From: Bacilli bacterium
GTDB taxonomy: Bacteria; Bacillota; Bacilli; RF39; UBA660
Reading direction: 5' to 3'
Assembly (NCBI GenBank): GCA_017525015.1
Contig: JAFXUK010000023.1
Location: 1-64,000, forward strand
DNA length: 64,000 nt
The notes beneath the pieces are model-generated. The model did not search any database, had not been told where the DNA came from, and saw only the letters and a program-made list of their open reading frames with translations. Below, piece by piece: positions 1 through 64,000 of the stretch. Position 1 is the first letter of the stretch. Every line of letters begins with the position of its first letter. A program made the translations under genes and the position numbers.

Positions 1-1
1 A

Positions 2-859
2 ACTAAAAAAACAAAAACAACAAAAACAACAAGTGCAGTAAAAACTGTTAAAAATAAAACAACTAAATCAGCAACAAAGAAGAACATCAAACTACCATCA
101 TTAATTCAAGAAGAAAACAACTATGGACGTACTATTATTGCTGCATTCATTATAGTAATAATATTCTTAGGTGGATATTTCATATTAAGAGATGTTAAAA
201 ATGGTAATAATCCATTTGATGCAATGACAGCAACTGCTGATGAAAAAGAATTCAAAAAAGAATATGAATCAATTAATGGTATGGCTCGTACAAATGGCCA
301 AACAAATAAAAAAGTAAATATCAAAGATAAAAATAGAATGGAATATATCGATATTGATAAAGCTATTGAAATTCTTGAAGAAGGTAGTGGAATAATCTAT
401 TTTGGTTATGCAGCTGATCCATTATGTCGTAATGCTGTTTTACCATTAATCGATGCTGTAACAAGCTCTGATTTAGAAAAAGTATACTACGTTAATGTTC
501 GTGAAGATGACAAAGTAGAAAATGATATTAGAGATACATATGAATTAAATGAACACAATAAACCAAAACAAGTAAGAGAAGGAAATAGTAGATATAAAGA
601 ATTATTAGTCCTTCTAGCCAATCAATTACCTGATTATGTATTAACTACTGAAAAAGGTAAAACAGTTAATACTGGTGAAAAAAGATTAGAGGTTCCTTTA
701 GTAGTAGCTGTTAAAAAAGGTGAAGTAATTGGTTATCATTTAGGAACAGTACCTGGAAACAAAGAAGATGATAGTGGTAAAGTTCCTGAACTATCAAAAT
801 CAGATGAAAAAGATCTTGAAGGTATCTATCAAGAAATAATTGAAGATTATTTAAAATAA
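2..859 (+). CDS. membrane-anchored thioredoxin-fold protein (5' end outside window)
   Basis: The reading frame is open from the left edge, so the true start lies upstream. It begins with a Lys/Thr/Ala-rich tail, then one membrane helix (about bases 134-185), then an outward-facing or periplasm-side domain. That domain resembles the thioredoxin-like fold of bacteriocin-transport-accessory (PedC/BrcD-type) proteins: a strand IIYFGYA, a position equivalent to the redox motif reading ADPLC, a helix, and later a VPLVVAV strand with the cis-proline typical of the fold. Only one cysteine is left where CxxC is expected, so classical disulfide exchange is unlikely. The fold is inferred by eye; the role is unknown. 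A terminator starts at the stop codon. Confidence 0.6.
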   Translation, partial: TKKTKTTKTTSAVKTVKNKTTKSATKKNIKLPSLIQEENNYGRTIIAAFIIVIIFLGGYFILRDVKNGNNPFDAMTATADEKEFKKEYESINGMARTNGQTNKKVNIKDKNRMEYIDIDKAIEILEEGSGIIYFGYAADPLCRNAVLPLIDAVTSSDLEKVYYVNVREDDKVENDIRDTYELNEHNKPKQVREGNSRYKELLVLLANQLPDYVLTTEKGKTVNTGEKRLEVPLVVAVKKGEVIGYHLGTVPGNKEDDSGKVPELSKSDEKDLEGIYQEIIEDYLK

Positions 860-882
860 AACTGGAATTATCCAGTTTTTTC
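859..882 (+). terminator. intrinsic terminator
   Basis: Stem AAACTGGA/TCCAGTTT with an ATTA loop, followed by a T-run, begins at the stop codon of the preceding gene. Confidence 0.85.
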
Positions 883-911
883 TTGCCTTAATAGATTAAA
901 GTACTTATAAT
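883..911 (+). promoter_or_regulatory. sigmaA-type promoter
   Basis: TTGCCT (883-888) and TATAAT (906-911) are separated by exactly 17 bases. The -35 box begins right at the T-run of the upstream terminator. Predicted transcription start is near 918, which leaves a leader of about 125 bases before the next gene. Confidence 0.75.
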
Positions 912-917
912 AAAAAC

Positions 918-1012
918 CGTGTCACAAAAGGTGATAGATATTAGTCAAAGTAATATCGCAAAAATTGAGCTAGAGTAGTTTGGAGGTCAAAGGGAAAAAT
1001 TATTTTCTAACT
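918..1012 (+). promoter_or_regulatory. structured 5' leader, possible riboswitch
   Basis: The leader holds a small hairpin TCAC/GTGA (922-934 region) and a stem GATATTA/TAATATC closed by a GTCAAAG loop, followed directly by CGCAAAAA and then a CTA. The order of a stem with an A-rich loop, then CGCAAA, then CTA recalls the first half of the c-di-GMP-I (GEMM) aptamer, but the second helix and the closing element do not fit well. I can support a structured leader; the class is a guess. Confidence 0.3.
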
Positions 1013-1045
1013 AAAAAAATTTTATAGCAAAGGAGATAATTAAGA

Positions 1046-2317
1046 ATGGAAACTAATGAACAAGGGTTAACTAGAGAAGAAAAAATAATGTTCTTCATTC
1101 TAGGAATAATCCTAATGGTCGCAGTTGGAGTCTTAATTATCGATGGATTTTCTAAAAATGATAAATCATTAAATAGTGAGACTCCAACAAGTGAAGTCGA
1201 AACGGGTAAAGAAGAATCAAATACGGAAGATACCGAAAGCTTAAAAGAAGCAGAAGAAGTTGAATCTGAAACTAAAGAAACTAATAACGAAGAATCTGAA
1301 AAGGGAAGTTCTGAAAACACAGAAAATAAAAATGAAGAAACTGTAGTTGAAGAACCAAAAGAAAATAATGAAAGTAAAAACGAAGAACAAAGTGAAGTAA
1401 AAGAAAATGAACAAGAATCATCTACTGATAATAATGATAAGAAAAACTTACCATATACTGCAGCCGATGATGATGAATATGTCGATAGACATAATAGCGG
1501 ATGGAATTTCAATAGAGAAATTGTTACAGAAGCATATACAGGTACAAAGATTCATATTAACAAGAATGTCGTTCTTGAAAATGGTGTTATGGAAGAAGCT
1601 GTTGTTACTGTTCGTAGAGTTATAGGTAATAGACTTGTAATTATTGATACGAAAAATGGTGAATTCATAGCTGAAGAAGGTACATATGTATATTCTTATA
1701 CTCATAATAATTTAACTAAAGAAATTAAATTAAATGTATACAATAAATTAGAAGCTGAAAGCGTATCTATTCTAGGTTTAAAAGAAACTGATAATGAAAA
1801 GAAAAATGTTGATGCTAATATTTATTTAAATAATCATCATGCTACATTAACAGAAGATGAAGACGTTTATTTAATTACAGCTGTTAATAACAGAAGAAGT
1901 AACGAAGTTCTAATTAAAGTAAAACTAAACAAAAATTCTGATAGCATTACTTCAAAAACAAGAGGAGTAAAAGTATTAGAACCTAGCAATTATCATGAAG
2001 AATTAGATAATAATGAAATAATTTTACTAATTAATTTAGATCTATTATCTAAAGAAGACACTAATGTCATAACCTTAAACATTGACGGAACAAATTATGT
2101 ATTTAAACTTAAAGTAAAAATGGTAAATAGTTCTGTTGAAGAAGAGAATAAAAAGGGAGAGTCTAAAGAAGATACTAACTTAAACAAACCTATTGTTGAA
2201 GAACCACCAGAGGAATCTGATGAAGCTTTAACAGAAGAAACATTATATGAAGATTATTCATCTAGTGTAAATTTAACATTAGATGTAGAAAGTCAATCTT
2301 TAGAAGAAGTCCCGTGA
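1046..2317 (+). CDS. single-pass membrane-anchored surface protein, acidic linker
   Basis: A 423-residue protein with a short cytoplasmic tail, one membrane helix (about residues 16-38), then about 100 residues very rich in Glu, Ser, Asn and Lys, which looks like a disordered wall-spanning linker. The extracellular part (about residues 150-350) is predicted beta-rich, with Ig-like spacing of hydrophobic residues, and an acidic tail ends the protein. No catalytic motif is recognised. The start has a strong AGGAGA ribosome-binding site. It is transcribed alone behind a 125-base leader, so it is probably individually regulated. Function unknown. Confidence 0.75.
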   Translation: METNEQGLTREEKIMFFILGIILMVAVGVLIIDGFSKNDKSLNSETPTSEVETGKEESNTEDTESLKEAEEVESETKETNNEESEKGSSENTENKNEETVVEEPKENNESKNEEQSEVKENEQESSTDNNDKKNLPYTAADDDEYVDRHNSGWNFNREIVTEAYTGTKIHINKNVVLENGVMEEAVVTVRRVIGNRLVIIDTKNGEFIAEEGTYVYSYTHNNLTKEIKLNVYNKLEAESVSILGLKETDNEKKNVDANIYLNNHHATLTEDEDVYLITAVNNRRSNEVLIKVKLNKNSDSITSKTRGVKVLEPSNYHEELDNNEIILLINLDLLSKEDTNVITLNIDGTNYVFKLKVKMVNSSVEEENKKGESKEDTNLNKPIVEEPPEESDEALTEETLYEDYSSSVNLTLDVESQSLEEVP

Positions 2318-2328
2318 ATGACACAACT

Positions 2329-2353
2329 AAAAACATGATAATCATGTTTTTTT
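2329..2353 (+). terminator. intrinsic terminator
   Basis: Stem AAAACATGA/TCATGTTTT with loop TAA and a T-run. Confidence 0.85.
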
Positions 2354-2377
2354 CTTTTAAAAAAATAACCATTAGTA

Positions 2378-2383
2378 TATAAT
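2378..2383 (+). promoter_or_regulatory. -10 box of the dnaB-dnaI operon
   Basis: TATAAT lies 24 bases before the dnaB start codon; the matching -35 is weak (TTTTAA around 2355). Confidence 0.5.
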
Positions 2384-2407
2384 AAAGACAAGGAAGAAGG
2401 TGTTATT

Positions 2408-3673
2408 ATGAAATTGTTTTCACTCTTGCCAGCTGATACATATACAATAATAAATAGAAGTATCATAACTGAAGAAGACAAAAATAACATCATTTCTTTA
2501 TATGAACCATTAATTGGTCCAATTGCTGTTAGTTTATATTTCACATTACTTAGAGATATCAAACTACTAGATTTTATTAGTAAAGATTATACCCATCATC
2601 ATTTAATGAATATGATGAGTAGTAGTATTGAAACAATCAAACTAGCAAGACAATCTCTAGAAGGAGTAGGTCTTCTAAAGACTTATTATAAAGAAGGAGA
2701 TCCTAATTCATATGTTTATGAATTATTCTCACCACTATCATCAAGAGAATTCTTTTCATCTCCAATATTTAATGTGGCTTTATATAATTCTATTGGTAAA
2801 TATGAATATGATTTACTAAAAAAAGAGTATAGTCTTCCAGAAATTAATTTACAATCATATGAAGATATATCAGTATCCTTAAATGAGATATATGATTCAT
2901 CTCCAAATATTCTTCCTTTTGAAACAAGAGGAACCATGACTAATAATATTAAATTAGATAGTAATATTAATTTTGATTTATTATTATCATCTTTACCAAA
3001 GGGTTTAATAAATAAAAAGTATATAACTAAAAAGATAAAAGAATTAATTGAACAATTATCATTTATCTATAATTTAGATACATTAAAAATAGCTGAGATA
3101 CTAAAGAAATCCTTAAAAGATAATGGAATTATTGACGAAGAATTATTACGTAAAAATGCTCGTAAATATTATCAATATAATAATGATGGTAAACTACCTA
3201 GCTTAGTATATAAATCTCAACCAGATTCATTAAAAGAATCAGTAACACCAAAAGATATCTTAACTGAAAAAATATATCAATTTGAAAATACAACACCTTA
3301 TGATTATTTAAGAATAAAAAATAAAGGAACTAATCCAACTACAAGTGAATTAAAACTACTAGAAACATTACTTGTTGATATGAAATTAACTCCAGCAGTT
3401 GTTAATGTTTTAATAGATTATGTTCTAAGAAAAAATAATAACAAATTATCTAAAGGCTATGTTGAAACCATTGCCAGTCAATGGATGAGAGCAGGTATTA
3501 CTACAGCTACTGAAGCTATTGAATTAGCTAGAAAAGAAAATGGTAAAAAACCAAAGAGTACTTCAAAGAAGAAAGATGAAGCTCCATCATGGTTAAATAA
3601 AACAATTGAAAAAGCTGAACTAACTAAAGAAGAACAAGAAGAATTAGATGAACTATTGAAAGAATTTAGGTGA
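2408..3673 (+). CDS. dnaB: replication initiation and membrane attachment protein DnaB (DnaD/DnaB family)
   Basis: The 421-residue protein matches the low-GC Gram-positive DnaB primosome protein, which with DnaD and DnaI loads the replicative helicase at the origin and at stalled forks. The N-terminal half has the winged-helix-like region of the family. The C-terminal third (about residues 290-380) fits the DnaB_2 domain, including the late motif YVETIASQWMRAGI, the conserved Tyr...Ile...Trp signature. It ends in a charged tail. The stop overlaps the ribosome-binding site of dnaI four bases downstream, the same dnaB-dnaI pairing as in Bacillus, which makes the assignment firm. Confidence 0.85.
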   Translation: MKLFSLLPADTYTIINRSIITEEDKNNIISLYEPLIGPIAVSLYFTLLRDIKLLDFISKDYTHHHLMNMMSSSIETIKLARQSLEGVGLLKTYYKEGDPNSYVYELFSPLSSREFFSSPIFNVALYNSIGKYEYDLLKKEYSLPEINLQSYEDISVSLNEIYDSSPNILPFETRGTMTNNIKLDSNINFDLLLSSLPKGLINKKYITKKIKELIEQLSFIYNLDTLKIAEILKKSLKDNGIIDEELLRKNARKYYQYNNDGKLPSLVYKSQPDSLKESVTPKDILTEKIYQFENTTPYDYLRIKNKGTNPTTSELKLLETLLVDMKLTPAVVNVLIDYVLRKNNNKLSKGYVETIASQWMRAGITTATEAIELARKENGKKPKSTSKKKDEAPSWLNKTIEKAELTKEEQEELDELLKEFR

Positions 3674-3677
3674 TCTT

Positions 3678-4547
3678 ATGAGTGAAATAAAATTTGATTT
3701 AGATTCATTAAAAGAATCATATAAAGAAGCTTCTAAAGATATCCAATTTAGAAGACTAGTAAAAACTATCAAAGCATCTGATGATATAGCTATGAAATAT
3801 ACTTCATCTTTAGAAGAAACAGTTAAAGAATTAAATAATTGTTCTAAATGCAAAGGCTTAATATATTGTAAGAATAGATTAGAAGGGCATGTTTTCTATC
3901 CTGAATTAAAAGATAATACAATCATCTTTTCCTATGCGCCTTGTAAGTATCGTAAAGAAGCATTAAAAGCTGAACAAAATAGAATATCTAGAGATAAAGA
4001 TATCTTAATGGCTTCTATGAAAGATATTGATAAAGATAAAGAAAGAATTGAAGTAATAAAATGGATCAAAAAGTTCTATGATTCTTATGATAAAAATAGT
4101 GAATGCAAAGGTTTATATCTACATGGCAATTTCGGCTGTGGAAAAACATTCTTAATCTCTGCATTATTTAACGAATTATCTAAAAAACGTATTTCATCAG
4201 AAATAGTATATTTCCCAGAATTACTTAGAGATATCAAAAGTGATTTTGATTCTTATGGAGATCGTATGGAATATCTAGAAGATGTTGATTTATTACTTAT
4301 AGATGATATCGGTGCTGAAAAAGTAACTGATTGGAGTAGGGACGAAATCCTTGGAACAATCTTACAAAAAAGAATGAATAATTATAAAGCTACCTTCTTT
4401 ACTTCTAACTTAGATATCGAAGGATTAGAAAGTCATTTAAGAATAAATAACAATAGTGATGATGAAATAAAAGCTAAAAGAATTATTGAAAGAATTAAAC
4501 AATTATGTGATGTAATTGAATTACAAGGAGAGAATAAACGTAAATAG
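3678..4547 (+). CDS. dnaI: primosomal helicase loader DnaI
   Basis: This 289-residue AAA+ ATPase loads replicative helicase rings. The N-terminal domain carries Cys55, Cys58, Cys64 and Cys89, fitting the zinc-binding helicase-interaction domain of DnaI. The ATPase domain has Walker A GNFGCGKT (residues 150-157), Walker B LLLIDD (205-210) and a sensor-1 TSN (242-244). The gene is translationally coupled to dnaB. Its last codons also form the 5' arm of the operon terminator. Confidence 0.9.
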   Translation: MSEIKFDLDSLKESYKEASKDIQFRRLVKTIKASDDIAMKYTSSLEETVKELNNCSKCKGLIYCKNRLEGHVFYPELKDNTIIFSYAPCKYRKEALKAEQNRISRDKDILMASMKDIDKDKERIEVIKWIKKFYDSYDKNSECKGLYLHGNFGCGKTFLISALFNELSKKRISSEIVYFPELLRDIKSDFDSYGDRMEYLEDVDLLLIDDIGAEKVTDWSRDEILGTILQKRMNNYKATFFTSNLDIEGLESHLRINNNSDDEIKAKRIIERIKQLCDVIELQGENKRK

Positions 4548-4560
4548 TTTATTCTTTTTA
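4531..4560 (+). terminator. terminator embedded in the 3' end of dnaI
   Basis: Stem AGAATAAAC (4531-4539)/GTTTATTCT (4547-4555) followed by TTTTAATT. The 5' arm and loop lie inside the coding sequence, and the stop codon is in the loop. Confidence 0.8.
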
Positions 4561-4565
4561 ATTGG

Positions 4566-4594
4566 TTGAAAAAAACTATTAAAAATATTATAAT
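4566..4594 (+). promoter_or_regulatory. sigmaA-type promoter
   Basis: TTGAAA (4566-4571), 17-base spacer, TATAAT (4589-4594), 22 bases before the next start codon. Confidence 0.75.
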
Positions 4595-4616
4595 AATATA
4601 AGAATAGAGTGATAGT

Positions 4617-5858
4617 ATGAAGAAAAAATTACTACTTTTATTTTTATTATTAATACCTTCCATAGTTAGTGCTAAGCAAACTTTTAAATTAGAATGGGAA
4701 CTTGAAAATGAAGAAGAAAAATCTTTATTATTTTCCGAAGAGAAAGATACATATATCTATGCTAAAGGTGATGTATTTGATGGAATTGAAAGATTTGTTA
4801 GTATTGATAAGGAAAACGGAGAATATCTAGATCAAGTTCTTATGGCAGATGAACTCTATATTTATAAAGATGTTGAATTAAAAGAAAGAGGTTTTGTCCT
4901 ATCTGTTGATGAAGAGACTGCTATATTGAATTATATAAGTCAAAAAGTTGATTTTTATTCATCATATCCTAATACTCCAGAGAGAGTTTATTTCCTTGAA
5001 GATATGGATGAAGAAGATATAGAAGATATTTTTGGCGATTATGCTTTCTTATATGATATAGTTATGTCTCCTAAAGGAGAATATTTAACTAATATTAGAG
5101 AAAAGAATGACTATATAATTGTCTATTATCACAATTATAATAATTTATCAGGTATAGAAATCTATAATAAAAATGGGGAATTAATATATGAAGAAACTAA
5201 AGAAAATAATTCAAACGATTCAATAGCTGCTTCTGTTTATGAAGATAAAATATTTGTATTAGATATAACAAACGGAATTGTAAAATTAAATATATATGAT
5301 TTAGAAGGTAATAAATTAATAACTAAAGATCTTACTGAAGATATAAATAATTCTCCATATGCCGGAAACTATTATGATGATGAAATGTATGCATATGACA
5401 TTGATGGAGTAGAAGATGGAGTAATCATTAATATATCTGGTAGATTAAAACATAAAGAAAAAGATAGAGCGGTAAGAATATATTATTCATCAAGATTATT
5501 TAAATATACATATGCATATAATGTTAAAACTAAAGTAGATGGTCAAGGCAAAATAAAAGTTGATACTACAACAGCTGCTAGTGGTGAAGGCGTAACATTT
5601 ACAATTGAACCAGAAGAAGGTTATGTCTTAAGTGCTGTTAAAGTAACTGATGCTAATGGTAATGTAATTGAATTTAAAGATTATACATTTACAATGCCTT
5701 CTGCCGATGTAACTATTGAAGCAGTCTTTGAATTAGAGCATAAAGATGAAACGCAAAACCCATTAACAATCGATACAATTTTAATCGTTTTACCAACACT
5801 TTTAATAATTGGCGTAATCGTTGGTTTAATGTATAAAAAAGTATCTTGGTTAAAATAA
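4617..5858 (+). CDS. secreted, C-terminally membrane-anchored surface protein with InlB-type B-repeat
   Basis: A 413-residue protein with a classical signal peptide (KKK followed by a Leu-rich core, cleavage near SAK at residue 20) and a C-terminal membrane helix (about residues 385-406) with a Lys tail. The central region (residues 20-300) has repeated short beta-type segments and many YIY/YDL motifs and may be a beta-propeller, which I cannot confirm. Residues about 305-370 read like a bacterial B-repeat (GEGVTFTIEPEEGYVLSAVK ... YTFTMPSADVTIEAVFE), a module common in gut-bacterial surface proteins. It is likely displayed outside the cell. Function unknown. Confidence 0.75.
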   Translation: MKKKLLLLFLLLIPSIVSAKQTFKLEWELENEEEKSLLFSEEKDTYIYAKGDVFDGIERFVSIDKENGEYLDQVLMADELYIYKDVELKERGFVLSVDEETAILNYISQKVDFYSSYPNTPERVYFLEDMDEEDIEDIFGDYAFLYDIVMSPKGEYLTNIREKNDYIIVYYHNYNNLSGIEIYNKNGELIYEETKENNSNDSIAASVYEDKIFVLDITNGIVKLNIYDLEGNKLITKDLTEDINNSPYAGNYYDDEMYAYDIDGVEDGVIINISGRLKHKEKDRAVRIYYSSRLFKYTYAYNVKTKVDGQGKIKVDTTTAASGEGVTFTIEPEEGYVLSAVKVTDANGNVIEFKDYTFTMPSADVTIEAVFELEHKDETQNPLTIDTILIVLPTLLIIGVIVGLMYKKVSWLK

Positions 5859-5873
5859 CGTCAAAGAAAGTTA

Positions 5874-5900
5874 AAAAAAGCGAATATATCGCTTTTTTTT
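5874..5900 (+). terminator. intrinsic terminator
   Basis: A-tract and stem GCGA/TCGC flanked by A-run and T-run (AAAAAGCGA ... TCGCTTTTTTTT). Confidence 0.85.
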
Positions 5901-5902
5901 GT

Positions 5903-5908
5903 TATAAT
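5903..5908 (+). promoter_or_regulatory. -10 box of fmt
   Basis: TATAAT lies three bases after the upstream terminator and 17 bases before the fmt start. It overlaps an in-frame upstream ATG at 5907, ruling that ATG out as the start. Confidence 0.6.
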
Positions 5909-5924
5909 GATATTGGTGATAAAT

Positions 5925-6860
5925 ATGAAAGACTTAAAAGTAATATTCATGGGTACACCCGAATTTGCTGTTCCTATTTTGGAAGCATTGATAGAACATA
6001 CTCATGTAATAATGGTCGTTACTCAACCAGATAAAGAAGTAGGTAGACATCATGAACTAGTAGCACCTCCAATTAAGGAGCTAGCTTTAAAACATAATAT
6101 AGAAGTTTACCAACCTCAAAAAATAAGAAAAGAATTTGAACCAGTTGTCAAAGCTAAACCAGATTTAATTGTTACTTGCGCATATGGTCAAATTATACCT
6201 GAAGAAATCCTTAATACTCCTGAACTTGGTTGTATTAATGTCCATGCTTCTTTATTACCAAAACTACGTGGAGGAGCTCCAATCCATCATGCTATAATTG
6301 ATGGACTAGATAAAACTGGTATAACAATTATGTACATGGATAAAAATATGGATACTGGAGATATTATTACTAAAGAAGAAATTCCTATTTTAGATACAGA
6401 TAATGTTGGAACATTACATGACAAATTAAGTATCTTAGGAAAAGAATTATTAATTAGAACATTACCTAGTATTGTTATTGGATCTAATCCTCGTACACCA
6501 CAAAATAATGATGAAGCAACATTTGCTTGGAATATAACTAGAGAAGAAGAACATATTGATTTTAATGCTACAGCACGTGAAGTCTTTAATAAAGTAAGAG
6601 GTTTATATCCTTGGCCAAAAGCCTATACTATTATTAATGGTGACGAAGTAAAAGTATTAGAATGTTTTATTGGTGATAAAGATTCTACTTTATCAGCTGG
6701 AACAATATGTGAAATAAATAAAGATAATATTGGAATATGTACTAAGGATAAAGTAATATATATAACTAAAGTAAAACCATTTGGAAAGAAAGAAATGACT
6801 TGCTTGGATTATGTTAATGGTCTAAGTAAAGAAAAAGTTATTAATACTATTGTCAAATGA
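5925..6860 (+). CDS. fmt: methionyl-tRNA formyltransferase
   Basis: Transfers a formyl group from 10-formyl-tetrahydrofolate to Met-tRNAfMet for translation initiation. The 311-residue length is normal. The N-terminal Rossmann domain opens with VIFMGTPEF; the catalytic set is visible as Asn105 and His107 in NVHASLLP and Asp143 in the MDTGDI motif; the C-terminal OB-like domain includes WNITREEEHIDF and GLYPWPKA. The start at 5925 has a GGTGAT ribosome-binding site; a possible extension to 5907 falls on the -10 box. It overlaps the next gene by four bases (ATGA). Confidence 0.95.
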   Translation: MKDLKVIFMGTPEFAVPILEALIEHTHVIMVVTQPDKEVGRHHELVAPPIKELALKHNIEVYQPQKIRKEFEPVVKAKPDLIVTCAYGQIIPEEILNTPELGCINVHASLLPKLRGGAPIHHAIIDGLDKTGITIMYMDKNMDTGDIITKEEIPILDTDNVGTLHDKLSILGKELLIRTLPSIVIGSNPRTPQNNDEATFAWNITREEEHIDFNATAREVFNKVRGLYPWPKAYTIINGDEVKVLECFIGDKDSTLSAGTICEINKDNIGICTKDKVIYITKVKPFGKKEMTCLDYVNGLSKEKVINTIVK

Positions 6861-7453
6861 GAAAAAAGTTTTTAATTATCTATGGCATAGTTGTAGCTGT
6901 AATACTTATCCTAATATTATTTATTATTCCTGATAGTTTCTTTTTGAAACCATATGAAAAGAATTTTTATGAAATATTTGGTGATAAAGAAACTACCGAT
7001 GTTCCTACAGAACAAGCAAAAACAAATTATACTGATTATGAAGAACAAAAAGAACATTTACTTAAAGGTAATTACAAATATTCTTATCAAATGTTACCAT
7101 TAGTAAATGGTAAATCCGTTATTTATAATTGCGATGGTGAAGTAGCAGATGGTAAAGAAGAAGGTTCTTGTACTAAACCTAGTGATTTACAATATACCGA
7201 AAAAAATAAAGAAAAAATCCTTAAAGATGTAAATTTAAATTATTTGAAACCAGAGTATATTTTTGATTTAATTAAAGATCAAGAAGTCGAACCAATTGAT
7301 TATACTGGTTATCGTGTTTATAAATATAGTATTACTATAAACAAATTAGAAACCGAAATCGAAATAGCAACTGGTAAAGCTGAAATAAATCAAATAGAAA
7401 TAAGTAATCGAAGAGGAGTATATGTTCTCAAATTCAGTGATATAAAATATTGA
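6857..7453 (+). CDS. small signal-anchored protein of unknown function
   Basis: 198 residues: a membrane helix at residues 5-27, then a soluble domain probably outside the cell. Two cysteines (in NCDGEV and GSCTKP) are spaced so that a disulfide is possible. It is translationally coupled to fmt through ATGA, but nothing in the sequence links it to formylation. Not recognised. Confidence 0.7.
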   Translation: MRKKFLIIYGIVVAVILILILFIIPDSFFLKPYEKNFYEIFGDKETTDVPTEQAKTNYTDYEEQKEHLLKGNYKYSYQMLPLVNGKSVIYNCDGEVADGKEEGSCTKPSDLQYTEKNKEKILKDVNLNYLKPEYIFDLIKDQEVEPIDYTGYRVYKYSITINKLETEIEIATGKAEINQIEISNRRGVYVLKFSDIKY

Positions 7454-7478
7454 CAATTAATATTGCTATTGTTAAGAT
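7450..7478 (+). promoter_or_regulatory. consensus-like promoter overlapping a stop codon
   Basis: A perfect TTGACA (7450-7455) overlaps the TGA stop of the previous gene and is followed after 17 bases by TAAGAT (7473-7478). A second -10-like TATAAT lies at 7499-7504. No terminator separates the two genes. Confidence 0.6.
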
Positions 7479-7520
7479 AAAAATCGAGCGATAAAAAATA
7501 TAATGAAAAGAGAGAACACG

Positions 7521-8030
7521 ATGAAAAAAGAAGATAAGATTTCTTTAGAACAATATTATAAATATATTGGTATAACAAGCGATAAAAAGAAAAATCGTGT
7601 TTTAAATCTACTTAAATATTGTAAAGAGGTAAGAGATACTGCTTATCCATTAAAAGACTCTATAGTAACAGAATTATATATAGTTGAATTTACTGCTCGT
7701 AAAGAAGAAAAAAACTTGGTTTATGTTAATGGATCATTATCTTTAAATGATGGTGATCGTAGTGAAGTAAGAACTTTTGAAGCTTATATAATGGATGAAG
7801 TAGGTGAAGCAACGGTCTTCCTAGATATTACCAGAGTATTAGCTCAAGATGAACCAAGAATGATTAGAACAACTGATAAAATAACTGAAGATGATAAAAG
7901 CATAATATCTGTAACTACTTATGCAGGATTAGAAGCAACTGAAAGAAAAGCCTTCAGTTCCGAATTCCCTAAAGTAACTACTGAAGATCAATATGTTAAA
8001 GAAAAACTAAAACAAATAAGTGCTTTCTAA
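7521..8030 (+). CDS. conserved hypothetical cytoplasmic protein
   Basis: 169 residues with no signal peptide or membrane helix. The N-terminal 40 residues look helical and basic; the rest alternates strands and charged loops. The start at 7521 has a GAGAGAA ribosome-binding site; an in-frame ATG at 7503 lies within a -10-like TATAAT and is less likely. I recognise no family. Confidence 0.65.
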   Translation: MKKEDKISLEQYYKYIGITSDKKKNRVLNLLKYCKEVRDTAYPLKDSIVTELYIVEFTARKEEKNLVYVNGSLSLNDGDRSEVRTFEAYIMDEVGEATVFLDITRVLAQDEPRMIRTTDKITEDDKSIISVTTYAGLEATERKAFSSEFPKVTTEDQYVKEKLKQISAF

Positions 8031-8042
8031 AGCACTTTTTTT
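8018..8042 (+). terminator. terminator embedded in the 3' end of the preceding gene
   Basis: AGTGCTTT/AAAGCACT with the TAA stop codon in the turn, followed by TTTTTT. Confidence 0.85.
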
Positions 8043-8052
8043 GATGTCATGG

Positions 8053-8058
8053 TATAAT
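8053..8058 (+). promoter_or_regulatory. extended -10 promoter
   Basis: TGGTATAAT immediately after the terminator; no good -35. Confidence 0.55.
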
Positions 8059-8075
8059 ATAATTGGGTGGTTTGA

Positions 8076-9287
8076 ATGAATATATATGTTAACTTATTAT
8101 TTTCTATTATGCTTTTATTAGTTTTAATTACTTTTAAAGTAATTAATATAAAGAAAAATCCTGATAATTATCGAGATACATTGTATCGAAAGTCTTTAAT
8201 CTTTAATACTTTTCTTTATATAGTATCGCTTGCTATTTTTGTTACATTCTTAATTGTTAATTTAAAAACTAATAATGTTTTAAACAGTATTATTAATGCT
8301 TTATCTATTGCTGTTTTAGCATTACCATTATCAATTAATACACTATATAAAACATCATTTACTGATGAAGAAAAGTACAGTCATATTAATTATTTAATTA
8401 CAGACGATTATGATTATAAATATATTAAATTATTTAACAAAGCTGGAATTAATATTATCTATTTAAATGAAGATTCTACAGATAAAACAATAACTATAAC
8501 TGAATTATCAAAATATCGTGATAAAAAGAATGTTACTGTTAGTTCAAATGATTATAAAAAGGCTTTAAAGTTATTGCCTAATTCTTATTATGGCTCATCT
8601 TTAAAAGAAGCTTATAAATATATTAGGGAATGTCGTGGAGTTCATGATAACTATATTAGAACTATTAATTTTAATATTGCTATTTATGCTGGTTTATTAT
8701 TCTCAGTATTAGCTTTCTTAATTCAAGGATTCCCAATTTACTATAATCTATTTAATGTCTTAGTATTTAAAACTATTACATACTTATATAGTGAATATAC
8801 TTATAAACACATGCCATATGATACTGACTTAATGGAAAGAAAACCAAAAGATAAAAATATCTTACTAGGTACCCAAGATATTATAATAAGTTTAATTGAA
8901 GCATTCTGCATTTGCTTTGCTTTATCAATTCCATATATGTTTATTCTAGCTAATGTTGGTTTATTAAGTGAAGTATATACTATTTTAACTGTTACTATTA
9001 TTTATATAAGTATCTGGTTAACATATTCATATTTAAGTGAAAAAATATTCTTAATTAACTTAATAGAATCATTTAATAATTTTAAAATGTTATTTGTAAA
9101 TATAGGTTTAATTGTATTAACTGTTATTATCTGCTTTTTACCAAAAGCTGGATTTATGAATATTGGTTTAAAAAATTATGTATCAGCTATTTTAGCTTCT
9201 ATCTTACCAATAATCTTTATTGAAATAACTAAACTAGCTCGATATACTTCTAAAAAGGGGAGAAAGAAGCATGTTAAAAATTACTAA
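8076..9287 (+). CDS. polytopic membrane protein resembling a P-type ATPase without catalytic domains
   Basis: 403 residues. Two or three membrane helices, including a Leu-Pro-Leu segment (ALSIAVLALPLSINTLY) like helix M4 of P-type ATPases, are followed by about 110 soluble residues and then six helices. The soluble part keeps AGINIIYLNED, which lines up with the AGIKVIMVTGD hinge of the intact ATPase at 15405, and an RECRGVHDNYIRTINF stretch resembling the EGRTAYSNIRKITLF before M5. The linker DLMERKPKDKN resembles the NIMKEKPRD after M6. There is no DKTG phosphorylation site, TGES or GDGxND, so it cannot be a pump by the known mechanism. The homology is inferred by eye. Its 3' end overlaps the next gene by 17 bases. 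Confidence 0.5.
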   Translation: MNIYVNLLFSIMLLLVLITFKVINIKKNPDNYRDTLYRKSLIFNTFLYIVSLAIFVTFLIVNLKTNNVLNSIINALSIAVLALPLSINTLYKTSFTDEEKYSHINYLITDDYDYKYIKLFNKAGINIIYLNEDSTDKTITITELSKYRDKKNVTVSSNDYKKALKLLPNSYYGSSLKEAYKYIRECRGVHDNYIRTINFNIAIYAGLLFSVLAFLIQGFPIYYNLFNVLVFKTITYLYSEYTYKHMPYDTDLMERKPKDKNILLGTQDIIISLIEAFCICFALSIPYMFILANVGLLSEVYTILTVTIIYISIWLTYSYLSEKIFLINLIESFNNFKMLFVNIGLIVLTVIICFLPKAGFMNIGLKNYVSAILASILPIIFIEITKLARYTSKKGRKKHVKNY

Positions 9288-10179
9288 AAATATTGAAGAA
9301 GCTAATTTAATAACCCATTCTTCAACATTTCACCCAGATGATGTTTTCTCAACTATGTTTTTATCAAAAATAATAGATAATCCTATAGTATGTAGAGTTA
9401 ATCTTGGGGAACCAGAATATGATAATAAAATAGTTTATGATATTGGTTTTGGTGAATTAGATCATCATGGACCTAATGCCAAAATGCGTAATGAAAAAAT
9501 ACCATTTTGTTCATTCGGTTTAATCTGGATAAAATATGGTCATGACTATTGTAAGAGTATTGCTCATGAAGATGGCGAAGCTTTATGGAAAGCTATTGAT
9601 GATAAATTAATAGCTCAAATAGATGGTATTGATAATGGCATATTCCCTAAAATAGATGCTCCATATAAATTAACTGATTTAGATAAAATAATTGATTTAT
9701 TTAATAAAGCCTGGAATGAAGACGTTGATAACGACGATAATTTCCTAGTAGCTGTTCAAGTAGCAGAAATGATATTTGATAGATTAATTGTTAAAGAAAT
9801 GGCTCTAATTGAAGCAGCTAAAAAGTTTGCTAAAGATTTAGATAATTTAAAAGATGGAATACTATATTTAAAAGATTACTATCCATATCAAGAAGCGTTA
9901 TTTTCGTCAAACAATCCTAAAGCTAAAGAAGTTAAAGTGGTTATCTATCCATCTAATAGAGGAGGATTCTGTATTAAACCAATAACAGTATCGGAATTTT
10001 CTAAAGAATTAGCATATAATTTTAGTAGAGAATTCTATGGCTTACATGATGAAGAATTAGCTCGAGTATCTAAAATAAAATCTGCAAGATTTGTCCATTC
10101 TAGTGGCTTCCTAGCATGTTGTGGAACCTTAGAGGATGCTTACTTATTTGCAGAAAATGCAATCAAAAATAAGGAATAA
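9271..10179 (+). CDS. MYG1/UPF0160-family metal-dependent hydrolase
   Basis: 302 residues matching the MYG1 family (a DHH-like exonuclease in eukaryotes; the bacterial members are little studied). Metal-ligand motifs are clear: TH16SSTFH21PDD near the N-terminus, a YDIGF strand with Asp57 and D64-H65-H66 in ELDHHGP. The C-terminus has SARFVHSSGFLACCGT. The start has AAGGGGAG at the proper distance, and the overlap with the upstream membrane gene implies cotranscription and coupling. Confidence 0.8.
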   Translation: MLKITKNIEEANLITHSSTFHPDDVFSTMFLSKIIDNPIVCRVNLGEPEYDNKIVYDIGFGELDHHGPNAKMRNEKIPFCSFGLIWIKYGHDYCKSIAHEDGEALWKAIDDKLIAQIDGIDNGIFPKIDAPYKLTDLDKIIDLFNKAWNEDVDNDDNFLVAVQVAEMIFDRLIVKEMALIEAAKKFAKDLDNLKDGILYLKDYYPYQEALFSSNNPKAKEVKVVIYPSNRGGFCIKPITVSEFSKELAYNFSREFYGLHDEELARVSKIKSARFVHSSGFLACCGTLEDAYLFAENAIKNKE

Positions 10180-10194
10180 TACTCCTTTTTTTTT
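10169..10194 (+). terminator. terminator overlapping the MYG1-family stop codon
   Basis: AAGGA (10171-10175)/TCCTT (10183-10187), then a long T-run. Confidence 0.75.
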
Positions 10195-10208
10195 GCTATC
10201 AATAATGT

Positions 10209-10214
10209 TATAAT
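10209..10214 (+). promoter_or_regulatory. extended -10 promoter
   Basis: TGTTATAAT, 26 bases before the start of the giant gene. Confidence 0.5.
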
Positions 10215-10239
10215 AATAGAGAATAAGGGAGTGGCTAAA

Positions 10240-13200
10240 ATGAAACTTAACCAAAGCGAATTATTAAATGTAGAACTATTAAATAATTTAAAAGAAGATA
10301 AAGAATCTTTAATAGAATTAAACAAACGAATTGAAAGAAAACTATTTAATTTTACTGAAGAAAATATAGATTCTATTTATCTATATCTTTATGCATGTAA
10401 TAAATATGAAGAATATTTTGTTTTAGAAAAATTAATCAATAACGATAAATTTCTAAACTTATTAAATAAATCAGAAATATCAGGATCAATGATAGTATCA
10501 TTAACTAATGCTTTTGCTGATAATAGAACTAAAGTATTAGCATTATCTAAAGTAAAAGATAGTATTATCAATGGTGATGAACTACTTAATTCAGAAGATG
10601 TTTTAGATGATATAACTGTTAATGAATTAAAAGAATTAAGAAAAGATATTGATATTGATAACTTCCTAATAACTAATGGTTTAAGATTTGATGCCTTAAC
10701 TGATGATACTAAAAAGAAACTATTAAGTGATTATAGTTTATTAACTATTTATAGCAATAAAGTAATAGTTGAATTTACTAATTCCCTTGGAAATGACTTA
10801 ATTAAAGTAGCCAATGATCAAGATTATTTAGATGTATATATTAAACAATTAGATAATAATTATTTTACAGAAGATCGTATATTTAATTATTTAACTATAG
10901 ATAATTTGAATTATTTGTTATCTAAAAATTTAAAACCAGAAGTAATCTATCACTTAGTTAGAAGTACTATAGGTAATACCAAAGAAGAATTATTAAAGAA
11001 TGAAAGAGTTCTTGAATTAGTTAAAGTATGCAAAGACGAATATGTTCTAGCATCATTACCTGATAACATCAAAGAACTAGTTCTAGAGGATAAAAAGAAT
11101 ATTTTAGAAGGCGTATATTCTGATATTCTATATACACTTCCTAAAAAAGAAATATCTAGATTATTTAACATTAATTTATATAACGAATTTATTGAAGCCT
11201 TAAAAGATGGTAGAGATATTAATTATAAATTATTGGTACATTCATTACCATCTGATTTATTAAAAGATCTATCTGATAATAAATTAATCGAATTAGACAA
11301 TAGAACATTATGCGAATTAATAAAAATAAATCCAATATTATTTAAAAAGAGTATTTTAAATAATAAAGATGTATGTCTTCATATAGCATCTTTATTACCA
11401 AAGAAAAATAATGAACTATTAAAAGAAATCTTTGTAGTTGGAGACTTTACTCCAGATGAACAACAAATATTTGTTAACAATTGTTCTTCATCTCGTTCAT
11501 CAGAAGTATTACTAAGCTTAATAGATACAGTTAGTGTTAACTATCGTAAGAATATTTATGAAAATAATTCTATTATGAACAAGATTATTTCAAGTAGTAA
11601 TTTTATTTTAGATGAATACACCACATCTTATTTATTAGGTAATCATGATGAAGTACTAGAACTAAATGATGATGTATTAGTAGATTTATTAAATAAAATA
11701 ACTTTAGTAGAAGCTCAAAAATTATTAGATGATAATAAAGTATTAGAAAAACTATTTATTGAAAATAAAGATGATATAGCTGGTCTAATAAATAGAATTA
11801 ATAAAAAAGAATTAATTCCATATTTTACTAAAGAATCATTAATTAAATACTATAACAAAGAAAACTTACAAAATATCTTAGATGTCTTACCATTAAAAGA
11901 TAAAAAAGCTATCTTTGTACCAAGTCTTCAAAAATTAATCTTTAAAGATGAAGAATTAGTTAAACTATATAGAGCATTAGAAAATAAAAATTCTTATGTT
12001 GTTGATACTATTTATTTAAATTTCTTTGATAAGACAATAAAAGGAATTAAATTAAATTTATTAGATATGATTACTAAGAATAGAGAACTACAAGAAAACT
12101 TATATCAAATAAATAAAAAGACACCTTATAAATTAAATAATTTAATTACAGCATTTAATGCTTGTGAAGGTTTAGCTATAAATGAAATAGTAGAATTATC
12201 TAATATTTATAAAGATGTAACAATTGGTAATAATCGTAAAAAATATGGTAATATTCCAAAAATCTTAAGTGTAGTAGATAAACCAAATTTAAAAGCCGTA
12301 GTGTCTTATATGTTATATTTAATTCCAAGATATTATGCTCATAAAGAAATGGTTGGAAGACCAATTATAGTTGATACACCAAATACATATAATGATATTA
12401 TTACTTATGAAAAACGTTTAGAAGAAATAGCTACTCTAAATATTAATAAAGGTAAAAAAGTATTAGAAAACTTTATTATTAAACATTTCAAATTAACTTT
12501 AGAAGAAGCTACTATCATGACTGATAGATATAATATTGAAAAATTAGATGCTAATGTTTATAAAAAAGAATATGATTACTTATCTAATTTAAATATGATT
12601 ATTAATACAGATAATGAATCACTTAAAGAATTAGATAATAAATATCCTATCTATACTATGTTTGATTCATTCTTAATGGAAAATCAAATAAAAGAAATGT
12701 ATGGTAAGATTTATAACTTTGAAATTAAAACAAGATCTAATTTCAATAAATATATAATTGAAAAACTATATGGTAAAGAAATTAAAATAAGTGATTGCAG
12801 TAATGAATTCATGTTCTTAATATCTGAATTAGATATTACTGAAGAATTAAGAAAAACTAATAGTTACTTAGAAGCATGGCATTATTCATTAGCTAAAGAA
12901 AAAATGTTAAAAGCAACATTAATATCTAATGAAAATGTTCGACCATCTAATGATTTCTACTTTGGTTTTAATGGTGTTTTAGATAATGGTATAGTAAAAA
13001 TGTCTGAAAAAGATATTTGTAATGAATGTTGTTGTTCTTCAAAAATATCTTACTATACACCATTTGAAATGATTAATAGAACAAGATATGTAAACACTAT
13101 CTTCTTAGATAAATATGCTGTAAGACCAAATTACAATAATTCTAACTTACCATATATTGAACCAGATTTTATTATAGTTAATATGGCTAGATTATCTGAT

Positions 13201-13626
13201 CATACATATTTAGAAAAAGTAATTCGTGCTTCTGAAGAATTTAAAACTAAGAGAAATAAAAATGGATTACCAATATATGGAATAGATTTCAATACTTTAG
13301 TAAAAAATGAAAAAACTAAGATTGAAAAAACTATTACTAAATATGAAAAATCAAAAGATATGTCTCTAATTAATAATATCTTAATTAGAGTAGAGAATAA
13401 CTATTCATCATATGTAGGAACTGAATACGGAAAAGAATTCAAGATTAATATCGTAACTGATCTTGTTAAAAAACGTATTCCTAAATCTAATAGTGTTGCT
13501 GAATTACAATATCTACTAGATGTCTTCAAGTATGAAAGTAATAAATTCAATAAAGGTGAAAGTAATATTAAACTTGATCAACTAGAATTATTAATCAAAA
13601 ACAGAATAGAAGAAATAAATAGTTAA
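10240..13626 (+). CDS. giant helical protein of unknown function (1128 residues)
   Basis: Monocistronic, with its own promoter and terminator. The AAGGGAG ribosome-binding site places the start at ATG 10240 rather than at the GTG nine bases earlier. About 600 N-terminal residues are short amphipathic helices rich in Leu, Asn, Asp and Lys with recurring LLSD/ELVKL-type turns, like an alpha-solenoid. A different C-terminal region follows, with a cysteine cluster CNECCCSS (residues 927-934) and a strand-turn motif IEPDFIIVNMARLSDH (about 973-988) followed by a helix and LPIYGIDFN, a layout suggesting a small alpha/beta domain. No signal peptide or membrane helix. Compare the protein at 39292. 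Confidence 0.7.
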   Translation: MKLNQSELLNVELLNNLKEDKESLIELNKRIERKLFNFTEENIDSIYLYLYACNKYEEYFVLEKLINNDKFLNLLNKSEISGSMIVSLTNAFADNRTKVLALSKVKDSIINGDELLNSEDVLDDITVNELKELRKDIDIDNFLITNGLRFDALTDDTKKKLLSDYSLLTIYSNKVIVEFTNSLGNDLIKVANDQDYLDVYIKQLDNNYFTEDRIFNYLTIDNLNYLLSKNLKPEVIYHLVRSTIGNTKEELLKNERVLELVKVCKDEYVLASLPDNIKELVLEDKKNILEGVYSDILYTLPKKEISRLFNINLYNEFIEALKDGRDINYKLLVHSLPSDLLKDLSDNKLIELDNRTLCELIKINPILFKKSILNNKDVCLHIASLLPKKNNELLKEIFVVGDFTPDEQQIFVNNCSSSRSSEVLLSLIDTVSVNYRKNIYENNSIMNKIISSSNFILDEYTTSYLLGNHDEVLELNDDVLVDLLNKITLVEAQKLLDDNKVLEKLFIENKDDIAGLINRINKKELIPYFTKESLIKYYNKENLQNILDVLPLKDKKAIFVPSLQKLIFKDEELVKLYRALENKNSYVVDTIYLNFFDKTIKGIKLNLLDMITKNRELQENLYQINKKTPYKLNNLITAFNACEGLAINEIVELSNIYKDVTIGNNRKKYGNIPKILSVVDKPNLKAVVSYMLYLIPRYYAHKEMVGRPIIVDTPNTYNDIITYEKRLEEIATLNINKGKKVLENFIIKHFKLTLEEATIMTDRYNIEKLDANVYKKEYDYLSNLNMIINTDNESLKELDNKYPIYTMFDSFLMENQIKEMYGKIYNFEIKTRSNFNKYIIEKLYGKEIKISDCSNEFMFLISELDITEELRKTNSYLEAWHYSLAKEKMLKATLISNENVRPSNDFYFGFNGVLDNGIVKMSEKDICNECCCSSKISYYTPFEMINRTRYVNTIFLDKYAVRPNYNNSNLPYIEPDFIIVNMARLSDHTYLEKVIRASEEFKTKRNKNGLPIYGIDFNTLVKNEKTKIEKTITKYEKSKDMSLINNILIRVENNYSSYVGTEYGKEFKINIVTDLVKKRIPKSNSVAELQYLLDVFKYESNKFNKGESNIKLDQLELLIKNRIEEINS

Positions 13627-13645
13627 ATTTGTTAACTATTTTTTC
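13617..13645 (+). terminator. terminator embedded in the 3' end of the giant gene
   Basis: AATAGTTAA/TTAACTATT with the TAA stop at the end of the 5' arm, then TTTT. Confidence 0.85.
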
Positions 13646-13651
13646 TTTTGG

Positions 13652-13657
13652 TATAAT
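13652..13657 (+). promoter_or_regulatory. extended -10 promoter
   Basis: TGGTATAAT, 24 bases before the next start. Confidence 0.55.
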
Positions 13658-13680
13658 TTATATGTACGGGGGAAATCAAT

Positions 13681-14331
13681 ATGGCAAAAGAACAAGAAAA
13701 AATGTCATTTCACGATTGGTTTTACATATTCCTTATATCATGTGTTTTTGGTTGGCTTGTTGAAGGAATATGGACTCTTTTAAAAAAAGGAGTTCTTATT
13801 AATCATACGGCTTTAGTAATTGGACCATTCAATATTGTCTATGGTATTGGCGGAGTAGTATTATCTGCCGTTTTAGGTCGCATTAAAGATACTAAACCAA
13901 TTAAGATATTTGCTATAGCATTTATTGCTGGAACCGTCTTAGAATACATACTGTCATACTTAATGGAATCAGCTTTTGGTTTCGTAGCTTGGAGTTACAG
14001 AAGTAAACCATTTAATATTAATGGTCGAGTATGTTTATTATATTCTATACTTTGGGGATTATTAGGTTTATTATGGACTAAAAATTTCTATCCTAAAATG
14101 AAAGAATTTATTAAAAAAATAAAATCACAAGAAAGTCATATTTTTATGAAAATAATGATAGTATTTCTTATCTTTGATGCTATCCTTACAATAGGATGTA
14201 TTGAAAGAGGAAAAAAATATGAACAAAATATTCCACCACAAAACAAAGTAGAAGAAGTAATGGATAAATACTTTGGTGTCGAATACTTAAATAATATGTT
14301 TAATAATGGCTGGAATAGATATCGAAAATAG
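13681..14331 (+). CDS. CmpB-like (ABC-transporter type IV family) membrane protein
   Basis: 216 residues with five to six membrane helices. FGWLVEGIW, GPFNIVYGIGG and the long SRVC/NGRVCLLYSILWGLLG segment are characteristic of the CmpB family, often annotated as putative ABC-transporter type IV, although transport has not been shown for most members. No ATPase partner is adjacent. The ribosome-binding site GGGGGAA precedes the ATG. Confidence 0.75.
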   Translation: MAKEQEKMSFHDWFYIFLISCVFGWLVEGIWTLLKKGVLINHTALVIGPFNIVYGIGGVVLSAVLGRIKDTKPIKIFAIAFIAGTVLEYILSYLMESAFGFVAWSYRSKPFNINGRVCLLYSILWGLLGLLWTKNFYPKMKEFIKKIKSQESHIFMKIMIVFLIFDAILTIGCIERGKKYEQNIPPQNKVEEVMDKYFGVEYLNNMFNNGWNRYRK

Positions 14332-14332
14332 T

Positions 14333-14357
14333 AAAGATGGTAAAACATCTTTTTTTA
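14333..14357 (+). terminator. intrinsic terminator
   Basis: AAAGATG/CATCTTT followed by T-run, two bases after the stop. Confidence 0.8.
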
Positions 14358-14386
14358 TTGACTAGATTATATTAATTTTATAAAAT
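14358..14386 (+). promoter_or_regulatory. sigmaA-type promoter
   Basis: TTGACT (14358-14363), 17-base spacer, TAAAAT (14381-14386). The predicted start of transcription near 14393 excludes the in-frame ATG at 14385. Confidence 0.75.
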
Positions 14387-14411
14387 GATAATGTTGAAAA
14401 GGGGAATCCTT

Positions 14412-15254
14412 ATGTTAGATGTATTATTAGATACTTTATTAGATGTTTTAAAATTAATTCCATTCTTATTTTTTGCATTCATTATTATTGAATTAATTGA
14501 ACATAAATTTAGTAAAAAAACTACTGATGTAATTAAAAAATCAGGCAAATTTGGACCATTCTTTGGTAGCTTATTAGGTTTATTACCACAATGTGGTTTT
14601 AGTGTCTTAGCTACTAATTTATATATAACTAGAATTTTATCATTAGGTACTTTAGTAGCTATTTATTTATCTACAAGTGATGAAATGTTACCAATTCTTA
14701 TAAGTGAAAGAGCACCATTCAAATCTATTGTAATTATCTTAATAATTAAATTTATTGTAGGTATTATAGTTGGATTCTTAATAGATTTGATATACCATCC
14801 AAATAAAGAAGAGCATATACATGATTTATGTGAACATGATCATTGTCATTGTGAAGAAGATGGCATTCTAAAATCTAGCATTCTTCATACGTTAAAAACC
14901 GTATTATTTATTGCCATTATAACTTTTATTCTTAATACAGTAATGCATTATGTAGGTGAAGATTACTTAAGTGACTTATTATCAAAGAATACATTCTTAA
15001 CACCATTTATCAGTAGTTTAATTGGTTTAATTCCAAATTGTGGTGCAAGTATTGTTATTACTGAATTATATCTAAATAATGTTATTAACTTAGGTACAAC
15101 AATTGCTGGTTTATTAACCGGTAGTGGTGTAGCTATCTTAGTATTATTTAAAGGAAATAAAAGTTTAAAAGAAAACTTATCTATTATGGGAATTATTTAC
15201 ATAGTAGGTGTAGTTGTTGGTTTAATTATCGAATTAATAACAACTATCATCTAG
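14412..15254 (+). CDS. putative 10-TM heavy-metal (manganese) exporter, ArsP_2 family
   Basis: 280 residues with about eight membrane helices in two internally similar halves: LLGLLPQCGFSVLATNLYI and LIGLIPNCGASIVITELYL mark the paired repeats of this family, often annotated as a putative manganese transporter. Between the halves is a cytoplasmic loop HIHDLCEHDHCHCEED packed with His, Cys and acidic residues, a plausible metal sensor or shuttle. The start at 14412 has AAAGGGG seven bases upstream. The position next to a riboswitch-controlled P-type ATPase suggests a joint metal-efflux role. Confidence 0.75.
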   Translation: MLDVLLDTLLDVLKLIPFLFFAFIIIELIEHKFSKKTTDVIKKSGKFGPFFGSLLGLLPQCGFSVLATNLYITRILSLGTLVAIYLSTSDEMLPILISERAPFKSIVIILIIKFIVGIIVGFLIDLIYHPNKEEHIHDLCEHDHCHCEEDGILKSSILHTLKTVLFIAIITFILNTVMHYVGEDYLSDLLSKNTFLTPFISSLIGLIPNCGASIVITELYLNNVINLGTTIAGLLTGSGVAILVLFKGNKSLKENLSIMGIIYIVGVVVGLIIELITTII

Positions 15255-15274
15255 AAAAAAGAGACAAAATATGG

Positions 15275-15280
15275 TATAAT
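15275..15280 (+). promoter_or_regulatory. extended -10 promoter of the riboswitch-ATPase transcript
   Basis: TGGTATAAT; transcription would start near 15287, just before the structured leader. Confidence 0.6.
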
Positions 15281-15286
15281 ACATAA

Positions 15287-15390
15287 GACGATAAGGGAGT
15301 ATTTAGCATACTATATGTTTTATGCCAACAACACGTATTACTGGCTATAAATTAAATAAAAAGACTTATCTATAAAAGATAAGTTTTTTT
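15287..15390 (+). promoter_or_regulatory. candidate yybP-ykoY (Mn2+) riboswitch with terminator
   Basis: The leader opens with GATAAGGGAGTA, like the conserved GGGGAGUA of the yybP-ykoY manganese aptamer, and contains a CAACAACAC segment like the second conserved loop. GATAAG (15290-15295) can pair with CTTATC (15365-15370), closing the aptamer. The same CTTATC is the 5' arm of a terminator ACTTATC/GATAAGT with a T-run. Ligand-stabilised closing would therefore prevent termination, an ON switch, as known for Mn2+-controlled P-type ATPases. The pairing geometry is seen; the ligand is inferred. Confidence 0.6.
15364..15390 (+). terminator. attenuator terminator of the leader
   Basis: ACTTATC (15364-15370)/GATAAGT (15378-15384), loop TATAAAA, then T-run. 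The 5' arm is shared with the aptamer closing helix. Confidence 0.8.
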
Positions 15391-15404
15391 AAAGGAGAAA
15401 TGTT

Positions 15405-18011
15405 ATGAAATATTTTAACACGGACATCGAAGATGTCATTAACTACTTAGATTCAAGTTGGTCAGGTCTAAGTACTGAACAAATACCATTTAAACAAGAA
15501 AAATATGGTTTAAATGAATTACCAACTAAAAAGAAAGATAGTGTATTCAAACTATTTATTTCTCAATTCGAAAATCCTATTGAGATTATTTTAGTTATTA
15601 CTGTAATTCTCTCATTTATAGCTGGTGAAAAAATAGATGCAATTGCTCTAATATTTATTATCTTAGTAGATGTATGTATGGGTACATATGAAGAATGGAA
15701 AGCGCGTAAAGATGCTGAAAGTTTATCTTCTATGATTAAAGCTACAGCTCGTGTTTTAAGAGAAGGAAGAGAAGTAGTTATACCATCTTCTGAAGTAGTA
15801 CCTGGTGACATATTAGTATTAGAAAGTGGAACTAAAATAAGCGCCGATGCTCGTATTATTGAGTGTCATAACTTCCAAGTAGATGAATCTCCACTTACTG
15901 GAGAAAGTACTGGTGTAGTTAAAAATATTGATGCTTTACCAGAAACAACATCTCTTGCAGATCGTAAGAACATGGTGTATGCTGGTACGTCAGTTATAAC
16001 TGGACGTGCTATGGCAATCGTAACTCATACCGCAACCTATACTGAAATAGGTAAGATAGCTGAAAAAGTTACTAATACTGAAGAGGAAAAATCTCCGCTT
16101 ACAATTAGAACAGAAAAATTCTCAAAACAAATTAGTGTAATAATAGTTATTGTTGCTATTATAACTACTTTTGTTTTACTAAGTAGAGGATATGAAATGA
16201 GTGCTATCTTCTTAAGCGTTATAGCTTTATCTGTATCAGCTATGCCAGAAGGTTTACCGCTTGCTTTAACAATGGCTTTAACCATTGCTTCTAAAAGAAT
16301 GGCTAAGAAAAATGTTATTGTTAAAAAATTAAATTCTGTTGAATCATTAGGTAGTTGTACAGTAATTGCTAGTGATAAAACCGGTACTTTAACTGTAAAT
16401 GAACAAACAGCCAAAGTAATCTTACTAGAAAATGGTGAAAGATTTGAAATAACTGGTACTGGTTATAATGATGAAGGTAAAGTTAAACCTCTTTATGAAG
16501 CTGATATTGAAGATGCTAATCGTATAGCAATTTTAGGCGCTATTAATAATGAAGCTCATTTAGAAAAAAAAGATGGTGAATTCATCGCCTTTGGTGATTC
16601 CATTGATATAGCATTCTTAAGTATGGCTGCTAAATTAAAAATAAAAGATAAACCAAGAGTAATCGAAAGAATACCTTATGAATCTGAAAATCAATACTCA
16701 GCAGTTTTCTATGAACAAAATGGAAAACTACGTTGTACTGTTAAAGGATCTATTGAAAAAGTAATGGGATTCTCCGAAGAAAAGAAAAAATATATTGATC
16801 AAAATATTGCTTTAACTAAAGATGGCTATCGTGTTATAGCTGTGGCAGATGGACCAGTTAAAGAAGCCAATGAAAAATCTATCAAGAATTTAGAGTTCGT
16901 TGGAATGGTTGGATTCATTGATCCAATAAGAGAAGAAGTTAAAGATTCTATTAAAGAATGTATAAGTGCTGGTATTAAAGTAATAATGGTTACAGGAGAC
17001 CATCCACTTACTGCTGGTGCTATTGGTAAATCATTAGGAATATGTTCTAAACAATCCGAAATAGCAACTGGTGCTGATGTTGAAAAATATCGTAATATGG
17101 GCGAAGAACAATTTGATAAATTTGTTGCTTATACTAAAGTATTCTCACGTGTAACTCCAATGGATAAATTAGATATTGTAAATTCTCTAAAAAGACAAGG
17201 AGAGTTTGTTGCTGTTACTGGTGATGGTGTAAACGATGCTCCAGCTATTAAAAGTGCTAATATTGGTATTGCTATGGGTAGTGGAACAGACGTTGCTAAA
17301 GAAACAGCATCTATGATAGTTGTTGATGATAACTTCACATCTATTGTAGCTGGTATCAAAGAAGGAAGAACAGCTTATAGTAATATTCGAAAAATAACTT
17401 TATTCTTATTAGGTTGTGGTCTTGCTGAAGTATGTTTCTTCTTATTATCAATTGCCTTTGGTTATGATATTCCATTAGTAGCAATTCAATTATTATGGTT
17501 AAATATTGTAACTGATGGATTACAAGATATTGCTTTATCATTCGAAAAATCTGAAGATAATATCATGAAAGAAAAACCAAGAGATACTAAAGAGTCATTA
17601 TTCTCTAAAGATTTAGCTATCGAAGTATCAATCTTAGGTATAGCAATTACTGCAATCATTTTTGGTACATGGAAATTCTTAATGGATAAAGGAACAGATA
17701 TCACATATGCTAGATCAGTTATTATGATGTTAATGGTATTTATTCAAAATATTAATGTTCTTAACTGTCGTAGTGAAAAGAGAACAGTCTTTAAAGAACC
17801 TCTACATACCAATCCGATTCTTTTAATAACAGTTGTTGGTTCAATTGCTCTTCAATTAATAATGGCTGAAATACCTATAACAGCCTTATTCTTAAAAGTA
17901 ACACCATTAGAAACAATTACAATTGTTAAACTATTATTATTATCATTTGTTATAATAGTAGTATATGAGATATATAAAATCATATTAAAAGTAAAGAAAG
18001 GAGATAATTAA
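15405..18011 (+). CDS. P2-type cation-transporting ATPase (Ca2+/Mn2+ type)
   Basis: 868 residues, full length. The actuator domain has PLTGES, the phosphorylation site is Asp324 in SDKTGTLT, the hinge has VMVTGDHP, and the P domain TGDGVNDAP. Ion-binding helices show MPEGLPL in M4 and NIVTDG in M6, the ligands typical of Ca2+ and Mn2+ pumps of the SERCA/PMCA-like group. The upstream Mn-type riboswitch and the neighbouring metal exporter favour manganese (or calcium) efflux, like lactococcal YoaB. Specificity is inferred. A strong AAAGGAG site precedes the ATG. Confidence 0.9.
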   Translation: MKYFNTDIEDVINYLDSSWSGLSTEQIPFKQEKYGLNELPTKKKDSVFKLFISQFENPIEIILVITVILSFIAGEKIDAIALIFIILVDVCMGTYEEWKARKDAESLSSMIKATARVLREGREVVIPSSEVVPGDILVLESGTKISADARIIECHNFQVDESPLTGESTGVVKNIDALPETTSLADRKNMVYAGTSVITGRAMAIVTHTATYTEIGKIAEKVTNTEEEKSPLTIRTEKFSKQISVIIVIVAIITTFVLLSRGYEMSAIFLSVIALSVSAMPEGLPLALTMALTIASKRMAKKNVIVKKLNSVESLGSCTVIASDKTGTLTVNEQTAKVILLENGERFEITGTGYNDEGKVKPLYEADIEDANRIAILGAINNEAHLEKKDGEFIAFGDSIDIAFLSMAAKLKIKDKPRVIERIPYESENQYSAVFYEQNGKLRCTVKGSIEKVMGFSEEKKKYIDQNIALTKDGYRVIAVADGPVKEANEKSIKNLEFVGMVGFIDPIREEVKDSIKECISAGIKVIMVTGDHPLTAGAIGKSLGICSKQSEIATGADVEKYRNMGEEQFDKFVAYTKVFSRVTPMDKLDIVNSLKRQGEFVAVTGDGVNDAPAIKSANIGIAMGSGTDVAKETASMIVVDDNFTSIVAGIKEGRTAYSNIRKITLFLLGCGLAEVCFFLLSIAFGYDIPLVAIQLLWLNIVTDGLQDIALSFEKSEDNIMKEKPRDTKESLFSKDLAIEVSILGIAITAIIFGTWKFLMDKGTDITYARSVIMMLMVFIQNINVLNCRSEKRTVFKEPLHTNPILLITVVGSIALQLIMAEIPITALFLKVTPLETITIVKLLLLSFVIIVVYEIYKIILKVKKGDN

Positions 18012-18012
18012 A

Positions 18013-18534
18013 ATGCCTGAACAAGTAATGTCTTTAATATTCTTGATTGTCGGTTTATTATTATGCTTCTTTGGTTTTAAAATTCAAAAAATGTTAATAA
18101 CTGTAGCTTGGTTCTTAATTGGTTATAACTTAGTAGGATATGCTAATGATTATTTTCATTTAATAAGTGATTCTAATATCTTGATATTAGTATCTATTGT
18201 TGTTGGATTACTATTATCAGGAGTTGGGTTTAAATTAGAAAAGCTAGCATTATTTATAGCTGTAGCTTATCTAACATTCACATCTATAAAAGCATATATA
18301 CCAATAGATGATCCTCGTATTCTTTTATTAGTTCAAGCAGCATTAGCTTTAATAGCAGGCGCTTTATCAACCTTATTTATTAAACCAATTCTTATTGGTG
18401 TAAGTAGTTTTGCTGGAGCAGCCTTAGTAAAAGAATATTTACCATTATTTATAACTATTCCAGCTAATATTCTATTAATTATAGTTATAGTTATTGCAGT
18501 AGCTGGCGTAATAGTTCAACTAAAGACATCTTAG
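18013..18534 (+). CDS. DUF4203/TMEM198-like membrane protein
   Basis: 173 residues, almost entirely hydrophobic, six to seven short membrane helices with Gly-rich faces (LIFLIVGLLLCFFGFKIQKM and a repeat-like ILVSIVVGLLLSGVGFKLEK). The pattern resembles DUF4203. Its start codon is one base after the ATPase stop and shares the AAAGGAG site, so it is cotranscribed with the pump and may act with it. Confidence 0.6.
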   Translation: MPEQVMSLIFLIVGLLLCFFGFKIQKMLITVAWFLIGYNLVGYANDYFHLISDSNILILVSIVVGLLLSGVGFKLEKLALFIAVAYLTFTSIKAYIPIDDPRILLLVQAALALIAGALSTLFIKPILIGVSSFAGAALVKEYLPLFITIPANILLIIVIVIAVAGVIVQLKTS

Positions 18535-18546
18535 ATGTCTTTTTTT
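18522..18546 (+). terminator. terminator embedded in a CDS 3' end
   Basis: AAAGACATC/GATGTCTTT with a TTA turn and T-run; the stop codon overlaps the loop. Confidence 0.85.
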
Positions 18547-18550
18547 ATGC

Positions 18551-18556
18551 TATAAT
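18551..18556 (+). promoter_or_regulatory. extended -10 promoter
   Basis: TGCTATAAT directly after the terminator T-run. Confidence 0.6.
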
Positions 18557-18574
18557 ATAAATAGGTGGTAAGGT

Positions 18575-19321
18575 ATGAAGAAAAGATTAATAATAATTGC
18601 AATACTTCTAATCCTTTTAACAGGATGTGGCAATAAAAAAATAATAAATAATGCTGAAGAAAAATTATCAGAAAAAATAACTGATTATCGTAATGTAACA
18701 GAATCATCTATTAAAGAATCTTTAGATTATATTGAAGATAACTATAAAGAAAAATTAACTAATAGTAAAAAAGAAAACTTATTAACTAATGCTTATTACT
18801 TAAAAGAATTATCTGCAAATAATAAAGAAAGTAATGTTTATAAACTATCTATAAGTGTTGAAGAATATGTTTTAAAAAATAAAAACAAAAAAGATATCGA
18901 TGATTATCTTGATAAAATAAATAAAAATAAGAATACAGAAATAACTACTACTTACAAATCTTATCTAACTAAGAAAGTCATCGCAAAAAAACTAAGTGAA
19001 CAAGAAAGACTTGTTAATGACGATATCAATGATAAAACTCAAGTAAGTAAAAAGAATGTTAGTAAAGCAGTAGAATATATTGATACACATATTAATAATG
19101 TATTATTAAATGAAGAAGTAATCGAAAAAATGGCTTACTATACATTATATTTAAATGAACTATCTAATGATGATGGTCTAATTTCTAAAATCAGTAAAGA
19201 AACTTTAGAATACCTTGATACCTTAGATGATAATCATAAAAATAAAGTTATTGATTTAATTAATGATTATAAGAAAAACGAATCAAAAGAATTAAACTAT
19301 TTCTTTAGTAACATAAAGTAA
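18575..19321 (+). CDS. helical lipoprotein of unknown function
   Basis: 248 residues with a lipoprotein signal (KKRLIIIAILLILLTGC; lipobox LTGC, Cys18). The mature part is Lys/Asn/Glu-rich, predicted all-helical and possibly coiled-coil, with two similar halves (each contains a YI-D---- helix then a LT/LLN-A-Y-L-ELS segment). Anchored to the outer face of the membrane. No family recognised. Confidence 0.75.
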   Translation: MKKRLIIIAILLILLTGCGNKKIINNAEEKLSEKITDYRNVTESSIKESLDYIEDNYKEKLTNSKKENLLTNAYYLKELSANNKESNVYKLSISVEEYVLKNKNKKDIDDYLDKINKNKNTEITTTYKSYLTKKVIAKKLSEQERLVNDDINDKTQVSKKNVSKAVEYIDTHINNVLLNEEVIEKMAYYTLYLNELSNDDGLISKISKETLEYLDTLDDNHKNKVIDLINDYKKNESKELNYFFSNIK

Positions 19322-19357
19322 TATTTAATTCTTTTTTGATAATAAAGAGGTGATTAC

Positions 19358-19861
19358 ATGAAAGCTATTATAGCTAGTGATATACATGGTAATTTAATAT
19401 ATACTCAAAGTTTAGAAGAACTAATCTTAAAAGAAAATCCAGATAAATTAATCTTACTTGGTGATTACTTTTCTAGTTATGAAAATTATGAAGTAATTGA
19501 TATCTTAAATAAATATAGTGATATTATTTGTGCTGTAAGAGGTAACTGTGATTATCTTGAAGAAAGATGTAAGTTTGATTATAATCATGATTACTTAATA
19601 GTCGAGTTAGATAATTATAAATTCTTTTGTACACATGGACATACAATGTATTTAAAAGAAATGATTGAAAAAAGTAAAGGTATGTATATTTTATCTGGTC
19701 ATACTCATGTTTATAAAATCCATGGAAATAATCTAAATCCTGGTAGTGTAGGTAGGCCAAGAGAGAATCCTGAACATACTTGTTTATTATATAAAAATAA
19801 AACAATGTATCTAATTGATTTAGATAATTTAAATTGTATAGATAAACGTAATATGCCTTAA
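19358..19861 (+). CDS. YfcE-family metallophosphoesterase
   Basis: 167 residues, the normal size for YfcE/MJ0936-type phosphodiesterases. All metal-binding motifs are present: Asp8 and His10 in SDIHGN, Asp36 in LGDY, Asn63 in RGNCD, His93 in THGH, and His115/His117 in SGHTH, with the closing NPGSVGRPR. Substrate in the cell unknown. Ribosome-binding site AGAGGTGA. Confidence 0.9.
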   Translation: MKAIIASDIHGNLIYTQSLEELILKENPDKLILLGDYFSSYENYEVIDILNKYSDIICAVRGNCDYLEERCKFDYNHDYLIVELDNYKFFCTHGHTMYLKEMIEKSKGMYILSGHTHVYKIHGNNLNPGSVGRPRENPEHTCLLYKNKTMYLIDLDNLNCIDKRNMP

Positions 19862-19871
19862 TAAAAAGGTC

Positions 19872-19900
19872 TTAAAAAAATAATAAAAATATAGTATAAT
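19872..19900 (+). promoter_or_regulatory. sigmaA-type promoter
   Basis: TTAAAA (19872-19877), 17-base spacer, TATAAT (19895-19900). Confidence 0.6.
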
Positions 19901-19922
19901 TACTGTATAAGTGGGTGGTATC

Positions 19923-20861
19923 ATGAGGTTGAAATATTTTGACGGTTTAATGGGCTTTGTAGTTGGCGATGCCATGGGTGTCCCATTAGAGTTTAAATCA
20001 CGTGAAGAATTACTGAAAAATCCTGTTACCAAAATGACTGGATTTGGTACTCACAATGTTGCTGAAGGAACATGGTCTGATGATACATCAATGATGATTG
20101 CTACTATTGATTCTATTAATTCTAAAAATGGTATCGATTATCAAGATATAGCTTTAAAATTTTCTTCATTTAAAAACCGAGGAAGTTATACGCCTTTTGG
20201 TGAAGTGTTTGATATTGGAAATACTTGTGCAAGAGCAATCGATAATTTTGATGAAGCTCATGATGATCCAACAACTTGTGGATTAAAAGATATTAATTCT
20301 AATGGCAATGGTTCTCTAATGCGTATATTACCAATTGCTTATTATGCTATTGAAAAACATTTAAAAGATGTCGAAATATTAGATTTAGTAACAAAGATAT
20401 CATCTATTACTCACGCCCACGAAATAAGTATTTTAGGATGTTATATCTATGTTAGATATGCAATGTTCTTACTAAATGGTAAAGATAAACTAGCTGCTTA
20501 CAATATGACTAAAGCAGTAGATTATACAATGTTTAGTGAAGAAGCTAGAGCTCCTTATGAAAGATTATTACAAGGAGATATATCTAAACTAACAGTTGAT
20601 GATATTAAATCAACTGGATATGTTGTAGATACTTTAGAAGCATGTCTATGGGTATTACTAAAGTCTGAAAATTATAAAGAAGCAATTATTGGTGCTATTA
20701 ACTTAGGTGGTGACACTGATACCATTGGTGCTTTAACTGGTGGGTTAGCTGGAATAATATATGGTTATGACTATATACCTGAAGAATGGAAAAGCGAAAT
20801 AGCTCGAAAAGAATACTTACTTGACATCTTTGAAGAGTTTAGTGAAAATATATATGAATAA
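19923..20861 (+). CDS. ADP-ribosylglycohydrolase (DraG/ARH family)
   Basis: 312 residues. Metal-binding motifs of the family are visible: GDAMGVPLEF at the N-terminus, GTWSDDTSM, a central NGNGSLMRI, and the late GGDTDTIGALTGGLAG. Such enzymes remove ADP-ribose from proteins or release it from small molecules; the substrate here is unknown and no ADP-ribosyltransferase is adjacent. The start is ATG 19923 behind GGGTGG; a GTG 12 bases upstream lies inside that site. Confidence 0.9.
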   Translation: MRLKYFDGLMGFVVGDAMGVPLEFKSREELLKNPVTKMTGFGTHNVAEGTWSDDTSMMIATIDSINSKNGIDYQDIALKFSSFKNRGSYTPFGEVFDIGNTCARAIDNFDEAHDDPTTCGLKDINSNGNGSLMRILPIAYYAIEKHLKDVEILDLVTKISSITHAHEISILGCYIYVRYAMFLLNGKDKLAAYNMTKAVDYTMFSEEARAPYERLLQGDISKLTVDDIKSTGYVVDTLEACLWVLLKSENYKEAIIGAINLGGDTDTIGALTGGLAGIIYGYDYIPEEWKSEIARKEYLLDIFEEFSENIYE

Positions 20862-20884
20862 AACTCCTTTTAAGGAGTTTTTTT
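20861..20884 (+). terminator. intrinsic terminator
   Basis: AAACTCCTT/AAGGAGTTT with TT loop and T-run. Confidence 0.9.
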
Positions 20885-20897
20885 ATGGAAAAAATGG

Positions 20898-20923
20898 TAT
20901 AATAAAACCAGTTATGATATAAT
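20898..20923 (+). promoter_or_regulatory. tandem extended -10 boxes before lspA
   Basis: TGGTATAAT (TATAAT at 20898-20903) and TGATATAAT (TATAAT at 20918-20923), 20 bases apart on the same strand. Confidence 0.6.
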
Positions 20924-20944
20924 CTTAAAACGAGGTGAAACAAG

Positions 20945-21451
20945 GTGAATAAAAGAACATTAATAATTGCTATAATTGCTTTATTTTTAGATCAAATAAC
21001 TAAAGTATTAGCTAGTTCTTTTTTAAGCTTATCTAAGAGTATAAAACTTATTAAAAACTTCTTTTATTTAACCTTATGTCATAATACAGGAGCAGCCTGG
21101 GGAATATTAAATAAATATCCTATTATCCTAATATTATTATCATTTATTGCTATTGTTATTATTTATCATTTTATGTTTAGTTACAAAAATAACTTACGTA
21201 ATAACTTAGCATTTGGTTTATTACTAGGTGGCTTAGTAGGAAACCTAATTGATCGAATAATATTTGGATATGTCGTTGATTTCTTAGATTTCATTATTTT
21301 TAAATATGATTATCCAGTTTTCAATGTTGCAGATATCTGCATAGTAATAGGAGTATTCCTAATTATTATTTCGACTATTAAAGGAGATGATAAAAATGAA
21401 TCTAATAGTAACAGAAGAGGGCGAAAGACTAGACAAGTATCTAGCAAATAA
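20945..21451 (+). CDS. lspA: lipoprotein signal peptidase (signal peptidase II)
   Basis: 168 residues, four membrane helices. Family motifs: FLDQITK near the N-terminus, NTGAAWG, the GGLVGNLIDRIIFGYVVDFLDF stretch holding one catalytic Asp, and FNVADICI with the second. It cleaves prolipoproteins such as those at 18575 and 24567. It starts with GTG; AGGTGA lies upstream. Its last 56 bases overlap the start of rluD, so the two are cotranscribed, the usual lspA-rluD pairing. Confidence 0.95.
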   Translation: MNKRTLIIAIIALFLDQITKVLASSFLSLSKSIKLIKNFFYLTLCHNTGAAWGILNKYPIILILLSFIAIVIIYHFMFSYKNNLRNNLAFGLLLGGLVGNLIDRIIFGYVVDFLDFIIFKYDYPVFNVADICIVIGVFLIIISTIKGDDKNESNSNRRGRKTRQVSSK

Positions 21452-22292
21452 TACTGATTATACACGTTCCATTATTGCTAAAATGTTAGATGAAAATTAT
21501 ATAGATGTTAATGGTAAAGTAGAAAAAGCATCTTATAAAGTAAGACTAAATGATAGCATTAATATCAAAGAAGGATATGTATCAGTACCTGATATAGAAC
21601 CTGTTAAAATGGATATCGATATCGTCTACGAAGATGATGACTTAATAATTGTTAATAAACCAAGTGGATTAGTAGTTCATCCTGGATCAGGAAATTACAA
21701 TAATACTTTAGTAAATGGTTTACTTGATTATACTAATAACTTAAGTGATTTAAATGGTGAAGCCAGACCTGGTATAGTTCATCGTATAGATAAAGATACT
21801 TCAGGTTTAATTCTAATAGCTAAAAATAATAAAACTCATGCTTTATTAACTGATTATTTTAAAGATCATAAAAATATAAAAAGAGAGTATATAGCATTAC
21901 TATGTGGAGTATTCCCTCATGAAACAGCAACAATAGATGCTCCAATTGGTAGAGATCCTAAAGATCGTAAAAAGATGGCTGTTACAGCAGACAATTCTAA
22001 AGAAGCTATAACTCATTTAAAAGTATTAAAAAGATATAAAGAATATACCTTAGTAAGTTGTATTTTGGAAACAGGTCGTACTCATCAAATTAGAGTACAT
22101 ATGAATTATATTGGTTATCCAATTTATAATGATCCTGTATACAATACCAAACATGCTACTGAATTTGGACAATTCTTACATTCAGCAAAAATGGACTTCA
22201 TTCATCCAATTACTAAAAAAGAGATGCATTTTGAAGCACCATTACCAGAATATTTTCAAAACTTTATTGATAATTTAGAAGAACAAAAATAA
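21396..22292 (+). CDS. rluD: RluD-family 23S rRNA pseudouridine synthase
   Basis: 298 residues with an N-terminal S4 RNA-binding domain (GERLDKYLANNTDYTRS) and the pseudouridine synthase domain: catalytic Asp in RPGIVHRIDKDTSGL, NIKREYIALL, and GRTHQIRVH. The start at 21396 is placed by AAGGAG at 21381-21386; an ATG at 21387 is too close to that site. Overlaps lspA by 56 bases. Probably the RluD/YlyB type by context. Confidence 0.9.
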   Translation: MNLIVTEEGERLDKYLANNTDYTRSIIAKMLDENYIDVNGKVEKASYKVRLNDSINIKEGYVSVPDIEPVKMDIDIVYEDDDLIIVNKPSGLVVHPGSGNYNNTLVNGLLDYTNNLSDLNGEARPGIVHRIDKDTSGLILIAKNNKTHALLTDYFKDHKNIKREYIALLCGVFPHETATIDAPIGRDPKDRKKMAVTADNSKEAITHLKVLKRYKEYTLVSCILETGRTHQIRVHMNYIGYPIYNDPVYNTKHATEFGQFLHSAKMDFIHPITKKEMHFEAPLPEYFQNFIDNLEEQK

Positions 22293-22318
22293 AAAATTAT
22301 TAAAAATAAGACATAACT

Positions 22319-22347
22319 TTGAAAATATATTAAAAATATTATAAAAT
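22319..22347 (+). promoter_or_regulatory. sigmaA-type promoter
   Basis: TTGAAA (22319-22324), 17-base spacer, TAAAAT (22342-22347). Confidence 0.7.
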
Positions 22348-22368
22348 TATAAAGAGGAGGAGATTTTC

Positions 22369-23535
22369 GTGTCAACAATATTAATGGATAAAAAAGAAGA
22401 AACCATTATGAAATTAGTTCATTACTTTATTACCGAAGAAAACTATAATCCAATTATTGTTAACGGTGTTAAAGATGAAATATGGTTGGAAAACAGTGAC
22501 GGACCATACCGTATTGTTAGAATCAACTCTAATAACATATTTAATGAAGAACAATTAAATTATGATTATTATAAAATTAATAGTATTGTAAAACAAATAA
22601 AGAAAAAGACTTTTTCTTTTAGAGTTAATACTTTAAATATATTATTAAATGTTAATGAAGATTTAAATGTTGAAGCAACTAAAAATATTCAACCAGCTAT
22701 CATTGTTAATTCAGAAGATGGAAACTTAAATGTAACTGATAAAAATATTCTAGAAGCTTTCCCTAACATTAATGAAAAACTACTTGCTAATAGAACAGGT
22801 GTTGATTTAATTATTAATGTTACAAAAGATATAAATGAAAAAACTGAAAAAGAAAATAAATCATTTGAAAGAACTTTCAAACCTAAAAAGATTATCTTTA
22901 CTCACTTAATAATGGCTATATGCTTTATTATGTTTGGGGTAACAGCTTTATTTGATGGTTTAGATGCTTTACTTAGTGTTAATACTGTAACAGTTTTAAA
23001 ACTAGGTGCTAACTGGGCTCCATTATTAAAGGGTGGAGAAGTATGGCGACTTATTTCTTACATGTTCCTACATGCAGGAATAATTCATTTAATGATTAAT
23101 ATGTATTCCTTACTTATTTTAGGAACACAAACAGAAACCTTCATCGGTAAATGGAAATTCCTAGTTATATATTTAGTAAGTGGAATATGTGGTGGATTGA
23201 TGTCATCTGCATTAGATCCAAACGTATCTATTGGTGCATCTGGTGCTATCTTTGGTTTAACTGGATCACTATTATACTTTGGCTATCATTATCGTAACTA
23301 TTTAGGAGCAGCTTTACGTAACCAAATAATACCTGTTATTATAATCAACTTACTTATTGGTTATATGACTCCTAATATAGATAACTGGTGCCATATCGGT
23401 GGTCTAATAGGAGGATTCCTAATTACTATGGCAGTTGGTGTAGATGGTAAGTCTAAACCATCTGAAAGAATTAATGGTGCAATATGTTTATTATTGTACA
23501 TGGGATTCTTTGCATATTTGATATTCTTTAGATAG
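22369..23535 (+). CDS. rhomboid-family intramembrane serine protease with soluble N-domain
   Basis: 388 residues. About 170 soluble N-terminal residues precede six to seven membrane helices. WRLISYMFLHAGIIHLMINM contains the conserved loop-1 Trp-Arg and His/Asn; the catalytic pair is Ser291 in GASGAIFG and His342 in HIGGLIGG. The architecture resembles Bacillus GluP (YqgP). GTG start behind a very strong GAGGAGGAG site. Confidence 0.9.
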   Translation: MSTILMDKKEETIMKLVHYFITEENYNPIIVNGVKDEIWLENSDGPYRIVRINSNNIFNEEQLNYDYYKINSIVKQIKKKTFSFRVNTLNILLNVNEDLNVEATKNIQPAIIVNSEDGNLNVTDKNILEAFPNINEKLLANRTGVDLIINVTKDINEKTEKENKSFERTFKPKKIIFTHLIMAICFIMFGVTALFDGLDALLSVNTVTVLKLGANWAPLLKGGEVWRLISYMFLHAGIIHLMINMYSLLILGTQTETFIGKWKFLVIYLVSGICGGLMSSALDPNVSIGASGAIFGLTGSLLYFGYHYRNYLGAALRNQIIPVIIINLLIGYMTPNIDNWCHIGGLIGGFLITMAVGVDGKSKPSERINGAICLLLYMGFFAYLIFFR

Positions 23536-23555
23536 GATTAAATCCTATCTTTTTT
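23529..23555 (+). terminator. intrinsic terminator
   Basis: GATAGGATT/AATCCTATC plus T-run overlapping the rhomboid stop codon. Confidence 0.85.
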
Positions 23556-23562
23556 ATTGCAC

Positions 23563-23587
23563 TAAAAAAAGTACTAAATAGTACTTT
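23563..23587 (-). terminator. lexA terminator (minus strand)
   Basis: Read on the minus strand: AAAGTAC/GTACTTT followed by TTTT. Confidence 0.75.
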
Positions 23588-23605
23588 CTTAGCTTTTTCT
23601 TCCTC

Positions 23606-24229
23606 TTATAAACTTCTATATAATCCAATTGCCTTACCTAAAATAACACAGTTTTGTAAAATAATTGGATCCATTGTATCATTCTCAGGTTGTAATCTAA
23701 TATGATCTTTTTCCTTATAGAATGTTTTTAATGTAACTTCATTATCATCAGTCATTGCTACAACAATATCACCATTACGAGCAACATTTTGTTTTTGAAC
23801 AATAACTACATCTCCATCATAGATACCAACATTTATCATTGATTCACCAGTACACTCTAAAGTAAATATTGTTTCTCTACTAGGAATCAAACTAGCTGGT
23901 AATGTAAACCATTCAGATGGATTTTCAATTGCTTCTATTGGATTACCACAGGCTACTTTACCAAGTAGGGGAACTTTAACAAGTTCAGGGTCATCCTTTT
24001 GCGCAAATTCATTTTCACCAACGATTTCAATAGTTCTAAATTTTGAATTAGTCTTTCTAATACAACCTGCGTCCTCTAGTTTTTTTAAATGAGTATGTAC
24101 AGTAGCAGGAGATGAAAGACCAAGCGCAGCCCCAATTTCTCTTGTTGAAGGTGGGAATCCATGATCTACAACATATTTCTTAATATACTGTAAAACATCC
24201 TCTTGTCTTTTAGTAATATTCTTCTCCAT
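23606..24229 (-). CDS. lexA: LexA SOS repressor
   Basis: 207 residues. The N-terminal winged helix has FPPSTREIGAALGLSSPATVHTHL. The C-terminal self-cleaving peptidase has Ser130 in CTGESM and Lys168 in EVTLKTF. The cleavage site reads VACGNP, so the scissile bond would be Cys94-Gly95 instead of the usual Ala-Gly; Cys-Gly is the natural site in UmuD, so autocleavage is still expected. Divergent from a small SOS gene, with LexA-type boxes in the shared region. Confidence 0.95.
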   Translation of the reverse strand: MEKNITKRQEDVLQYIKKYVVDHGFPPSTREIGAALGLSSPATVHTHLKKLEDAGCIRKTNSKFRTIEIVGENEFAQKDDPELVKVPLLGKVACGNPIEAIENPSEWFTLPASLIPSRETIFTLECTGESMINVGIYDGDVVIVQKQNVARNGDIVVAMTDDNEVTLKTFYKEKDHIRLQPENDTMDPIILQNCVILGKAIGLYRSL

Positions 24230-24246
24230 AACTTACCTCCAAACTC

Positions 24247-24275
24247 ATCTTAACATAGTTGATGTAAAATGTCAA
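24247..24275 (-). promoter_or_regulatory. lexA promoter (minus strand)
   Basis: On the minus strand TTGACA (complement of 24270-24275), 17-base spacer, TAAGAT (complement of 24247-24252). Confidence 0.75.
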
Positions 24276-24285
24276 ACAAATGTTT
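24274..24285. promoter_or_regulatory. candidate LexA operator overlapping the lexA -35
   Basis: Palindrome-like AAACAAATGTTT fits a degenerate GAAC-N4-GTTC box and overlaps the lexA -35 hexamer. The same 12-mer, reversed, occurs in the rarA promoter at 36208. Confidence 0.5.
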
Positions 24286-24295
24286 TGTTTTGCTG

Positions 24296-24324
24296 TTGAC
24301 ACGAATAATTGTTCGTAGTATGAT
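24296..24324 (+). promoter_or_regulatory. SOS-type promoter of the 44-residue gene
   Basis: Perfect TTGACA (24296-24301), 17-base spacer, TATGAT (24319-24324). Confidence 0.8.
24302..24315. promoter_or_regulatory. LexA operator (SOS box)
   Basis: CGAATAATTGTTCG matches the Gram-positive CGAAC-N4-GTTCG box with one mismatch and sits exactly between the -35 and -10 of the divergent gene, an ideal repression site. Confidence 0.85.
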
Positions 24325-24358
24325 TAATACAGGTAAAAGGAAAGAGAAAGGTGAGATT

Positions 24359-24493
24359 ATGAGAAAAGAAATGATTCAAAACTTAGCAGGAGTTGTTCTA
24401 TTTTACTTAATTATTGTTTTAGGCGTAATTGCTGTAAATGCTAGAATGGAACAAACACAGGATATGAATCCTGTCGTCTCACTAAACGGGTAA
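24359..24493 (+). CDS. SOS-induced small membrane protein (44 residues), YneA-position gene
   Basis: 44 residues: a short polar N-terminus, one membrane helix (about residues 10-27: GVVLFYLIIVLGVIAVNA), and a 15-residue polar tail ending SLNG. AAAGGTGAG precedes the ATG. The SOS promoter starts transcription near 24331, which excludes longer in-frame starts. It stands divergent from lexA, where Bacillus has the division inhibitor yneA, but lacks the LysM domain of YneA. By position and size it could be an SOS division inhibitor in the style of YneA or Caulobacter SidA/DidA; this is inference. Its own terminator follows at once. Confidence 0.75.
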   Translation: MRKEMIQNLAGVVLFYLIIVLGVIAVNARMEQTQDMNPVVSLNG

Positions 24494-24516
24494 TATCAGG
24501 CAACTGATATTTTTCT
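24491..24516 (+). terminator. intrinsic terminator
   Basis: AATATCAG/CTGATATT with GCAA loop and T-run; begins within the stop codon of the SOS gene. Confidence 0.85.
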
Positions 24517-24517
24517 T

Positions 24518-24546
24518 TTGAAATTAACTCCTATTTGTATTAAAAT
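24518..24546 (+). promoter_or_regulatory. sigmaA-type promoter
   Basis: TTGAAA (24518-24523), 17-base spacer, TAAAAT (24541-24546). Confidence 0.75.
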
Positions 24547-24566
24547 TATAATAGAGGGTGGTATAT

Positions 24567-25010
24567 ATGAAAAAGAAATTTATAATCATATTATTAATCT
24601 TAATATTATTAACTGGTTGTGGAAAAAATAATGATGCTAAAAAAGGAATCAATGCTCCAGAAGAAATCGAACAAAATGTATTCGAGTATTTAATTAAACA
24701 AAACTTTATTAGCGAAGAAAGAATATCTAAATTTGAAATAACTAAAATTTATAAAAAAGGATTTTATAAAACTAATAAGAATGTTTATTACTTACAATTC
24801 TATTGTACTTATGAATGTCAAGATGGAACAGATTCATGTATTTTAAATAATACATCAGATTCTATTATTAACAGATGGTTATCTAAAACAGATAATGAAG
24901 ACTATACATTTTATTTAGAATATGATGTAAAAAATGATAAAGTAATTGGAAGAAGAGGAGCTTACGGAAAAGACTCTGAATTTAAACAAGCTGACGAAGT
25001 TATAAAATGA
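24567..25010 (+). CDS. small lipoprotein
   Basis: 147 residues with a lipoprotein signal peptide (KKKFIIILLILILLTGC, Cys17 lipidated). The mature part is a small domain with a possible disulfide pair (CTYEC) and another Cys in DSCIL. The true start is ATG 24567; a GTG nine bases earlier lies in the ribosome-binding site. Function unknown. Confidence 0.75.
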   Translation: MKKKFIIILLILILLTGCGKNNDAKKGINAPEEIEQNVFEYLIKQNFISEERISKFEITKIYKKGFYKTNKNVYYLQFYCTYECQDGTDSCILNNTSDSIINRWLSKTDNEDYTFYLEYDVKNDKVIGRRGAYGKDSEFKQADEVIK

Positions 25011-25036
25011 TATAGATAAAATATATCATTTTTTCT
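25004..25036 (+). terminator. terminator overlapping a stop codon
   Basis: AAAATGATATA/TATATCATTTT with T-run; the TGA stop lies in the 5' arm. Confidence 0.85.
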
Positions 25037-25052
25037 TTTGGAAATATTATAG

Positions 25053-25058
25053 TATAAT
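25053..25058 (+). promoter_or_regulatory. -10 box
   Basis: TATAAT 21 bases before the glycosyltransferase start; no clear -35 besides the upstream T-run. Confidence 0.45.
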
Positions 25059-25079
25059 AAAGTTGGTGAGGTTATATAT

Positions 25080-26222
25080 ATGAAAAAAAGAATATTATTA
25101 ACATATGCTACATATGGTAATGGCCATCGAGCTGTTGCTGAATATATAGAATCATACTTTAAAAAACAAGATCCTGAATTAGAGATTTTAGCAATCGATT
25201 TACTTATGTATTCAACTCCTATCTTAGGAGCTTTAACTCGTAAAACAACAGATTTCTTTTTACTAAAGTTTCCTTTTGGTTGGTCTAGAATATATAATTC
25301 TTTTAATCATCGTATTAGTGGGGCTTGGGCAAGAAAAAATGGCTTTAAAATGTTTAAGAATAAAAGAATGAAAAAAATAATAACTGACTTTAATCCCGAT
25401 ATGACAATATCTACTCATTTCTTTGGTAGTGCGTTAATCGATTACTATAATCGTAAACATGTTACTAATAGTAAACTAATTACTGTTGTTACCGATTATG
25501 AAGCTCATGCTTTATGGTTAAGTGGTTATAAAAGAGAAGATGCTATGGTTGTAGCAGATAAAGACGAAGTCAATTACCTTGTTAAAAAAGGTGTTCAAAG
25601 AAGAAAGATTAAACCTATTGGTATTCCAATAAATCCAACTACTGACGAATCATTTAATGTAATAGAAGCAACTGAAAAATATGGTTTCTCTGGTGTTAGA
25701 CCAATTTGTTTATTCTTTGGTGGTGGCGGAAATGGTGGAACTCATTCCTTACCATATATTCGTAAATTAATTAAAAGTAATTTAAATATGGATTTTATAT
25801 ATGTTGCTGGTAAACATGAAAACTCTAAGAAAAAAGTTGATAAATGGATTCAAGAATATGGCGCTAAAAACTTTAGAACATATGGCTTTGTTAATAATGT
25901 TCCTGAGTTACTTCAAATATGTGACTTTGTTGTTTCTAAACCAGGTGGTGCACAAACAACTGAATGTCTATATTTTAAAAAACCAATTCTGATGATTAAT
26001 TGTAGTGGTGGTCAAGAAGCAGCTAATACTAAATACTTTGTTAGAAATGGCTATGGTAAAAGATTTAGAGCACCATATACTTTCTACAAATATATGGAAC
26101 ACATATCAACACATCCTGAAGAAATAGAAGAAATGAAAGAAAACATGGCTAAGAGTAAAAATCATAAAGCTATGGAAAAATTATATAAGATTGCGGTCGA
26201 TATTTTAAAGAAAGGGGAATGA
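25080..26222 (+). CDS. GT28 processive diacylglycerol glycosyltransferase (UgtP/MGDG synthase type)
   Basis: 380 residues. The N-terminus YATYGNGHRAVAEYI is the acceptor-domain signature of MGDG synthase-like enzymes; FFGGGGNGG and VSKPGGAQTTECLYFKKP with NCSGGQEAAN form the sugar-nucleotide site of the GT-B fold. It likely makes glycosyl-diacylglycerol from UDP-hexose at the inner membrane face, for membrane balance or as a teichoic-acid anchor. The sugar is not predictable. First gene of a three-gene operon. Confidence 0.85.
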   Translation: MKKRILLTYATYGNGHRAVAEYIESYFKKQDPELEILAIDLLMYSTPILGALTRKTTDFFLLKFPFGWSRIYNSFNHRISGAWARKNGFKMFKNKRMKKIITDFNPDMTISTHFFGSALIDYYNRKHVTNSKLITVVTDYEAHALWLSGYKREDAMVVADKDEVNYLVKKGVQRRKIKPIGIPINPTTDESFNVIEATEKYGFSGVRPICLFFGGGGNGGTHSLPYIRKLIKSNLNMDFIYVAGKHENSKKKVDKWIQEYGAKNFRTYGFVNNVPELLQICDFVVSKPGGAQTTECLYFKKPILMINCSGGQEAANTKYFVRNGYGKRFRAPYTFYKYMEHISTHPEEIEEMKENMAKSKNHKAMEKLYKIAVDILKKGE

Positions 26223-26223
26223 T

Positions 26224-26787
26224 ATGGACGATTTAATTAAGCAAATCAAAGAATACGAACCGAAAGATGAAAGAGAAAGGGTAGATAAAGAAGTTATTTT
26301 AGACTTTGTCTCTAAAAATGATAATGTCTTAGTAAGAGATAACAAAATAGCTCATTTTACTACATCTGGTTGGATTGTTAACAAAGCCAAAACCAAAGTA
26401 TTAATGATTCATCACAATATCTACAATTCTTGGGCATGGGTAGGTGGTCACGCTGATGGTGATCCTGATCTATTCCATGTAGTTCAAAAAGAAATTGAAG
26501 AAGAAACGGGAATTAAGAAAGTCAAACTATTAAGTGATGGAATATTCGGTTTAAATATTGTAACTGTTATTAATCATATTAAAAGAGGCAAACAAGTAAA
26601 TGCTCATCTTCATTTTGATATTGAGTATTTACTTGAAGCCGATGAAAACGAGCCTCTTCGAATTAAAGAAGATGAAAACAGTAAAGTAGGTTGGGTTCCT
26701 GTTGAAGAAATAATTGCTAAAGTAACAGAAGAACATATGAAACCTATTTATCAAAGATTAATAGAAAGAGTGGAGAAATTAAAATGA
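26224..26787 (+). CDS. NUDIX hydrolase
   Basis: 187 residues. The Nudix box is recognisable as GHADGDPDLF...KEIEEETGI; compared with GX5EX7REUXEEXGU the first Glu is Pro and the Arg is Lys, while the metal-binding EIEEE core is kept. Substrate unknown. One base separates it from the glycosyltransferase stop, and it overlaps the next gene by four bases. Confidence 0.85.
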   Translation: MDDLIKQIKEYEPKDERERVDKEVILDFVSKNDNVLVRDNKIAHFTTSGWIVNKAKTKVLMIHHNIYNSWAWVGGHADGDPDLFHVVQKEIEEETGIKKVKLLSDGIFGLNIVTVINHIKRGKQVNAHLHFDIEYLLEADENEPLRIKEDENSKVGWVPVEEIIAKVTEEHMKPIYQRLIERVEKLK

Positions 26788-27176
26788 AAGAAGTATATGA
26801 TTTTCTAAAAGAATGTGGAACTTACTATTTAGCCACAGTTGATAATGGTAAAGCTCGAGTAAGACCATTTGGAACAATTGAAATGTTTGAAGATAAACTA
26901 TATATTCAAACTGGAAAGAAAAAAGATGTAGCTAAACAAATAAGTCTTAATCCTAATGTTGAAATATGTGCATTTAAAGATGGCACTTGGCTAAGACTAT
27001 CTGGAGAATTAGTTAGTGATGAAAGAGTAGAAGCTAAAAAGCATATGTTAGATAATTATCCTGACTTACGTGGTATGTATGATGAAAACGATGAAAATAC
27101 TTTAGTATTATATTTTAAAAATGCTACAGCTACCTTCTCATCATTTACATCTGCTCCAAGAGAAATAAAATTTTAA
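26784..27176 (+). CDS. pyridoxamine 5'-phosphate oxidase-like flavin-binding protein
   Basis: 130 residues forming the split-barrel FMN-binding fold: YYLATVDNGKARVRPFG, YIQTGKKKDVAKQI and the NPNVEICAFKDGTWLRLSGE block are typical of the small PNPOx-like family. True PNPOx activity is doubtful for this group; it may be a flavin- or F420-type reductase. Coupled to the NUDIX gene (ATGA). Confidence 0.85.
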   Translation: MKEVYDFLKECGTYYLATVDNGKARVRPFGTIEMFEDKLYIQTGKKKDVAKQISLNPNVEICAFKDGTWLRLSGELVSDERVEAKKHMLDNYPDLRGMYDENDENTLVLYFKNATATFSSFTSAPREIKF

Positions 27177-27197
27177 AGAGATTATATCTCTTTTTTT
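27175..27197 (+). terminator. intrinsic terminator
   Basis: AAAGAGA/TCTCTTT with TTATA loop and T-run, starting in the stop codon. Confidence 0.85.
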
Positions 27198-27213
27198 ATG
27201 TTAAAAATAATGC

Positions 27214-27219
27214 TATAAT
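27214..27219 (+). promoter_or_regulatory. extended -10 promoter of tkt
   Basis: TGCTATAAT, 27 bases before the tkt start. Confidence 0.6.
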
Positions 27220-27245
27220 TATATAGATAATAGAGGAGTGATTTT

Positions 27246-29219
27246 ATGAACCCTGATTTAGTTCATTCCCTTAACAGTTTAAAAATATTAAGTGTAGATA
27301 TGATTCAATATGCTAAGAGTGGAAACTCTGGTATTGCTTTAGGTGCAGCACCTATTGTTTTTGATGTCTTTACTAATCATTTAAGAATTAAACCAGATGA
27401 TCCTACATGGCCAAACAGAGATAGATTTGTTATGTCAGCAGGGCATGGTTCAGCTCTTTTATATGCAATGATGTTTATGGCTGGTTATGATATTTCTATA
27501 GATGACTTAGTAGATTATCGTAAATTAGATTCTAAAACTCCAGCATATCCAGAGTATCGTAGAACTCCTGGTATTGAAGCAACAACTGGACCATTAGGTC
27601 AAGGATTTGCTATGGCAGTTGGTATGGCTTTAGCAGGTAAGTATACTGGTGCTTTAGTTGAAGAACAAGTACCAAAACAAAGATTAGTAGATTACTATGT
27701 ATATTGCTTAGTATCTGATGGTGATTTACAAGAAGGTATTACTTGGGAAGCAGCATCATTTGCTGGTACGCATAGTTTAAATAATTTAATCGTTTTATAT
27801 GATTCTAATGCTACTACTTCCGATGGCGAATTAAAATTATCAGCTAATGAATCAATAATTCAAAAATTCATCCATATGGGTTGGGAAGTAGATTACGTTT
27901 CTGAAGGTAACGATGTTAGAGAAATCGATAAAGCTATCGATAGAGCTAAGATAAATAGAAAACCTACATTAATTGAAATTCAAACAACTATTGGTAAAGG
28001 TTCTCAACATGAAGGTAAGAGTTTAATTCATGCTACACCTTTAACTAGAGAAGATATGGCTTTCGTTCGTAAGAGTTTAAATATAACTACAAATACTCTA
28101 GAAATAACTGAAAATGCTGTTAAATATGTTCGTCAAGCAATTGCTAATAGAGTTAATACCTATTACAACAATTGGCAAAGTTTATATAAAGAAACACTAA
28201 ATAGTACTAATGAAGCTTTAAAAACAATTGCGACATTCTTACAAGATGGAGAACCAAAAATATCATTTAGTTCTACAGCATTTAAAATTCCTGGAGATTA
28301 TAATGAAGAATTAAGAGAATCAAATTCTAAAATGTTAAATATTGTTAGTGATAGAAGTAAATTCTTCTTAGGAGGAAGTTGTGATTTAGCAAGCTTCTGT
28401 CATACATCATTATATAAAGAATCAGATATGTCACGTCGTAATAGAACTGGTAAAAATATTAGTTTTGGACTTCGTGAACATGGTATGGCAGGTATTATGA
28501 ATGGAATGGCCTTATGTGGGCTAAGAGTATATGGATCAACATTCCTAGTTTATGCTGACTATATGAAACCAGCTATTCGTATGGCTTGTATGATGAACTT
28601 ACCAGTAACATATGTATTCACATATGACTCAATATCAATTGGTGATGATGGACCAACAGTTGCTCCAGTAGAACAACTTGAAATGTTAAGAGCAATTCCT
28701 AATTTAACTGTATTTAGACCAGCTGATATCAATGAAGTAATTGGTTGCTGGGATTATATAATAAATAATAAAAAACCAGTTGCTATTGTTTTATCTAAAG
28801 ATGATGCTCATATCTTAGATGGAACTGTCGCTGAAGAAGTTAAAAAAGGTGCTTACATAGTTAAAAAAGAACAAGAAAGATTAGACGGTGTTGTAATTGG
28901 TACAGGTCTTGATTTCACAACTGCTTACTTAATATGTGAAGAATTAAGAGCTAAAGGTCATGACTTAAGAGTAGTATCAATGCCATCAGTAGAATTATTT
29001 AATAATCAAACTAAAGAATACAAAGATAGTGTTATTCCTCCTGGAACAAAAGTATTTACTATTGAAGCTGGTACAACAAACGCTTGGTATCGTTTTGCAT
29101 CACCTGGTTGTGCAATTGGTGTCGATTGGTATGGCTATAGTGGAGATCGAGATGCTGTCTTACAAAAACTAGGTTTTGATTATGAATCAATTCTTAAGAA
29201 AATAGAAGAAAAACTATAA
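27246..29219 (+). CDS. tkt: transketolase
   Basis: 657 residues, full length. It moves two-carbon units in the non-oxidative pentose phosphate pathway using thiamine diphosphate. Visible are the ThDP motif SDGDLQEGITWEA...LIVLYDSN, GPLGQG, GLREHGMAG with the catalytic Glu, and the C-terminal domain (VVSMPSVELFNNQ). It precedes yneF as in Bacillus. Confidence 0.95.
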   Translation: MNPDLVHSLNSLKILSVDMIQYAKSGNSGIALGAAPIVFDVFTNHLRIKPDDPTWPNRDRFVMSAGHGSALLYAMMFMAGYDISIDDLVDYRKLDSKTPAYPEYRRTPGIEATTGPLGQGFAMAVGMALAGKYTGALVEEQVPKQRLVDYYVYCLVSDGDLQEGITWEAASFAGTHSLNNLIVLYDSNATTSDGELKLSANESIIQKFIHMGWEVDYVSEGNDVREIDKAIDRAKINRKPTLIEIQTTIGKGSQHEGKSLIHATPLTREDMAFVRKSLNITTNTLEITENAVKYVRQAIANRVNTYYNNWQSLYKETLNSTNEALKTIATFLQDGEPKISFSSTAFKIPGDYNEELRESNSKMLNIVSDRSKFFLGGSCDLASFCHTSLYKESDMSRRNRTGKNISFGLREHGMAGIMNGMALCGLRVYGSTFLVYADYMKPAIRMACMMNLPVTYVFTYDSISIGDDGPTVAPVEQLEMLRAIPNLTVFRPADINEVIGCWDYIINNKKPVAIVLSKDDAHILDGTVAEEVKKGAYIVKKEQERLDGVVIGTGLDFTTAYLICEELRAKGHDLRVVSMPSVELFNNQTKEYKDSVIPPGTKVFTIEAGTTNAWYRFASPGCAIGVDWYGYSGDRDAVLQKLGFDYESILKKIEEKL

Positions 29220-29228
29220 AACTAACTG

Positions 29229-29257
29229 TTGTCTAAATAACAATTATTTAGTACAAT
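29229..29257 (+). promoter_or_regulatory. promoter with operator-like inverted repeat in the spacer
   Basis: TTGTCT (29229-29234), 17-base spacer, TACAAT (29252-29257). The inverted repeat CTAAATAA-CAA-TTATTTAG (29233-29251) fills the spacer. It has no T-run, so it is not a terminator and could be a repressor site. Confidence 0.55.
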
Positions 29258-29280
29258 AAACATACAAAGGAGTGTATTAT

Positions 29281-29499
29281 ATGCCAGTATGGTTAGTAGA
29301 TGTATTATATGTATTACTTGGTGTTGTAATTGGTGTAGTAATTGGTTTCTTCGTTACTAGAAGAATATTTAAAAAACAATTAGAAGAAAATCCACCAATC
29401 AACGAGAAAATGATAGAAGCAATGATGAGTGGAATGGGTAGAAAACCTAGTCAAAAACAAGTAAGGCAAATAATGAATCAAATGAATAAATATAGATAA
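29281..29499 (+). CDS. yneF: UPF0154 (YneF) family small membrane protein
   Basis: 72 residues: an N-terminal membrane helix (VWLVDVLYVLLGVVIGVVIGF), then the highly conserved cytoplasmic part FKKQLEENPPINEKMIEAMM...GRKPSQKQVRQIMNQM that defines UPF0154. AAAGGAG sets the start at 29281. Function of the family is not established. Located after tkt as in Bacillus. Confidence 0.9.
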   Translation: MPVWLVDVLYVLLGVVIGVVIGFFVTRRIFKKQLEENPPINEKMIEAMMSGMGRKPSQKQVRQIMNQMNKYR

Positions 29500-29500
29500 T

Positions 29501-29522
29501 AAGTCCTTAAAAGGACTTTTTT
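29501..29522 (+). terminator. intrinsic terminator
   Basis: AAGTCCTT/AAGGACTT with AA loop and T-run. Confidence 0.9.
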
Positions 29523-29570
29523 CTTTGTCTATTTTATGGTATATTTATGAGTAATAAGAGTGGTGTTAAA

Positions 29571-30020
29571 ATGGAAATTTTAAACATAGTAGATAAAATA
29601 TATGAGAGTAAAAACTTTAAAATGATTTTATTAGTTTCTATTATTCTTTTAATAGTTCTTTTTCTTATTGTTTTAATTCTAGGTTTAAAAGATGCTAAAA
29701 GAACTAAACATCCTAAAAGAAAAATTGATGAAGATTTAAAAGATATCACTTTTGAATTACCAACTGAAGACGATAAAATGGAAATAAATGAAGATGTTAC
29801 TTTTGAAATGACAGCTTTAACTGAAAACTTAGAAAACTTTAAAAAATCTCTTGAAGAAGAAATTGAAAAAGAAGATGCTGAAATTGATGTTAAAAAACAT
29901 CCTTCTGATGAAAAGAAAGAATCAAAAAAGATATTAGATAAAGACGAAATTGAAAATACCCAAATATCTTTAAATAGAAAAGACATTGAAGTATTAGATG
30001 AATCAGACATCAAAAAGTAA
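29571..30020 (+). CDS. single-pass membrane protein with acidic cytoplasmic tail
   Basis: 149 residues: one membrane helix (about residues 15-38), then a highly charged Glu/Lys/Asp tail that includes a likely coiled-coil (ALTENLENFKKSLEEEIEKE). Positive residues after the helix (LKDAKRTKHPKRK) put the tail in the cytoplasm. The start at 29571 follows AGTGGTG; an ATG 24 bases upstream lies too close to the -10-like TGGTATATT. Sits where Bacillus has other genes between yneF and parE. Not recognised. Confidence 0.7.
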   Translation: MEILNIVDKIYESKNFKMILLVSIILLIVLFLIVLILGLKDAKRTKHPKRKIDEDLKDITFELPTEDDKMEINEDVTFEMTALTENLENFKKSLEEEIEKEDAEIDVKKHPSDEKKESKKILDKDEIENTQISLNRKDIEVLDESDIKK

Positions 30021-30037
30021 TAAAAGTCCGAAAAACT

Positions 30038-30080
30038 GGGGTTTATTTGACGTTAGAAAATGTCAAAAACCTTTTTTTTT
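30038..30080 (+). terminator. intrinsic terminator before parE
   Basis: GGTTTATTTGAC/GTCAAAAACC with a two-base bulge and 10-base loop, then a T-run. Confidence 0.75.
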
Positions 30081-30094
30081 GGCCTTTTTTTTGT

Positions 30095-30100
30095 TATACT
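30095..30100 (+). promoter_or_regulatory. extended -10 promoter of parE-parC
   Basis: TGTTATACT; transcription would begin near 30107, giving a leader of about 10 bases. Confidence 0.55.
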
Positions 30101-30116
30101 AGCTATGGTGAAAAAG

Positions 30117-32024
30117 ATGGCAGCAGATAAATATGATGAAAATTCAATTAAAATTCTTGAAGGCTTAGAAGCTGTACGAAAAAGACCAGGTATGTATATC
30201 GGATCTACCGATAAACGAGGTCTACATCATCTAGTTTGGGAAATAGTTGATAATGCCATTGACGAAAGTATAAATGGTTTTGGTGATTATATTAAGATAA
30301 CTCTAAACAAGGATGGTAGTATTACAGTAGAAGACCATGGACGTGGTGTTCCTGTTGGTATGCATGAATCAGGTATGTCTACTCCAGAAGTAATTTATAC
30401 AATTCTTCATGCTGGTGGAAAGTTTGAAGAAGGTGGATACAAAGTATCTGGTGGATTACATGGTGTAGGTGCTTCTGTTGTTAATGCCTTATCAAAATGG
30501 ATGAAAGTAGTTATTCATAAAGATGGTGGAATATATGAAATATCATTTAAAGATGGTGGTCATGTAGATAAACCATTAAAGAAAATTGGTACAACTAATC
30601 GTACTGGTACAACTGTTACTTTCTTACCAGATCCTGAAGTATTTAAATCTTGTAGCTTCTCATATACTACTATTACTGAACGTATGCAAGAAAGTGCATT
30701 CTTACTAAGTGGTATAACTATTGAAGTAGAAGATGAAGAAGATAAAAGAAATATTAAATATCATTATGAAAATGGTTTAACTAACTTTGTTGAATTTATC
30801 AATGAAGGTAAAAATGTCTTACATAAAGTAATTAATTTTAATGGTATAAAACAAGGTATTGAAGTAGATATTGCATTACAATACCAAGAAGGATATAACG
30901 AAAATATCCTATCATTCGTTAATAACGTTAAAACAGTAGATGGTGGTTCTCATGAAACAGGTTTCAAATCAGGAATCACTAAAGCATTTAATGATTATGC
31001 TAAAGATAATGGCTTCTTAAAAGGCAAAGACGCTTCTTTTGAAGGATCAGATGTTCGTGAAGGATTAAGTGCTGTTATCAATTTAAAAATACCTGAAGCA
31101 TTACTTCAATTCGAAGGACAAACTAAAGGTAAATTAGGTACGCCAGAAGCTCGTACTGTAACAGAACAAATAACTTATGAAGGAATGAAATTCTTCTTAG
31201 AAGAAAATAGAGAAATAGCAACTACTATTGTTGATAAAGCATCACGTTCTAAAGTAGCTAGAGAAGCTGCTCGTAAAGCTCGTGAAGCTGCTCGTAGTGG
31301 TAAAGGCAAAGAAAAGAAAGATAAAATACTTTCTGGTAAACTTGCCAAAGCTACTGGTAGAGATCCTAAGTTAAATGAATTATTCCTAGTCGAGGGAGAT
31401 TCTGCCGGTGGTTCTGCTATTAAAGGAAGAAATAATGTAACTCAAGCTATTCTTCCATTACGTGGTAAAGTTCTTAATACTGAAAAAGCTAGCCAAAATG
31501 AAATTGGTGCTAATGAAGAATTAAATACATTACAATATGCCATTGGTGCTGGTATAGGTACAGAATGTACACCAGAAGATTCTAACTATGGCAAGATTAT
31601 TATCATGACCGATGCCGATGATGATGGTGCTCATATTCAAATATTACTATTAACATTCTTCTATCGTTTTATGAGACCACTTATTGAACAAGGAATGGTT
31701 TATGTAGCTAATCCACCATTATATGGATTAGATTATGGTAAGTATAAAGAATACGTTGCTACTGATGAAGAATTAGAAGAGAAGAAAAAGACTTCTAAAG
31801 GCTTTAAAATTCAAAGATTTAAAGGACTAGGTGAAATGGACGCTAAAGAATTATATGATACAACTATGAATCCAGAAAGCCGTAGTTTAATAAAAGTATC
31901 AATCACAGATGCCGCTTTAGCTGAAAAAAGAGTATCTGTTCTAATGGGAGACAAAGTTGAACCTCGTAAAGAGTGGATTGAAGAAAACGTTGATTTCACA
32001 TTAGAAGATAACTTTAAGAGGTGA
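30117..32024 (+). CDS. parE: DNA topoisomerase IV subunit B
   Basis: 635 residues. GHKL ATPase domain: Asn46 in VDNAIDES, DHGRGVP, GGLHGVGASVVNAL. TOPRIM domain: Glu426 in EGDSAGGSA and the Asp cluster from residue 499 in TDADDDGAH. The sequence DGAHIQILLLTFFYRFM is the ParE form (GyrB has VDGAHIRTLLLTFFFR), and pairing with parC supports this. The start at 30117 follows GGTGA; ATG 30105 and GTG 30108 lie at or before the predicted transcription start. Confidence 0.9.
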   Translation: MAADKYDENSIKILEGLEAVRKRPGMYIGSTDKRGLHHLVWEIVDNAIDESINGFGDYIKITLNKDGSITVEDHGRGVPVGMHESGMSTPEVIYTILHAGGKFEEGGYKVSGGLHGVGASVVNALSKWMKVVIHKDGGIYEISFKDGGHVDKPLKKIGTTNRTGTTVTFLPDPEVFKSCSFSYTTITERMQESAFLLSGITIEVEDEEDKRNIKYHYENGLTNFVEFINEGKNVLHKVINFNGIKQGIEVDIALQYQEGYNENILSFVNNVKTVDGGSHETGFKSGITKAFNDYAKDNGFLKGKDASFEGSDVREGLSAVINLKIPEALLQFEGQTKGKLGTPEARTVTEQITYEGMKFFLEENREIATTIVDKASRSKVAREAARKAREAARSGKGKEKKDKILSGKLAKATGRDPKLNELFLVEGDSAGGSAIKGRNNVTQAILPLRGKVLNTEKASQNEIGANEELNTLQYAIGAGIGTECTPEDSNYGKIIIMTDADDDGAHIQILLLTFFYRFMRPLIEQGMVYVANPPLYGLDYGKYKEYVATDEELEEKKKTSKGFKIQRFKGLGEMDAKELYDTTMNPESRSLIKVSITDAALAEKRVSVLMGDKVEPRKEWIEENVDFTLEDNFKR

Positions 32025-32029
32025 TAGTT

Positions 32030-34561
32030 ATGGCAAAGAAAAAAGAAGAAAAAACAATTGTTGAAAAAATATATGACTACACTTTAGAAGATATCATGGG
32101 GGATCGTTTTGGTAGATATGCTAAATCAATTATTCAAGATCGTGCATTACCAGATGTTCGAGATGGTCTAAAACCAGTACAAAGAAGAATTCTTTATACA
32201 ATGTGGGAAGACCGTAATACTTTTGATAAACCATATCGTAAATGTGCCAAGGCTGTTGGAGATGTCATGGGTAAATATCACCCACATGGTGATTCATCAA
32301 TCTATGGTGCAATGGTCTACATGTCTCAAGATTGGAAGATGCGTGAAGTACTAATCGATATCCATGGTAATAATGGTTCTATCGATGGTTATGGACCAGC
32401 AGCCCATCGTTATACTGAATGTCGTTTAACTAAACTTGCTGAAGTAATGTTAAAAGACATCAATAAGAATGCTGTAGAAATGGCTCTTAACTATGCTGAT
32501 GAAGATTATGAACCAACTGTTTTACCAGCTAATTTTCCAAACCTATTAGTTAATGGATCAACTGGTATTTCTGCTGGTTATGCAACTAATATTCCTCCAC
32601 ATAACTTAGGAGAAGTAATTGATGCAACTATTAAACGTATTGAAAATCCAAATTGCCGTTTAGAAACAATTTTAGATATAATTAAAGGACCAGATTTTCC
32701 AACCGGTGGTGTCATCGAAGGAAAAGAAGGCTTAATTCAAGCTTATTCTACTGGTCGTGGTCGAGTAGTAGTAAAAGCTAAAACTGAAATAGTTGAAGAA
32801 AAAAATAAAAAACAAATCATTGTTCATGAAATACCATATGATGTATTAAAAGAACAATTACGTAAAAAAATTGAAGATATTAAAATAGATAAAAAAGTTG
32901 ATGGTATAGTTGATGTCTTTGATATTTCTGATGAAGAACATATGGCTAAACTTATCATCGAACTTAAAAAAGATGCTAATGCTGAAGTTATTCTAAATTA
33001 CTTACTTAAAAATACTGATTTACAAGTTAACTATAACTTCAATGTTGTAGCTATTGTTAATAGAAGACCTAAACAATTAGGTATTCTAGAAATCTTAGAT
33101 GCTTTTATAGCTCATCAAAAAGAAGTTGTTACACGTCGTACCCAATTTGATTTAGATCATGCTAAAGCCAGATATCATATCTTAGAAGGTTTAGTAAAAG
33201 CTATTTCCATTCTAGATGATGTAATTAGAGTAATTAGAGCATCTAAAAACAAATCTAATGCTATTGATAACTTAGTAGCTGAATTTGAATTTACTCCAGA
33301 ACAAGCTAAAGCTATTGTTGAATTACAATTATATCGTTTAACAAATACTGATATAGTTGATATAGAAAACGAAATGAAAGATTTAGAGAATAAGATTAAT
33401 ATCTGGACACAAATTCTAAATAATGAAGAAGCTCTAAAACATGTAATGAAGATTGAGTTAAAACAAATCAAGAAAGAATTTGCTAATCCTCGTCGTACTG
33501 AAATTAAAGATGAGATTACAGAGATTAAACTTGATACAACTGACTTAATTCAAAAAGAAAATGTTATCGTTGTTGCAACTAATGATGGTTACGTTAAACG
33601 TATTCCTCTAAAATCATATATGAGTTCTAATGGTGAACCTACTGTTCTAAAACCAGGTGACTTTATTAGAGGATTCTATTCAACAACAACATTAGATAAA
33701 TTATTAATGTTTACTAACTTAGGTCATTACTTATATGTACCAGTTCATGAAATAGTAGAAACTAAATGGAAAGAATTAGGTAAACATATCAGTAATATTA
33801 TTCCACTAAGTGCTGAAGAACAAGTAATATCAGCTATGATATTTGATAATAAAGATGATAACTTCATTCTTACAACTAAAGGTGGTATTACTAAACGTAC
33901 TAAGTTAGAAGACTTAATCGTAAGTCGTTGGACTAAACCAGTAAATGCTATGAAGTTAAAAGATGATGACGAAGTAGTATCTGTTGTTAAAGATAATGGT
34001 CGTGCAATCTTTATTACTGAACAAGGTCGTTATATCAATATTGATTCTAACGAAATATCTTTAGTAGGAGCAAAAGCTCAAGGTGTTAAAGGTATTAGTG
34101 TTAAAGATGATAAAGTAGTAGCTTGCTTATCACCAAAACCAACAGATGAATATATTGCTATATTTACTAATAAGAATACATCTAAGAGAGTTAAGATATC
34201 TGAATTAGAAACTATGACTAGAGGTAAAAAAGGCGCTACTATCATTAAGAAAGTTAAATCAACTAACTATGAAATAACTAATGCTGTTTCTATTGAAACT
34301 AAAGCAATAATAGGTTTAAAAATAGATGGTGAATTTAAAGGTATCAAAGCTGCTGATTTACCAATCATGGATTTAGCTTCTACAGGTAGTTCAATATCTA
34401 AAAAGAAAATTGAAACATCATTTGTTGTAGCTGAACTTACTGAAACGAAAATGGAAGATCCTAAAGAGGCTACTCCTAAAGTAGAAGAAGTAAAAGAAAC
34501 ACCAAAAGAAGAACCAGAAGAATTAACAATTGATGATTTCATAGATGATTTCAAATTATAA
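32030..34561 (+). CDS. parC: DNA topoisomerase IV subunit A
   Basis: 843 residues. Winged-helix and tower domains with the catalytic Tyr128 in AAHRYTECR, then a C-terminal beta-pinwheel and an acidic tail. The quinolone-determining region reads HPHGDSSIYGAMV: the Ser equivalent to S. aureus ParC Ser80 is kept, but the Glu84 position is Gly93. Start placed by AAGAGGTGA overlapping the parE stop. Confidence 0.9.
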   Translation: MAKKKEEKTIVEKIYDYTLEDIMGDRFGRYAKSIIQDRALPDVRDGLKPVQRRILYTMWEDRNTFDKPYRKCAKAVGDVMGKYHPHGDSSIYGAMVYMSQDWKMREVLIDIHGNNGSIDGYGPAAHRYTECRLTKLAEVMLKDINKNAVEMALNYADEDYEPTVLPANFPNLLVNGSTGISAGYATNIPPHNLGEVIDATIKRIENPNCRLETILDIIKGPDFPTGGVIEGKEGLIQAYSTGRGRVVVKAKTEIVEEKNKKQIIVHEIPYDVLKEQLRKKIEDIKIDKKVDGIVDVFDISDEEHMAKLIIELKKDANAEVILNYLLKNTDLQVNYNFNVVAIVNRRPKQLGILEILDAFIAHQKEVVTRRTQFDLDHAKARYHILEGLVKAISILDDVIRVIRASKNKSNAIDNLVAEFEFTPEQAKAIVELQLYRLTNTDIVDIENEMKDLENKINIWTQILNNEEALKHVMKIELKQIKKEFANPRRTEIKDEITEIKLDTTDLIQKENVIVVATNDGYVKRIPLKSYMSSNGEPTVLKPGDFIRGFYSTTTLDKLLMFTNLGHYLYVPVHEIVETKWKELGKHISNIIPLSAEEQVISAMIFDNKDDNFILTTKGGITKRTKLEDLIVSRWTKPVNAMKLKDDDEVVSVVKDNGRAIFITEQGRYINIDSNEISLVGAKAQGVKGISVKDDKVVACLSPKPTDEYIAIFTNKNTSKRVKISELETMTRGKKGATIIKKVKSTNYEITNAVSIETKAIIGLKIDGEFKGIKAADLPIMDLASTGSSISKKKIETSFVVAELTETKMEDPKEATPKVEEVKETPKEEPEELTIDDFIDDFKL

Positions 34562-34562
34562 A

Positions 34563-34588
34563 AAGAGTCACTAAGTGATTCTTTTTTT
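34563..34588 (+). terminator. intrinsic terminator
   Basis: AGAGTCAC/GTGATTCT (one G-T pair), loop TAA, T-run. Confidence 0.75.
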
Positions 34589-34599
34589 ATATTTTATGC

Positions 34600-34605
34600 T
34601 ATAAT
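34600..34605 (+). promoter_or_regulatory. extended -10 promoter
   Basis: TGCTATAAT, 19 bases before the next start. Confidence 0.6.
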
Positions 34606-34624
34606 TATAATAGGATGTGATAAG

Positions 34625-35221
34625 ATGGAAAAAGAAAAAAAGAATACTAAAGAAGAGAAATTAACATTCTCTACTATTGAAATAATATTAATGGTTGTAA
34701 TGGTTTCCTTAGTCATCGTTTCTGCTATAACAGTAGTATCTATTACAACTAGAAAACAAAATGTATCAAATCTAAAGAAAGATGCTGAAGCAATTATATC
34801 TCAAGCTAAAAATGCCTATGCTGCTTTTAATTTGTCTGGTAATAGCGAATATATTGTTGAAGCCGATGATGGCTTGTCTAGAGGTATGTGCATAACTTTA
34901 GATGGTTTATATGAAAATGGTTATGCTACTAAAGAATATGAAGGCAAAGATGGTTATGTTGTAATCGAAGAAGGACAAAACCATGATTATCATTACAGTA
35001 TTTGGTATACCGATAAAAAACTAGTTATTGATGGTTACGATTCAAATAAAATTAAAGAACTAGAAATCAATAAAGGTATTACTAAATTTAATGATGATTC
35101 TTTTGTTACTAAAGTAAGAACATCATTTACTGGTACAACAAAAGAAAAAGGTGGAACTGGTTCAGATAAAACAGCTAAGCGTTATGAAGCAGCTTGCATC
35201 AATGAAAAAATAGAACAATAG
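34625..35221 (+). CDS. type IV pilin-like membrane protein
   Basis: 198 residues. A 14-residue charged leader is followed by FSTIEIILMVVMVSLVIVSA, which mimics a prepilin helix with Phe at +1 and Glu at +5 (Glu19), then a helix typical of pilins (KKDAEAIISQAKNAYAAF) and a small globular domain with Cys residues (RGMCITL and AACINE). The residue before the expected cleavage point is Thr14, not Gly, so processing by a prepilin peptidase is doubtful. No other pilus gene is nearby. Confidence 0.6.
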   Translation: MEKEKKNTKEEKLTFSTIEIILMVVMVSLVIVSAITVVSITTRKQNVSNLKKDAEAIISQAKNAYAAFNLSGNSEYIVEADDGLSRGMCITLDGLYENGYATKEYEGKDGYVVIEEGQNHDYHYSIWYTDKKLVIDGYDSNKIKELEINKGITKFNDDSFVTKVRTSFTGTTKEKGGTGSDKTAKRYEAACINEKIEQ

Positions 35222-35245
35222 AAGATTTATAATCTTCTTTTTTTA
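35219..35245 (+). terminator. intrinsic terminator
   Basis: AGAAGATT/AATCTTCT with TAT loop and T-run, starting in the stop codon. Confidence 0.85.
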
Positions 35246-35248
35246 TGC

Positions 35249-35254
35249 TAAAAT
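35249..35254 (+). promoter_or_regulatory. extended -10 promoter of nfo
   Basis: TGCTAAAAT. Confidence 0.5.
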
Positions 35255-35278
35255 AATTAAGTAGAAATGAGTGATAAA

Positions 35279-36190
35279 ATGTTAATAATTGGTAGTCATG
35301 TATCATTTGGGAATAATCAATTATTAGGAGCAGCTGAGGAAGCAGTGAGTTACGGCTCTAATACCTTTATGTTTTATACTGGAGCTCCTACTAATACTAT
35401 TAGAAAAGATATTGATAAAGATATTACAGCTAAAGCTTTAGAATATATTAAAGAAAATAATATTAATATTGATGATGTAGTTTGTCATGCTCCATATATT
35501 GTTAATTTGGGTAATAGAAATGATGAATCTAAATATGAATTTAGTATTAATTTTATTCGTAATGAATTAAAAAGATGTGATGAAATGCATGTAAATAAAA
35601 TGGTTTTACATCCAGGTAATGCAGTTGGTATCGAAAGAGAAGAAGGCTTACTAAATATAGCTACAGCTTTAAATACTATTTTAGACGGTACTACTAAATG
35701 TAAAATATTACTTGAAACAATGGCCGGAAAAGGTAGTGAACTTGGAAGAACTATTGATGAAGTAGCTTACTTAATAAAAAATGTAAAAAAACAAGATCAA
35801 ATAGGTGTATGTGTTGATACTTGTCATATCTTTGATGGTGGTTATGATTTAAATGACTTTGATTCTTATTTAAAAGAATTTGATGAAAAAATAGGAATAG
35901 ATAAAATAGGTTGTCTTCATATAAATGATTCTAAAAATGAATTAGGTTCTCATAAAGATCGACATGCTAATATCGGAGTAGGTAATATAGGTTTTGATAC
36001 CTTAATTAATATTATTTATCATCCAAAATTAGATAATTTACCAAAAATATTAGAAACACCATATATTGGTGATACAGATGAAGATAAAGAAAGATTATAT
36101 CCTCCATATAAATATGAAATAGATATGATTAGAAATAAAAAATATGATTCAGATTTTAGGGATAAAATAAGAAAAGAGTATCAAAAATAG
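35279..36190 (+). CDS. nfo: endonuclease IV (AP endonuclease)
   Basis: 303 residues; a zinc-dependent TIM-barrel AP endonuclease of base excision repair. Metal-ligand motifs: GSHVSF, CHAPYIVNL, VLHPGNAVG, LLETMAG, CVDTCHIFDGGYD, HINDSKNELGSHKDRHANIG. The start is ATG 35279 behind GAGTGAT; an ATG 12 bases earlier has no ribosome-binding site and lies close to the predicted transcription start. Confidence 0.95.
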   Translation: MLIIGSHVSFGNNQLLGAAEEAVSYGSNTFMFYTGAPTNTIRKDIDKDITAKALEYIKENNINIDDVVCHAPYIVNLGNRNDESKYEFSINFIRNELKRCDEMHVNKMVLHPGNAVGIEREEGLLNIATALNTILDGTTKCKILLETMAGKGSELGRTIDEVAYLIKNVKKQDQIGVCVDTCHIFDGGYDLNDFDSYLKEFDEKIGIDKIGCLHINDSKNELGSHKDRHANIGVGNIGFDTLINIIYHPKLDNLPKILETPYIGDTDEDKERLYPPYKYEIDMIRNKKYDSDFRDKIRKEYQK

Positions 36191-36204
36191 AGCTCTTTTT
36201 TCTT
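36172..36204 (+). terminator. terminator embedded in the nfo 3' end
   Basis: AAAAGAG/CTCTTTT across a 14-base loop containing the stop codon, then T-run. Weaker than the others. Confidence 0.5.
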
Positions 36205-36231
36205 TGCAAACATTTGTTTATATAGTATAAT
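36204..36231 (+). promoter_or_regulatory. rarA promoter with LexA-like palindrome
   Basis: TTGCAA (36204-36209), 16-base spacer, TATAAT (36226-36231). AAACATTTGTTT (36208-36219), the reverse complement of the 12-mer at the lexA -35, lies between the boxes. Confidence 0.6.
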
Positions 36232-36247
36232 ATGTCTAGGTGGTTCT

Positions 36248-37582
36248 ATGAAAGATTTATTTGATACCGAAGAAAATACAATTTATAAACCATTAGCAGA
36301 TAGATTAAGACCTAAAACATTAGAAGAATTTGTTGGTCAAGAAGATATAGTTGGTAAACAAAGTCCTTTATATCAAATGATTGAAAGTGACAACATTACT
36401 TCTATGATATTCTGGGGTCCTCCAGGAGTAGGTAAAACAACACTTGCTAAAATAATAGCTGAAAAAACTAATTCAGTTTTTCGAAATTTAAGTGCTGTTA
36501 CAAGTGGTGTTAAAGATATCAAAGCTATTATGGATGAAGCTGACTTTAATAAATTAAATGGTCAAAAGACAATTCTTTTTGTTGATGAAATTCATCGTTT
36601 TAATAAAGCTCAACAAGATGCTTTTCTACCATATGTAGAAAACGGTAGTATCATCCTTATTGGAGCTACCACAGAAAATCCTTCTTTTGAAGTTAATTCA
36701 GCCTTACTTTCTCGTTGTAAAGTTTATGTTTTAAATTCTCTTACTGAAGATAATATTAAACAAATAATTAATAGAGCTATTGAAGTAATTAATACAGAGC
36801 ATGATTATGAAGTTACAATTGATGAAGAAAGTTTATCTATTCTAGCCAATCTAAGTAATGGTGATGCTCGTTCTGCTTTAAATACTTTAGAAAACATTTT
36901 AAATATTGTTAAAGTAACTAAAAAGAAAAAAAGTATTACTAAAAAGAGTTTAGAACAATTCTTTAAAGGTAAGATGTATATATATGATAAAAATGGTGAA
37001 GAACACTATAACTTAATATCAGCCTTACATAAATCAATGCGTAATAGTGATCCAGATGCAGCCGTATATTATTTAGCACGTATGCTAGAAGCAGGAGAAG
37101 ATCCTTTATATGTAGCTAGACGTCTTATAAGATTTTCATCTGAAGATGTCGGTCTTGCCAATCCTCAAGCTTTATCTATAGCTAATGCCGCTTATGAAGC
37201 TGCTCATTATATTGGCATGCCAGAGTGCACAGTTAATTTAACCGAAGCTGTAGTTTACTTAAGTGTTTCACCTAAATCTAATTCTTTAGATGTCGCTTAT
37301 ATGAAAGCTGCATCTGATGCCAAAAAAACAGCTCATTTAGGTGTACCATTACATTTACGTAATGCTCCAACAAAATTAATGAGTGAAATAGGTTATGGAG
37401 CTAACTATGAATATTCCCAAGATTATGAAGAAAAAATGACAGATATGGATTGTTTACCAAAAGAATTAATAGGAACTAAATATTACATTCCATCTCGTTT
37501 TGGTAAAGAAAAAGCTATTAGTGAAGAATTAATTCGAATTAAAGAAGTTAAAAATAAAATAAGAAAAAATAAAAGGAAGTGA
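36248..37582 (+). CDS. rarA: replication-associated recombination protein A (RarA/MgsA) AAA+ ATPase
   Basis: 444 residues. It acts at stalled forks. The N-terminal [16 protein letters not shown], Walker A GPPGVGKT (residues 57-64), Walker B with Asp113-Glu114 in [10 protein letters not shown], sensor [12 protein letters not shown], and the C-terminal MgsA tetramerisation region ([12 protein letters not shown]) are all present. Ribosome-binding site AGGTGG. A LexA-like palindrome lies in the promoter. Confidence 0.95.
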
Positions 37583-37586
37583 TACC

Positions 37587-38429
37587 ATGAAAAAAGCCTT
37601 AGTTTTAGAAGGCGGTGGTCTAAGAGGTATATATACAGCTGGTATATTAGATGCTATGCTAGAATCTAAAATTAATTATGATTCTATATATGGTGTATCT
37701 GCTGGAGCAGTATTTGGTGTTAATTACTTATCTAAGCAAAAAGGAAGAGTACTTCGATATAACAAAAACTATGCTGGTGATAAAAGATATATGAGTTTTC
37801 GTTCCTTATTTAAAACAGGTAATTACATTAATAAAGAATTTGCTTACTATGAATTACCTTTTAAATTAGATCCATTTGATGAAGAAACATATTCTAAAAG
37901 TAAGACTAGTTTTTATGCTGTCACTACAAATATGGAAACAGGAAAACCTGAATATCCTAAAATAATAAATTGTTCAGTTCAAATCGAAGAACTAAGAGCA
38001 TCAAGTAGTTTACCATTTGTTTCAAAACCAGTTATTATCAATGATAAAAAATACTTAGATGGAGGTATAGCTGATTCTGTTCCTATTGAAAAAGCTATAA
38101 AAGATAAAAATGATAAAATAGTTGTTGTTTTAACTAGACCAACAGATTATCGTAAAAAAGTTAAAAAAAGTATTATTCCTAAAATATTCTATTCTAAATA
38201 TCCTAAACTAGTTGAATCAATTAATACTAGAGCAGAACGCTATAACAAAATAATGGATAAAATAGAAAAATTAGAAAAAGAAGGAAAAATCTTTGTAATC
38301 AGACCTTCTAAGTTAGTAAAAATAAGTAGAGTAGAAAAAAATAAAGATAAAATACAAGAAATGTATGACTTAGGAGTAGAAGATTATAATAGAGTAAAAA
38401 AAGACTTAAAAGCTTATTTACAACAATAA
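37587..38429 (+). CDS. patatin-like phospholipase
   Basis: 280 residues. Oxyanion-hole motif EGGGLRG, nucleophile Ser38 in GVSAG, and catalytic Asp158 in DGGIADS form the Ser-Asp dyad of bacterial patatin/YjjU-type lipid acyl hydrolases. No signal peptide, so it acts inside the cell. It starts four bases after rarA and is probably cotranscribed. Confidence 0.9.
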   Translation: MKKALVLEGGGLRGIYTAGILDAMLESKINYDSIYGVSAGAVFGVNYLSKQKGRVLRYNKNYAGDKRYMSFRSLFKTGNYINKEFAYYELPFKLDPFDEETYSKSKTSFYAVTTNMETGKPEYPKIINCSVQIEELRASSSLPFVSKPVIINDKKYLDGGIADSVPIEKAIKDKNDKIVVVLTRPTDYRKKVKKSIIPKIFYSKYPKLVESINTRAERYNKIMDKIEKLEKEGKIFVIRPSKLVKISRVEKNKDKIQEMYDLGVEDYNRVKKDLKAYLQQ

Positions 38430-38432
38430 TAT

Positions 38433-38460
38433 TTGAAAAATCAAAAAAGTATGGTACAAT
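38433..38460 (+). promoter_or_regulatory. rpmG-efp promoter
   Basis: TTGAAA (38433-38438), 16-base spacer, TACAAT (38455-38460) with an upstream TGG. Confidence 0.65.
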
Positions 38461-38490
38461 ATTACCGGATTAAAAAAGGAGGGCAGTACT

Positions 38491-38655
38491 ATGGCAAAAA
38501 ACGAAAATAGACCTAACATTACATTAGTTTGCTCAGAATGTAAACATGAAAACTATGTAACAGTTAAAAATAAAAAGAATACTACTGAGAAGTTAGAAAT
38601 CAAAAAATTCTGTAAGTGGTGTAATAAATCAACTGTTCATAAAGAAAAGAAATAG
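38491..38655 (+). CDS. rpmG: 50S ribosomal protein L33
   Basis: 54 residues with the typical layout: a short basic N-terminus, [19 protein letters not shown], then [20 protein letters not shown]. Two CxxC pairs (Cys14/Cys17 and Cys41/Cys44) make it the zinc-binding form. AAAAAAGGAGGG gives a very strong ribosome-binding site. Unlike the common rpmG-secE-nusG order, it lies before efp with a 17-base gap. Confidence 0.95.
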
Positions 38656-38672
38656 TTTAAGAAGGTGTAAAT

Positions 38673-39239
38673 ATGAATGGCTTAATTAATATTAATGACA
38701 TAAAAAATGGAATGACTATCATTTATGATGGAAAACTATACTTAGTTCAAAGTTTCCAACACGTTAAACCTGGAAAAGGTGCTGCCTTCATGAAGGTTAA
38801 AATGCGTAACTTAAAAACTGGAGCTAATATTGAAGAAACTATTAATAGTAGTGTAAAAGTAGAAAAAGCTCATGTAGATAAAAAGAAAATGACTTATATC
38901 TACAATAGTGGAACTGGTTATGTATTCATGGATAGTGAAACATATGAACAATTAGAAGTTCCTGGAGAAAAGATTCAAGAAGAAGAAAAATTCTTAAAGG
39001 AAAATCTTGAAGTTCAATTAGATTTCTATCAAGGAGAAATAATTGGTTGTACATTACCTGAAAAGATAGAATATGAAGTAGTAGAAACTACTGATGCTGT
39101 TAAAGGTAATACTACAAACAATGCACAAAAAGATGCAACATTAGAAAATGGATACGTTGTTAAAGTTCCTCTATTTATTACTCAAGGAGAAAAAATCATC
39201 GTATCAACAATTGATGGTAAATATTCAAGTAGAGCTTAA
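38673..39239 (+). CDS. efp: elongation factor P
   Basis: 188 residues, three beta domains. It relieves ribosome stalling at polyproline. The domain-I loop reads HVKPGKGAAF with Lys35 at the tip, the residue modified in many bacteria. The C-terminal domain ends VSTIDGKYSSRA. Cotranscribed with rpmG. Confidence 0.95.
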   Translation: MNGLININDIKNGMTIIYDGKLYLVQSFQHVKPGKGAAFMKVKMRNLKTGANIEETINSSVKVEKAHVDKKKMTYIYNSGTGYVFMDSETYEQLEVPGEKIQEEEKFLKENLEVQLDFYQGEIIGCTLPEKIEYEVVETTDAVKGNTTNNAQKDATLENGYVVKVPLFITQGEKIIVSTIDGKYSSRA

Positions 39240-39253
39240 TAAAGCTCTTTTTT
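39231..39253 (+). terminator. terminator embedded in the efp 3' end
   Basis: AGAGCTT/AAGCTCT around the stop codon, then T-run. Confidence 0.85.
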
Positions 39254-39258
39254 TATGC

Positions 39259-39264
39259 TATAAT
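39259..39264 (+). promoter_or_regulatory. extended -10 promoter
   Basis: TGCTATAAT. Confidence 0.6.
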
Positions 39265-39291
39265 TTAATAAGAATAGAATAGGTGATTAAT

Positions 39292-42200
39292 ATGTTAGAA
39301 AAGATAGCAGAATTAATGTCTAGAAAAGATTTTACTCAAGCTGATGTTTATCAATTGTTTACACCAGAAGAAAGAAGAATAATAGCAACAGAATCAATTT
39401 ATGAAAGTGCTGTTTTTCTACAAAAATGTTATAAGAAAGGAATAAAAATCCTTTCTCCTGAAGAAGCTTGGAAAGAAATTAAGAACCTAAATCCAGAAGA
39501 TTACGAAGTTTTAGTATCAATACTTGCCGAATATTTAACTCAAGAACAATTATATAGATATATTTTAGAAAAAGGATTCAGTAATATCGCTTATAAACTA
39601 AAAGAAACTAAGTTAATGACAGATCTTATTGATCGTGGTGCTGTTCCTCAAGATAATTTGGCATGTTTTATATCTGATATACCTGATGATGATACTAAAG
39701 TTTACTATATGAAAAAAAATTTAAAGAGAGATGAATATTACGAAGTCCTATTTAGAATAGAATCAGACGAAAAGAAACTTGAATATTTAAGATTTAGTCC
39801 ATTCGGTGATAAAATTGATTTTATTGCTTCTCTAAAAGAAGATGAAAATAAAAAACAATTTATTAGTACATTTTCAAGAGGTAAAGGAACTATAATATCT
39901 TCTTTAGAATCAGATGAATTAAAAGAATACTATTTTAATAAATACTTTAATACTTTAAGTGGATATGATAAAGGAAAAATAGTAGCTTCTTTTGATGATA
40001 TTACTTATGTTCAAAAATATTATCCACTTCTAAAATCAGGATCTGCCATAACTGAATATTTCATATACACTTATAGCGGTAGAAGAGATGATATTGATAT
40101 TAAGAAAAAACTTATTGAAGTCTTAACAAAAGAAAAAGACATTGTCTTTGTATTAGATTATGTTCGTAATAGGAAATTAAGATTATTATTGCTTAAAAAG
40201 ATTCGTTCACCTAAAGCTATAAAAGAAGTAATTAGTAATTCTCGTAGTCAAGATACCGACATTGAATACATAATTGATAAAGTAGATGAAAAAACTAGAG
40301 AATCATTATTAAGAAAAATAAGAAGTCCATATATTTTATTCCGTATATTAAACAAAATAAGTAATAAAAATACAATTTTAAATATAATTGCTCATCAAGA
40401 TGATTATCCTACTTATAGCGATGAGTATGAATATCTTGTAGATATTTATGTTGAAAGATATAACTTAAATAAAGAACATACAATAAGACTATTAAAAGTA
40501 GTAGGTTGTTCTTTGTTTAATCAAATAGGAACTAAAAATATAATAGCAGCTATCAATTTAGATGAAGAATCATTTACTAATTATTTAAAAATAATTTCTG
40601 AACAAAATATGACTGTAACTGAATCATCACAAAATGATGTATTAAATTCCTTTATTCAAAGAGAGTTTAGAATAAAAGAAAAAGCTACATATGAAATATT
40701 TCCAACTATTGTTCATGCTATTGAAGATAAAGATTATCAAAGAGTATCGCAATTATTAGAAGCAATAAGTAAGTATGTAAATCTAGAAGAATATGGTACA
40801 ACTTTTGAAAAACTATTTAATTCATTAATGTTTAAACCAACCGATGAATTAATGGATACTCTAAGAAAAATAACTACTAAATATCTTGTTTTAAAAAGAA
40901 ATGAATTCTTAAAAAAAGAGATAATTGATGGTAAAGAAAAATCTTGTAGAAAAAAATACGAAAAGAATACTTTTGCTAATTATTTCATGAAAAATGTTGA
41001 TCCTAAATTCTTTGCTGTATCACTTGAAGATGAAGACCAATCAATTTTTACCGAAGAAGAAAAAGAATTAATTGATAAACCAGATATTATTATTAGACTA
41101 ATTGAATTTAAAAGGAAGCCTAAAGAAACATCAGAGTTAACTCTTGAAGAGAAGAAAATGCTACCAATCTTAGTAAATATTATTGATAAATTAGAAAACA
41201 AAAGAGTAAATAAATATTTAGATTTACCAATTAAATATGAAATAATTCCAACAAAAATGTCTGAAGTAGTTAATATAATGGCATCTATTAATCCAACTCA
41301 ATTACAAGAAACTGTATTTAATAATCCTAAAGCTTTTGCAGAATTATTAGATTTCTTAAAAAAATATCGTGTTCTTGGTTGGAGTGGTAAATACGAAAAA
41401 GTAGCTTTAGAAGCTGATATTGATTTTACTGCAACTAGTATTGCTGAATTAATTAATAACTTCCCAGCTATTATTGAAGGTATTGAAAGAGATGCTGTTA
41501 AAAATAATACAGATCCGCAAAAAACTTTAACTAGAATAATGGATAGAGCTAGTTTATTTGATACATTATCAAGAAGATATTCAATTCTATTTGGTAAAGA
41601 TAATACTTTCTATTTAAAAGCTAATCCAGGTCCAAATAGTAGTGGATTACCAAGAAATAAAAGAATTGCTATTGCTTTAGAGTACATTAAAAAAATGTAT
41701 AAAAGAAAAAGCATTCCTGTTCCAGGAGTAGATAAAGATTTCACTTTAAGTAATAATAAAAAAATAAATATTGTCGTTGGTAATACAACTGATATGATAA
41801 ATCTTACATATGGTGAAAGAACTGGAGCTTGTATGCGTATTGGTGGAGCTGGAGCATCACTATTTGATTATTGTTTAAATGGTAAGAACGGTTTTCATAT
41901 TCGTTTTAGTGATCCGGAAACTAATGAATTCGTTAGTAGAGTATCTTGCTTCCGAAACGGAAATACAATCTTCATGAATCAATTAAGAAATAGTGTTTCT
42001 ATTAAATATAAAGATGAAGACTTAATTGAAGCAGCTAAAATGATTGGTAAAGAATTAATTGAATTAACCAAAGATAGTGATAGTCCTATTAAAAACGTTG
42101 TTATAAATCAAAGTTATGCAATGTATTCATCTAAAAAGCATTCAACTAATCTTGGAGTAAAAGATGTTAAAAAAGGATTAGGTAGCTTTTATTCAGATGT

Positions 42201-42603
42201 TGATGAAGTTGCTATAGTTTTAGCTACAGCCAATAAAGATGATTCATTAATACCAATAGATTTAGATGCTAAAGTTCCTGAGTACCAACCTCAAAGAGGT
42301 CGAATCAATTACTATGAGGGCGAAAAAGCTCAAGAAATGGTTGAACACTATCATATGCTAAACAATTTATTAAACGATCATAGTATTGAAAGTGGTGAAA
42401 TCGTTTTAAATGAAAATATTGTTGCTTGTATTAGTGGCGATGATTGGTATATATCAGTAGATAATAAAGGTAAAATAGAACAATTCATCTTAAGTACAAC
42501 TATTCGTAAGAATGATGCATTAAAAGAAATGCAAGCATCATTAGAAGTGTTAAAGGAAAGAATAGCAGCAATGGATAAACACGAAGAAAGAAAACTAGCA
42601 TAG
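39292..42603 (+). CDS. giant repeat-containing protein of unknown function (1103 residues)
   Basis: AGGTGA sets the start at 39292. Residues about 150-260 contain tandem units of 24-28 residues with a consensus like I-SLESDELK-YYF (for example RIESDEKKLEYL, ASLKEDENKKQF, SSLESDELKEYY), an alpha-helical repeat. Later helices follow to about residue 800. A distinct C-terminal domain begins near residue 830: GERTGACMRIGGAG (from about 842), FDYCLNGKNGFHIRF, SRVSCFRNGNTIFMNQLR, then a Tyr/Gly-rich tail. The conserved-looking Cys, Arg, His and Asn suggest an enzyme. No signal peptide. Cotranscribed with the small gene downstream. Confidence 0.7.
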   Translation: MLEKIAELMSRKDFTQADVYQLFTPEERRIIATESIYESAVFLQKCYKKGIKILSPEEAWKEIKNLNPEDYEVLVSILAEYLTQEQLYRYILEKGFSNIAYKLKETKLMTDLIDRGAVPQDNLACFISDIPDDDTKVYYMKKNLKRDEYYEVLFRIESDEKKLEYLRFSPFGDKIDFIASLKEDENKKQFISTFSRGKGTIISSLESDELKEYYFNKYFNTLSGYDKGKIVASFDDITYVQKYYPLLKSGSAITEYFIYTYSGRRDDIDIKKKLIEVLTKEKDIVFVLDYVRNRKLRLLLLKKIRSPKAIKEVISNSRSQDTDIEYIIDKVDEKTRESLLRKIRSPYILFRILNKISNKNTILNIIAHQDDYPTYSDEYEYLVDIYVERYNLNKEHTIRLLKVVGCSLFNQIGTKNIIAAINLDEESFTNYLKIISEQNMTVTESSQNDVLNSFIQREFRIKEKATYEIFPTIVHAIEDKDYQRVSQLLEAISKYVNLEEYGTTFEKLFNSLMFKPTDELMDTLRKITTKYLVLKRNEFLKKEIIDGKEKSCRKKYEKNTFANYFMKNVDPKFFAVSLEDEDQSIFTEEEKELIDKPDIIIRLIEFKRKPKETSELTLEEKKMLPILVNIIDKLENKRVNKYLDLPIKYEIIPTKMSEVVNIMASINPTQLQETVFNNPKAFAELLDFLKKYRVLGWSGKYEKVALEADIDFTATSIAELINNFPAIIEGIERDAVKNNTDPQKTLTRIMDRASLFDTLSRRYSILFGKDNTFYLKANPGPNSSGLPRNKRIAIALEYIKKMYKRKSIPVPGVDKDFTLSNNKKINIVVGNTTDMINLTYGERTGACMRIGGAGASLFDYCLNGKNGFHIRFSDPETNEFVSRVSCFRNGNTIFMNQLRNSVSIKYKDEDLIEAAKMIGKELIELTKDSDSPIKNVVINQSYAMYSSKKHSTNLGVKDVKKGLGSFYSDVDEVAIVLATANKDDSLIPIDLDAKVPEYQPQRGRINYYEGEKAQEMVEHYHMLNNLLNDHSIESGEIVLNENIVACISGDDWYISVDNKGKIEQFILSTTIRKNDALKEMQASLEVLKERIAAMDKHEERKLA

Positions 42604-42612
42604 GAGGGTAAA

Positions 42613-42828
42613 ATGAGAACATTTGGTAAAGTAAAAGAATATAATGGTTATAATGGTTACATCAAAGGTATTGATGGTAAAGATTATGTCATTATACCTA
42701 ATGAAGTTAATCCAGTAGATAATTTAAAAACAAATGATAACGTTCATTTTGAACCAGAAACATTTGAAACTCCTGAAACAAAAGCTGAAGTTGCTAGATT
42801 TATTAAAAAACTAGAAAAGAAGAGATAA
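42613..42828 (+). CDS. cold-shock-like OB-fold small protein
   Basis: 71 residues. FGKVKEYNGYNGYIKGIDGKDYVII...DNVHFEPE follows the layout of a cold-shock domain (G-V-K-x-Y-x-x-x-x-G-Y-I, then a NDxVxFE strand), but the RNP1/RNP2 aromatic set is only partly kept. A Lys-rich helix ends it. It starts nine bases after the giant gene with AGGAGGG and is surely in its operon, so an RNA or nucleic-acid role for the pair is possible. Confidence 0.65.
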   Translation: MRTFGKVKEYNGYNGYIKGIDGKDYVIIPNEVNPVDNLKTNDNVHFEPETFETPETKAEVARFIKKLEKKR

Positions 42829-42844
42829 TAACTCTCTTTTTTTG
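42819..42844 (+). terminator. terminator overlapping a stop codon
   Basis: AAGAGA/TCTCTT with the TAA stop in the loop, then T-run. Confidence 0.75.
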
Positions 42845-42861
42845 TTTTGTAAAGATAATTA

Positions 42862-42907
42862 GTAAAATATGCAATTTTACACCAAATTACACTTATTGTG
42901 GTAAAAT
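42862..42907 (+). promoter_or_regulatory. promoter region with nested inverted repeats
   Basis: GTAAAAT (42862-42868) and ATTTTAC (42874-42880) form an inverted repeat; ATTTTAC can alternatively pair with GTAAAAT at 42901-42907, which itself contains the extended -10 TGGTAAAAT (TAAAAT at 42902-42907). The arrangement suggests an operator or cruciform at the promoter. Confidence 0.4.
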
Positions 42908-42953
42908 ATATGTTAGAAATGGCGTTTTTTGTATGCCTTTCAAAGGTGATTTT

Positions 42954-43682
42954 ATGTTTGAATATCAAAATATTAAAATTAACTATAAAGACTATGGAAA
43001 TAAAGAGGGTAAAGCTATTGTTTATCTACATGGTTGGGGACAGAATATTGAGATGATGGAACCAATAGCAAATCCTTTTGAAAAGAGTCATCGTTTAATA
43101 ATTCTTGACTTACCTGGTTTTGGTAAATCAGAAGAACCAAAATACCCATGGTCACTAGATGACTATGTGGAAATGATTCATTCATTATTACAAGAATTAC
43201 ATATCGAAAAGCCTATTTTAGTAGGTCATTCATTTGGTGGAAAACTAAGTTTAATGTATGCTATTAAATATGATGTAGAAAAACTAGTTGTCTTAGCTAG
43301 TCCTTATAAAGTAAAAATAAAGGAACCATCTAAAAAAGTAAAATTCTTAAAAAAATTTAAAAATGTTCCTATTCTAAATAAAGTAGCTGATCGTATAAAA
43401 AGACATATGGGATCAACTGATTATAGAAATGCTACTCCAATAATGAGAGATATCTTAGTTAAACATGTTAATACAGATATAACTAACGAATTAAATAAAA
43501 TAAAATGTCCTACATTAGCTATCTGGGGAACTTTAGATACAGCTGTTCCTTATGAAGATGGAGTTGAACTAGAACATCTAATTAATAATTGTGGTTTAGT
43601 AACTTACGAAGGTAATACTCATTATGCTTATCTTGAAAGACTAAATCAAACAATCAAAGTATTAGAATCATTCTTTAAATAA
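42954..43682 (+). CDS. alpha/beta-hydrolase
   Basis: 242 residues. Oxyanion region LHGWGQN, LDLPGFGKSE, nucleophile Ser93 in GHSFGG, acid in WGTLDTAVP and His in NTHYAYLE form a complete triad. Substrate unknown. AAAGGTGA places the start at 42954; an ATG 21 bases earlier has no such site. It lies 11 bases before murF, so the two are likely cotranscribed. Confidence 0.85.
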   Translation: MFEYQNIKINYKDYGNKEGKAIVYLHGWGQNIEMMEPIANPFEKSHRLIILDLPGFGKSEEPKYPWSLDDYVEMIHSLLQELHIEKPILVGHSFGGKLSLMYAIKYDVEKLVVLASPYKVKIKEPSKKVKFLKKFKNVPILNKVADRIKRHMGSTDYRNATPIMRDILVKHVNTDITNELNKIKCPTLAIWGTLDTAVPYEDGVELEHLINNCGLVTYEGNTHYAYLERLNQTIKVLESFFK

Positions 43683-43693
43683 GGAGGAATAAC

Positions 43694-45310
43694 ATGAATA
43701 TAATATTTATCTTATCTATTGTTGTATATATTGCTTATTACAATATTATTAGTACTAGATCATTACATATGTTACAACAAAATAGATACAATAGAGGATA
43801 TCGATACATTAAATGGATATTAAGAAACTTTAAAGATAATTTTATTAATTTAAACTTAATGTTTCTAATCTTTATTCTTACATCTTTTAATGAGACATTA
43901 AACAATCTAAGCTCTTTAATATTCATTGTTATCTATGTCTTCTTAGGATATGTATATATTGATAAAAAAAGAGGAGAAAATGCTAAATTACCATTAAAAT
44001 ATACAGCTCGTATTAAAAGATTAATTGCAACTAATAATATAGTTCATTTAATACCAGTTATTATTATCCTTCTTACTTTTACCGAAGAGGGAATGAGTAG
44101 TTACTATATATTACTTGGTTTATTAGTTTATCTAGATCATTTCCTAATATTATTAGATAACTTCTTAAATAGACCTGCTGAAAAACTAGTAGGCTTACAT
44201 TTTGAACAAATGGCTAAAGATAAATTAGCATCTATGAATAATATGGATGTAATTGGAGTTACTGGTTCATATGGTAAAACAAGTACTAAAAATATCCTAT
44301 ATGATATTCTAAGTATTAAATATAATGTTTTTAAAACTCCGTCTAACTACAATACACCATACGGTTTAATGATTACAATTAATAATTATTTAGATAAATA
44401 TAACGATTATTTTATTGCTGAAATGGGTGCATGTAAGCAAGGTGAGATAAAAGAACTATGTGATTTAGTTCATCCTAAATATGGAATTCTAACTCGTATA
44501 GGTTTAGCACATTTAGAAACGTTTGGTTCTGAAGAAATAATTCAAAGTACGAAATTTGAACTTATTGAAAGCTTACCACATGATGGCTTAGGTGTATTAA
44601 ATGGTGATGATGAAAAACAATTATCTTATAAAATAAAAAATGATTGTAAAATTAAATGGATAGGTATCGATAATCAAAAAGTAGATTGCTATGCTAAAGA
44701 TATTGAATTATCCTATAAAGGAACCAAATTTAAAGTTAAATTTAAAAATGATGATAAAGAGTATCCTTTTGAAACAAAACTATTAGGACGTAATAATATC
44801 TATAATATTTTAGGTGGTATTGTTTTAGGAGTAGAATTAGGTATTAAAATATCTGATTTACAACAAGCAGTTAAACGTATCGCCCCAATTGAACATCGTC
44901 TATCACAAACTAAGTACTTTGATATCAATATAATTGATGATGCTTATAACTCTAATCCAATGGGTTGTAAAATGGCTCTAGAAGTACTTAATATGATGCC
45001 TGGTAAACATATTGTTGTTACTCCAGGTATGATTGAAGTAGGAGAAAAAGAATACGAAGTAAATAGAGAGTTTGGTCGTGAAATTGCTCATAATAGTGAT
45101 GAAGTAATCTTAATTGGTGAAGAAAAAACTAAACCAATCTATGAAGGCTTAATGGATGAAAAATATGATAAAGAAAAAATTCATATTCTAAATGATGTAA
45201 TGGATGCCTTCCCATTAATGTTAAAACTAAAAGAAAAAGATACATATGTTTTATTAGAAAATGATCTTCCAGATTCATTTAATGAAAAAATTAGGAGTGA
45301 TAAAAAATGA
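43694..45310 (+). CDS. murF: MurF-type Mur ligase with membrane-spanning N-terminus
   Basis: 538 residues. The first 160 or so contain about five hydrophobic helices (such as NIIFILSIVVYIAYYNII and YYILLGLLVYLDHFLILL). The ligase follows: ATP loop GVTGSYGKTS (from residue 188), NTPYGL, AEMGACKQGEI, and the C-terminal ligase domain with IDDAYNSNP. By motif and by the ddl partner it should add D-Ala-D-Ala to UDP-MurNAc-tripeptide, but the standard MurF N-terminal substrate domain seems replaced by membrane helices. Another amide ligase role remains possible. Confidence 0.75.
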   Translation: MNIIFILSIVVYIAYYNIISTRSLHMLQQNRYNRGYRYIKWILRNFKDNFINLNLMFLIFILTSFNETLNNLSSLIFIVIYVFLGYVYIDKKRGENAKLPLKYTARIKRLIATNNIVHLIPVIIILLTFTEEGMSSYYILLGLLVYLDHFLILLDNFLNRPAEKLVGLHFEQMAKDKLASMNNMDVIGVTGSYGKTSTKNILYDILSIKYNVFKTPSNYNTPYGLMITINNYLDKYNDYFIAEMGACKQGEIKELCDLVHPKYGILTRIGLAHLETFGSEEIIQSTKFELIESLPHDGLGVLNGDDEKQLSYKIKNDCKIKWIGIDNQKVDCYAKDIELSYKGTKFKVKFKNDDKEYPFETKLLGRNNIYNILGGIVLGVELGIKISDLQQAVKRIAPIEHRLSQTKYFDINIIDDAYNSNPMGCKMALEVLNMMPGKHIVVTPGMIEVGEKEYEVNREFGREIAHNSDEVILIGEEKTKPIYEGLMDEKYDKEKIHILNDVMDAFPLMLKLKEKDTYVLLENDLPDSFNEKIRSDKK

Positions 45311-46506
45311 AAAAAATAGGAGTAATATTTGGTGGTGAATCAGTTGAACATGAAGTAAGTATTATTACTGCTGTTCAAGCTATGTCATACATGGATAAAG
45401 AAAAATATGAAGTTGTTCCAATTTATATTAGTAAAGACAGAAACTGGTATACAGGTGAATGCTTAAAAGATATGGCTACATATAAAGATTTAGAAAATAT
45501 TCCCAATCTAGCAACTGAAGTAACCTTAACTAAAAATGGTAATGATTATGTCCTACAAAAGAAAAAAGGTTTATTCAATAAAGTAGTTAATACTATTGAT
45601 GTAGCTTTCCCAATAGTACATGGTAAAGGAGTAGAAGATGGTTCTCTAGCCGGTTATATTGAAACTCTAGGAATGCCTTTAATAGCTCCATCAGTACTTG
45701 GTGCTTCTTTAGGACAAGATAAAGTTGTTCAAAAACAAGTTATGGCTGCTTGTGGTATTCCAGTTGTTGAATATACTTGGTTCTTTGATACAGAATATCA
45801 AGATGATGAGGATAAATATCTAAAAGAAATCGAAAAACTAGGATATCCTGTTATTGTAAAACCTGCTAACTTAGGAAGTAGTGTAGGTATTGAAGTAGCT
45901 CATAACGAAGAAGAAGTTAAAACTGCTATTGAAGAAGCTATTAAATATGATCAAAAAATAGTAGTCGAAAAACTTGTTGAAAACCTAAAAGAAGTAGATT
46001 GTGCTGTTCTAGGTACATATAACAACATGGAAACAAGTTTAATCGGTGAAATGTTTACTGATAACGAATTACTAACCTTTGAAGATAAATACCTTGGTAG
46101 TGGCGGAAAAGGTGGTAAAAAAGGACCTGCTAAAGGTCGTGGAGGAGCTATTACGACTGGTGGATTTAAAATACCAGCTGAACTAGATAAACAAATAGAA
46201 GATGATATCTATAAATATGCTAAATTAGCTTATCGTGCTCTAAACTTAAGTGGTGTAACTAGATTTGATTTCTTGGTAGATATGAAGAAAAAACAAGTAT
46301 ATGTTAATGAACCAAATACTATACCTGGTTGCTTAGCATTCTTCTTCTATACACCTAAAGGTAAGAACTATACCACTTTATTAGACGAAATGATTACTAA
46401 TGGTATTAAAGAATATAAAGATGGTAAAAGAAAAGTAACTAGCTTTGAATCAAATGTCTTAAGTACATATGATGGTAAAACTGGTGCTAAGAACAAAATT
46501 CAATAA
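45307..46506 (+). CDS. ddl: D-alanine--D-alanine ligase
   Basis: 399 residues, ATP-grasp fold. N-terminus IGVIFGGESVEHEVSI, HGKGVEDGSLAGYIE, the ATP-binding KPANLGSSVGI, and the metal site VNEPNTIPGCLAFF. An insertion with GSGGKGGKKGPAKGRGG (about residues 261-277) in the omega-loop region is unusually Gly/Lys-rich. The variable position in the VEHEVS-type N-terminal motif does not by itself tell D-Lac from D-Ala specificity. Overlaps murF by four bases. Confidence 0.9.
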   Translation: MKKIGVIFGGESVEHEVSIITAVQAMSYMDKEKYEVVPIYISKDRNWYTGECLKDMATYKDLENIPNLATEVTLTKNGNDYVLQKKKGLFNKVVNTIDVAFPIVHGKGVEDGSLAGYIETLGMPLIAPSVLGASLGQDKVVQKQVMAACGIPVVEYTWFFDTEYQDDEDKYLKEIEKLGYPVIVKPANLGSSVGIEVAHNEEEVKTAIEEAIKYDQKIVVEKLVENLKEVDCAVLGTYNNMETSLIGEMFTDNELLTFEDKYLGSGGKGGKKGPAKGRGGAITTGGFKIPAELDKQIEDDIYKYAKLAYRALNLSGVTRFDFLVDMKKKQVYVNEPNTIPGCLAFFFYTPKGKNYTTLLDEMITNGIKEYKDGKRKVTSFESNVLSTYDGKTGAKNKIQ

Positions 46507-46526
46507 GACTCTTATGAGTCTTTTTT
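46505..46526 (+). terminator. intrinsic terminator
   Basis: AAGACTC/GAGTCTT with TTAT loop and T-run just after the ddl stop. Confidence 0.85.
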
Positions 46527-46543
46527 ATTTGGAAGAAATTTAC

Positions 46544-46590
46544 GTCAATTGACATGAATTAAACGACACTCCAAATAAAAAGTGTTTACA
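46544..46590. promoter_or_regulatory. palindromes upstream of the mraZ promoter
   Basis: A perfect palindrome GTCAATTGAC (46544-46553) and an inverted repeat ACACT/AGTGT (about 46566-46585) lie directly upstream of the -35. Possible regulator sites. Confidence 0.35.
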
Positions 46591-46613
46591 AAAATGGTAT
46601 TTAAGGGTAATAT
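46585..46613 (+). promoter_or_regulatory. mraZ operon promoter
   Basis: TTTACA (46585-46590), 17-base spacer, TAATAT (46608-46613). Confidence 0.65.
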
Positions 46614-46624
46614 TATTATAGACA

Positions 46625-46650
46625 GTGGTACATTGTGGAAGAAAGTGGGG
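46625..46650 (+). promoter_or_regulatory. MraZ operator: three GTGG repeats at 10-bp spacing
   Basis: GTGG starts at 46625, 46635 and 46645, exactly one helical turn apart, between the promoter and the mraZ start. MraZ is known to bind such direct repeats upstream of its own gene. Confidence 0.85.
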
Positions 46651-46659
46651 GATTTAAAA

Positions 46660-47106
46660 ATGTTCATGGGCGAATATCATCATAATATTGATGAAAAAGG
46701 ACGACTTATAATTCCTGCTAAGTTTCGTGAGGAACTTGGAGATCGTTTCATAGTGACTCGTGGTTTAGAGAAATGTCTCTACGTATATTCTGAACCCGAG
46801 TGGAATAATATAGTTGCCAAAATAAAAACTCTACCTTTTACCAAAAAAGACGTCCGTACTTTCGTAAGATCCTTCTTTTCTGGTGCCACTGAATGTGAAC
46901 TTGATCGTCAAGGTCGAGTTAACATTACCTCCCCATTGGTTAGTTACGCCGATATCAAAAAAGAATGTGTTGTTATCGGCGCAAACGACCGTATTGAAAT
47001 ATGGTCAGAACAAAGCTGGGATAACTTCTTCTTAGAAAATCAAGATAAGATAGAAGATATAGCAGAACACCTATTCGAAGGGAGTGGGTTAAATGAAACA
47101 TTATAG
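46660..47106 (+). CDS. mraZ: MraZ transcriptional regulator
   Basis: 148 residues with two AbrB-like SpoVT domains: [23 protein letters not shown] and [18 protein letters not shown] carry the paired D-x-K/Q-G-R motifs. It controls the cell-division/cell-wall operon through the repeats just upstream. MFMGEY is the usual family start, behind AGTGGGGG; longer frames run back into the promoter region. Overlaps rsmH by 14 bases. Confidence 0.95.
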
Positions 47107-48016
47107 TGTAATGTTAAATGAGTCAATAAATGGTTTGGATATAAAAAGCGATGGAATATATGTTGATGCAACACTAGGTTATGGTGGTCACAGCGAGGCA
47201 ATTTTAAAACAATTGACTACTGGACACCTATACTGTTTTGATCAAGATAAAGAAGCTATTGAATATTCAAAAAAGAGATTATCTAAAGTAAGTGATAATT
47301 TCACCATTATAAAGAGCAATTTCGTTGATCTAGTTAAAAAACTAAAGGAACAAGGAATTGATCGAATAGATGGAATCATCTTTGATTTAGGATTATCAAG
47401 TCCTCAAATAGATGATCCAAAAAGAGGTTTCACATTTATGCAAGATGCACCATTAGATATGCGTATGGATACCTCTAATACATTAACCGCTGCTGAAGTA
47501 GTTAATAACTATAGCATCGAAGAATTAACCAACATCTTCTACATATATGGAGAAGAAAAGTTAGCAAAACCAATTGCTAAACAAATTGTTGCTGAAAGAC
47601 TAAACAAAGAAATAAAAACAACTGGAAGCTTAGTCAAAGTAATTGAAAAAGCTGTCGGAGCTAAATACTTTAATAAAAATCATCCAGAAAGACAGATTTT
47701 TCAAGCAATAAGAATTGAAGTAAATAGAGAATTATCAGTATTAAGTAGTGTTCTACCAGATGCTATCAATATGCTTAATAGAAACGGTAGAATAGTAGTT
47801 ATTTCCTTCCATTCTTTAGAAGATAGAATAGTAAAACAAATCTTCAAAAGAAACAGTGAAGTTGATGACTTAGTAAAAGGACTACCTGATATACCAGATA
47901 ACTATTTACCAAAACTAAAATTAGTAAATAAAAAACCACTTCTTCCTAGTGAAGATGAAATAAAAGAAAACACTCGTAGTAAGAGTGCCAAATTACGTAT
48001 CGCAGAAAGGATATGA
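47093..48016 (+). CDS. rsmH: 16S rRNA (cytosine-1402-N4)-methyltransferase
   Basis: 307 residues. N-terminal [16 protein letters not shown]-binding [31 protein letters not shown], and C-terminal [12 protein letters not shown]. Standard second gene of the mra operon. AGGGAGTGGG is the ribosome-binding site. Confidence 0.95.
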
Positions 48017-48021
48017 TTTAC

Positions 48022-48321
48022 ATGAGTACAAACGTAGTAAAAAAACGTAAAAAAAGAACAGGAATTAAGCTTATTTATCTAGCATTAGCACTTGTACTAC
48101 TTGCAATTCCTGTTTGTAATGTTTATACTAAAGCTATACTATCTGAAAGTAATATTGCTCTAGAAGAAATGAAAAGTGATATCAAAAATCAGGAAGTAAT
48201 TAATGAGTCATTAGAAATGCAAATCAGTGAATTAGCTTCTCTTGATAAAGTTCAAGAAATAGCTGATGAAAATGGTCTTACTTATGTAAATGGAAATATA
48301 ACAGTAGTATCTAATGGCTAA
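48022..48321 (+). CDS. ftsL: FtsL-like division protein
   Basis: 99 residues: a basic cytoplasmic tail (KKRKKRTG), one membrane helix (LIYLALALVLLAIPVCNVYT) and a short extracytoplasmic coiled-coil (ESNIALEEMKSDIKNQEVINESLEMQI). Size, topology and place between rsmH and a class B PBP fit FtsL; sequence identity in this family is low. AAAGGAT is best spaced for the ATG at 48022 rather than at 48013. Confidence 0.8.
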   Translation: MSTNVVKKRKKRTGIKLIYLALALVLLAIPVCNVYTKAILSESNIALEEMKSDIKNQEVINESLEMQISELASLDKVQEIADENGLTYVNGNITVVSNG

Positions 48322-48338
48322 GACAAGGAGTTAATACT

Positions 48339-50447
48339 ATGAAAAGAAAGAATCATACAATAAATGTTAGTAAAGTATTATTTGGCATTTTGGTTCTTTC
48401 TTTTTTAATTGCCATAATAAAACTATCAATGATTGCTTTAGCACCTAAAACAGATGGTATTGATTTGAAAGCATTCATGGATAATCGTAATACTGAAAAA
48501 GAGACACTTAAAGCCAACAGAGGAACAATTTATTCAGCTGATGGTGAAACATTAGCTAGAAGTATAAATTCCTATACTGTAATAGCTTATTTAGATGCTT
48601 CTCGTACTAAAGATGAAGCACATCCTCACCATGTAGTAGATAAAGAAAAAACTGCTAAAGCTTTATCACCAATCCTAAAGATGAGTGAAGAATCAATATT
48701 AAATTTATTAAATCAAAAATTATATCAAGTAGAATTAGGTCCAGGTGGAAGAGGTATTACAACTAATACTAAATTACAAATAGAAGCCTTAAATCTTCCT
48801 GGAATTGACTTTATTGAAACACAAAAAAGATATTATCCTTTAGGTTCTGTTGCTTCTCAAACAGTCGGTTATGCTCAACAAGATGATGAAGATGATAATA
48901 TTGTTGGAAAAATGGGAATAGAATCATATTTAGATGAAGAATTATCAGGAATTGATGGATATACAATTTATCAAAAAGATGCTTATGGTTATACAATGCC
49001 TAATACAACAACTGTCACTGAACCAGCCGTTCCAGGTTCTGATGTCTATTTAACAATTGATAGCAAAATTCAATTATTTGTTGAAAATGGTATTGCTGAA
49101 GTAACTAAGAACAATAGTGCTGATTGGATTACTTTTAATGTTATGGATGCTAAAACCGGAGCTATTGTAGCTACTAGTTCCAACTTAAGTTTTAACTTAA
49201 ATACTAGAGATAATATTCAAAGTTATCTAGATCCTTTAACAACATTCCAATATGAACCAGGAAGTACTATGAAAATATTTTCCTTCCTAGCTGCTATGGA
49301 AAATGGTATCTATAAAGGAGATTCAACATATAAATCAGGAACTATTAGAGTAGATGATTATACTATTAAAGACTTTAATGGTGTAGGATGGGGAACTATT
49401 ACATTTGATAGTGGCTTCTCTTATTCATCAAATGTTGCTGCTACTAACTTAGCATTAGAATTAGGAAGAGAAAATCTACATGCTTATTATGATTCATTAG
49501 GTTTTGGTAAAAAAACTGGTATTAAACTTCCTAATGAAGGATCTGGCGATATTAGTTTCAAATATCGTGTTGAATTAGCAACTGCTTCATTTGGTCAAGG
49601 TATAACAACAACACCAGTTCAAAACTTACAAGCTTTATCATTGCTTGCTAACGAAGGAGTAGAGCTACAACCATATGTTGTTGAAAGAATCGTAAATAGT
49701 GAAACTGGTAAAGTAACTTATGCTCATGAAAGAACAGAATTAGGTCAAAAAGCTAGTAAAGAACATGCCAAAAAAATGCTTGATTTAATGTATGATGTTG
49801 TTTATACCGGAAAAACAGATGCAACCTTCTTTAAACCAAAAACAGTAACAATGGCTGGTAAAACAGGTACAGCCCAAATTCCAGATAGTCGTGGTAAATA
49901 TATGAATGGTCCATATGACTACATTCGTAGTTTTGCTGGTGTCTTCCCATATGAAGATCCTCAATACATTATTTATGTATCTGCTAGACGTTTTGATGGT
50001 AACTTCTATGACTTTGCTAAAATGGTAGCTAAAGTAGTAGATGAAATAGCTAAGTATAAAAATATTACTGAATTAGTATCTGAAATAGATAAAACAAAAA
50101 TAATACCAATTGAAAACTATGTATCTCAAGATGTTTCAAGTATTGAAGATAAACTAAAGAAAGAAAATATTGATGTTGTAACAATTGGTTCTGGTAAAAA
50201 AGTAATTAAACAATATCCACCAAAAGGTCAAACAACATTAAGTGGTAATAAAGTATTTATTGTATCAAATAAAAATGATTACAAAATGCCTGATATGACT
50301 GGATGGAGTTACAATGATGCCACAGCCTTCTGTCGTTTAATAGGTTTAAAATATAAAACTAATGGATTTGGCTTTGTAAAATCTCAATCCATTGAAAAAG
50401 ATTCTGATATTACCGAAACATCAGAATTAGAATTAACCTTAGAATAA
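48339..50447 (+). CDS. class B penicillin-binding protein (FtsI/Pbp2B type) with PASTA
   Basis: 702 residues: N-terminal membrane helix, PBP dimerisation domain (RGTIYSADGETLARS), and transpeptidase with Ser309 in STMK, Ser363-Ser364-Asn365 and Lys508 in KTGT. The C-terminus has one to two PASTA-like segments (VTIGSGKKVIKQYPPKGQ and MPDMTGWSYNDATAFCRL). Septal peptidoglycan crosslinking is the expected role from its place after ftsL. Confidence 0.9.
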   Translation: MKRKNHTINVSKVLFGILVLSFLIAIIKLSMIALAPKTDGIDLKAFMDNRNTEKETLKANRGTIYSADGETLARSINSYTVIAYLDASRTKDEAHPHHVVDKEKTAKALSPILKMSEESILNLLNQKLYQVELGPGGRGITTNTKLQIEALNLPGIDFIETQKRYYPLGSVASQTVGYAQQDDEDDNIVGKMGIESYLDEELSGIDGYTIYQKDAYGYTMPNTTTVTEPAVPGSDVYLTIDSKIQLFVENGIAEVTKNNSADWITFNVMDAKTGAIVATSSNLSFNLNTRDNIQSYLDPLTTFQYEPGSTMKIFSFLAAMENGIYKGDSTYKSGTIRVDDYTIKDFNGVGWGTITFDSGFSYSSNVAATNLALELGRENLHAYYDSLGFGKKTGIKLPNEGSGDISFKYRVELATASFGQGITTTPVQNLQALSLLANEGVELQPYVVERIVNSETGKVTYAHERTELGQKASKEHAKKMLDLMYDVVYTGKTDATFFKPKTVTMAGKTGTAQIPDSRGKYMNGPYDYIRSFAGVFPYEDPQYIIYVSARRFDGNFYDFAKMVAKVVDEIAKYKNITELVSEIDKTKIIPIENYVSQDVSSIEDKLKKENIDVVTIGSGKKVIKQYPPKGQTTLSGNKVFIVSNKNDYKMPDMTGWSYNDATAFCRLIGLKYKTNGFGFVKSQSIEKDSDITETSELELTLE

Positions 50448-50475
50448 AAAAATGTAGTTAATACTACATTTTTTA
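50446..50475. terminator. bidirectional terminator between convergent genes
   Basis: AAAAAATGTAGT/ACTACATTTTTT with TAAT loop works on both strands; it serves the PBP gene (+) and map (-). Confidence 0.9.
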
Positions 50476-51288
50476 TTTTTCTAAATACTTTTTATAATTC
50501 TCTGGATCTGTAACAATATCTTCAGGATCTAATTCAACATCTCTTCTAGTTAATATTTCATATCCATCTTGAGTAACTAATACTGTATGTTCAAAGTGAG
50601 CACTGTTAGAATCATCATTTGTTACAATTGTCCAATCATCATTTAACATAAATATATCTGCATCACCAAGGTTTAACATTGGTTCAACAGCTATAACATT
50701 ACCAGCATGAAGTATTGGTCCTTTTCTTTCTTTTCCATAATTTGGAACATCAGGATCCATATGAACCTTATCGCCAACACCATGACCAACTAATTCTTTT
50801 ACAATACCTAAATTATATTTATGAGCTACTTTTTCAATAGAATGACTTATATCACCAACATAACATCCATCATGAATAGCACTAAGTCCAGCCATTAAAG
50901 CTTCTTCAGTTTCTTTAAGTAATTTTACATCTTTTTCAGATTTAGGTTTACCAACTATATAACTCCATGCTGAATCACCATGATATCCTTTATAGCAAGC
51001 ACCAATATCACACTTAACGATATCGCCTTCTTTTAGCTTTCTAGGGCCTGGTATCCCATGAACAACTTCATTGTTAATACTTACACAGTTTGCTCCAGGG
51101 AATCCATATAATCCCTCAAAAGAGCATGTACAACCTTTACTTTCGATAAACTTCTTCATTAACATATCTAATTCTTTAGTTGTAATACCTGGTTGAATAA
51201 ATTGTTGAATATATTTATGAGTAAGACCAACAATTTTACCAGCTTCTCTTAATTTATTAATTTCATCTTCAGTTCTTGTTATTATCAT
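50473..51288 (-). CDS. map: methionine aminopeptidase type I
   Basis: 271 residues. Metal ligands are seen in KCDIGACYKGYHGDSAW (two Asp), VGHGVG (His), AVEPML (Glu) and HFEHTV (Glu); HGIPG carries the catalytic His. It starts at MIITRTEDE, behind TGGAGTTGA on the minus strand. Together with fmt it completes N-terminal Met processing for this window, although no deformylase is present. Confidence 0.95.
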   Translation of the reverse strand: MIITRTEDEINKLREAGKIVGLTHKYIQQFIQPGITTKELDMLMKKFIESKGCTCSFEGLYGFPGANCVSINNEVVHGIPGPRKLKEGDIVKCDIGACYKGYHGDSAWSYIVGKPKSEKDVKLLKETEEALMAGLSAIHDGCYVGDISHSIEKVAHKYNLGIVKELVGHGVGDKVHMDPDVPNYGKERKGPILHAGNVIAVEPMLNLGDADIFMLNDDWTIVTNDDSNSAHFEHTVLVTQDGYEILTRRDVELDPEDIVTDPENYKKYLEK

Positions 51289-51309
51289 AAAAAAATCAAC
51301 TCCAGAAAC

Positions 51310-51315
51310 ATTATA
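51310..51315 (-). promoter_or_regulatory. extended -10 promoter of map
   Basis: On the minus strand TGGTATAAT, directly after the terminator of the upstream operon. Confidence 0.6.
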
Positions 51316-51317
51316 CC

Positions 51318-51350
51318 ACAAAAAAAGGAATTAATTACTTATAATCCCTT
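51318..51350 (-). terminator. terminator of the MBOAT-SGNH operon
   Basis: On the minus strand AAGGGATTA/TTAATTCCTT-type stem (one G-T pair) plus T-run; overlaps the SGNH gene stop. Confidence 0.65.
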
Positions 51351-52306
51351 ATTTCTTCATCAAATAATCGCCATGCTATACGCCAATTTTCGTATTCCGG
51401 ATCATTACGATGATCTTTAACTAAGTTTTGTTCTTTTAAATAATTACCTATATAAGTTGTTGTTTTTTTCGCACCACGATAATTTAAATGTTCTCCATAA
51501 TCTTTAGTATCTGTATTCCAATCAATATGAATAGGATCATTTAAATTCATCTCTAAATATGGAACACCAAGTTTTTCAGCTGTTTCCTTAGCAGCTAGAT
51601 ATCTACCATAATGCCAACTCTTACCATTAGGAGCACTCATTAGGATAAATGTAATATTATTATCATCACATAACTTTTTAATCTTTAATAATACCTCATA
51701 ATTACCTTCAGGTATTTTAGCAGGACCATCTACATCATTTACCATGTAGTCGCCAACATCACCAGGTTTAGTTTTATAAATATATAATAAACCTTTATAA
51801 GGATCTATCCAGTTATATCCTAATGAATCTTTTACATTAGTAAATAATACTTTTTTCCAGTTATTATGGAATGTAATAATAGGTAAATAAGAATCTTGTT
51901 GTTTCATAGCTGCATAACGTCTAGGAGATTTAGCAGGATCTCTCATTAATACATTAGCCTCCATCATAACTACTTTAGGATGTTGAGTATCAATTGCTAT
52001 TTTCAAATCTTCATAAGAAGTAGTAATTTTTTGTGCAGGATATCCATAATCAAATGATGTATATCCGAATTCATGCCATAAGTCAATAGGAGAGATACCT
52101 GAGTAAGTTAATGAATCACCTAAGAAGATAATATCTATAGTATCTTTTTCTTCCCATAATAATTTATTACCTGAAACTGTAAAAATATCATATTTATCTA
52201 AATTATATTTAGGTGTTAATATATAAGATATTCCTAGTGCTAGAAGTAAGAATATTACTCCGAACAAGAAACTTTTTAAACCATTTTTTAATATATCTTT
52301 TATCAT
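51335..52306 (-). CDS. SGNH-family hydrolase/acyltransferase partner (membrane-anchored)
   Basis: 323 residues: an N-terminal membrane helix, then an SGNH domain with the nucleophile in FLGDSLTYSG and a C-terminal His in YGEHLNYRGA. Encoded right after an MBOAT gene, as in AlgI/AlgJ-, PatA/PatB- and DltB/DltD-like pairs that put acyl groups on extracellular polymers. GGGGTG on the minus strand favours the start at 52306. Confidence 0.8.
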   Translation of the reverse strand: MIKDILKNGLKSFLFGVIFLLLALGISYILTPKYNLDKYDIFTVSGNKLLWEEKDTIDIIFLGDSLTYSGISPIDLWHEFGYTSFDYGYPAQKITTSYEDLKIAIDTQHPKVVMMEANVLMRDPAKSPRRYAAMKQQDSYLPIITFHNNWKKVLFTNVKDSLGYNWIDPYKGLLYIYKTKPGDVGDYMVNDVDGPAKIPEGNYEVLLKIKKLCDDNNITFILMSAPNGKSWHYGRYLAAKETAEKLGVPYLEMNLNDPIHIDWNTDTKDYGEHLNYRGAKKTTTYIGNYLKEQNLVKDHRNDPEYENWRIAWRLFDEEIRDYK

Positions 52307-52317
52307 ATTCATCACCC

Positions 52318-53889
52318 CTAAAAATCAGCATATATTGGATCTACTGGAATATATTCAGATCCATATGCACCAAATAATATGACAGAGAATATTAATAAAT
52401 AATAAATTAGCCATCTAACATAAATAGGTTTTTCTGCTATTTTTTCTCTAATATTTATATTCTTTTCTCTTAAAACACCTACAACGAATAAAACAATAAT
52501 TGAAATAAATAATACAATATAATCTTTACCATCTAAACCATATCTTAATAATTCATGTGGGAACATTCCTTTAAATGAAAGCATATTTCCTAACATACCA
52601 AATGCTACAGACATAGAAGGTGCTCTAAAGAATAATTCACCTAAGAAGATAAAGAACCAAGTTTTAACAATTCTAAATACTATATAAGGTTTACTTTCTC
52701 TCTTAATATGTAATAAACCACATAATTTAACAATCCATGGTTCAAATATATTACCAAGTAATATACAAACAAAATGATACATACCATAGAAGATAAATGT
52801 CCATCCAGCACCATGCCATAAACCATTTAAACTCCATACACAGAATAATGCTATACCTCCAGTTACTAATGGTCCTGTTCTATTCTTTAAATGTTGTCTA
52901 ATACTAGAATTTAACTTTTTCATTGGTTTAGATAAAGAAACTGGATAGAAGATATAATCTTTAAACCATTTACCTAAACTAATATGCCATCTTGTCCAGA
53001 AATCAGAAATATTCTTAGAGAAGAATGGTTGTTTAAAGTTCTCAGGTATTTTAACATTAAATATTTCTCCAATACCAATAACTACATCCATAGTTCCAGA
53101 GAACTCAGCATATAATAGGATAGTGTAAGCAATGGTTCCTATTACCATTGATAATGAACCATAATGTGAATAATTATTAAATACATGTTCTACAATAATA
53201 TTCAATCTATCAGCAATAACTAATTTCTTAAAGAAACCCCAAATGATTCTTTGATAACCGAAACAGAAACTCTTAAAGTAAACTCTTTCGCCTTTCATTA
53301 AATCATCAGCAACTTCACTAAATCTTGTAATAGGTCCTTCCATAACAGTAGGGAAGAATGCTAAGTACAAGAATACCTTAATAATATTTTTTGAAGGCTC
53401 TTGTTTTTTATTATATACATCAATAACATAAGATAATGCTTGTAAGGTATAGAATGAAATACCTATAGGAGCAGCAAATCTAAATATCTTTAAATGATGT
53501 CCTGCATTAAACCAATCTAAAATAATATTAGCGTTAGTAGTAAAGAATCTTAAATATTTAAAGACAAATAAGAAAGCAATATTAATTAATAATACCAAAA
53601 GCATCATTCTCTTATTTTTCTTTTGATATTTAGCTTTAACTTCCTTTTTATTTTCTTCATTTAACTCCTTATTTAAACGTTTCTCATTCCATATTGTGTA
53701 CCAACCGTATAAATAAATAGTTAAACTAGAAGCTATAATAAATACAATTAATTTTCTACTTACATAAAAAAACAACAAATAACTAAATGCTAAAAGACCA
53801 AGTGGTCTTAACTTCTTTGGTGCTATTTGATAAGCAATTACCAAAGCTGGAATTAAAAATAGTATTAATCTATTATCAAAATATGTCAT
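52318..53889 (-). CDS. MBOAT-family O-acyltransferase (AlgI/PatA-like)
   Basis: 523 residues, about ten membrane helices. Signature segments FPTVMEGPITRF, FWTRWHISLGKWFKDYIFYPV and the catalytic His in GLWHGAGW are those of AlgI/PatA-type acyltransferases, which pass acetyl groups across the membrane. Target polymer (peptidoglycan or glycan) unknown; dltA/dltC are absent from this window, arguing against D-alanylation. AAGGAG on the minus strand sets the start at 53889. Confidence 0.9.
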   Translation of the reverse strand: MTYFDNRLILFLIPALVIAYQIAPKKLRPLGLLAFSYLLFFYVSRKLIVFIIASSLTIYLYGWYTIWNEKRLNKELNEENKKEVKAKYQKKNKRMMLLVLLINIAFLFVFKYLRFFTTNANIILDWFNAGHHLKIFRFAAPIGISFYTLQALSYVIDVYNKKQEPSKNIIKVFLYLAFFPTVMEGPITRFSEVADDLMKGERVYFKSFCFGYQRIIWGFFKKLVIADRLNIIVEHVFNNYSHYGSLSMVIGTIAYTILLYAEFSGTMDVVIGIGEIFNVKIPENFKQPFFSKNISDFWTRWHISLGKWFKDYIFYPVSLSKPMKKLNSSIRQHLKNRTGPLVTGGIALFCVWSLNGLWHGAGWTFIFYGMYHFVCILLGNIFEPWIVKLCGLLHIKRESKPYIVFRIVKTWFFIFLGELFFRAPSMSVAFGMLGNMLSFKGMFPHELLRYGLDGKDYIVLFISIIVLFVVGVLREKNINIREKIAEKPIYVRWLIYYLLIFSVILFGAYGSEYIPVDPIYADF

Positions 53890-53921
53890 ATTGTTATTCT
53901 CCTTTTCTAAACTCATTAATT

Positions 53922-53950
53922 ATTATAGCTTATTTATATATCTAAAACAA
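53922..53950 (-). promoter_or_regulatory. promoter of the MBOAT-SGNH operon
   Basis: On the minus strand TTGTTT (complement of 53945-53950), 17-base spacer, TATAAT (complement of 53922-53927). Confidence 0.7.
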
Positions 53951-53994
53951 GGTGTCGATAAAAAAATAATACTAGTTTTTTCTTGGAATTAAGT

Positions 53995-54000
53995 TATAAT
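53995..54000 (+). promoter_or_regulatory. -10 box of trkA-trkH
   Basis: TATAAT, 18 bases before the trkA start; -35 unclear. Confidence 0.5.
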
Positions 54001-54017
54001 ATTAAAAGGTGATTAAA

Positions 54018-55385
54018 GTGAAAATAATAATCGTCGGAGTTGGTAAACTAGGAGAGTATGTTGCTCATGAATTAGTTAATGAAAATCATGAAGTAACATT
54101 GATAGATATTAACTTTAGAAATAGAAATAATATTATAAATAATGAAGATTTAAATTATATATGTGGTAATGGTTTAGATTCTAATATCCTTATTGAAGCA
54201 GGTATTCATGATACTGATATTTTGATTAGTGTAATGGAAAAAGATGAACAAAATGTTATGTGCTGCTTATTAGGTAAAAAATTAGGAGCTAAACATACTA
54301 TAGCTCGTATTCGTAATACAGAATATGCTAGTTCAATTGGTATTATTAAAGAAGATTTAGGTCTATCTATGGCTATTAATCCAGAAAAACAAACAGCTAA
54401 TCATATAGCTGGAATTTTAAGTATACCAAGTGCTATTGACGTTAAACATTTCTTTAAAGGTCGTTTACAACTAGTATCTATTAAAATAACTGATAAATCA
54501 TCTTTAAAAGGACATAGTCTTAATAGTCTTACACCCTTTACTAACGATGTTATTGTTTGTGCTGTTGAAAGAGATGGCGAAACTATTATCCCTAAAGGTG
54601 CTACTAAAATGCACGAAAATGATATCCTTCATGTAACTGGAACGCCAAATGGTATCCAACGATTATTAAAACATGCTCATTTACTTACTGATAAAACTAA
54701 AAGAGTTATGATAGTAGGTGGATCATCTACAGCAGTATATTTAGCTGAATTACTAAATGAAATGAATATCGAAAATAAAATAATTGAAATAGATGAAAAT
54801 AGATGTCATGAACTAAGTGCTAAATTACCTAAATCATTAATAATTCATGGCGATGCTACTGATGAAAATATTCTTCTTGAAGAAGGATTAGATGTTACAG
54901 ATGGTTTCGTTTCATTAAATAGTATTGACGAAGAAAACATTGTTTTATCTTTATTTGCTAAAAATCATAATGTACCTAAAATCATTACTAAAATAAATCA
55001 TATTAACTTAAGTGGTATTGTTGAACAATCTAATTTAGATACTATCATTACTCCTCATAAAATAGCTACTACCCAAATAGTAACTTATGTTAGAGCCATG
55101 ATGAATAGTGAATTAAGTAGTTGTGAATCTATTTATCGATTTGGTGATGATGAATTTGAATTACTAGAATTCTATGTTAAAGATGACTTTAAAGCTTTAA
55201 ATATCAAATTAAAAGATATTAACTTTAAAGAAAATATTATTATTACTGCTATCTGGCGTGGACGTAAGATAACTTTCCCAGGTGGCAATGATACAATTCA
55301 AGAAAAAGATACTATTATAGTTGCTAATAAAAATGCTGATATAAAAAACATAAACGATATCTTGGAGGCAGATTATGAGAAGTAA
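54018..55385 (+). CDS. trkA: Trk potassium uptake regulatory subunit TrkA
   Basis: 455 residues with two RCK units: KIIIVGVGKLGEYVAHEL at the N-terminus and RVMIVGGSSTAVYLAELL near residue 230, each followed by a TrkA-C domain. It gates the TrkH channel in response to nucleotides. GTG 54018 is six bases after AAAAGGTGA and is preferred to the GTG nine bases upstream, which lies in that site. Overlaps trkH by 11 bases. Confidence 0.9.
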   Translation: MKIIIVGVGKLGEYVAHELVNENHEVTLIDINFRNRNNIINNEDLNYICGNGLDSNILIEAGIHDTDILISVMEKDEQNVMCCLLGKKLGAKHTIARIRNTEYASSIGIIKEDLGLSMAINPEKQTANHIAGILSIPSAIDVKHFFKGRLQLVSIKITDKSSLKGHSLNSLTPFTNDVIVCAVERDGETIIPKGATKMHENDILHVTGTPNGIQRLLKHAHLLTDKTKRVMIVGGSSTAVYLAELLNEMNIENKIIEIDENRCHELSAKLPKSLIIHGDATDENILLEEGLDVTDGFVSLNSIDEENIVLSLFAKNHNVPKIITKINHINLSGIVEQSNLDTIITPHKIATTQIVTYVRAMMNSELSSCESIYRFGDDEFELLEFYVKDDFKALNIKLKDINFKENIIITAIWRGRKITFPGGNDTIQEKDTIIVANKNADIKNINDILEADYEK

Positions 55386-56799
55386 GGCTGTCTATAAATA
55401 CTTAGGAAAAGTCTTAATAGGTTTTTCTCTTACTTTCATTTTTCCTATGTTAATAGCATTAATTTATCATGAACATATATATCCTTTCTTAATACCATTA
55501 CTAATTACAATAACAGTAGGTGTACTTCTTAATTTTGGTTTAAAAAAAGAAAAAGATCTATATGCTAAACAAGGTTTCATTATTGTAGCTTTATCTTGGG
55601 TAGTAATAAGTATTCTTAGTGCTATACCATATATGTTAAACTTACATAAATCATTCTTTGACGCTCTTTTTGAAGCAGTTTCTGGTTTAACAACTACAGG
55701 GGCTACTATCATGACCGATGTTGAAAGTTTAGATAAAAGCTTACTATTCTGGCGTAGCTTTACTCACTTCTTAGGTGGAATGGGAGTACTTGCTTTTGTT
55801 ATGGCCATTATTCCTTTATCTAAAAAAGATAAATCAATGCATTTACTTAAAGCGGAAATGCCAGGACCTAGTGTTGCTAAATTAGTACCATCATTAAAAA
55901 AGACTTTATTCTTACTTTATACAATTTATATAGGATTAACACTATTAGAAATAATTCTTCTAATTATTGGTGGAACTCCTGTATTTGATAGTGTCTTAAT
56001 AAGTTTTGGCACAGCTGGTACCGGAGGATTTGCTCTACATAATGATTCTCTAGCAGCATATTCTATTTTCTCTAAATGGGTAGTTGCTATCTTTATGTTA
56101 CTATTTGGTGTTAACTTTAATATTTATTTTTTAATATTAATTAAAGACTTCAAAAACGTTTTAAAAAGTGAAGAATTAAGGACCTATATCTTAATTTATT
56201 TAGCAGCAACTGCTTTTATTGTCTTTAAAACATATAGAGCCTTTGATACATTTAGTGAAGCACTGTTAGAAGGAGCTTTCCATATAAGCTCATTTATGAC
56301 ATCTACCGGTTATAGTATAGGTGATATTAATATCTATCCAGCAGCTTGTCGTATCTTAGTATTATTCCTAATGTTAGTTAGTGCCTGTGCTGGTAGTACT
56401 TGTGGTGGCTTTAAAATGTCTCGACTAATAATTACTTATAAAAAAATAAGATCAGATTTACAAAAATTAATTCATCCAAATACCATAAAAGAAATAACTT
56501 TTGAAGGTAAAAGATTAGATAGTACAACTGTTGATAGTACAACATCTTTTATGCTTTTATATGTTGTTATTCTAATTGTGATAATGTTCATAGTAAGTTT
56601 TGATCCATTAAATCTTTCCTTAAGTGAAATAGTTAATGCTTCATTTACTGCTTATGCTAATGTTGGATTATGTTTTGATATATCTAATTTTGCTAATTTT
56701 TCCAATCTTTCTAAGACTGTCTTAAGTATTGGAATGCTTCTAGGAAGACTAGAACTATTCCCAATGATAGTTTTAGTAACAAATATTAATAAATCATAA
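55375..56799 (+). CDS. trkH: Trk potassium uptake channel TrkH
   Basis: 474 residues with four repeated pore motifs: SGLTTTGAT, FGTAGTGGF, MTSTGYS and AYANVGL, the selectivity-filter series of TrkH/KtrB. The C-terminus GMLLGRLELFPM is conserved in the family. Forms the K+ channel with TrkA. Confidence 0.95.
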   Translation: MRSKAVYKYLGKVLIGFSLTFIFPMLIALIYHEHIYPFLIPLLITITVGVLLNFGLKKEKDLYAKQGFIIVALSWVVISILSAIPYMLNLHKSFFDALFEAVSGLTTTGATIMTDVESLDKSLLFWRSFTHFLGGMGVLAFVMAIIPLSKKDKSMHLLKAEMPGPSVAKLVPSLKKTLFLLYTIYIGLTLLEIILLIIGGTPVFDSVLISFGTAGTGGFALHNDSLAAYSIFSKWVVAIFMLLFGVNFNIYFLILIKDFKNVLKSEELRTYILIYLAATAFIVFKTYRAFDTFSEALLEGAFHISSFMTSTGYSIGDINIYPAACRILVLFLMLVSACAGSTCGGFKMSRLIITYKKIRSDLQKLIHPNTIKEITFEGKRLDSTTVDSTTSFMLLYVVILIVIMFIVSFDPLNLSLSEIVNASFTAYANVGLCFDISNFANFSNLSKTVLSIGMLLGRLELFPMIVLVTNINKS

Positions 56800-56820
56800 A
56801 GACTTTATAGTCTTTTTTTT
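56798..56820 (+). terminator. terminator at the trkH stop codon
   Basis: AAAGACT/AGTCTTT with TTAT loop and T-run. Confidence 0.85.
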
Positions 56821-56836
56821 TATTATTTGATACAAT

Positions 56837-56842
56837 TATAAT
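56837..56842 (+). promoter_or_regulatory. -10 box
   Basis: TATAAT 19 bases before the ABC transporter start. Confidence 0.45.
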
Positions 56843-56861
56843 GTTGATTAGGAGAATGATT

Positions 56862-59411
56862 ATGTTAGAATTAAAAAATGTAACAAAAATATATGAAGTT
56901 GCTAACTTTAAACAAAAAGCTTTAGACAAAATAAATATCAAATTTCGCCAAAATGAATTTGTATCTATTTTAGGGCCAAGTGGTAGTGGTAAGACAACAT
57001 TATTAAACATCATAGGAGGATTAGATCATTACACTGATGGAGACCTTATTATTAATAATGTTTCTACTAAAGAATACAATGATCGTGATTGGGATACATA
57101 TCGTAACCATCGAATTGGTTTTGTCTTTCAAACTTATAACTTAATACCACATCAAACAGCACTTCAAAACGTTGAATTAGCTCTAACATTGTCTGGTGTA
57201 TCAAAAGAAGAAAGACGTAAAAGATCTATTCAAGTATTAAAAAAAGTTGGTCTAGAAAAACAAATGAATAAAAAGCCAAATCAAATGTCTGGTGGCCAAA
57301 TGCAAAGAATAGCTATAGCTCGTGCTTTAGTTAACGATCCAGATATCTTACTTGCTGATGAACCAACTGGAGCATTAGACTCTGAAACATCTTTACAAGT
57401 CTTAGATTTATTAAAAGAAATAGCTAAAGATAAATTAGTAATTATGGTTACTCATAATCCAGAATTAGCTTTAAATTATTCTACAAGAATAGTTAAATTA
57501 TTAGATGGACAAATTACTGATGATACTAATCCATTTGATGGTTCAGAAATAGTAAAAGAAATAAAAGAAAAACATGGTAAATCAAAAATGAACTTTTCAA
57601 CAGCATTTGGTTTATCGCTTAATAACTTAATGACTAAAAAAGGCCGTACTATTCTTACAGCGTTCGCTGGTTCTATCGGAATTATTGGAATAGCTTTAAT
57701 TCTTTCCTTAGCTAATGGAATTAATGAATATATAAAACGTACTGAAGAAGAGACACTAAGTGTGTATCCATTAGTAATCGAAAAGGAATCTGTAGATATG
57801 TCAACGATTCTAAAAACTATGACAGGTACTCAAGAAAGAGGAGAAGCATTTGATGATGACAAAATTCATTCCGTAAATATAATGGGTGACATGTTTAAAA
57901 CAATGGCTCAAGAAGTTAAACGTAATGATATGGAAAACTTCAAAAAATATGTTGAAGATAATAAAGAACTAAATGACCTAGTTATTGAAATAGATTACGG
58001 ATATAAAGTTCAATTAAATTTATATAAAGATTCAGATAATGAAGTTACCAGAGTTAATCCAACAACGGTATTAGATACTATTGGCTTTGGTGCTTCAGGA
58101 GTTTCCTCACTTTATAGTGACTTCTTAACCGGCTATGATGTTTTCTATGAAATGTTCGATGATGAAGAAATGCTTCATCGTCAATACAATCTTGAAGCAG
58201 GTGAATGGCCCGATGAATATAATGAAGTTGTTTTAGAAGTTGGTAGTAATAATGAAGTATCAGACTATACATTATATAGTTTAGGAATTCTTTCTCAAGA
58301 CGAATTAAAAGAACAATTTAATAACATGATTAGTGGTAGAAAAGTTGAATTCTCCGATTATGAATATGATAAAGAAGACTTCCTAGGCTTAACTTTTAAA
58401 TTAGTATTAAATACCGATTATTATAAAAAAGAAAATGGTATTTGGATTGATATGTCTAATGATGAAAAACACATGCAAAAAGTAATTAATAATGCTGAAG
58501 AAATAAAAATAGTAGGTATTATTAAACGTAATGAAGAAGCTGTTGGTGGAGATGGCTCATATGGTTTAATTGGTTATAATGGTTCACTAATGGAACACTT
58601 AATTGAAAAAATTAATGAATCAGAAATAGCTAAAGAACAACTTTCTAACCCAAATATAAATGTTTTCACTGGCCGAGAATTCTCAACTAGTACTAAATTT
58701 GATTTAAATAGTTTAACCCAAGAACAAAAGAAAGCTATGGCTTCTATGAGTGAATCAGAATTAGCTAGTTACATGGAAGGTTACACAAAGAACATGTCTA
58801 CTTCTTATGAAGAAAACATCTCTAAATTAGGAATATCTGATAAAAACAATCCTGACACTATATCAATATACCCTAAAGATTTTGAATCTAAAGAAAAAAT
58901 AATTAAATTAATAGATAAATATAACGATGATAAAGAAGAAAATGACAAGATTAAATATAATGATGTCGTTGGTGTAATGATGAAATCAGTATCATCTATT
59001 GTCAATGTAATAAGTAGTGTTTTAATAGCATTCGTTGCAATTAGTTTAATAGTTTCATCAATAATGATTTCTATTATTACTTATATTTCCGTAATTGAAA
59101 GAACTAAAGAAATTGGTATTCTAAGAGCAATTGGAGCATCTAAAAAAGATATTTCAAGAGTATTTAATGCTGAAACACTAATAGAAGGTTTAACAGCTGG
59201 AGTTTTGGGTATAATTGTAACAGTATTACTAAATATTCCAATTAATATCATAATTAAAAATGTAGCCAACATTTCCAATGCTTCTATCTTACCAATTAAC
59301 GGTGCAATTATCTTAATAATTATAAGTGTCTTACTTACTGTAATAGCTGGATTCATTCCTGCTAAGATAGCATCTAAGAAAGACCCAGTAGAAGCTCTAC
59401 GTACAGAATAA
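56862..59411 (+). CDS. fused ABC transporter ATPase-permease (MacB/FtsX type)
   Basis: 849 residues. The ATPase has Walker A GPSGSGKTT (38-46), signature MSGGQMQ and Walker B LLADEPTGALD. A membrane helix near residue 265 is followed by about 420 extracellular residues and three C-terminal helices with an FtsX motif (VIERTKEIGILRAIGASKKDI). Such type VII exporters act mechanically on peptides or lipoproteins, often in antimicrobial-peptide resistance. No periplasmic adaptor or two-component system is adjacent. AGGAG sets the start. Confidence 0.9.
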   Translation: MLELKNVTKIYEVANFKQKALDKINIKFRQNEFVSILGPSGSGKTTLLNIIGGLDHYTDGDLIINNVSTKEYNDRDWDTYRNHRIGFVFQTYNLIPHQTALQNVELALTLSGVSKEERRKRSIQVLKKVGLEKQMNKKPNQMSGGQMQRIAIARALVNDPDILLADEPTGALDSETSLQVLDLLKEIAKDKLVIMVTHNPELALNYSTRIVKLLDGQITDDTNPFDGSEIVKEIKEKHGKSKMNFSTAFGLSLNNLMTKKGRTILTAFAGSIGIIGIALILSLANGINEYIKRTEEETLSVYPLVIEKESVDMSTILKTMTGTQERGEAFDDDKIHSVNIMGDMFKTMAQEVKRNDMENFKKYVEDNKELNDLVIEIDYGYKVQLNLYKDSDNEVTRVNPTTVLDTIGFGASGVSSLYSDFLTGYDVFYEMFDDEEMLHRQYNLEAGEWPDEYNEVVLEVGSNNEVSDYTLYSLGILSQDELKEQFNNMISGRKVEFSDYEYDKEDFLGLTFKLVLNTDYYKKENGIWIDMSNDEKHMQKVINNAEEIKIVGIIKRNEEAVGGDGSYGLIGYNGSLMEHLIEKINESEIAKEQLSNPNINVFTGREFSTSTKFDLNSLTQEQKKAMASMSESELASYMEGYTKNMSTSYEENISKLGISDKNNPDTISIYPKDFESKEKIIKLIDKYNDDKEENDKIKYNDVVGVMMKSVSSIVNVISSVLIAFVAISLIVSSIMISIITYISVIERTKEIGILRAIGASKKDISRVFNAETLIEGLTAGVLGIIVTVLLNIPINIIIKNVANISNASILPINGAIILIIISVLLTVIAGFIPAKIASKKDPVEALRTE

Positions 59412-59434
59412 AAAAGTGTGAAAACACTTTTTTT
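59410..59434 (+). terminator. intrinsic terminator
   Basis: AAAAAGTGT/ACACTTTTT with GAAA tetraloop and T-run. Confidence 0.9.
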
Positions 59435-59435
59435 C

Positions 59436-59464
59436 TTGTATAAAAATATTAAAAATAATATAAT
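59436..59464 (+). promoter_or_regulatory. sigmaA-type promoter of the surface-fibre cluster
   Basis: TTGTAT (59436-59441), 17-base spacer, TATAAT (59459-59464). Confidence 0.7.
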
Positions 59465-59487
59465 AAATATAGTAAGGTAGTGATGAT

Positions 59488-60126
59488 ATGAAAAGATCAT
59501 TCATTTATATATTAGTTATTGTACTTACCATTGGATTCGTTTTATCAAAGTATTATATTCAAAACGATTTAGAAAACGTTCCTATTGAAGCTATTGAAGA
59601 ATTTGAAAGTGGTAAATATATTCAAGATGATTTAGATACTTTCAAAGAAATCATTGATAGCGAATCTATTAAATCATCATTAACTATTGAAAACAAACAA
59701 AATGATACTGAAAAAGTTAAATATGATTATGTTCTTAAAGTAAGTGAAACTAAAGGATCATATTTATATAAAATTGGTGATGATGAATCATACTTAATCT
59801 TTGATGCAACGGGAACTGCAAAATTTAATTTATTTAGCAATGAAACTATAACAATATATAATTTACCTTTAGATTCTACATATAAAGTAGAACAAGTAGA
59901 AAATAGCAAATATAAAACTAAAGTAGGAGATGAAACAACTTTAGTAGGTGAAGGTAACATATTTATTGATTCTAAAGTAACATTTAATAATATAAGTATT
60001 AGTAGCAAAGAATATACACCAGATACTGCTGATGGTATCAAATTAATTATGATGCTATTAATAATTGCTTCATTATCAATTATGTTCTTAACTAGATTAA
60101 AAGTTCAAAGGTTTACCACTGAGTAA
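59488..60126 (+). CDS. surface protein with pilin-type (DUF7601/SpaA-like) domain
   Basis: 212 residues: N-terminal signal or anchor helix, a beta-rich domain and a C-terminal helix with basic end (MMLLIIASLSIMFLTRLK). The core FNLFSNETITIYNLPLDSTYKVEQVE...YKTKV reads like the F-L-..-I-x-x-LP-x-G-T-x-Y-x-V-x-E signature of SpaA/DUF7601 stalk domains. The segment before the last helix, YTPDTADG, recalls a degenerate sortase-type motif. First gene of a group with a TasA-like protein and a SipW-like peptidase. Confidence 0.6.
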   Translation: MKRSFIYILVIVLTIGFVLSKYYIQNDLENVPIEAIEEFESGKYIQDDLDTFKEIIDSESIKSSLTIENKQNDTEKVKYDYVLKVSETKGSYLYKIGDDESYLIFDATGTAKFNLFSNETITIYNLPLDSTYKVEQVENSKYKTKVGDETTLVGEGNIFIDSKVTFNNISISSKEYTPDTADGIKLIMMLLIIASLSIMFLTRLKVQRFTTE

Positions 60127-60136
60127 ACCTTTTTTA
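60107..60136 (+). terminator. terminator embedded in a CDS 3' end
   Basis: AAAGGTTTAC/GTAAACCTTT with the stop codon in the 3' arm, then T-run. Confidence 0.85.
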
Positions 60137-60164
60137 TTGCTAATAAATAAAAATAAAGTATAAT
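60137..60164 (+). promoter_or_regulatory. promoter
   Basis: TTGCTA (60137-60142), 16-base spacer, TATAAT (60159-60164). Confidence 0.55.
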
Positions 60165-60186
60165 AATATCTCAAAGAGGAATAAAT

Positions 60187-60690
60187 ATGAAAAAACAAAT
60201 CCATATTTTAGAAGGCATTATTATCTTATTATTAATTCTAATTGCTAGTTTATTAGTAATTCGTTTTATCTATAAAATAAATCATGAAACTGTTGATACT
60301 GATTACATGTGGAATATAGAATTCGATAACTTAAATATAACTGAAGGATCTACTAAAGGAAATCTATCATTAAACGATAATGTTATTAATTTAGATGTAT
60401 CTCTTGAAAAAGATACTGAATTCTTTGAATTTACTTTAGATGTTACCAATAAAGGATCATTAAATGCTAAAATTGAAGAAGTAATCGTTGAAAAAGATGC
60501 TGATAATGATATTTTAAAATACAATATAACTTATCTAGATGATGTCCCAATAAATAGAGGAGATATCATTAGAAGTCATGATAAAAAAACAATTAAAGTT
60601 AGAATATACTATCCTAAACAAGAACAAAAAATATATGAAAAATTAAACTTAAAACTAAAGCTTAATATCAGCTATGTTGCTGTGTACTAG
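60187..60690 (+). CDS. TasA/camelysin-like secreted subunit, candidate SipW substrate
   Basis: 167 residues: a signal-like N-terminal helix (about 9-27), then a domain with WNIEFDNLNI, an INLDVSL strand and FEFTLDVTNKGSLNAKIEEV, the strand pattern of the TasA/CalY fold with its N-x-G-T/S-x-(D/A) motif. Such proteins form amyloid-like fibres after SipW processing. The next gene encodes a SipW-like peptidase. Family call is moderate and based on pattern and context. Confidence 0.55.
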   Translation: MKKQIHILEGIIILLLILIASLLVIRFIYKINHETVDTDYMWNIEFDNLNITEGSTKGNLSLNDNVINLDVSLEKDTEFFEFTLDVTNKGSLNAKIEEVIVEKDADNDILKYNITYLDDVPINRGDIIRSHDKKTIKVRIYYPKQEQKIYEKLNLKLKLNISYVAVY

Positions 60691-60692
60691 TA

Positions 60693-60721
60693 TTGTCAAA
60701 AAAGCTTTCTTATTATATAAT
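60693..60721 (+). promoter_or_regulatory. sigmaA-type promoter
   Basis: TTGTCA (60693-60698), 17-base spacer, TATAAT (60716-60721), just after the stop of the TasA-like gene. Confidence 0.75.
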
Positions 60722-60748
60722 TTATAAGTAGAAAGTAGAGGTAGTAAT

Positions 60749-61897
60749 ATGAAAAATAAGATTTCTAAACAAATAAATACTACCTTGAATATAATGAGCG
60801 TTATATTAGTTTTATATATCTTACTAACCTTTGTTTTCAAAGATAAAATAACTAATGTTTTATATCCTTTAAATATTGCTGTTTTTACTTTATTATGCTT
60901 TGCATCTGTCTTTTTACTAGGTTATATGCCTAATAAAAAGAATCGAATTAAAGATCATATAAGTAATGTATATATAGTCATTACTATCTTTTATTTGGTA
61001 ACTATTTATTTACTAGGAAATGCTACTAGTTATGTAAGAATACCATTTAATATTTATAATACAGTTTATTTAATAATTTACTTAATATTTAGTGAAATAT
61101 TTAGATATATTATCTTAACTAAATGCACTAAGAAAACTAATCATCAATATATAATAACTTTTATATATGTTCTTTTTGATGTCTTAATATTATCAAAAAT
61201 GAGTCCTAATCATATGCTTTCTGTTATTGAGTTAGTATATATTACATTAATATCTGTATTAAAAAACAGTTTATTATCATATACATCTTATAAATACGGT
61301 TATTATCCATGTTTCATTTATGCCTTTGTTGTTACAATAATGCCATTAATAATGCCTTTATACCCTTATTTAGGCAATTATATTAGTTTAATAATCTTTA
61401 TAATTTATACTAGTATTATCTTCTATAACATTAGTAAACCTACTAGAAAAGAAGAGGAAGAAAGCGTTAACGTCTATAAAAAATCAATTGGTTACTATGT
61501 TGAAAGAGTATCCCTTGTTTTCATCATGCTAATTATTGCTTTAGTATCTGGTGCATTTAAATATAGTTTATCAGCAATAGCATCTGATTCTATGTATCCA
61601 GAAATAAAAAGAGGAGACGCCATTTTAATGTCTAAACCTAGTCAAAAAGAGCTAGATTCCCTTAAAAAAGGTGATATTATTGCTTATGAAGAAAATGGTA
61701 TTATCATTACTCATCGTATCTTAGCAATCGAAGAAGAAGACGAAGAAACGTATTTTATTACAAAAGGTGATAATAATTCAACAAAAGATGTTACAAAAAA
61801 GAAAAAAGATGATATAATAGGTATAGTAAAATGTAAAATACCATACATCGGCTATCCATCTGTAGAGATATCCGACATAAAAAATAAGAATAAATAA
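60749..61897 (+). CDS. SipW-type signal peptidase I with polytopic N-terminal domain
   Basis: 382 residues. The C-terminal 125 residues are an S26B (ER/SipW-type) peptidase: Ser281 in IASDSMYPEI, RGDAILM, His322 in IITHRIL in place of the usual Lys, and Asp341 in ITKGDNNSTKD. The N-terminal 260 residues form about seven to eight membrane helices, far more than the one or two of normal SipW (about 190 residues). The extra part may hold or recognise substrates. It lies between a TasA-like gene and a DUF5305-like gene. Confidence 0.8.
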   Translation: MKNKISKQINTTLNIMSVILVLYILLTFVFKDKITNVLYPLNIAVFTLLCFASVFLLGYMPNKKNRIKDHISNVYIVITIFYLVTIYLLGNATSYVRIPFNIYNTVYLIIYLIFSEIFRYIILTKCTKKTNHQYIITFIYVLFDVLILSKMSPNHMLSVIELVYITLISVLKNSLLSYTSYKYGYYPCFIYAFVVTIMPLIMPLYPYLGNYISLIIFIIYTSIIFYNISKPTRKEEEESVNVYKKSIGYYVERVSLVFIMLIIALVSGAFKYSLSAIASDSMYPEIKRGDAILMSKPSQKELDSLKKGDIIAYEENGIIITHRILAIEEEDEETYFITKGDNNSTKDVTKKKKDDIIGIVKCKIPYIGYPSVEISDIKNKNK

Positions 61898-61920
61898 AGA
61901 GTAAACAAGGAGTTATCAAT

Positions 61921-62874
61921 ATGAACGACAATAAAAAAACAATTACAATTTGTTCGTTTATTGCACTTATAGTTTTAGCAGTAGTAATTATAATTACACT
62001 TCTTAACAAACTATATGGTTTTAGCATTATTTTAGGAACACTATTTATCGTTTTAACAGTTTTCTTAGGCATATACCTAAAAGAAACACCAGATGAATAT
62101 ACAACATTCATTAAGAATAAAAGAAGAATACTAAGGACTTATAATTCTATTATAGTTGAAGTAGAATCTATTCCTAATATTGCTGGAAAGAATATTATCA
62201 AAGTAAAAACAATTGAAGACTTAGTAGATGCTCAATTAGAGTTACGTGAACCAATTTATTATAAAAATGATAACGATTCATGTTTCTTCATTTTATTACA
62301 CTACAATGAAGCATGCATCTATATTCTTAAACTTAACGAAGATGTTATTTCACCAACTGAACAATCAATTAGATATATGAAAGAAGATCCAGATAAAAAG
62401 AATGAAAGTCTTCTTGAAAATGTTGAGAATACTATTGTATATAAATTAGATGAATTAAGAAGTTTTAAGATTTCTCCAATTCGTAAAGAAGAAAAAGTTG
62501 AATTAAAAGATGATTCAGCTATTACTGAAGCAATTGAAGAGTCTAAAGAAAATAAAATTACTAAAGAAAATCTTGAAGATGAAATATCTAAGACAATGTA
62601 TATCAAAGATTTAAAAGAAAAACTAAGACAATATGAAGAAGAAGCTCCAGAGGAGAAGAAAGAAGAAACTCCAGTTGAAGAAGTTAAAGAAGAAAAAGAA
62701 GAAATAACTCCAATTACTGAGGAAAATGAAGATATCTTCTCAATGATTACTGAACCAGTTAAAAAAGAAACAAAGAAGAAAGTTGTTCGTCGTAAACCAG
62801 CTAGAAAAGTTACTCATCAAACTAAACGTACAACTAAATATGCTTCTAAAGTTAAAAAAGCAACAAAAAAATAG
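61921..62874 (+). CDS. DUF5305-like membrane protein
   Basis: 317 residues: two closely spaced membrane helices (about 7-28 and 32-50), then RRILRTYNSIIVEVESIPN...IIKVKTIEDLVDAQLELREPIYY...FFILLHYNEACIYIL. That block matches the cytoplasmic tail typical of DUF5305 proteins, which I recall occurring near SipW-type peptidases. A long acidic then basic low-complexity tail (KKKVVRRKPARKVTHQTKRT) closes it and may bind nucleic acid or anionic polymers. Starts 24 bases after the peptidase gene. Confidence 0.6.
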   Translation: MNDNKKTITICSFIALIVLAVVIIITLLNKLYGFSIILGTLFIVLTVFLGIYLKETPDEYTTFIKNKRRILRTYNSIIVEVESIPNIAGKNIIKVKTIEDLVDAQLELREPIYYKNDNDSCFFILLHYNEACIYILKLNEDVISPTEQSIRYMKEDPDKKNESLLENVENTIVYKLDELRSFKISPIRKEEKVELKDDSAITEAIEESKENKITKENLEDEISKTMYIKDLKEKLRQYEEEAPEEKKEETPVEEVKEEKEEITPITEENEDIFSMITEPVKKETKKKVVRRKPARKVTHQTKRTTKYASKVKKATKK

Positions 62875-62897
62875 TGATAGTAATATCACTTTTTTTA
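62873..62897 (+). terminator. terminator overlapping a stop codon
   Basis: AGTGATA/TATCACT with GTAA loop and T-run. Confidence 0.85.
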
Positions 62898-62928
62898 TGT
62901 CATCATTAAATATTTTCTAATTTTATGG

Positions 62929-62934
62929 TAAAAT
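62929..62934 (+). promoter_or_regulatory. extended -10 promoter
   Basis: TGGTAAAAT, 18 bases before the GNAT start; it excludes the in-frame ATG at 62925. Confidence 0.5.
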
Positions 62935-62951
62935 GTAGATGGGTGAGTGAC

Positions 62952-63530
62952 ATGGTTGATACAAAAATAATTTTAAAAAATGAAAGTCCAAATTTTGGAA
63001 AAAGAAAATCTGATGGTACATGGGGTATTAGAACAGATAGTAAAATATATGCTCTTTTAGTTAATGGAACTGAAGTAATTGATTTAAGCGTTGAATATGA
63101 AAGATATGATGAAAGAACACCGTCTTATTCATGTGCACATATTTCTTATGCTAACAGATTCTTCTTACAAGATTCTGAGTTCAATAACAAAGGGTACGCT
63201 ACCCAAGCTTTAGATACTGTAACTGAAAGTCTATTAAGAGAAGGTAAAGTACCTAAAATATCTGTAAATATTCCAAGTGATAATCTTATAAGTCAAAGAG
63301 TAGCTGAAAAAGCTGGTTACATTCCTGTAAAAGATGATGAATATGCAGTTTATAATCCATATGCTTTGAAAATGACAGAAGCTGCATTAAGTCCATTACA
63401 AAAAACAGATCCTGAAAGTTATGATACACATATGCGTTCGTTTTTAGGAGACTATAAGAGTTATATTGAAAATATTATTAAAAAAACCCAAGTACTATTA
63501 AATAAGAGGAGAAGTGGAAATGGAAATTAA
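62952..63530 (+). CDS. GNAT-family N-acetyltransferase
   Basis: 192 residues. The acetyl-CoA motif reads FNNKGYATQALDTVTESLL (Q/R-x-x-G-x-A form), followed by VNIPSDNLISQRVAEKAGY, the usual motif B. Substrate unknown. GGGTGAG gives the start at 62952. It overlaps the following gene by 11 bases. Confidence 0.8.
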   Translation: MVDTKIILKNESPNFGKRKSDGTWGIRTDSKIYALLVNGTEVIDLSVEYERYDERTPSYSCAHISYANRFFLQDSEFNNKGYATQALDTVTESLLREGKVPKISVNIPSDNLISQRVAEKAGYIPVKDDEYAVYNPYALKMTEAALSPLQKTDPESYDTHMRSFLGDYKSYIENIIKKTQVLLNKRRSGNGN

Positions 63531-64000
63531 TATTAATACTCAAAGTAGTATCAAAATAGTAAGTGATAAGATTATTTATATTGATCCTTTTAAAATAACT
63601 GAGAAAACTAATGATGCTGATTTTATCTTCATAACTCATGATCATTATGATCATTTTGATGTTGATTCAATAAATAACATTAAAAAAGAAGATACAATCT
63701 TAATAGTTCCAGATAGCATTATTAAAAAAGTTTTTCCAATTGGTTTTAATATGAATAATGTTCGAGGAGTATTCCCTAATGAATCTTATACAATTAAAAA
63801 TATTACTTTTGATACCACTCCAAGTTACAATATTAATAAAACATTTCATCCTAAATCCGAAAAATATGTTGGCTATATTCTTAATCTAGAAGAAAGAGTA
63901 TATATTGCTGGTGATACCGATTACCTAGAAGAACTAAATGATGTAAAATGTGATATCGCTTTAGTTCCAATTGGTGGAACTTATACAATGGATTATGAAG
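63520..64000 (+). CDS. MBL-fold metal-dependent hydrolase (3' end outside window)
   Basis: 160 residues are visible before the right edge. ITHDHYDHFD gives the HxHxDH zinc motif, preceded by a YIDPF strand, and a later YIAGDTDY supplies the metal-bridging Asp. The layout is like the UPF0173/UlaG-like group of small MBL hydrolases. The start is ATG 63520 with GAGGAGAAG upstream, overlapping the GNAT gene. Confidence 0.85.
   Translation, partial: MEININTQSSIKIVSDKIIYIDPFKITEKTNDADFIFITHDHYDHFDVDSINNIKKEDTILIVPDSIIKKVFPIGFNMNNVRGVFPNESYTIKNITFDTTPSYNINKTFHPKSEKYVGYILNLEERVYIAGDTDYLEELNDVKCDIALVPIGGTYTMDYE

Follow-up and report, generated by a model that had tools for sequence, protein, structure and literature searches.

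What might a LexA-controlled membrane protein of 44 residues do when its gene lies opposite lexA in a Bacilli genome? The question is raised by a 64-kb stretch of DNA (64,000 nucleotides; the window herein). An earlier note, made from the sequence alone, had described this small gene as encoding an SOS-controlled membrane protein and a likely new division inhibitor; the span that it gave (24241-24516) also takes in lexA's own promoter and operator. The frame proper (Table 1) reads away from lexA, carries a ribosome-binding site (AGGTGAG) just 5' of its ATG at 24359 and encodes MRKEMIQNLAGVVLFYLIIVLGVIAVNARMEQTQDMNPVVSLNG, 44 residues by translation. A longer frame of 74 amino acids opens at ATG 24269, and the same 74-residue reading appears in some database entries; it starts upstream of the small-gene promoter, which makes its translation very improbable.

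Table 1. Positions of lexA, the small gene, their putative control sites and other features of the window
Feature	Position	Strand	Details
lexA	23606..24229	-	TIGR00498, 220.7 bits (cut-off 110.95)
Second LexA-type site, CAAACAAATGTTTT	24273..24286		Overlaps lexA's own -35; matrix score 14.9
Small-gene promoter	24296..24324	+	TTGACA, 17 nt, TATGAT; score 11/12
LexA-type operator in the small-gene promoter, CGAATAATTGTTCG	24302..24315	+	Matrix score 20.5
Gene for small SOS membrane protein (predicted)	24359..24493	+	ATG 24359, TAA 24491-24493; positional counterpart of yneA/sosA
Small-gene intrinsic terminator	24492..24519	+	Stem 24492-24499/24504-24511, T-rich tail
tkt (transketolase)	27246..29219	+	TIGR00232, 669.4 bits, slightly below curated cut-off 682.25
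Third LexA-type site	36207..36220		In promoter of RarA-like ATPase gene 36248-37582; matrix score 13.98

The promoter consists of TTGACA (24296-24301), CGAATAATTGTTCG (24302-24315), TAG and TATGAT (24319-24324), with the LexA-type operator taking up 14 of the 17 spacer bases between -35 and -10. It is the top scorer of the 19 promoter-like sites between 23000 and 26000, a count that is itself at the level of chance (18.4 expected). The leader is short, running from the -10 at 24324 to the ATG. Downstream, the terminator hairpin has a stability of -9.5 kcal/mol, which was reached in none of 200 shuffles; its stem is poor in G-C, and a scan requiring three G-C pairs did not return this site. A comparable hairpin was seen by eye 3' of the small gene at a related locus (L004).

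The exact pattern CGAA-N6-TTCG occurs once in the 64-kb window, and with up to one mismatch there are 6 matches against 7.4 expected, i.e., chance. We therefore used a 14-base weight matrix, built from 72 small-gene promoters (the window and its relatives, see below), with the consensus CRAACAWWTGTTYG. Only three sites in the 64-kb window score 11 or more: those at the small gene, at lexA and at 36207. Background stretches of 300 nt from the relatives' loci, which are mostly coding DNA, reached 13 or more in 0 of 2,351 cases and 11 or more in 5 of 2,351. A matrix site scoring at least 9 starts 5 to 8 nt past the start of the TTGA in 72 of the 72 small-gene promoters, a figure with some circularity, these promoters being the training set of the matrix; a -10 matching 4/6 or better lies at 16 to 18 nt in 71 of the 72, and a lexA-proximal site scoring at least 9 is present in 69. 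Upstream of recA, where the top-scoring site within 300 bases was taken, a site of at least 14 was found in 16 of 20 genomes (compared to 0 of the 2,351 background stretches), and in all 20 the top site lay 93 to 116 nt upstream of the recA match. When the genomes of four relatives were scanned with the exact pattern, two had no match and the reversed-pattern control gave 2 or 3 matches in each, so the scan was uninformative.

The third site of the window precedes the RarA-like gene, which comes after a deoxyribonuclease IV gene (hmmscan, with matches below the curated cut-offs) and is likely a second SOS target. As sequence evidence, the recA and rarA-like sites constitute support that is independent of the matrix training set. 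The site at 24273-24286 would point to autoregulation of lexA. The LexA box between a perfect TTGACA and a TATGAT, as the earlier note had it, can thus be read directly in the DNA, and its further claims of a membrane-protein gene opposite lexA, of a terminator of the gene's own and of SOS control all hold up, the last of them at the level of the operator and of the recA and rarA-like sites. Taken as sequence, 24359-24493 is very likely a real gene under LexA.

Conservation of the small gene beside lexA

Relatives were collected by a scan with the window's LexA, and the best 80 of 485 provided the loci compared here, which are titled as uncultured or metagenome-assembled Bacilli, Bacillota, Tenericutes, Mollicutes and similar. 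The closest of these 80 is 89% identical, and the next, at 88%, is Candidatus Coprovivens excrementavium. ORFs were accepted if they had 35 to 70 codons, a Shine-Dalgarno match of at least 4, one strongly hydrophobic stretch and a start no more than 260 nt away. Such an ORF was present at 71 of the 80 lexA loci, or 72 of 81 with the window, compared to 6 of 417 other gene starts of these loci, a control set not limited to divergent intergenic regions (Fisher P = 5e-69, kinship ignored). The nine loci without an ORF are L006, L007, L008, L009, L021, L048, L064, L073 and L075; at L006 the contig stops 97 bases before lexA, and the other eight have DNA there. The search for homologues beside lexA that the earlier note had proposed thus found the frame conserved.

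The small gene is under purifying selection: dN/dS was finite for 26 of 27 close pairs and below 1 in every one of these (median, 0.16); the pairs overlap, so they do not count as independent. A profile of the family matched 364 protein clusters at an E value of 0.01 or better; among the 120 clusters listed, the few names were "hypothetical" or otherwise uninformative, and none had a Pfam domain. By profile comparison, subgroups I (which includes the window protein) and III of the small proteins are related (probability 96.6, E value 5e-10; reversed control 2.1). The same comparison did not establish a relation of I to II (14.6; control 1.5) or of II to III (10.9; control 3.3), and subgroup II is tied to the others only by position and build. 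Searches of open-licence literature showed no paper on this protein family among the papers listed.

The gene's surroundings are conserved as well. Among the 80 loci searched, 39 had a tkt match, and in 38 of these tkt is divergent from lexA; a UPF0154 (YneF-type, Pfam) gene is found in 41 of the 41 with a match; the remaining loci had no tkt or UPF0154 match in the DNA covered. This is the gene order around Bacillus lexA, which we take to be lexA-yneA-tkt-yneF, and it makes the small gene the positional counterpart of yneA, a placement that the earlier note had already proposed and that these counts bear out.

In a wider sample of the class, 100 genomes in all, a lexA match exceeded the family cut-off in 26; the 25 best loci were used, three of them already in the first set. 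A rule-fitting ORF was found at 13 of these 25 loci, three being of an unrelated 57-residue kind described below, and was absent at 12, among them L102, which has a hydrophobic frame of 28 residues.

Protein anatomy and known SOS division inhibitors

The 72 small proteins are 42 to 57 residues long (median, 47), with tails of 17 to 27 residues. The side N-terminal to the hydrophobic stretch is net positive in 69 of them and is more positive than the C-terminal side in 66, equal in 3 and less positive in 3, which predicts that the N-terminus is inside. AlphaFold gave the window protein a single helix (residues 2 to 35) and a loose C-terminus (mean pLDDT 83.6, pTM 0.49); such a helix would span the membrane and run on outward. 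In this model, it is predicted to extend about 9 residues beyond the membrane and to be followed by a flexible outer tail of about 18 residues. Hydropathy, charge and AlphaFold thus all predict a single membrane helix with the C-terminus outside, in line with the single-helix protein of the earlier note. Its statement that there is no LysM domain also stands: none was among the Pfam matches of the window protein up to an E value of 1, and the tail is about 18 residues long. The window protein had no Pfam or NCBIfam match above cut-off and none in NCBIfam at E values up to 1, and the small proteins of four relatives had nothing above cut-off in NCBIfam. Weak matches to DUF3169 (E value, 0.07) and TrbK (E value, 0.27) were put down to membrane-helix chance.

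The tails, otherwise divergent, share a hydrophobic patch whose distance from the C-terminus is constant. At the fifth-last position, 85% of the 72 proteins have a hydrophobic residue, compared to 10 to 11% at positions 8 to 10 from the end, and one form of the C-terminal motif, which was defined after inspection of the sequences, ends 37 of the 72 tails, whereas shuffled tails gave a mean of 0.9 and a maximum of 4. The patch is possibly a protease tag or a contact site; polar residues are common at the very end of the 72 tails, which does not resemble a classic tail-protease signal. An outer segment resembling R-[MFIVL]-x-x-[LI] appeared by eye to be common in subgroups I and III but not in II.

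SidA and DidA of Caulobacter belong to another phylum, and their genes are not known to lie beside lexA; ChiZ of Mycobacterium, which has a LysM domain, and DivS of Corynebacterium are larger than the window protein. SidA and DidA are like the window protein in being small membrane proteins and, in the passages that describe them, inhibit late division steps (PMC6851548, PMC13396833); DidA is SOS independent (PMC6851548). ChiZ and DivS share its kind as lexA-linked SOS membrane inhibitors of division (PMC6851548).

The earlier note had seen a likeness in SidA and DidA only, which was wrong. SosA of Staphylococcus aureus, as described in passages of its study, is a lexA-divergent, single-helix, LysM-free protein of 77 amino acids with an extracytoplasmic C-terminus that was shown by experiment to inhibit division, the arrest coming with FtsZ already at midcell (PMC6851548). 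According to the same passages, its activity requires membrane-proximal outer residues; SosA lacking the last 10 residues accumulates and acts more strongly, like wild-type SosA in the absence of CtpA; and conservation is found just outside the membrane and, to some extent, at the extreme C-terminus (PMC6851548). The window protein resembles SosA in position and build, being lexA divergent and apparently SOS controlled, with one predicted N-terminal helix and no LysM domain, and differs in that SosA has 77 residues, a tail over twice the length and a demonstrated division block (PMC6851548). By this analogy, SosA is the closest relative in kind.

YneA of Bacillus subtilis occupies the same chromosomal slot and, as predicted for the small protein, is SOS controlled and has one membrane helix. 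Unlike the window protein, it carries an outer LysM domain that is needed for inhibition (PMC13396833). In the parts of that study used here, the YneA helix binds transmembrane helix 7 (TM7) of FtsW and the LysM domain blocks septal wall synthesis, the helix alone localizing and binding FtsW without inhibition; AlphaFold 3 models of low confidence put SosA, ChiZ and SidA on FtsW TM7 as well (PMC13396833). For recovery from the YneA checkpoint, CtpA and YlbL are described as acting on YneA (PMC6051672). Set beside these systems, the small protein probably belongs to a kind of SOS division inhibitor that is already known, as a new, unusually short and clade-specific member. Of the earlier note's "new" inhibitor, a lineage-specific family remains; the kind was already known from SosA (PMC6851548).

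Proposed function and alternative explanations

With the SosA and YneA literature, the best explanation is that the small protein is induced in the SOS response and, from within the membrane, inhibits division by acting on a SEDS polymerase complex; we assign this a probability of roughly 0.7. Division inhibition as such, which we infer from position and anatomy, is likely; that the target is of the FtsW type has about an even chance, and the YneA study, in the parts cited (PMC13396833), makes FtsL, which the earlier note had named, a less likely target than an FtsW-type polymerase. In undamaged cells, LexA on the operator between -35 and -10 would block the promoter. Upon DNA damage, RecA would prompt LexA self-cleavage, and the small gene would be expressed as its own short message. 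The product is predicted to enter the membrane as one helix, N-terminus inside and flexible tail outside, where it would encounter the septal wall-synthesis complex; as with YneA, its contact there would most likely be a SEDS polymerase of the FtsW type, and septum synthesis would be held up while the DNA is repaired. The arrest would end as LexA repressed the gene again and a CtpA-type protease degraded the protein from its outer C-terminus.

The YneA helix alone does not inhibit, so the roughly 18-residue tail of the small protein must work in some other way. A rather doubtful version of the proposal would have one helix and this tail, as a minimal inhibitor, replace the LysM role of Bacillus, with the C-terminal patch as the working part or as a removal tag and possibly a SpoVE-like SEDS-PBP pair, not canonical FtsW, as the target. 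A division inhibitor of either form would extend the lexA-linked membrane division checkpoint to uncultured Bacilli with genomes of 0.8 to 1.8 Mb (relatives searched), and it would offer dozens of natural minimal versions with which to ask how septum synthesis can be halted by a single helix that lacks a wall-binding domain.

Could the frame be spurious, with no protein made and only the promoter and operator of consequence, for example for the regulation of lexA? The gene falls below the usual annotation size and its sequence differs strongly from subgroup to subgroup, but the recurrence of ORFs with ribosome-binding sites at the lexA loci, the dN/dS values below 1 in every finite pair and the 364 clusters matched by the family profile make this scarcely credible. 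Quite unlikely, too, is an SOS-induced membrane-active peptide of the TisB/DinQ type, which would depolarize or perturb the membrane and slow growth or favor persistence rather than act on the divisome. Its size and SOS control would fit, DinQ being reported as an SOS-regulated toxic single-membrane peptide of Escherichia coli. A minus-strand promoter-like site (24438-24410) and terminator-like site (24474-24457) lie inside the gene and could belong to an antisense RNA, but such sites occur at chance numbers in the region. Against it speak the lack of an Rfam match at E values up to 1 in 23500-25100, the short leader, the outer tail whose C-terminal pattern suggests a protein partner, and the place of the gene in a conserved synteny block under purifying selection; type I toxins have a patchy distribution, unlike the small gene.

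A further alternative concerns the target and is best considered together with the division machinery. FtsW-type, recA and CtpA-type genes were seen in the relatives' genomes, the source organism being represented by the 64-kb window. In keeping with the division-inhibitor reading, the window contains mraZ, mraW and a PASTA PBP gene; the position where ftsL normally lies, between mraW and the PBP gene, is taken by a 102-residue ORF for which no Pfam match was found. SEDS genes were present in 69 of 70 relatives searched and transpeptidase PBPs in 12 of 12 checked. A CtpA-type protease over the cut-off was found in 21 of 25 genomes, 14 of them among the 17 that have the small gene and 7 among the 8 that lack it, and does not track the small gene. 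Most relatives have three SEDS matches, corresponding to three score groups against the ftsW model; the highest group best fits the SpoVE and FtsW models, and the second fits FtsW and then RodA (one example of each). Under the alternative, the protein would be a small SOS membrane regulator of a noncanonical wall pair, e.g., a SpoVE/FtsW-like SEDS protein and its neighbor, a PBP of about 640 residues, or of elongation, which we regard as unlikely. In its favor, the three genomes with the gene-less loci L007 to L009 (G214 to G216) have a single SEDS match (about 266 to 269 bits, in the second group) together with two transpeptidase matches. Of the latter, one has about 707 residues, like the PASTA PBP of the window; no SEDS protein of the highest group and no 640-residue PBP were found in these genomes. 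The remaining SEDS protein and transpeptidases resemble the canonical division pair, and the persistence of this pair without the small gene does not point to it as the target. Of the 70 genomes, 62 have the small gene, and in 58 of these the highest SEDS group was over the cut-off; the same was true of 5 of the 8 genomes that lack it (Fisher P = 0.028, kinship and genome completeness ignored); two of the four exceptions with the gene (L024 and L067) have end fragments of a further SEDS gene. However, the genomes of L007 to L009 are close relatives, probably reflecting one event, and the other five of the eight genomes whose loci (of the 80) lack the gene keep the highest-scoring SEDS group, so that the small gene is dispensable there. 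The SEDS co-loss is suggestive only, as a hint at that pair as the target or as the mark of just one reduced lineage.

In the other nine genomes checked, the transpeptidase matches, which include fragments, numbered five or six; compared to these relatives, the SEDS and transpeptidase counts of L007 to L009 suggest the loss of two wall-synthesis pairs.

Other occupants of the slot and neighboring genes

The preferred reading, an SOS-induced division inhibitor, fits a broader pattern in which the slot beside lexA is retained while the protein inside it is altered beyond recognition. In three larger genomes (L100, L107 and L111), the slot holds a lexA-divergent membrane ORF of 57 residues, which is like the window protein in its place, its short tail and in being too short for a LysM domain but has no detectable sequence relation to it (hhalign probability of <1 against each small-protein subgroup). 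The three ORFs share a conserved C-terminus, PFLEVxAYQxK, and a DUF896 (YnzC-type) gene lies next to each. Their promoters have LexA-like sites, by pattern match in L100 and by eye in L107 and L111.

Two neighbors of the small gene in the window were also noted. A gene at 24567-25010 for a lipoprotein-like small protein lies between it and a gene for an MGDG-synthase/MurG-like glycosyltransferase (25080-26222). Homologues of the latter are found divergent from lexA, 112 to 428 nt from its start, in 18 of the 80 loci, and in L007 to L009 the homologue directly adjoins lexA.
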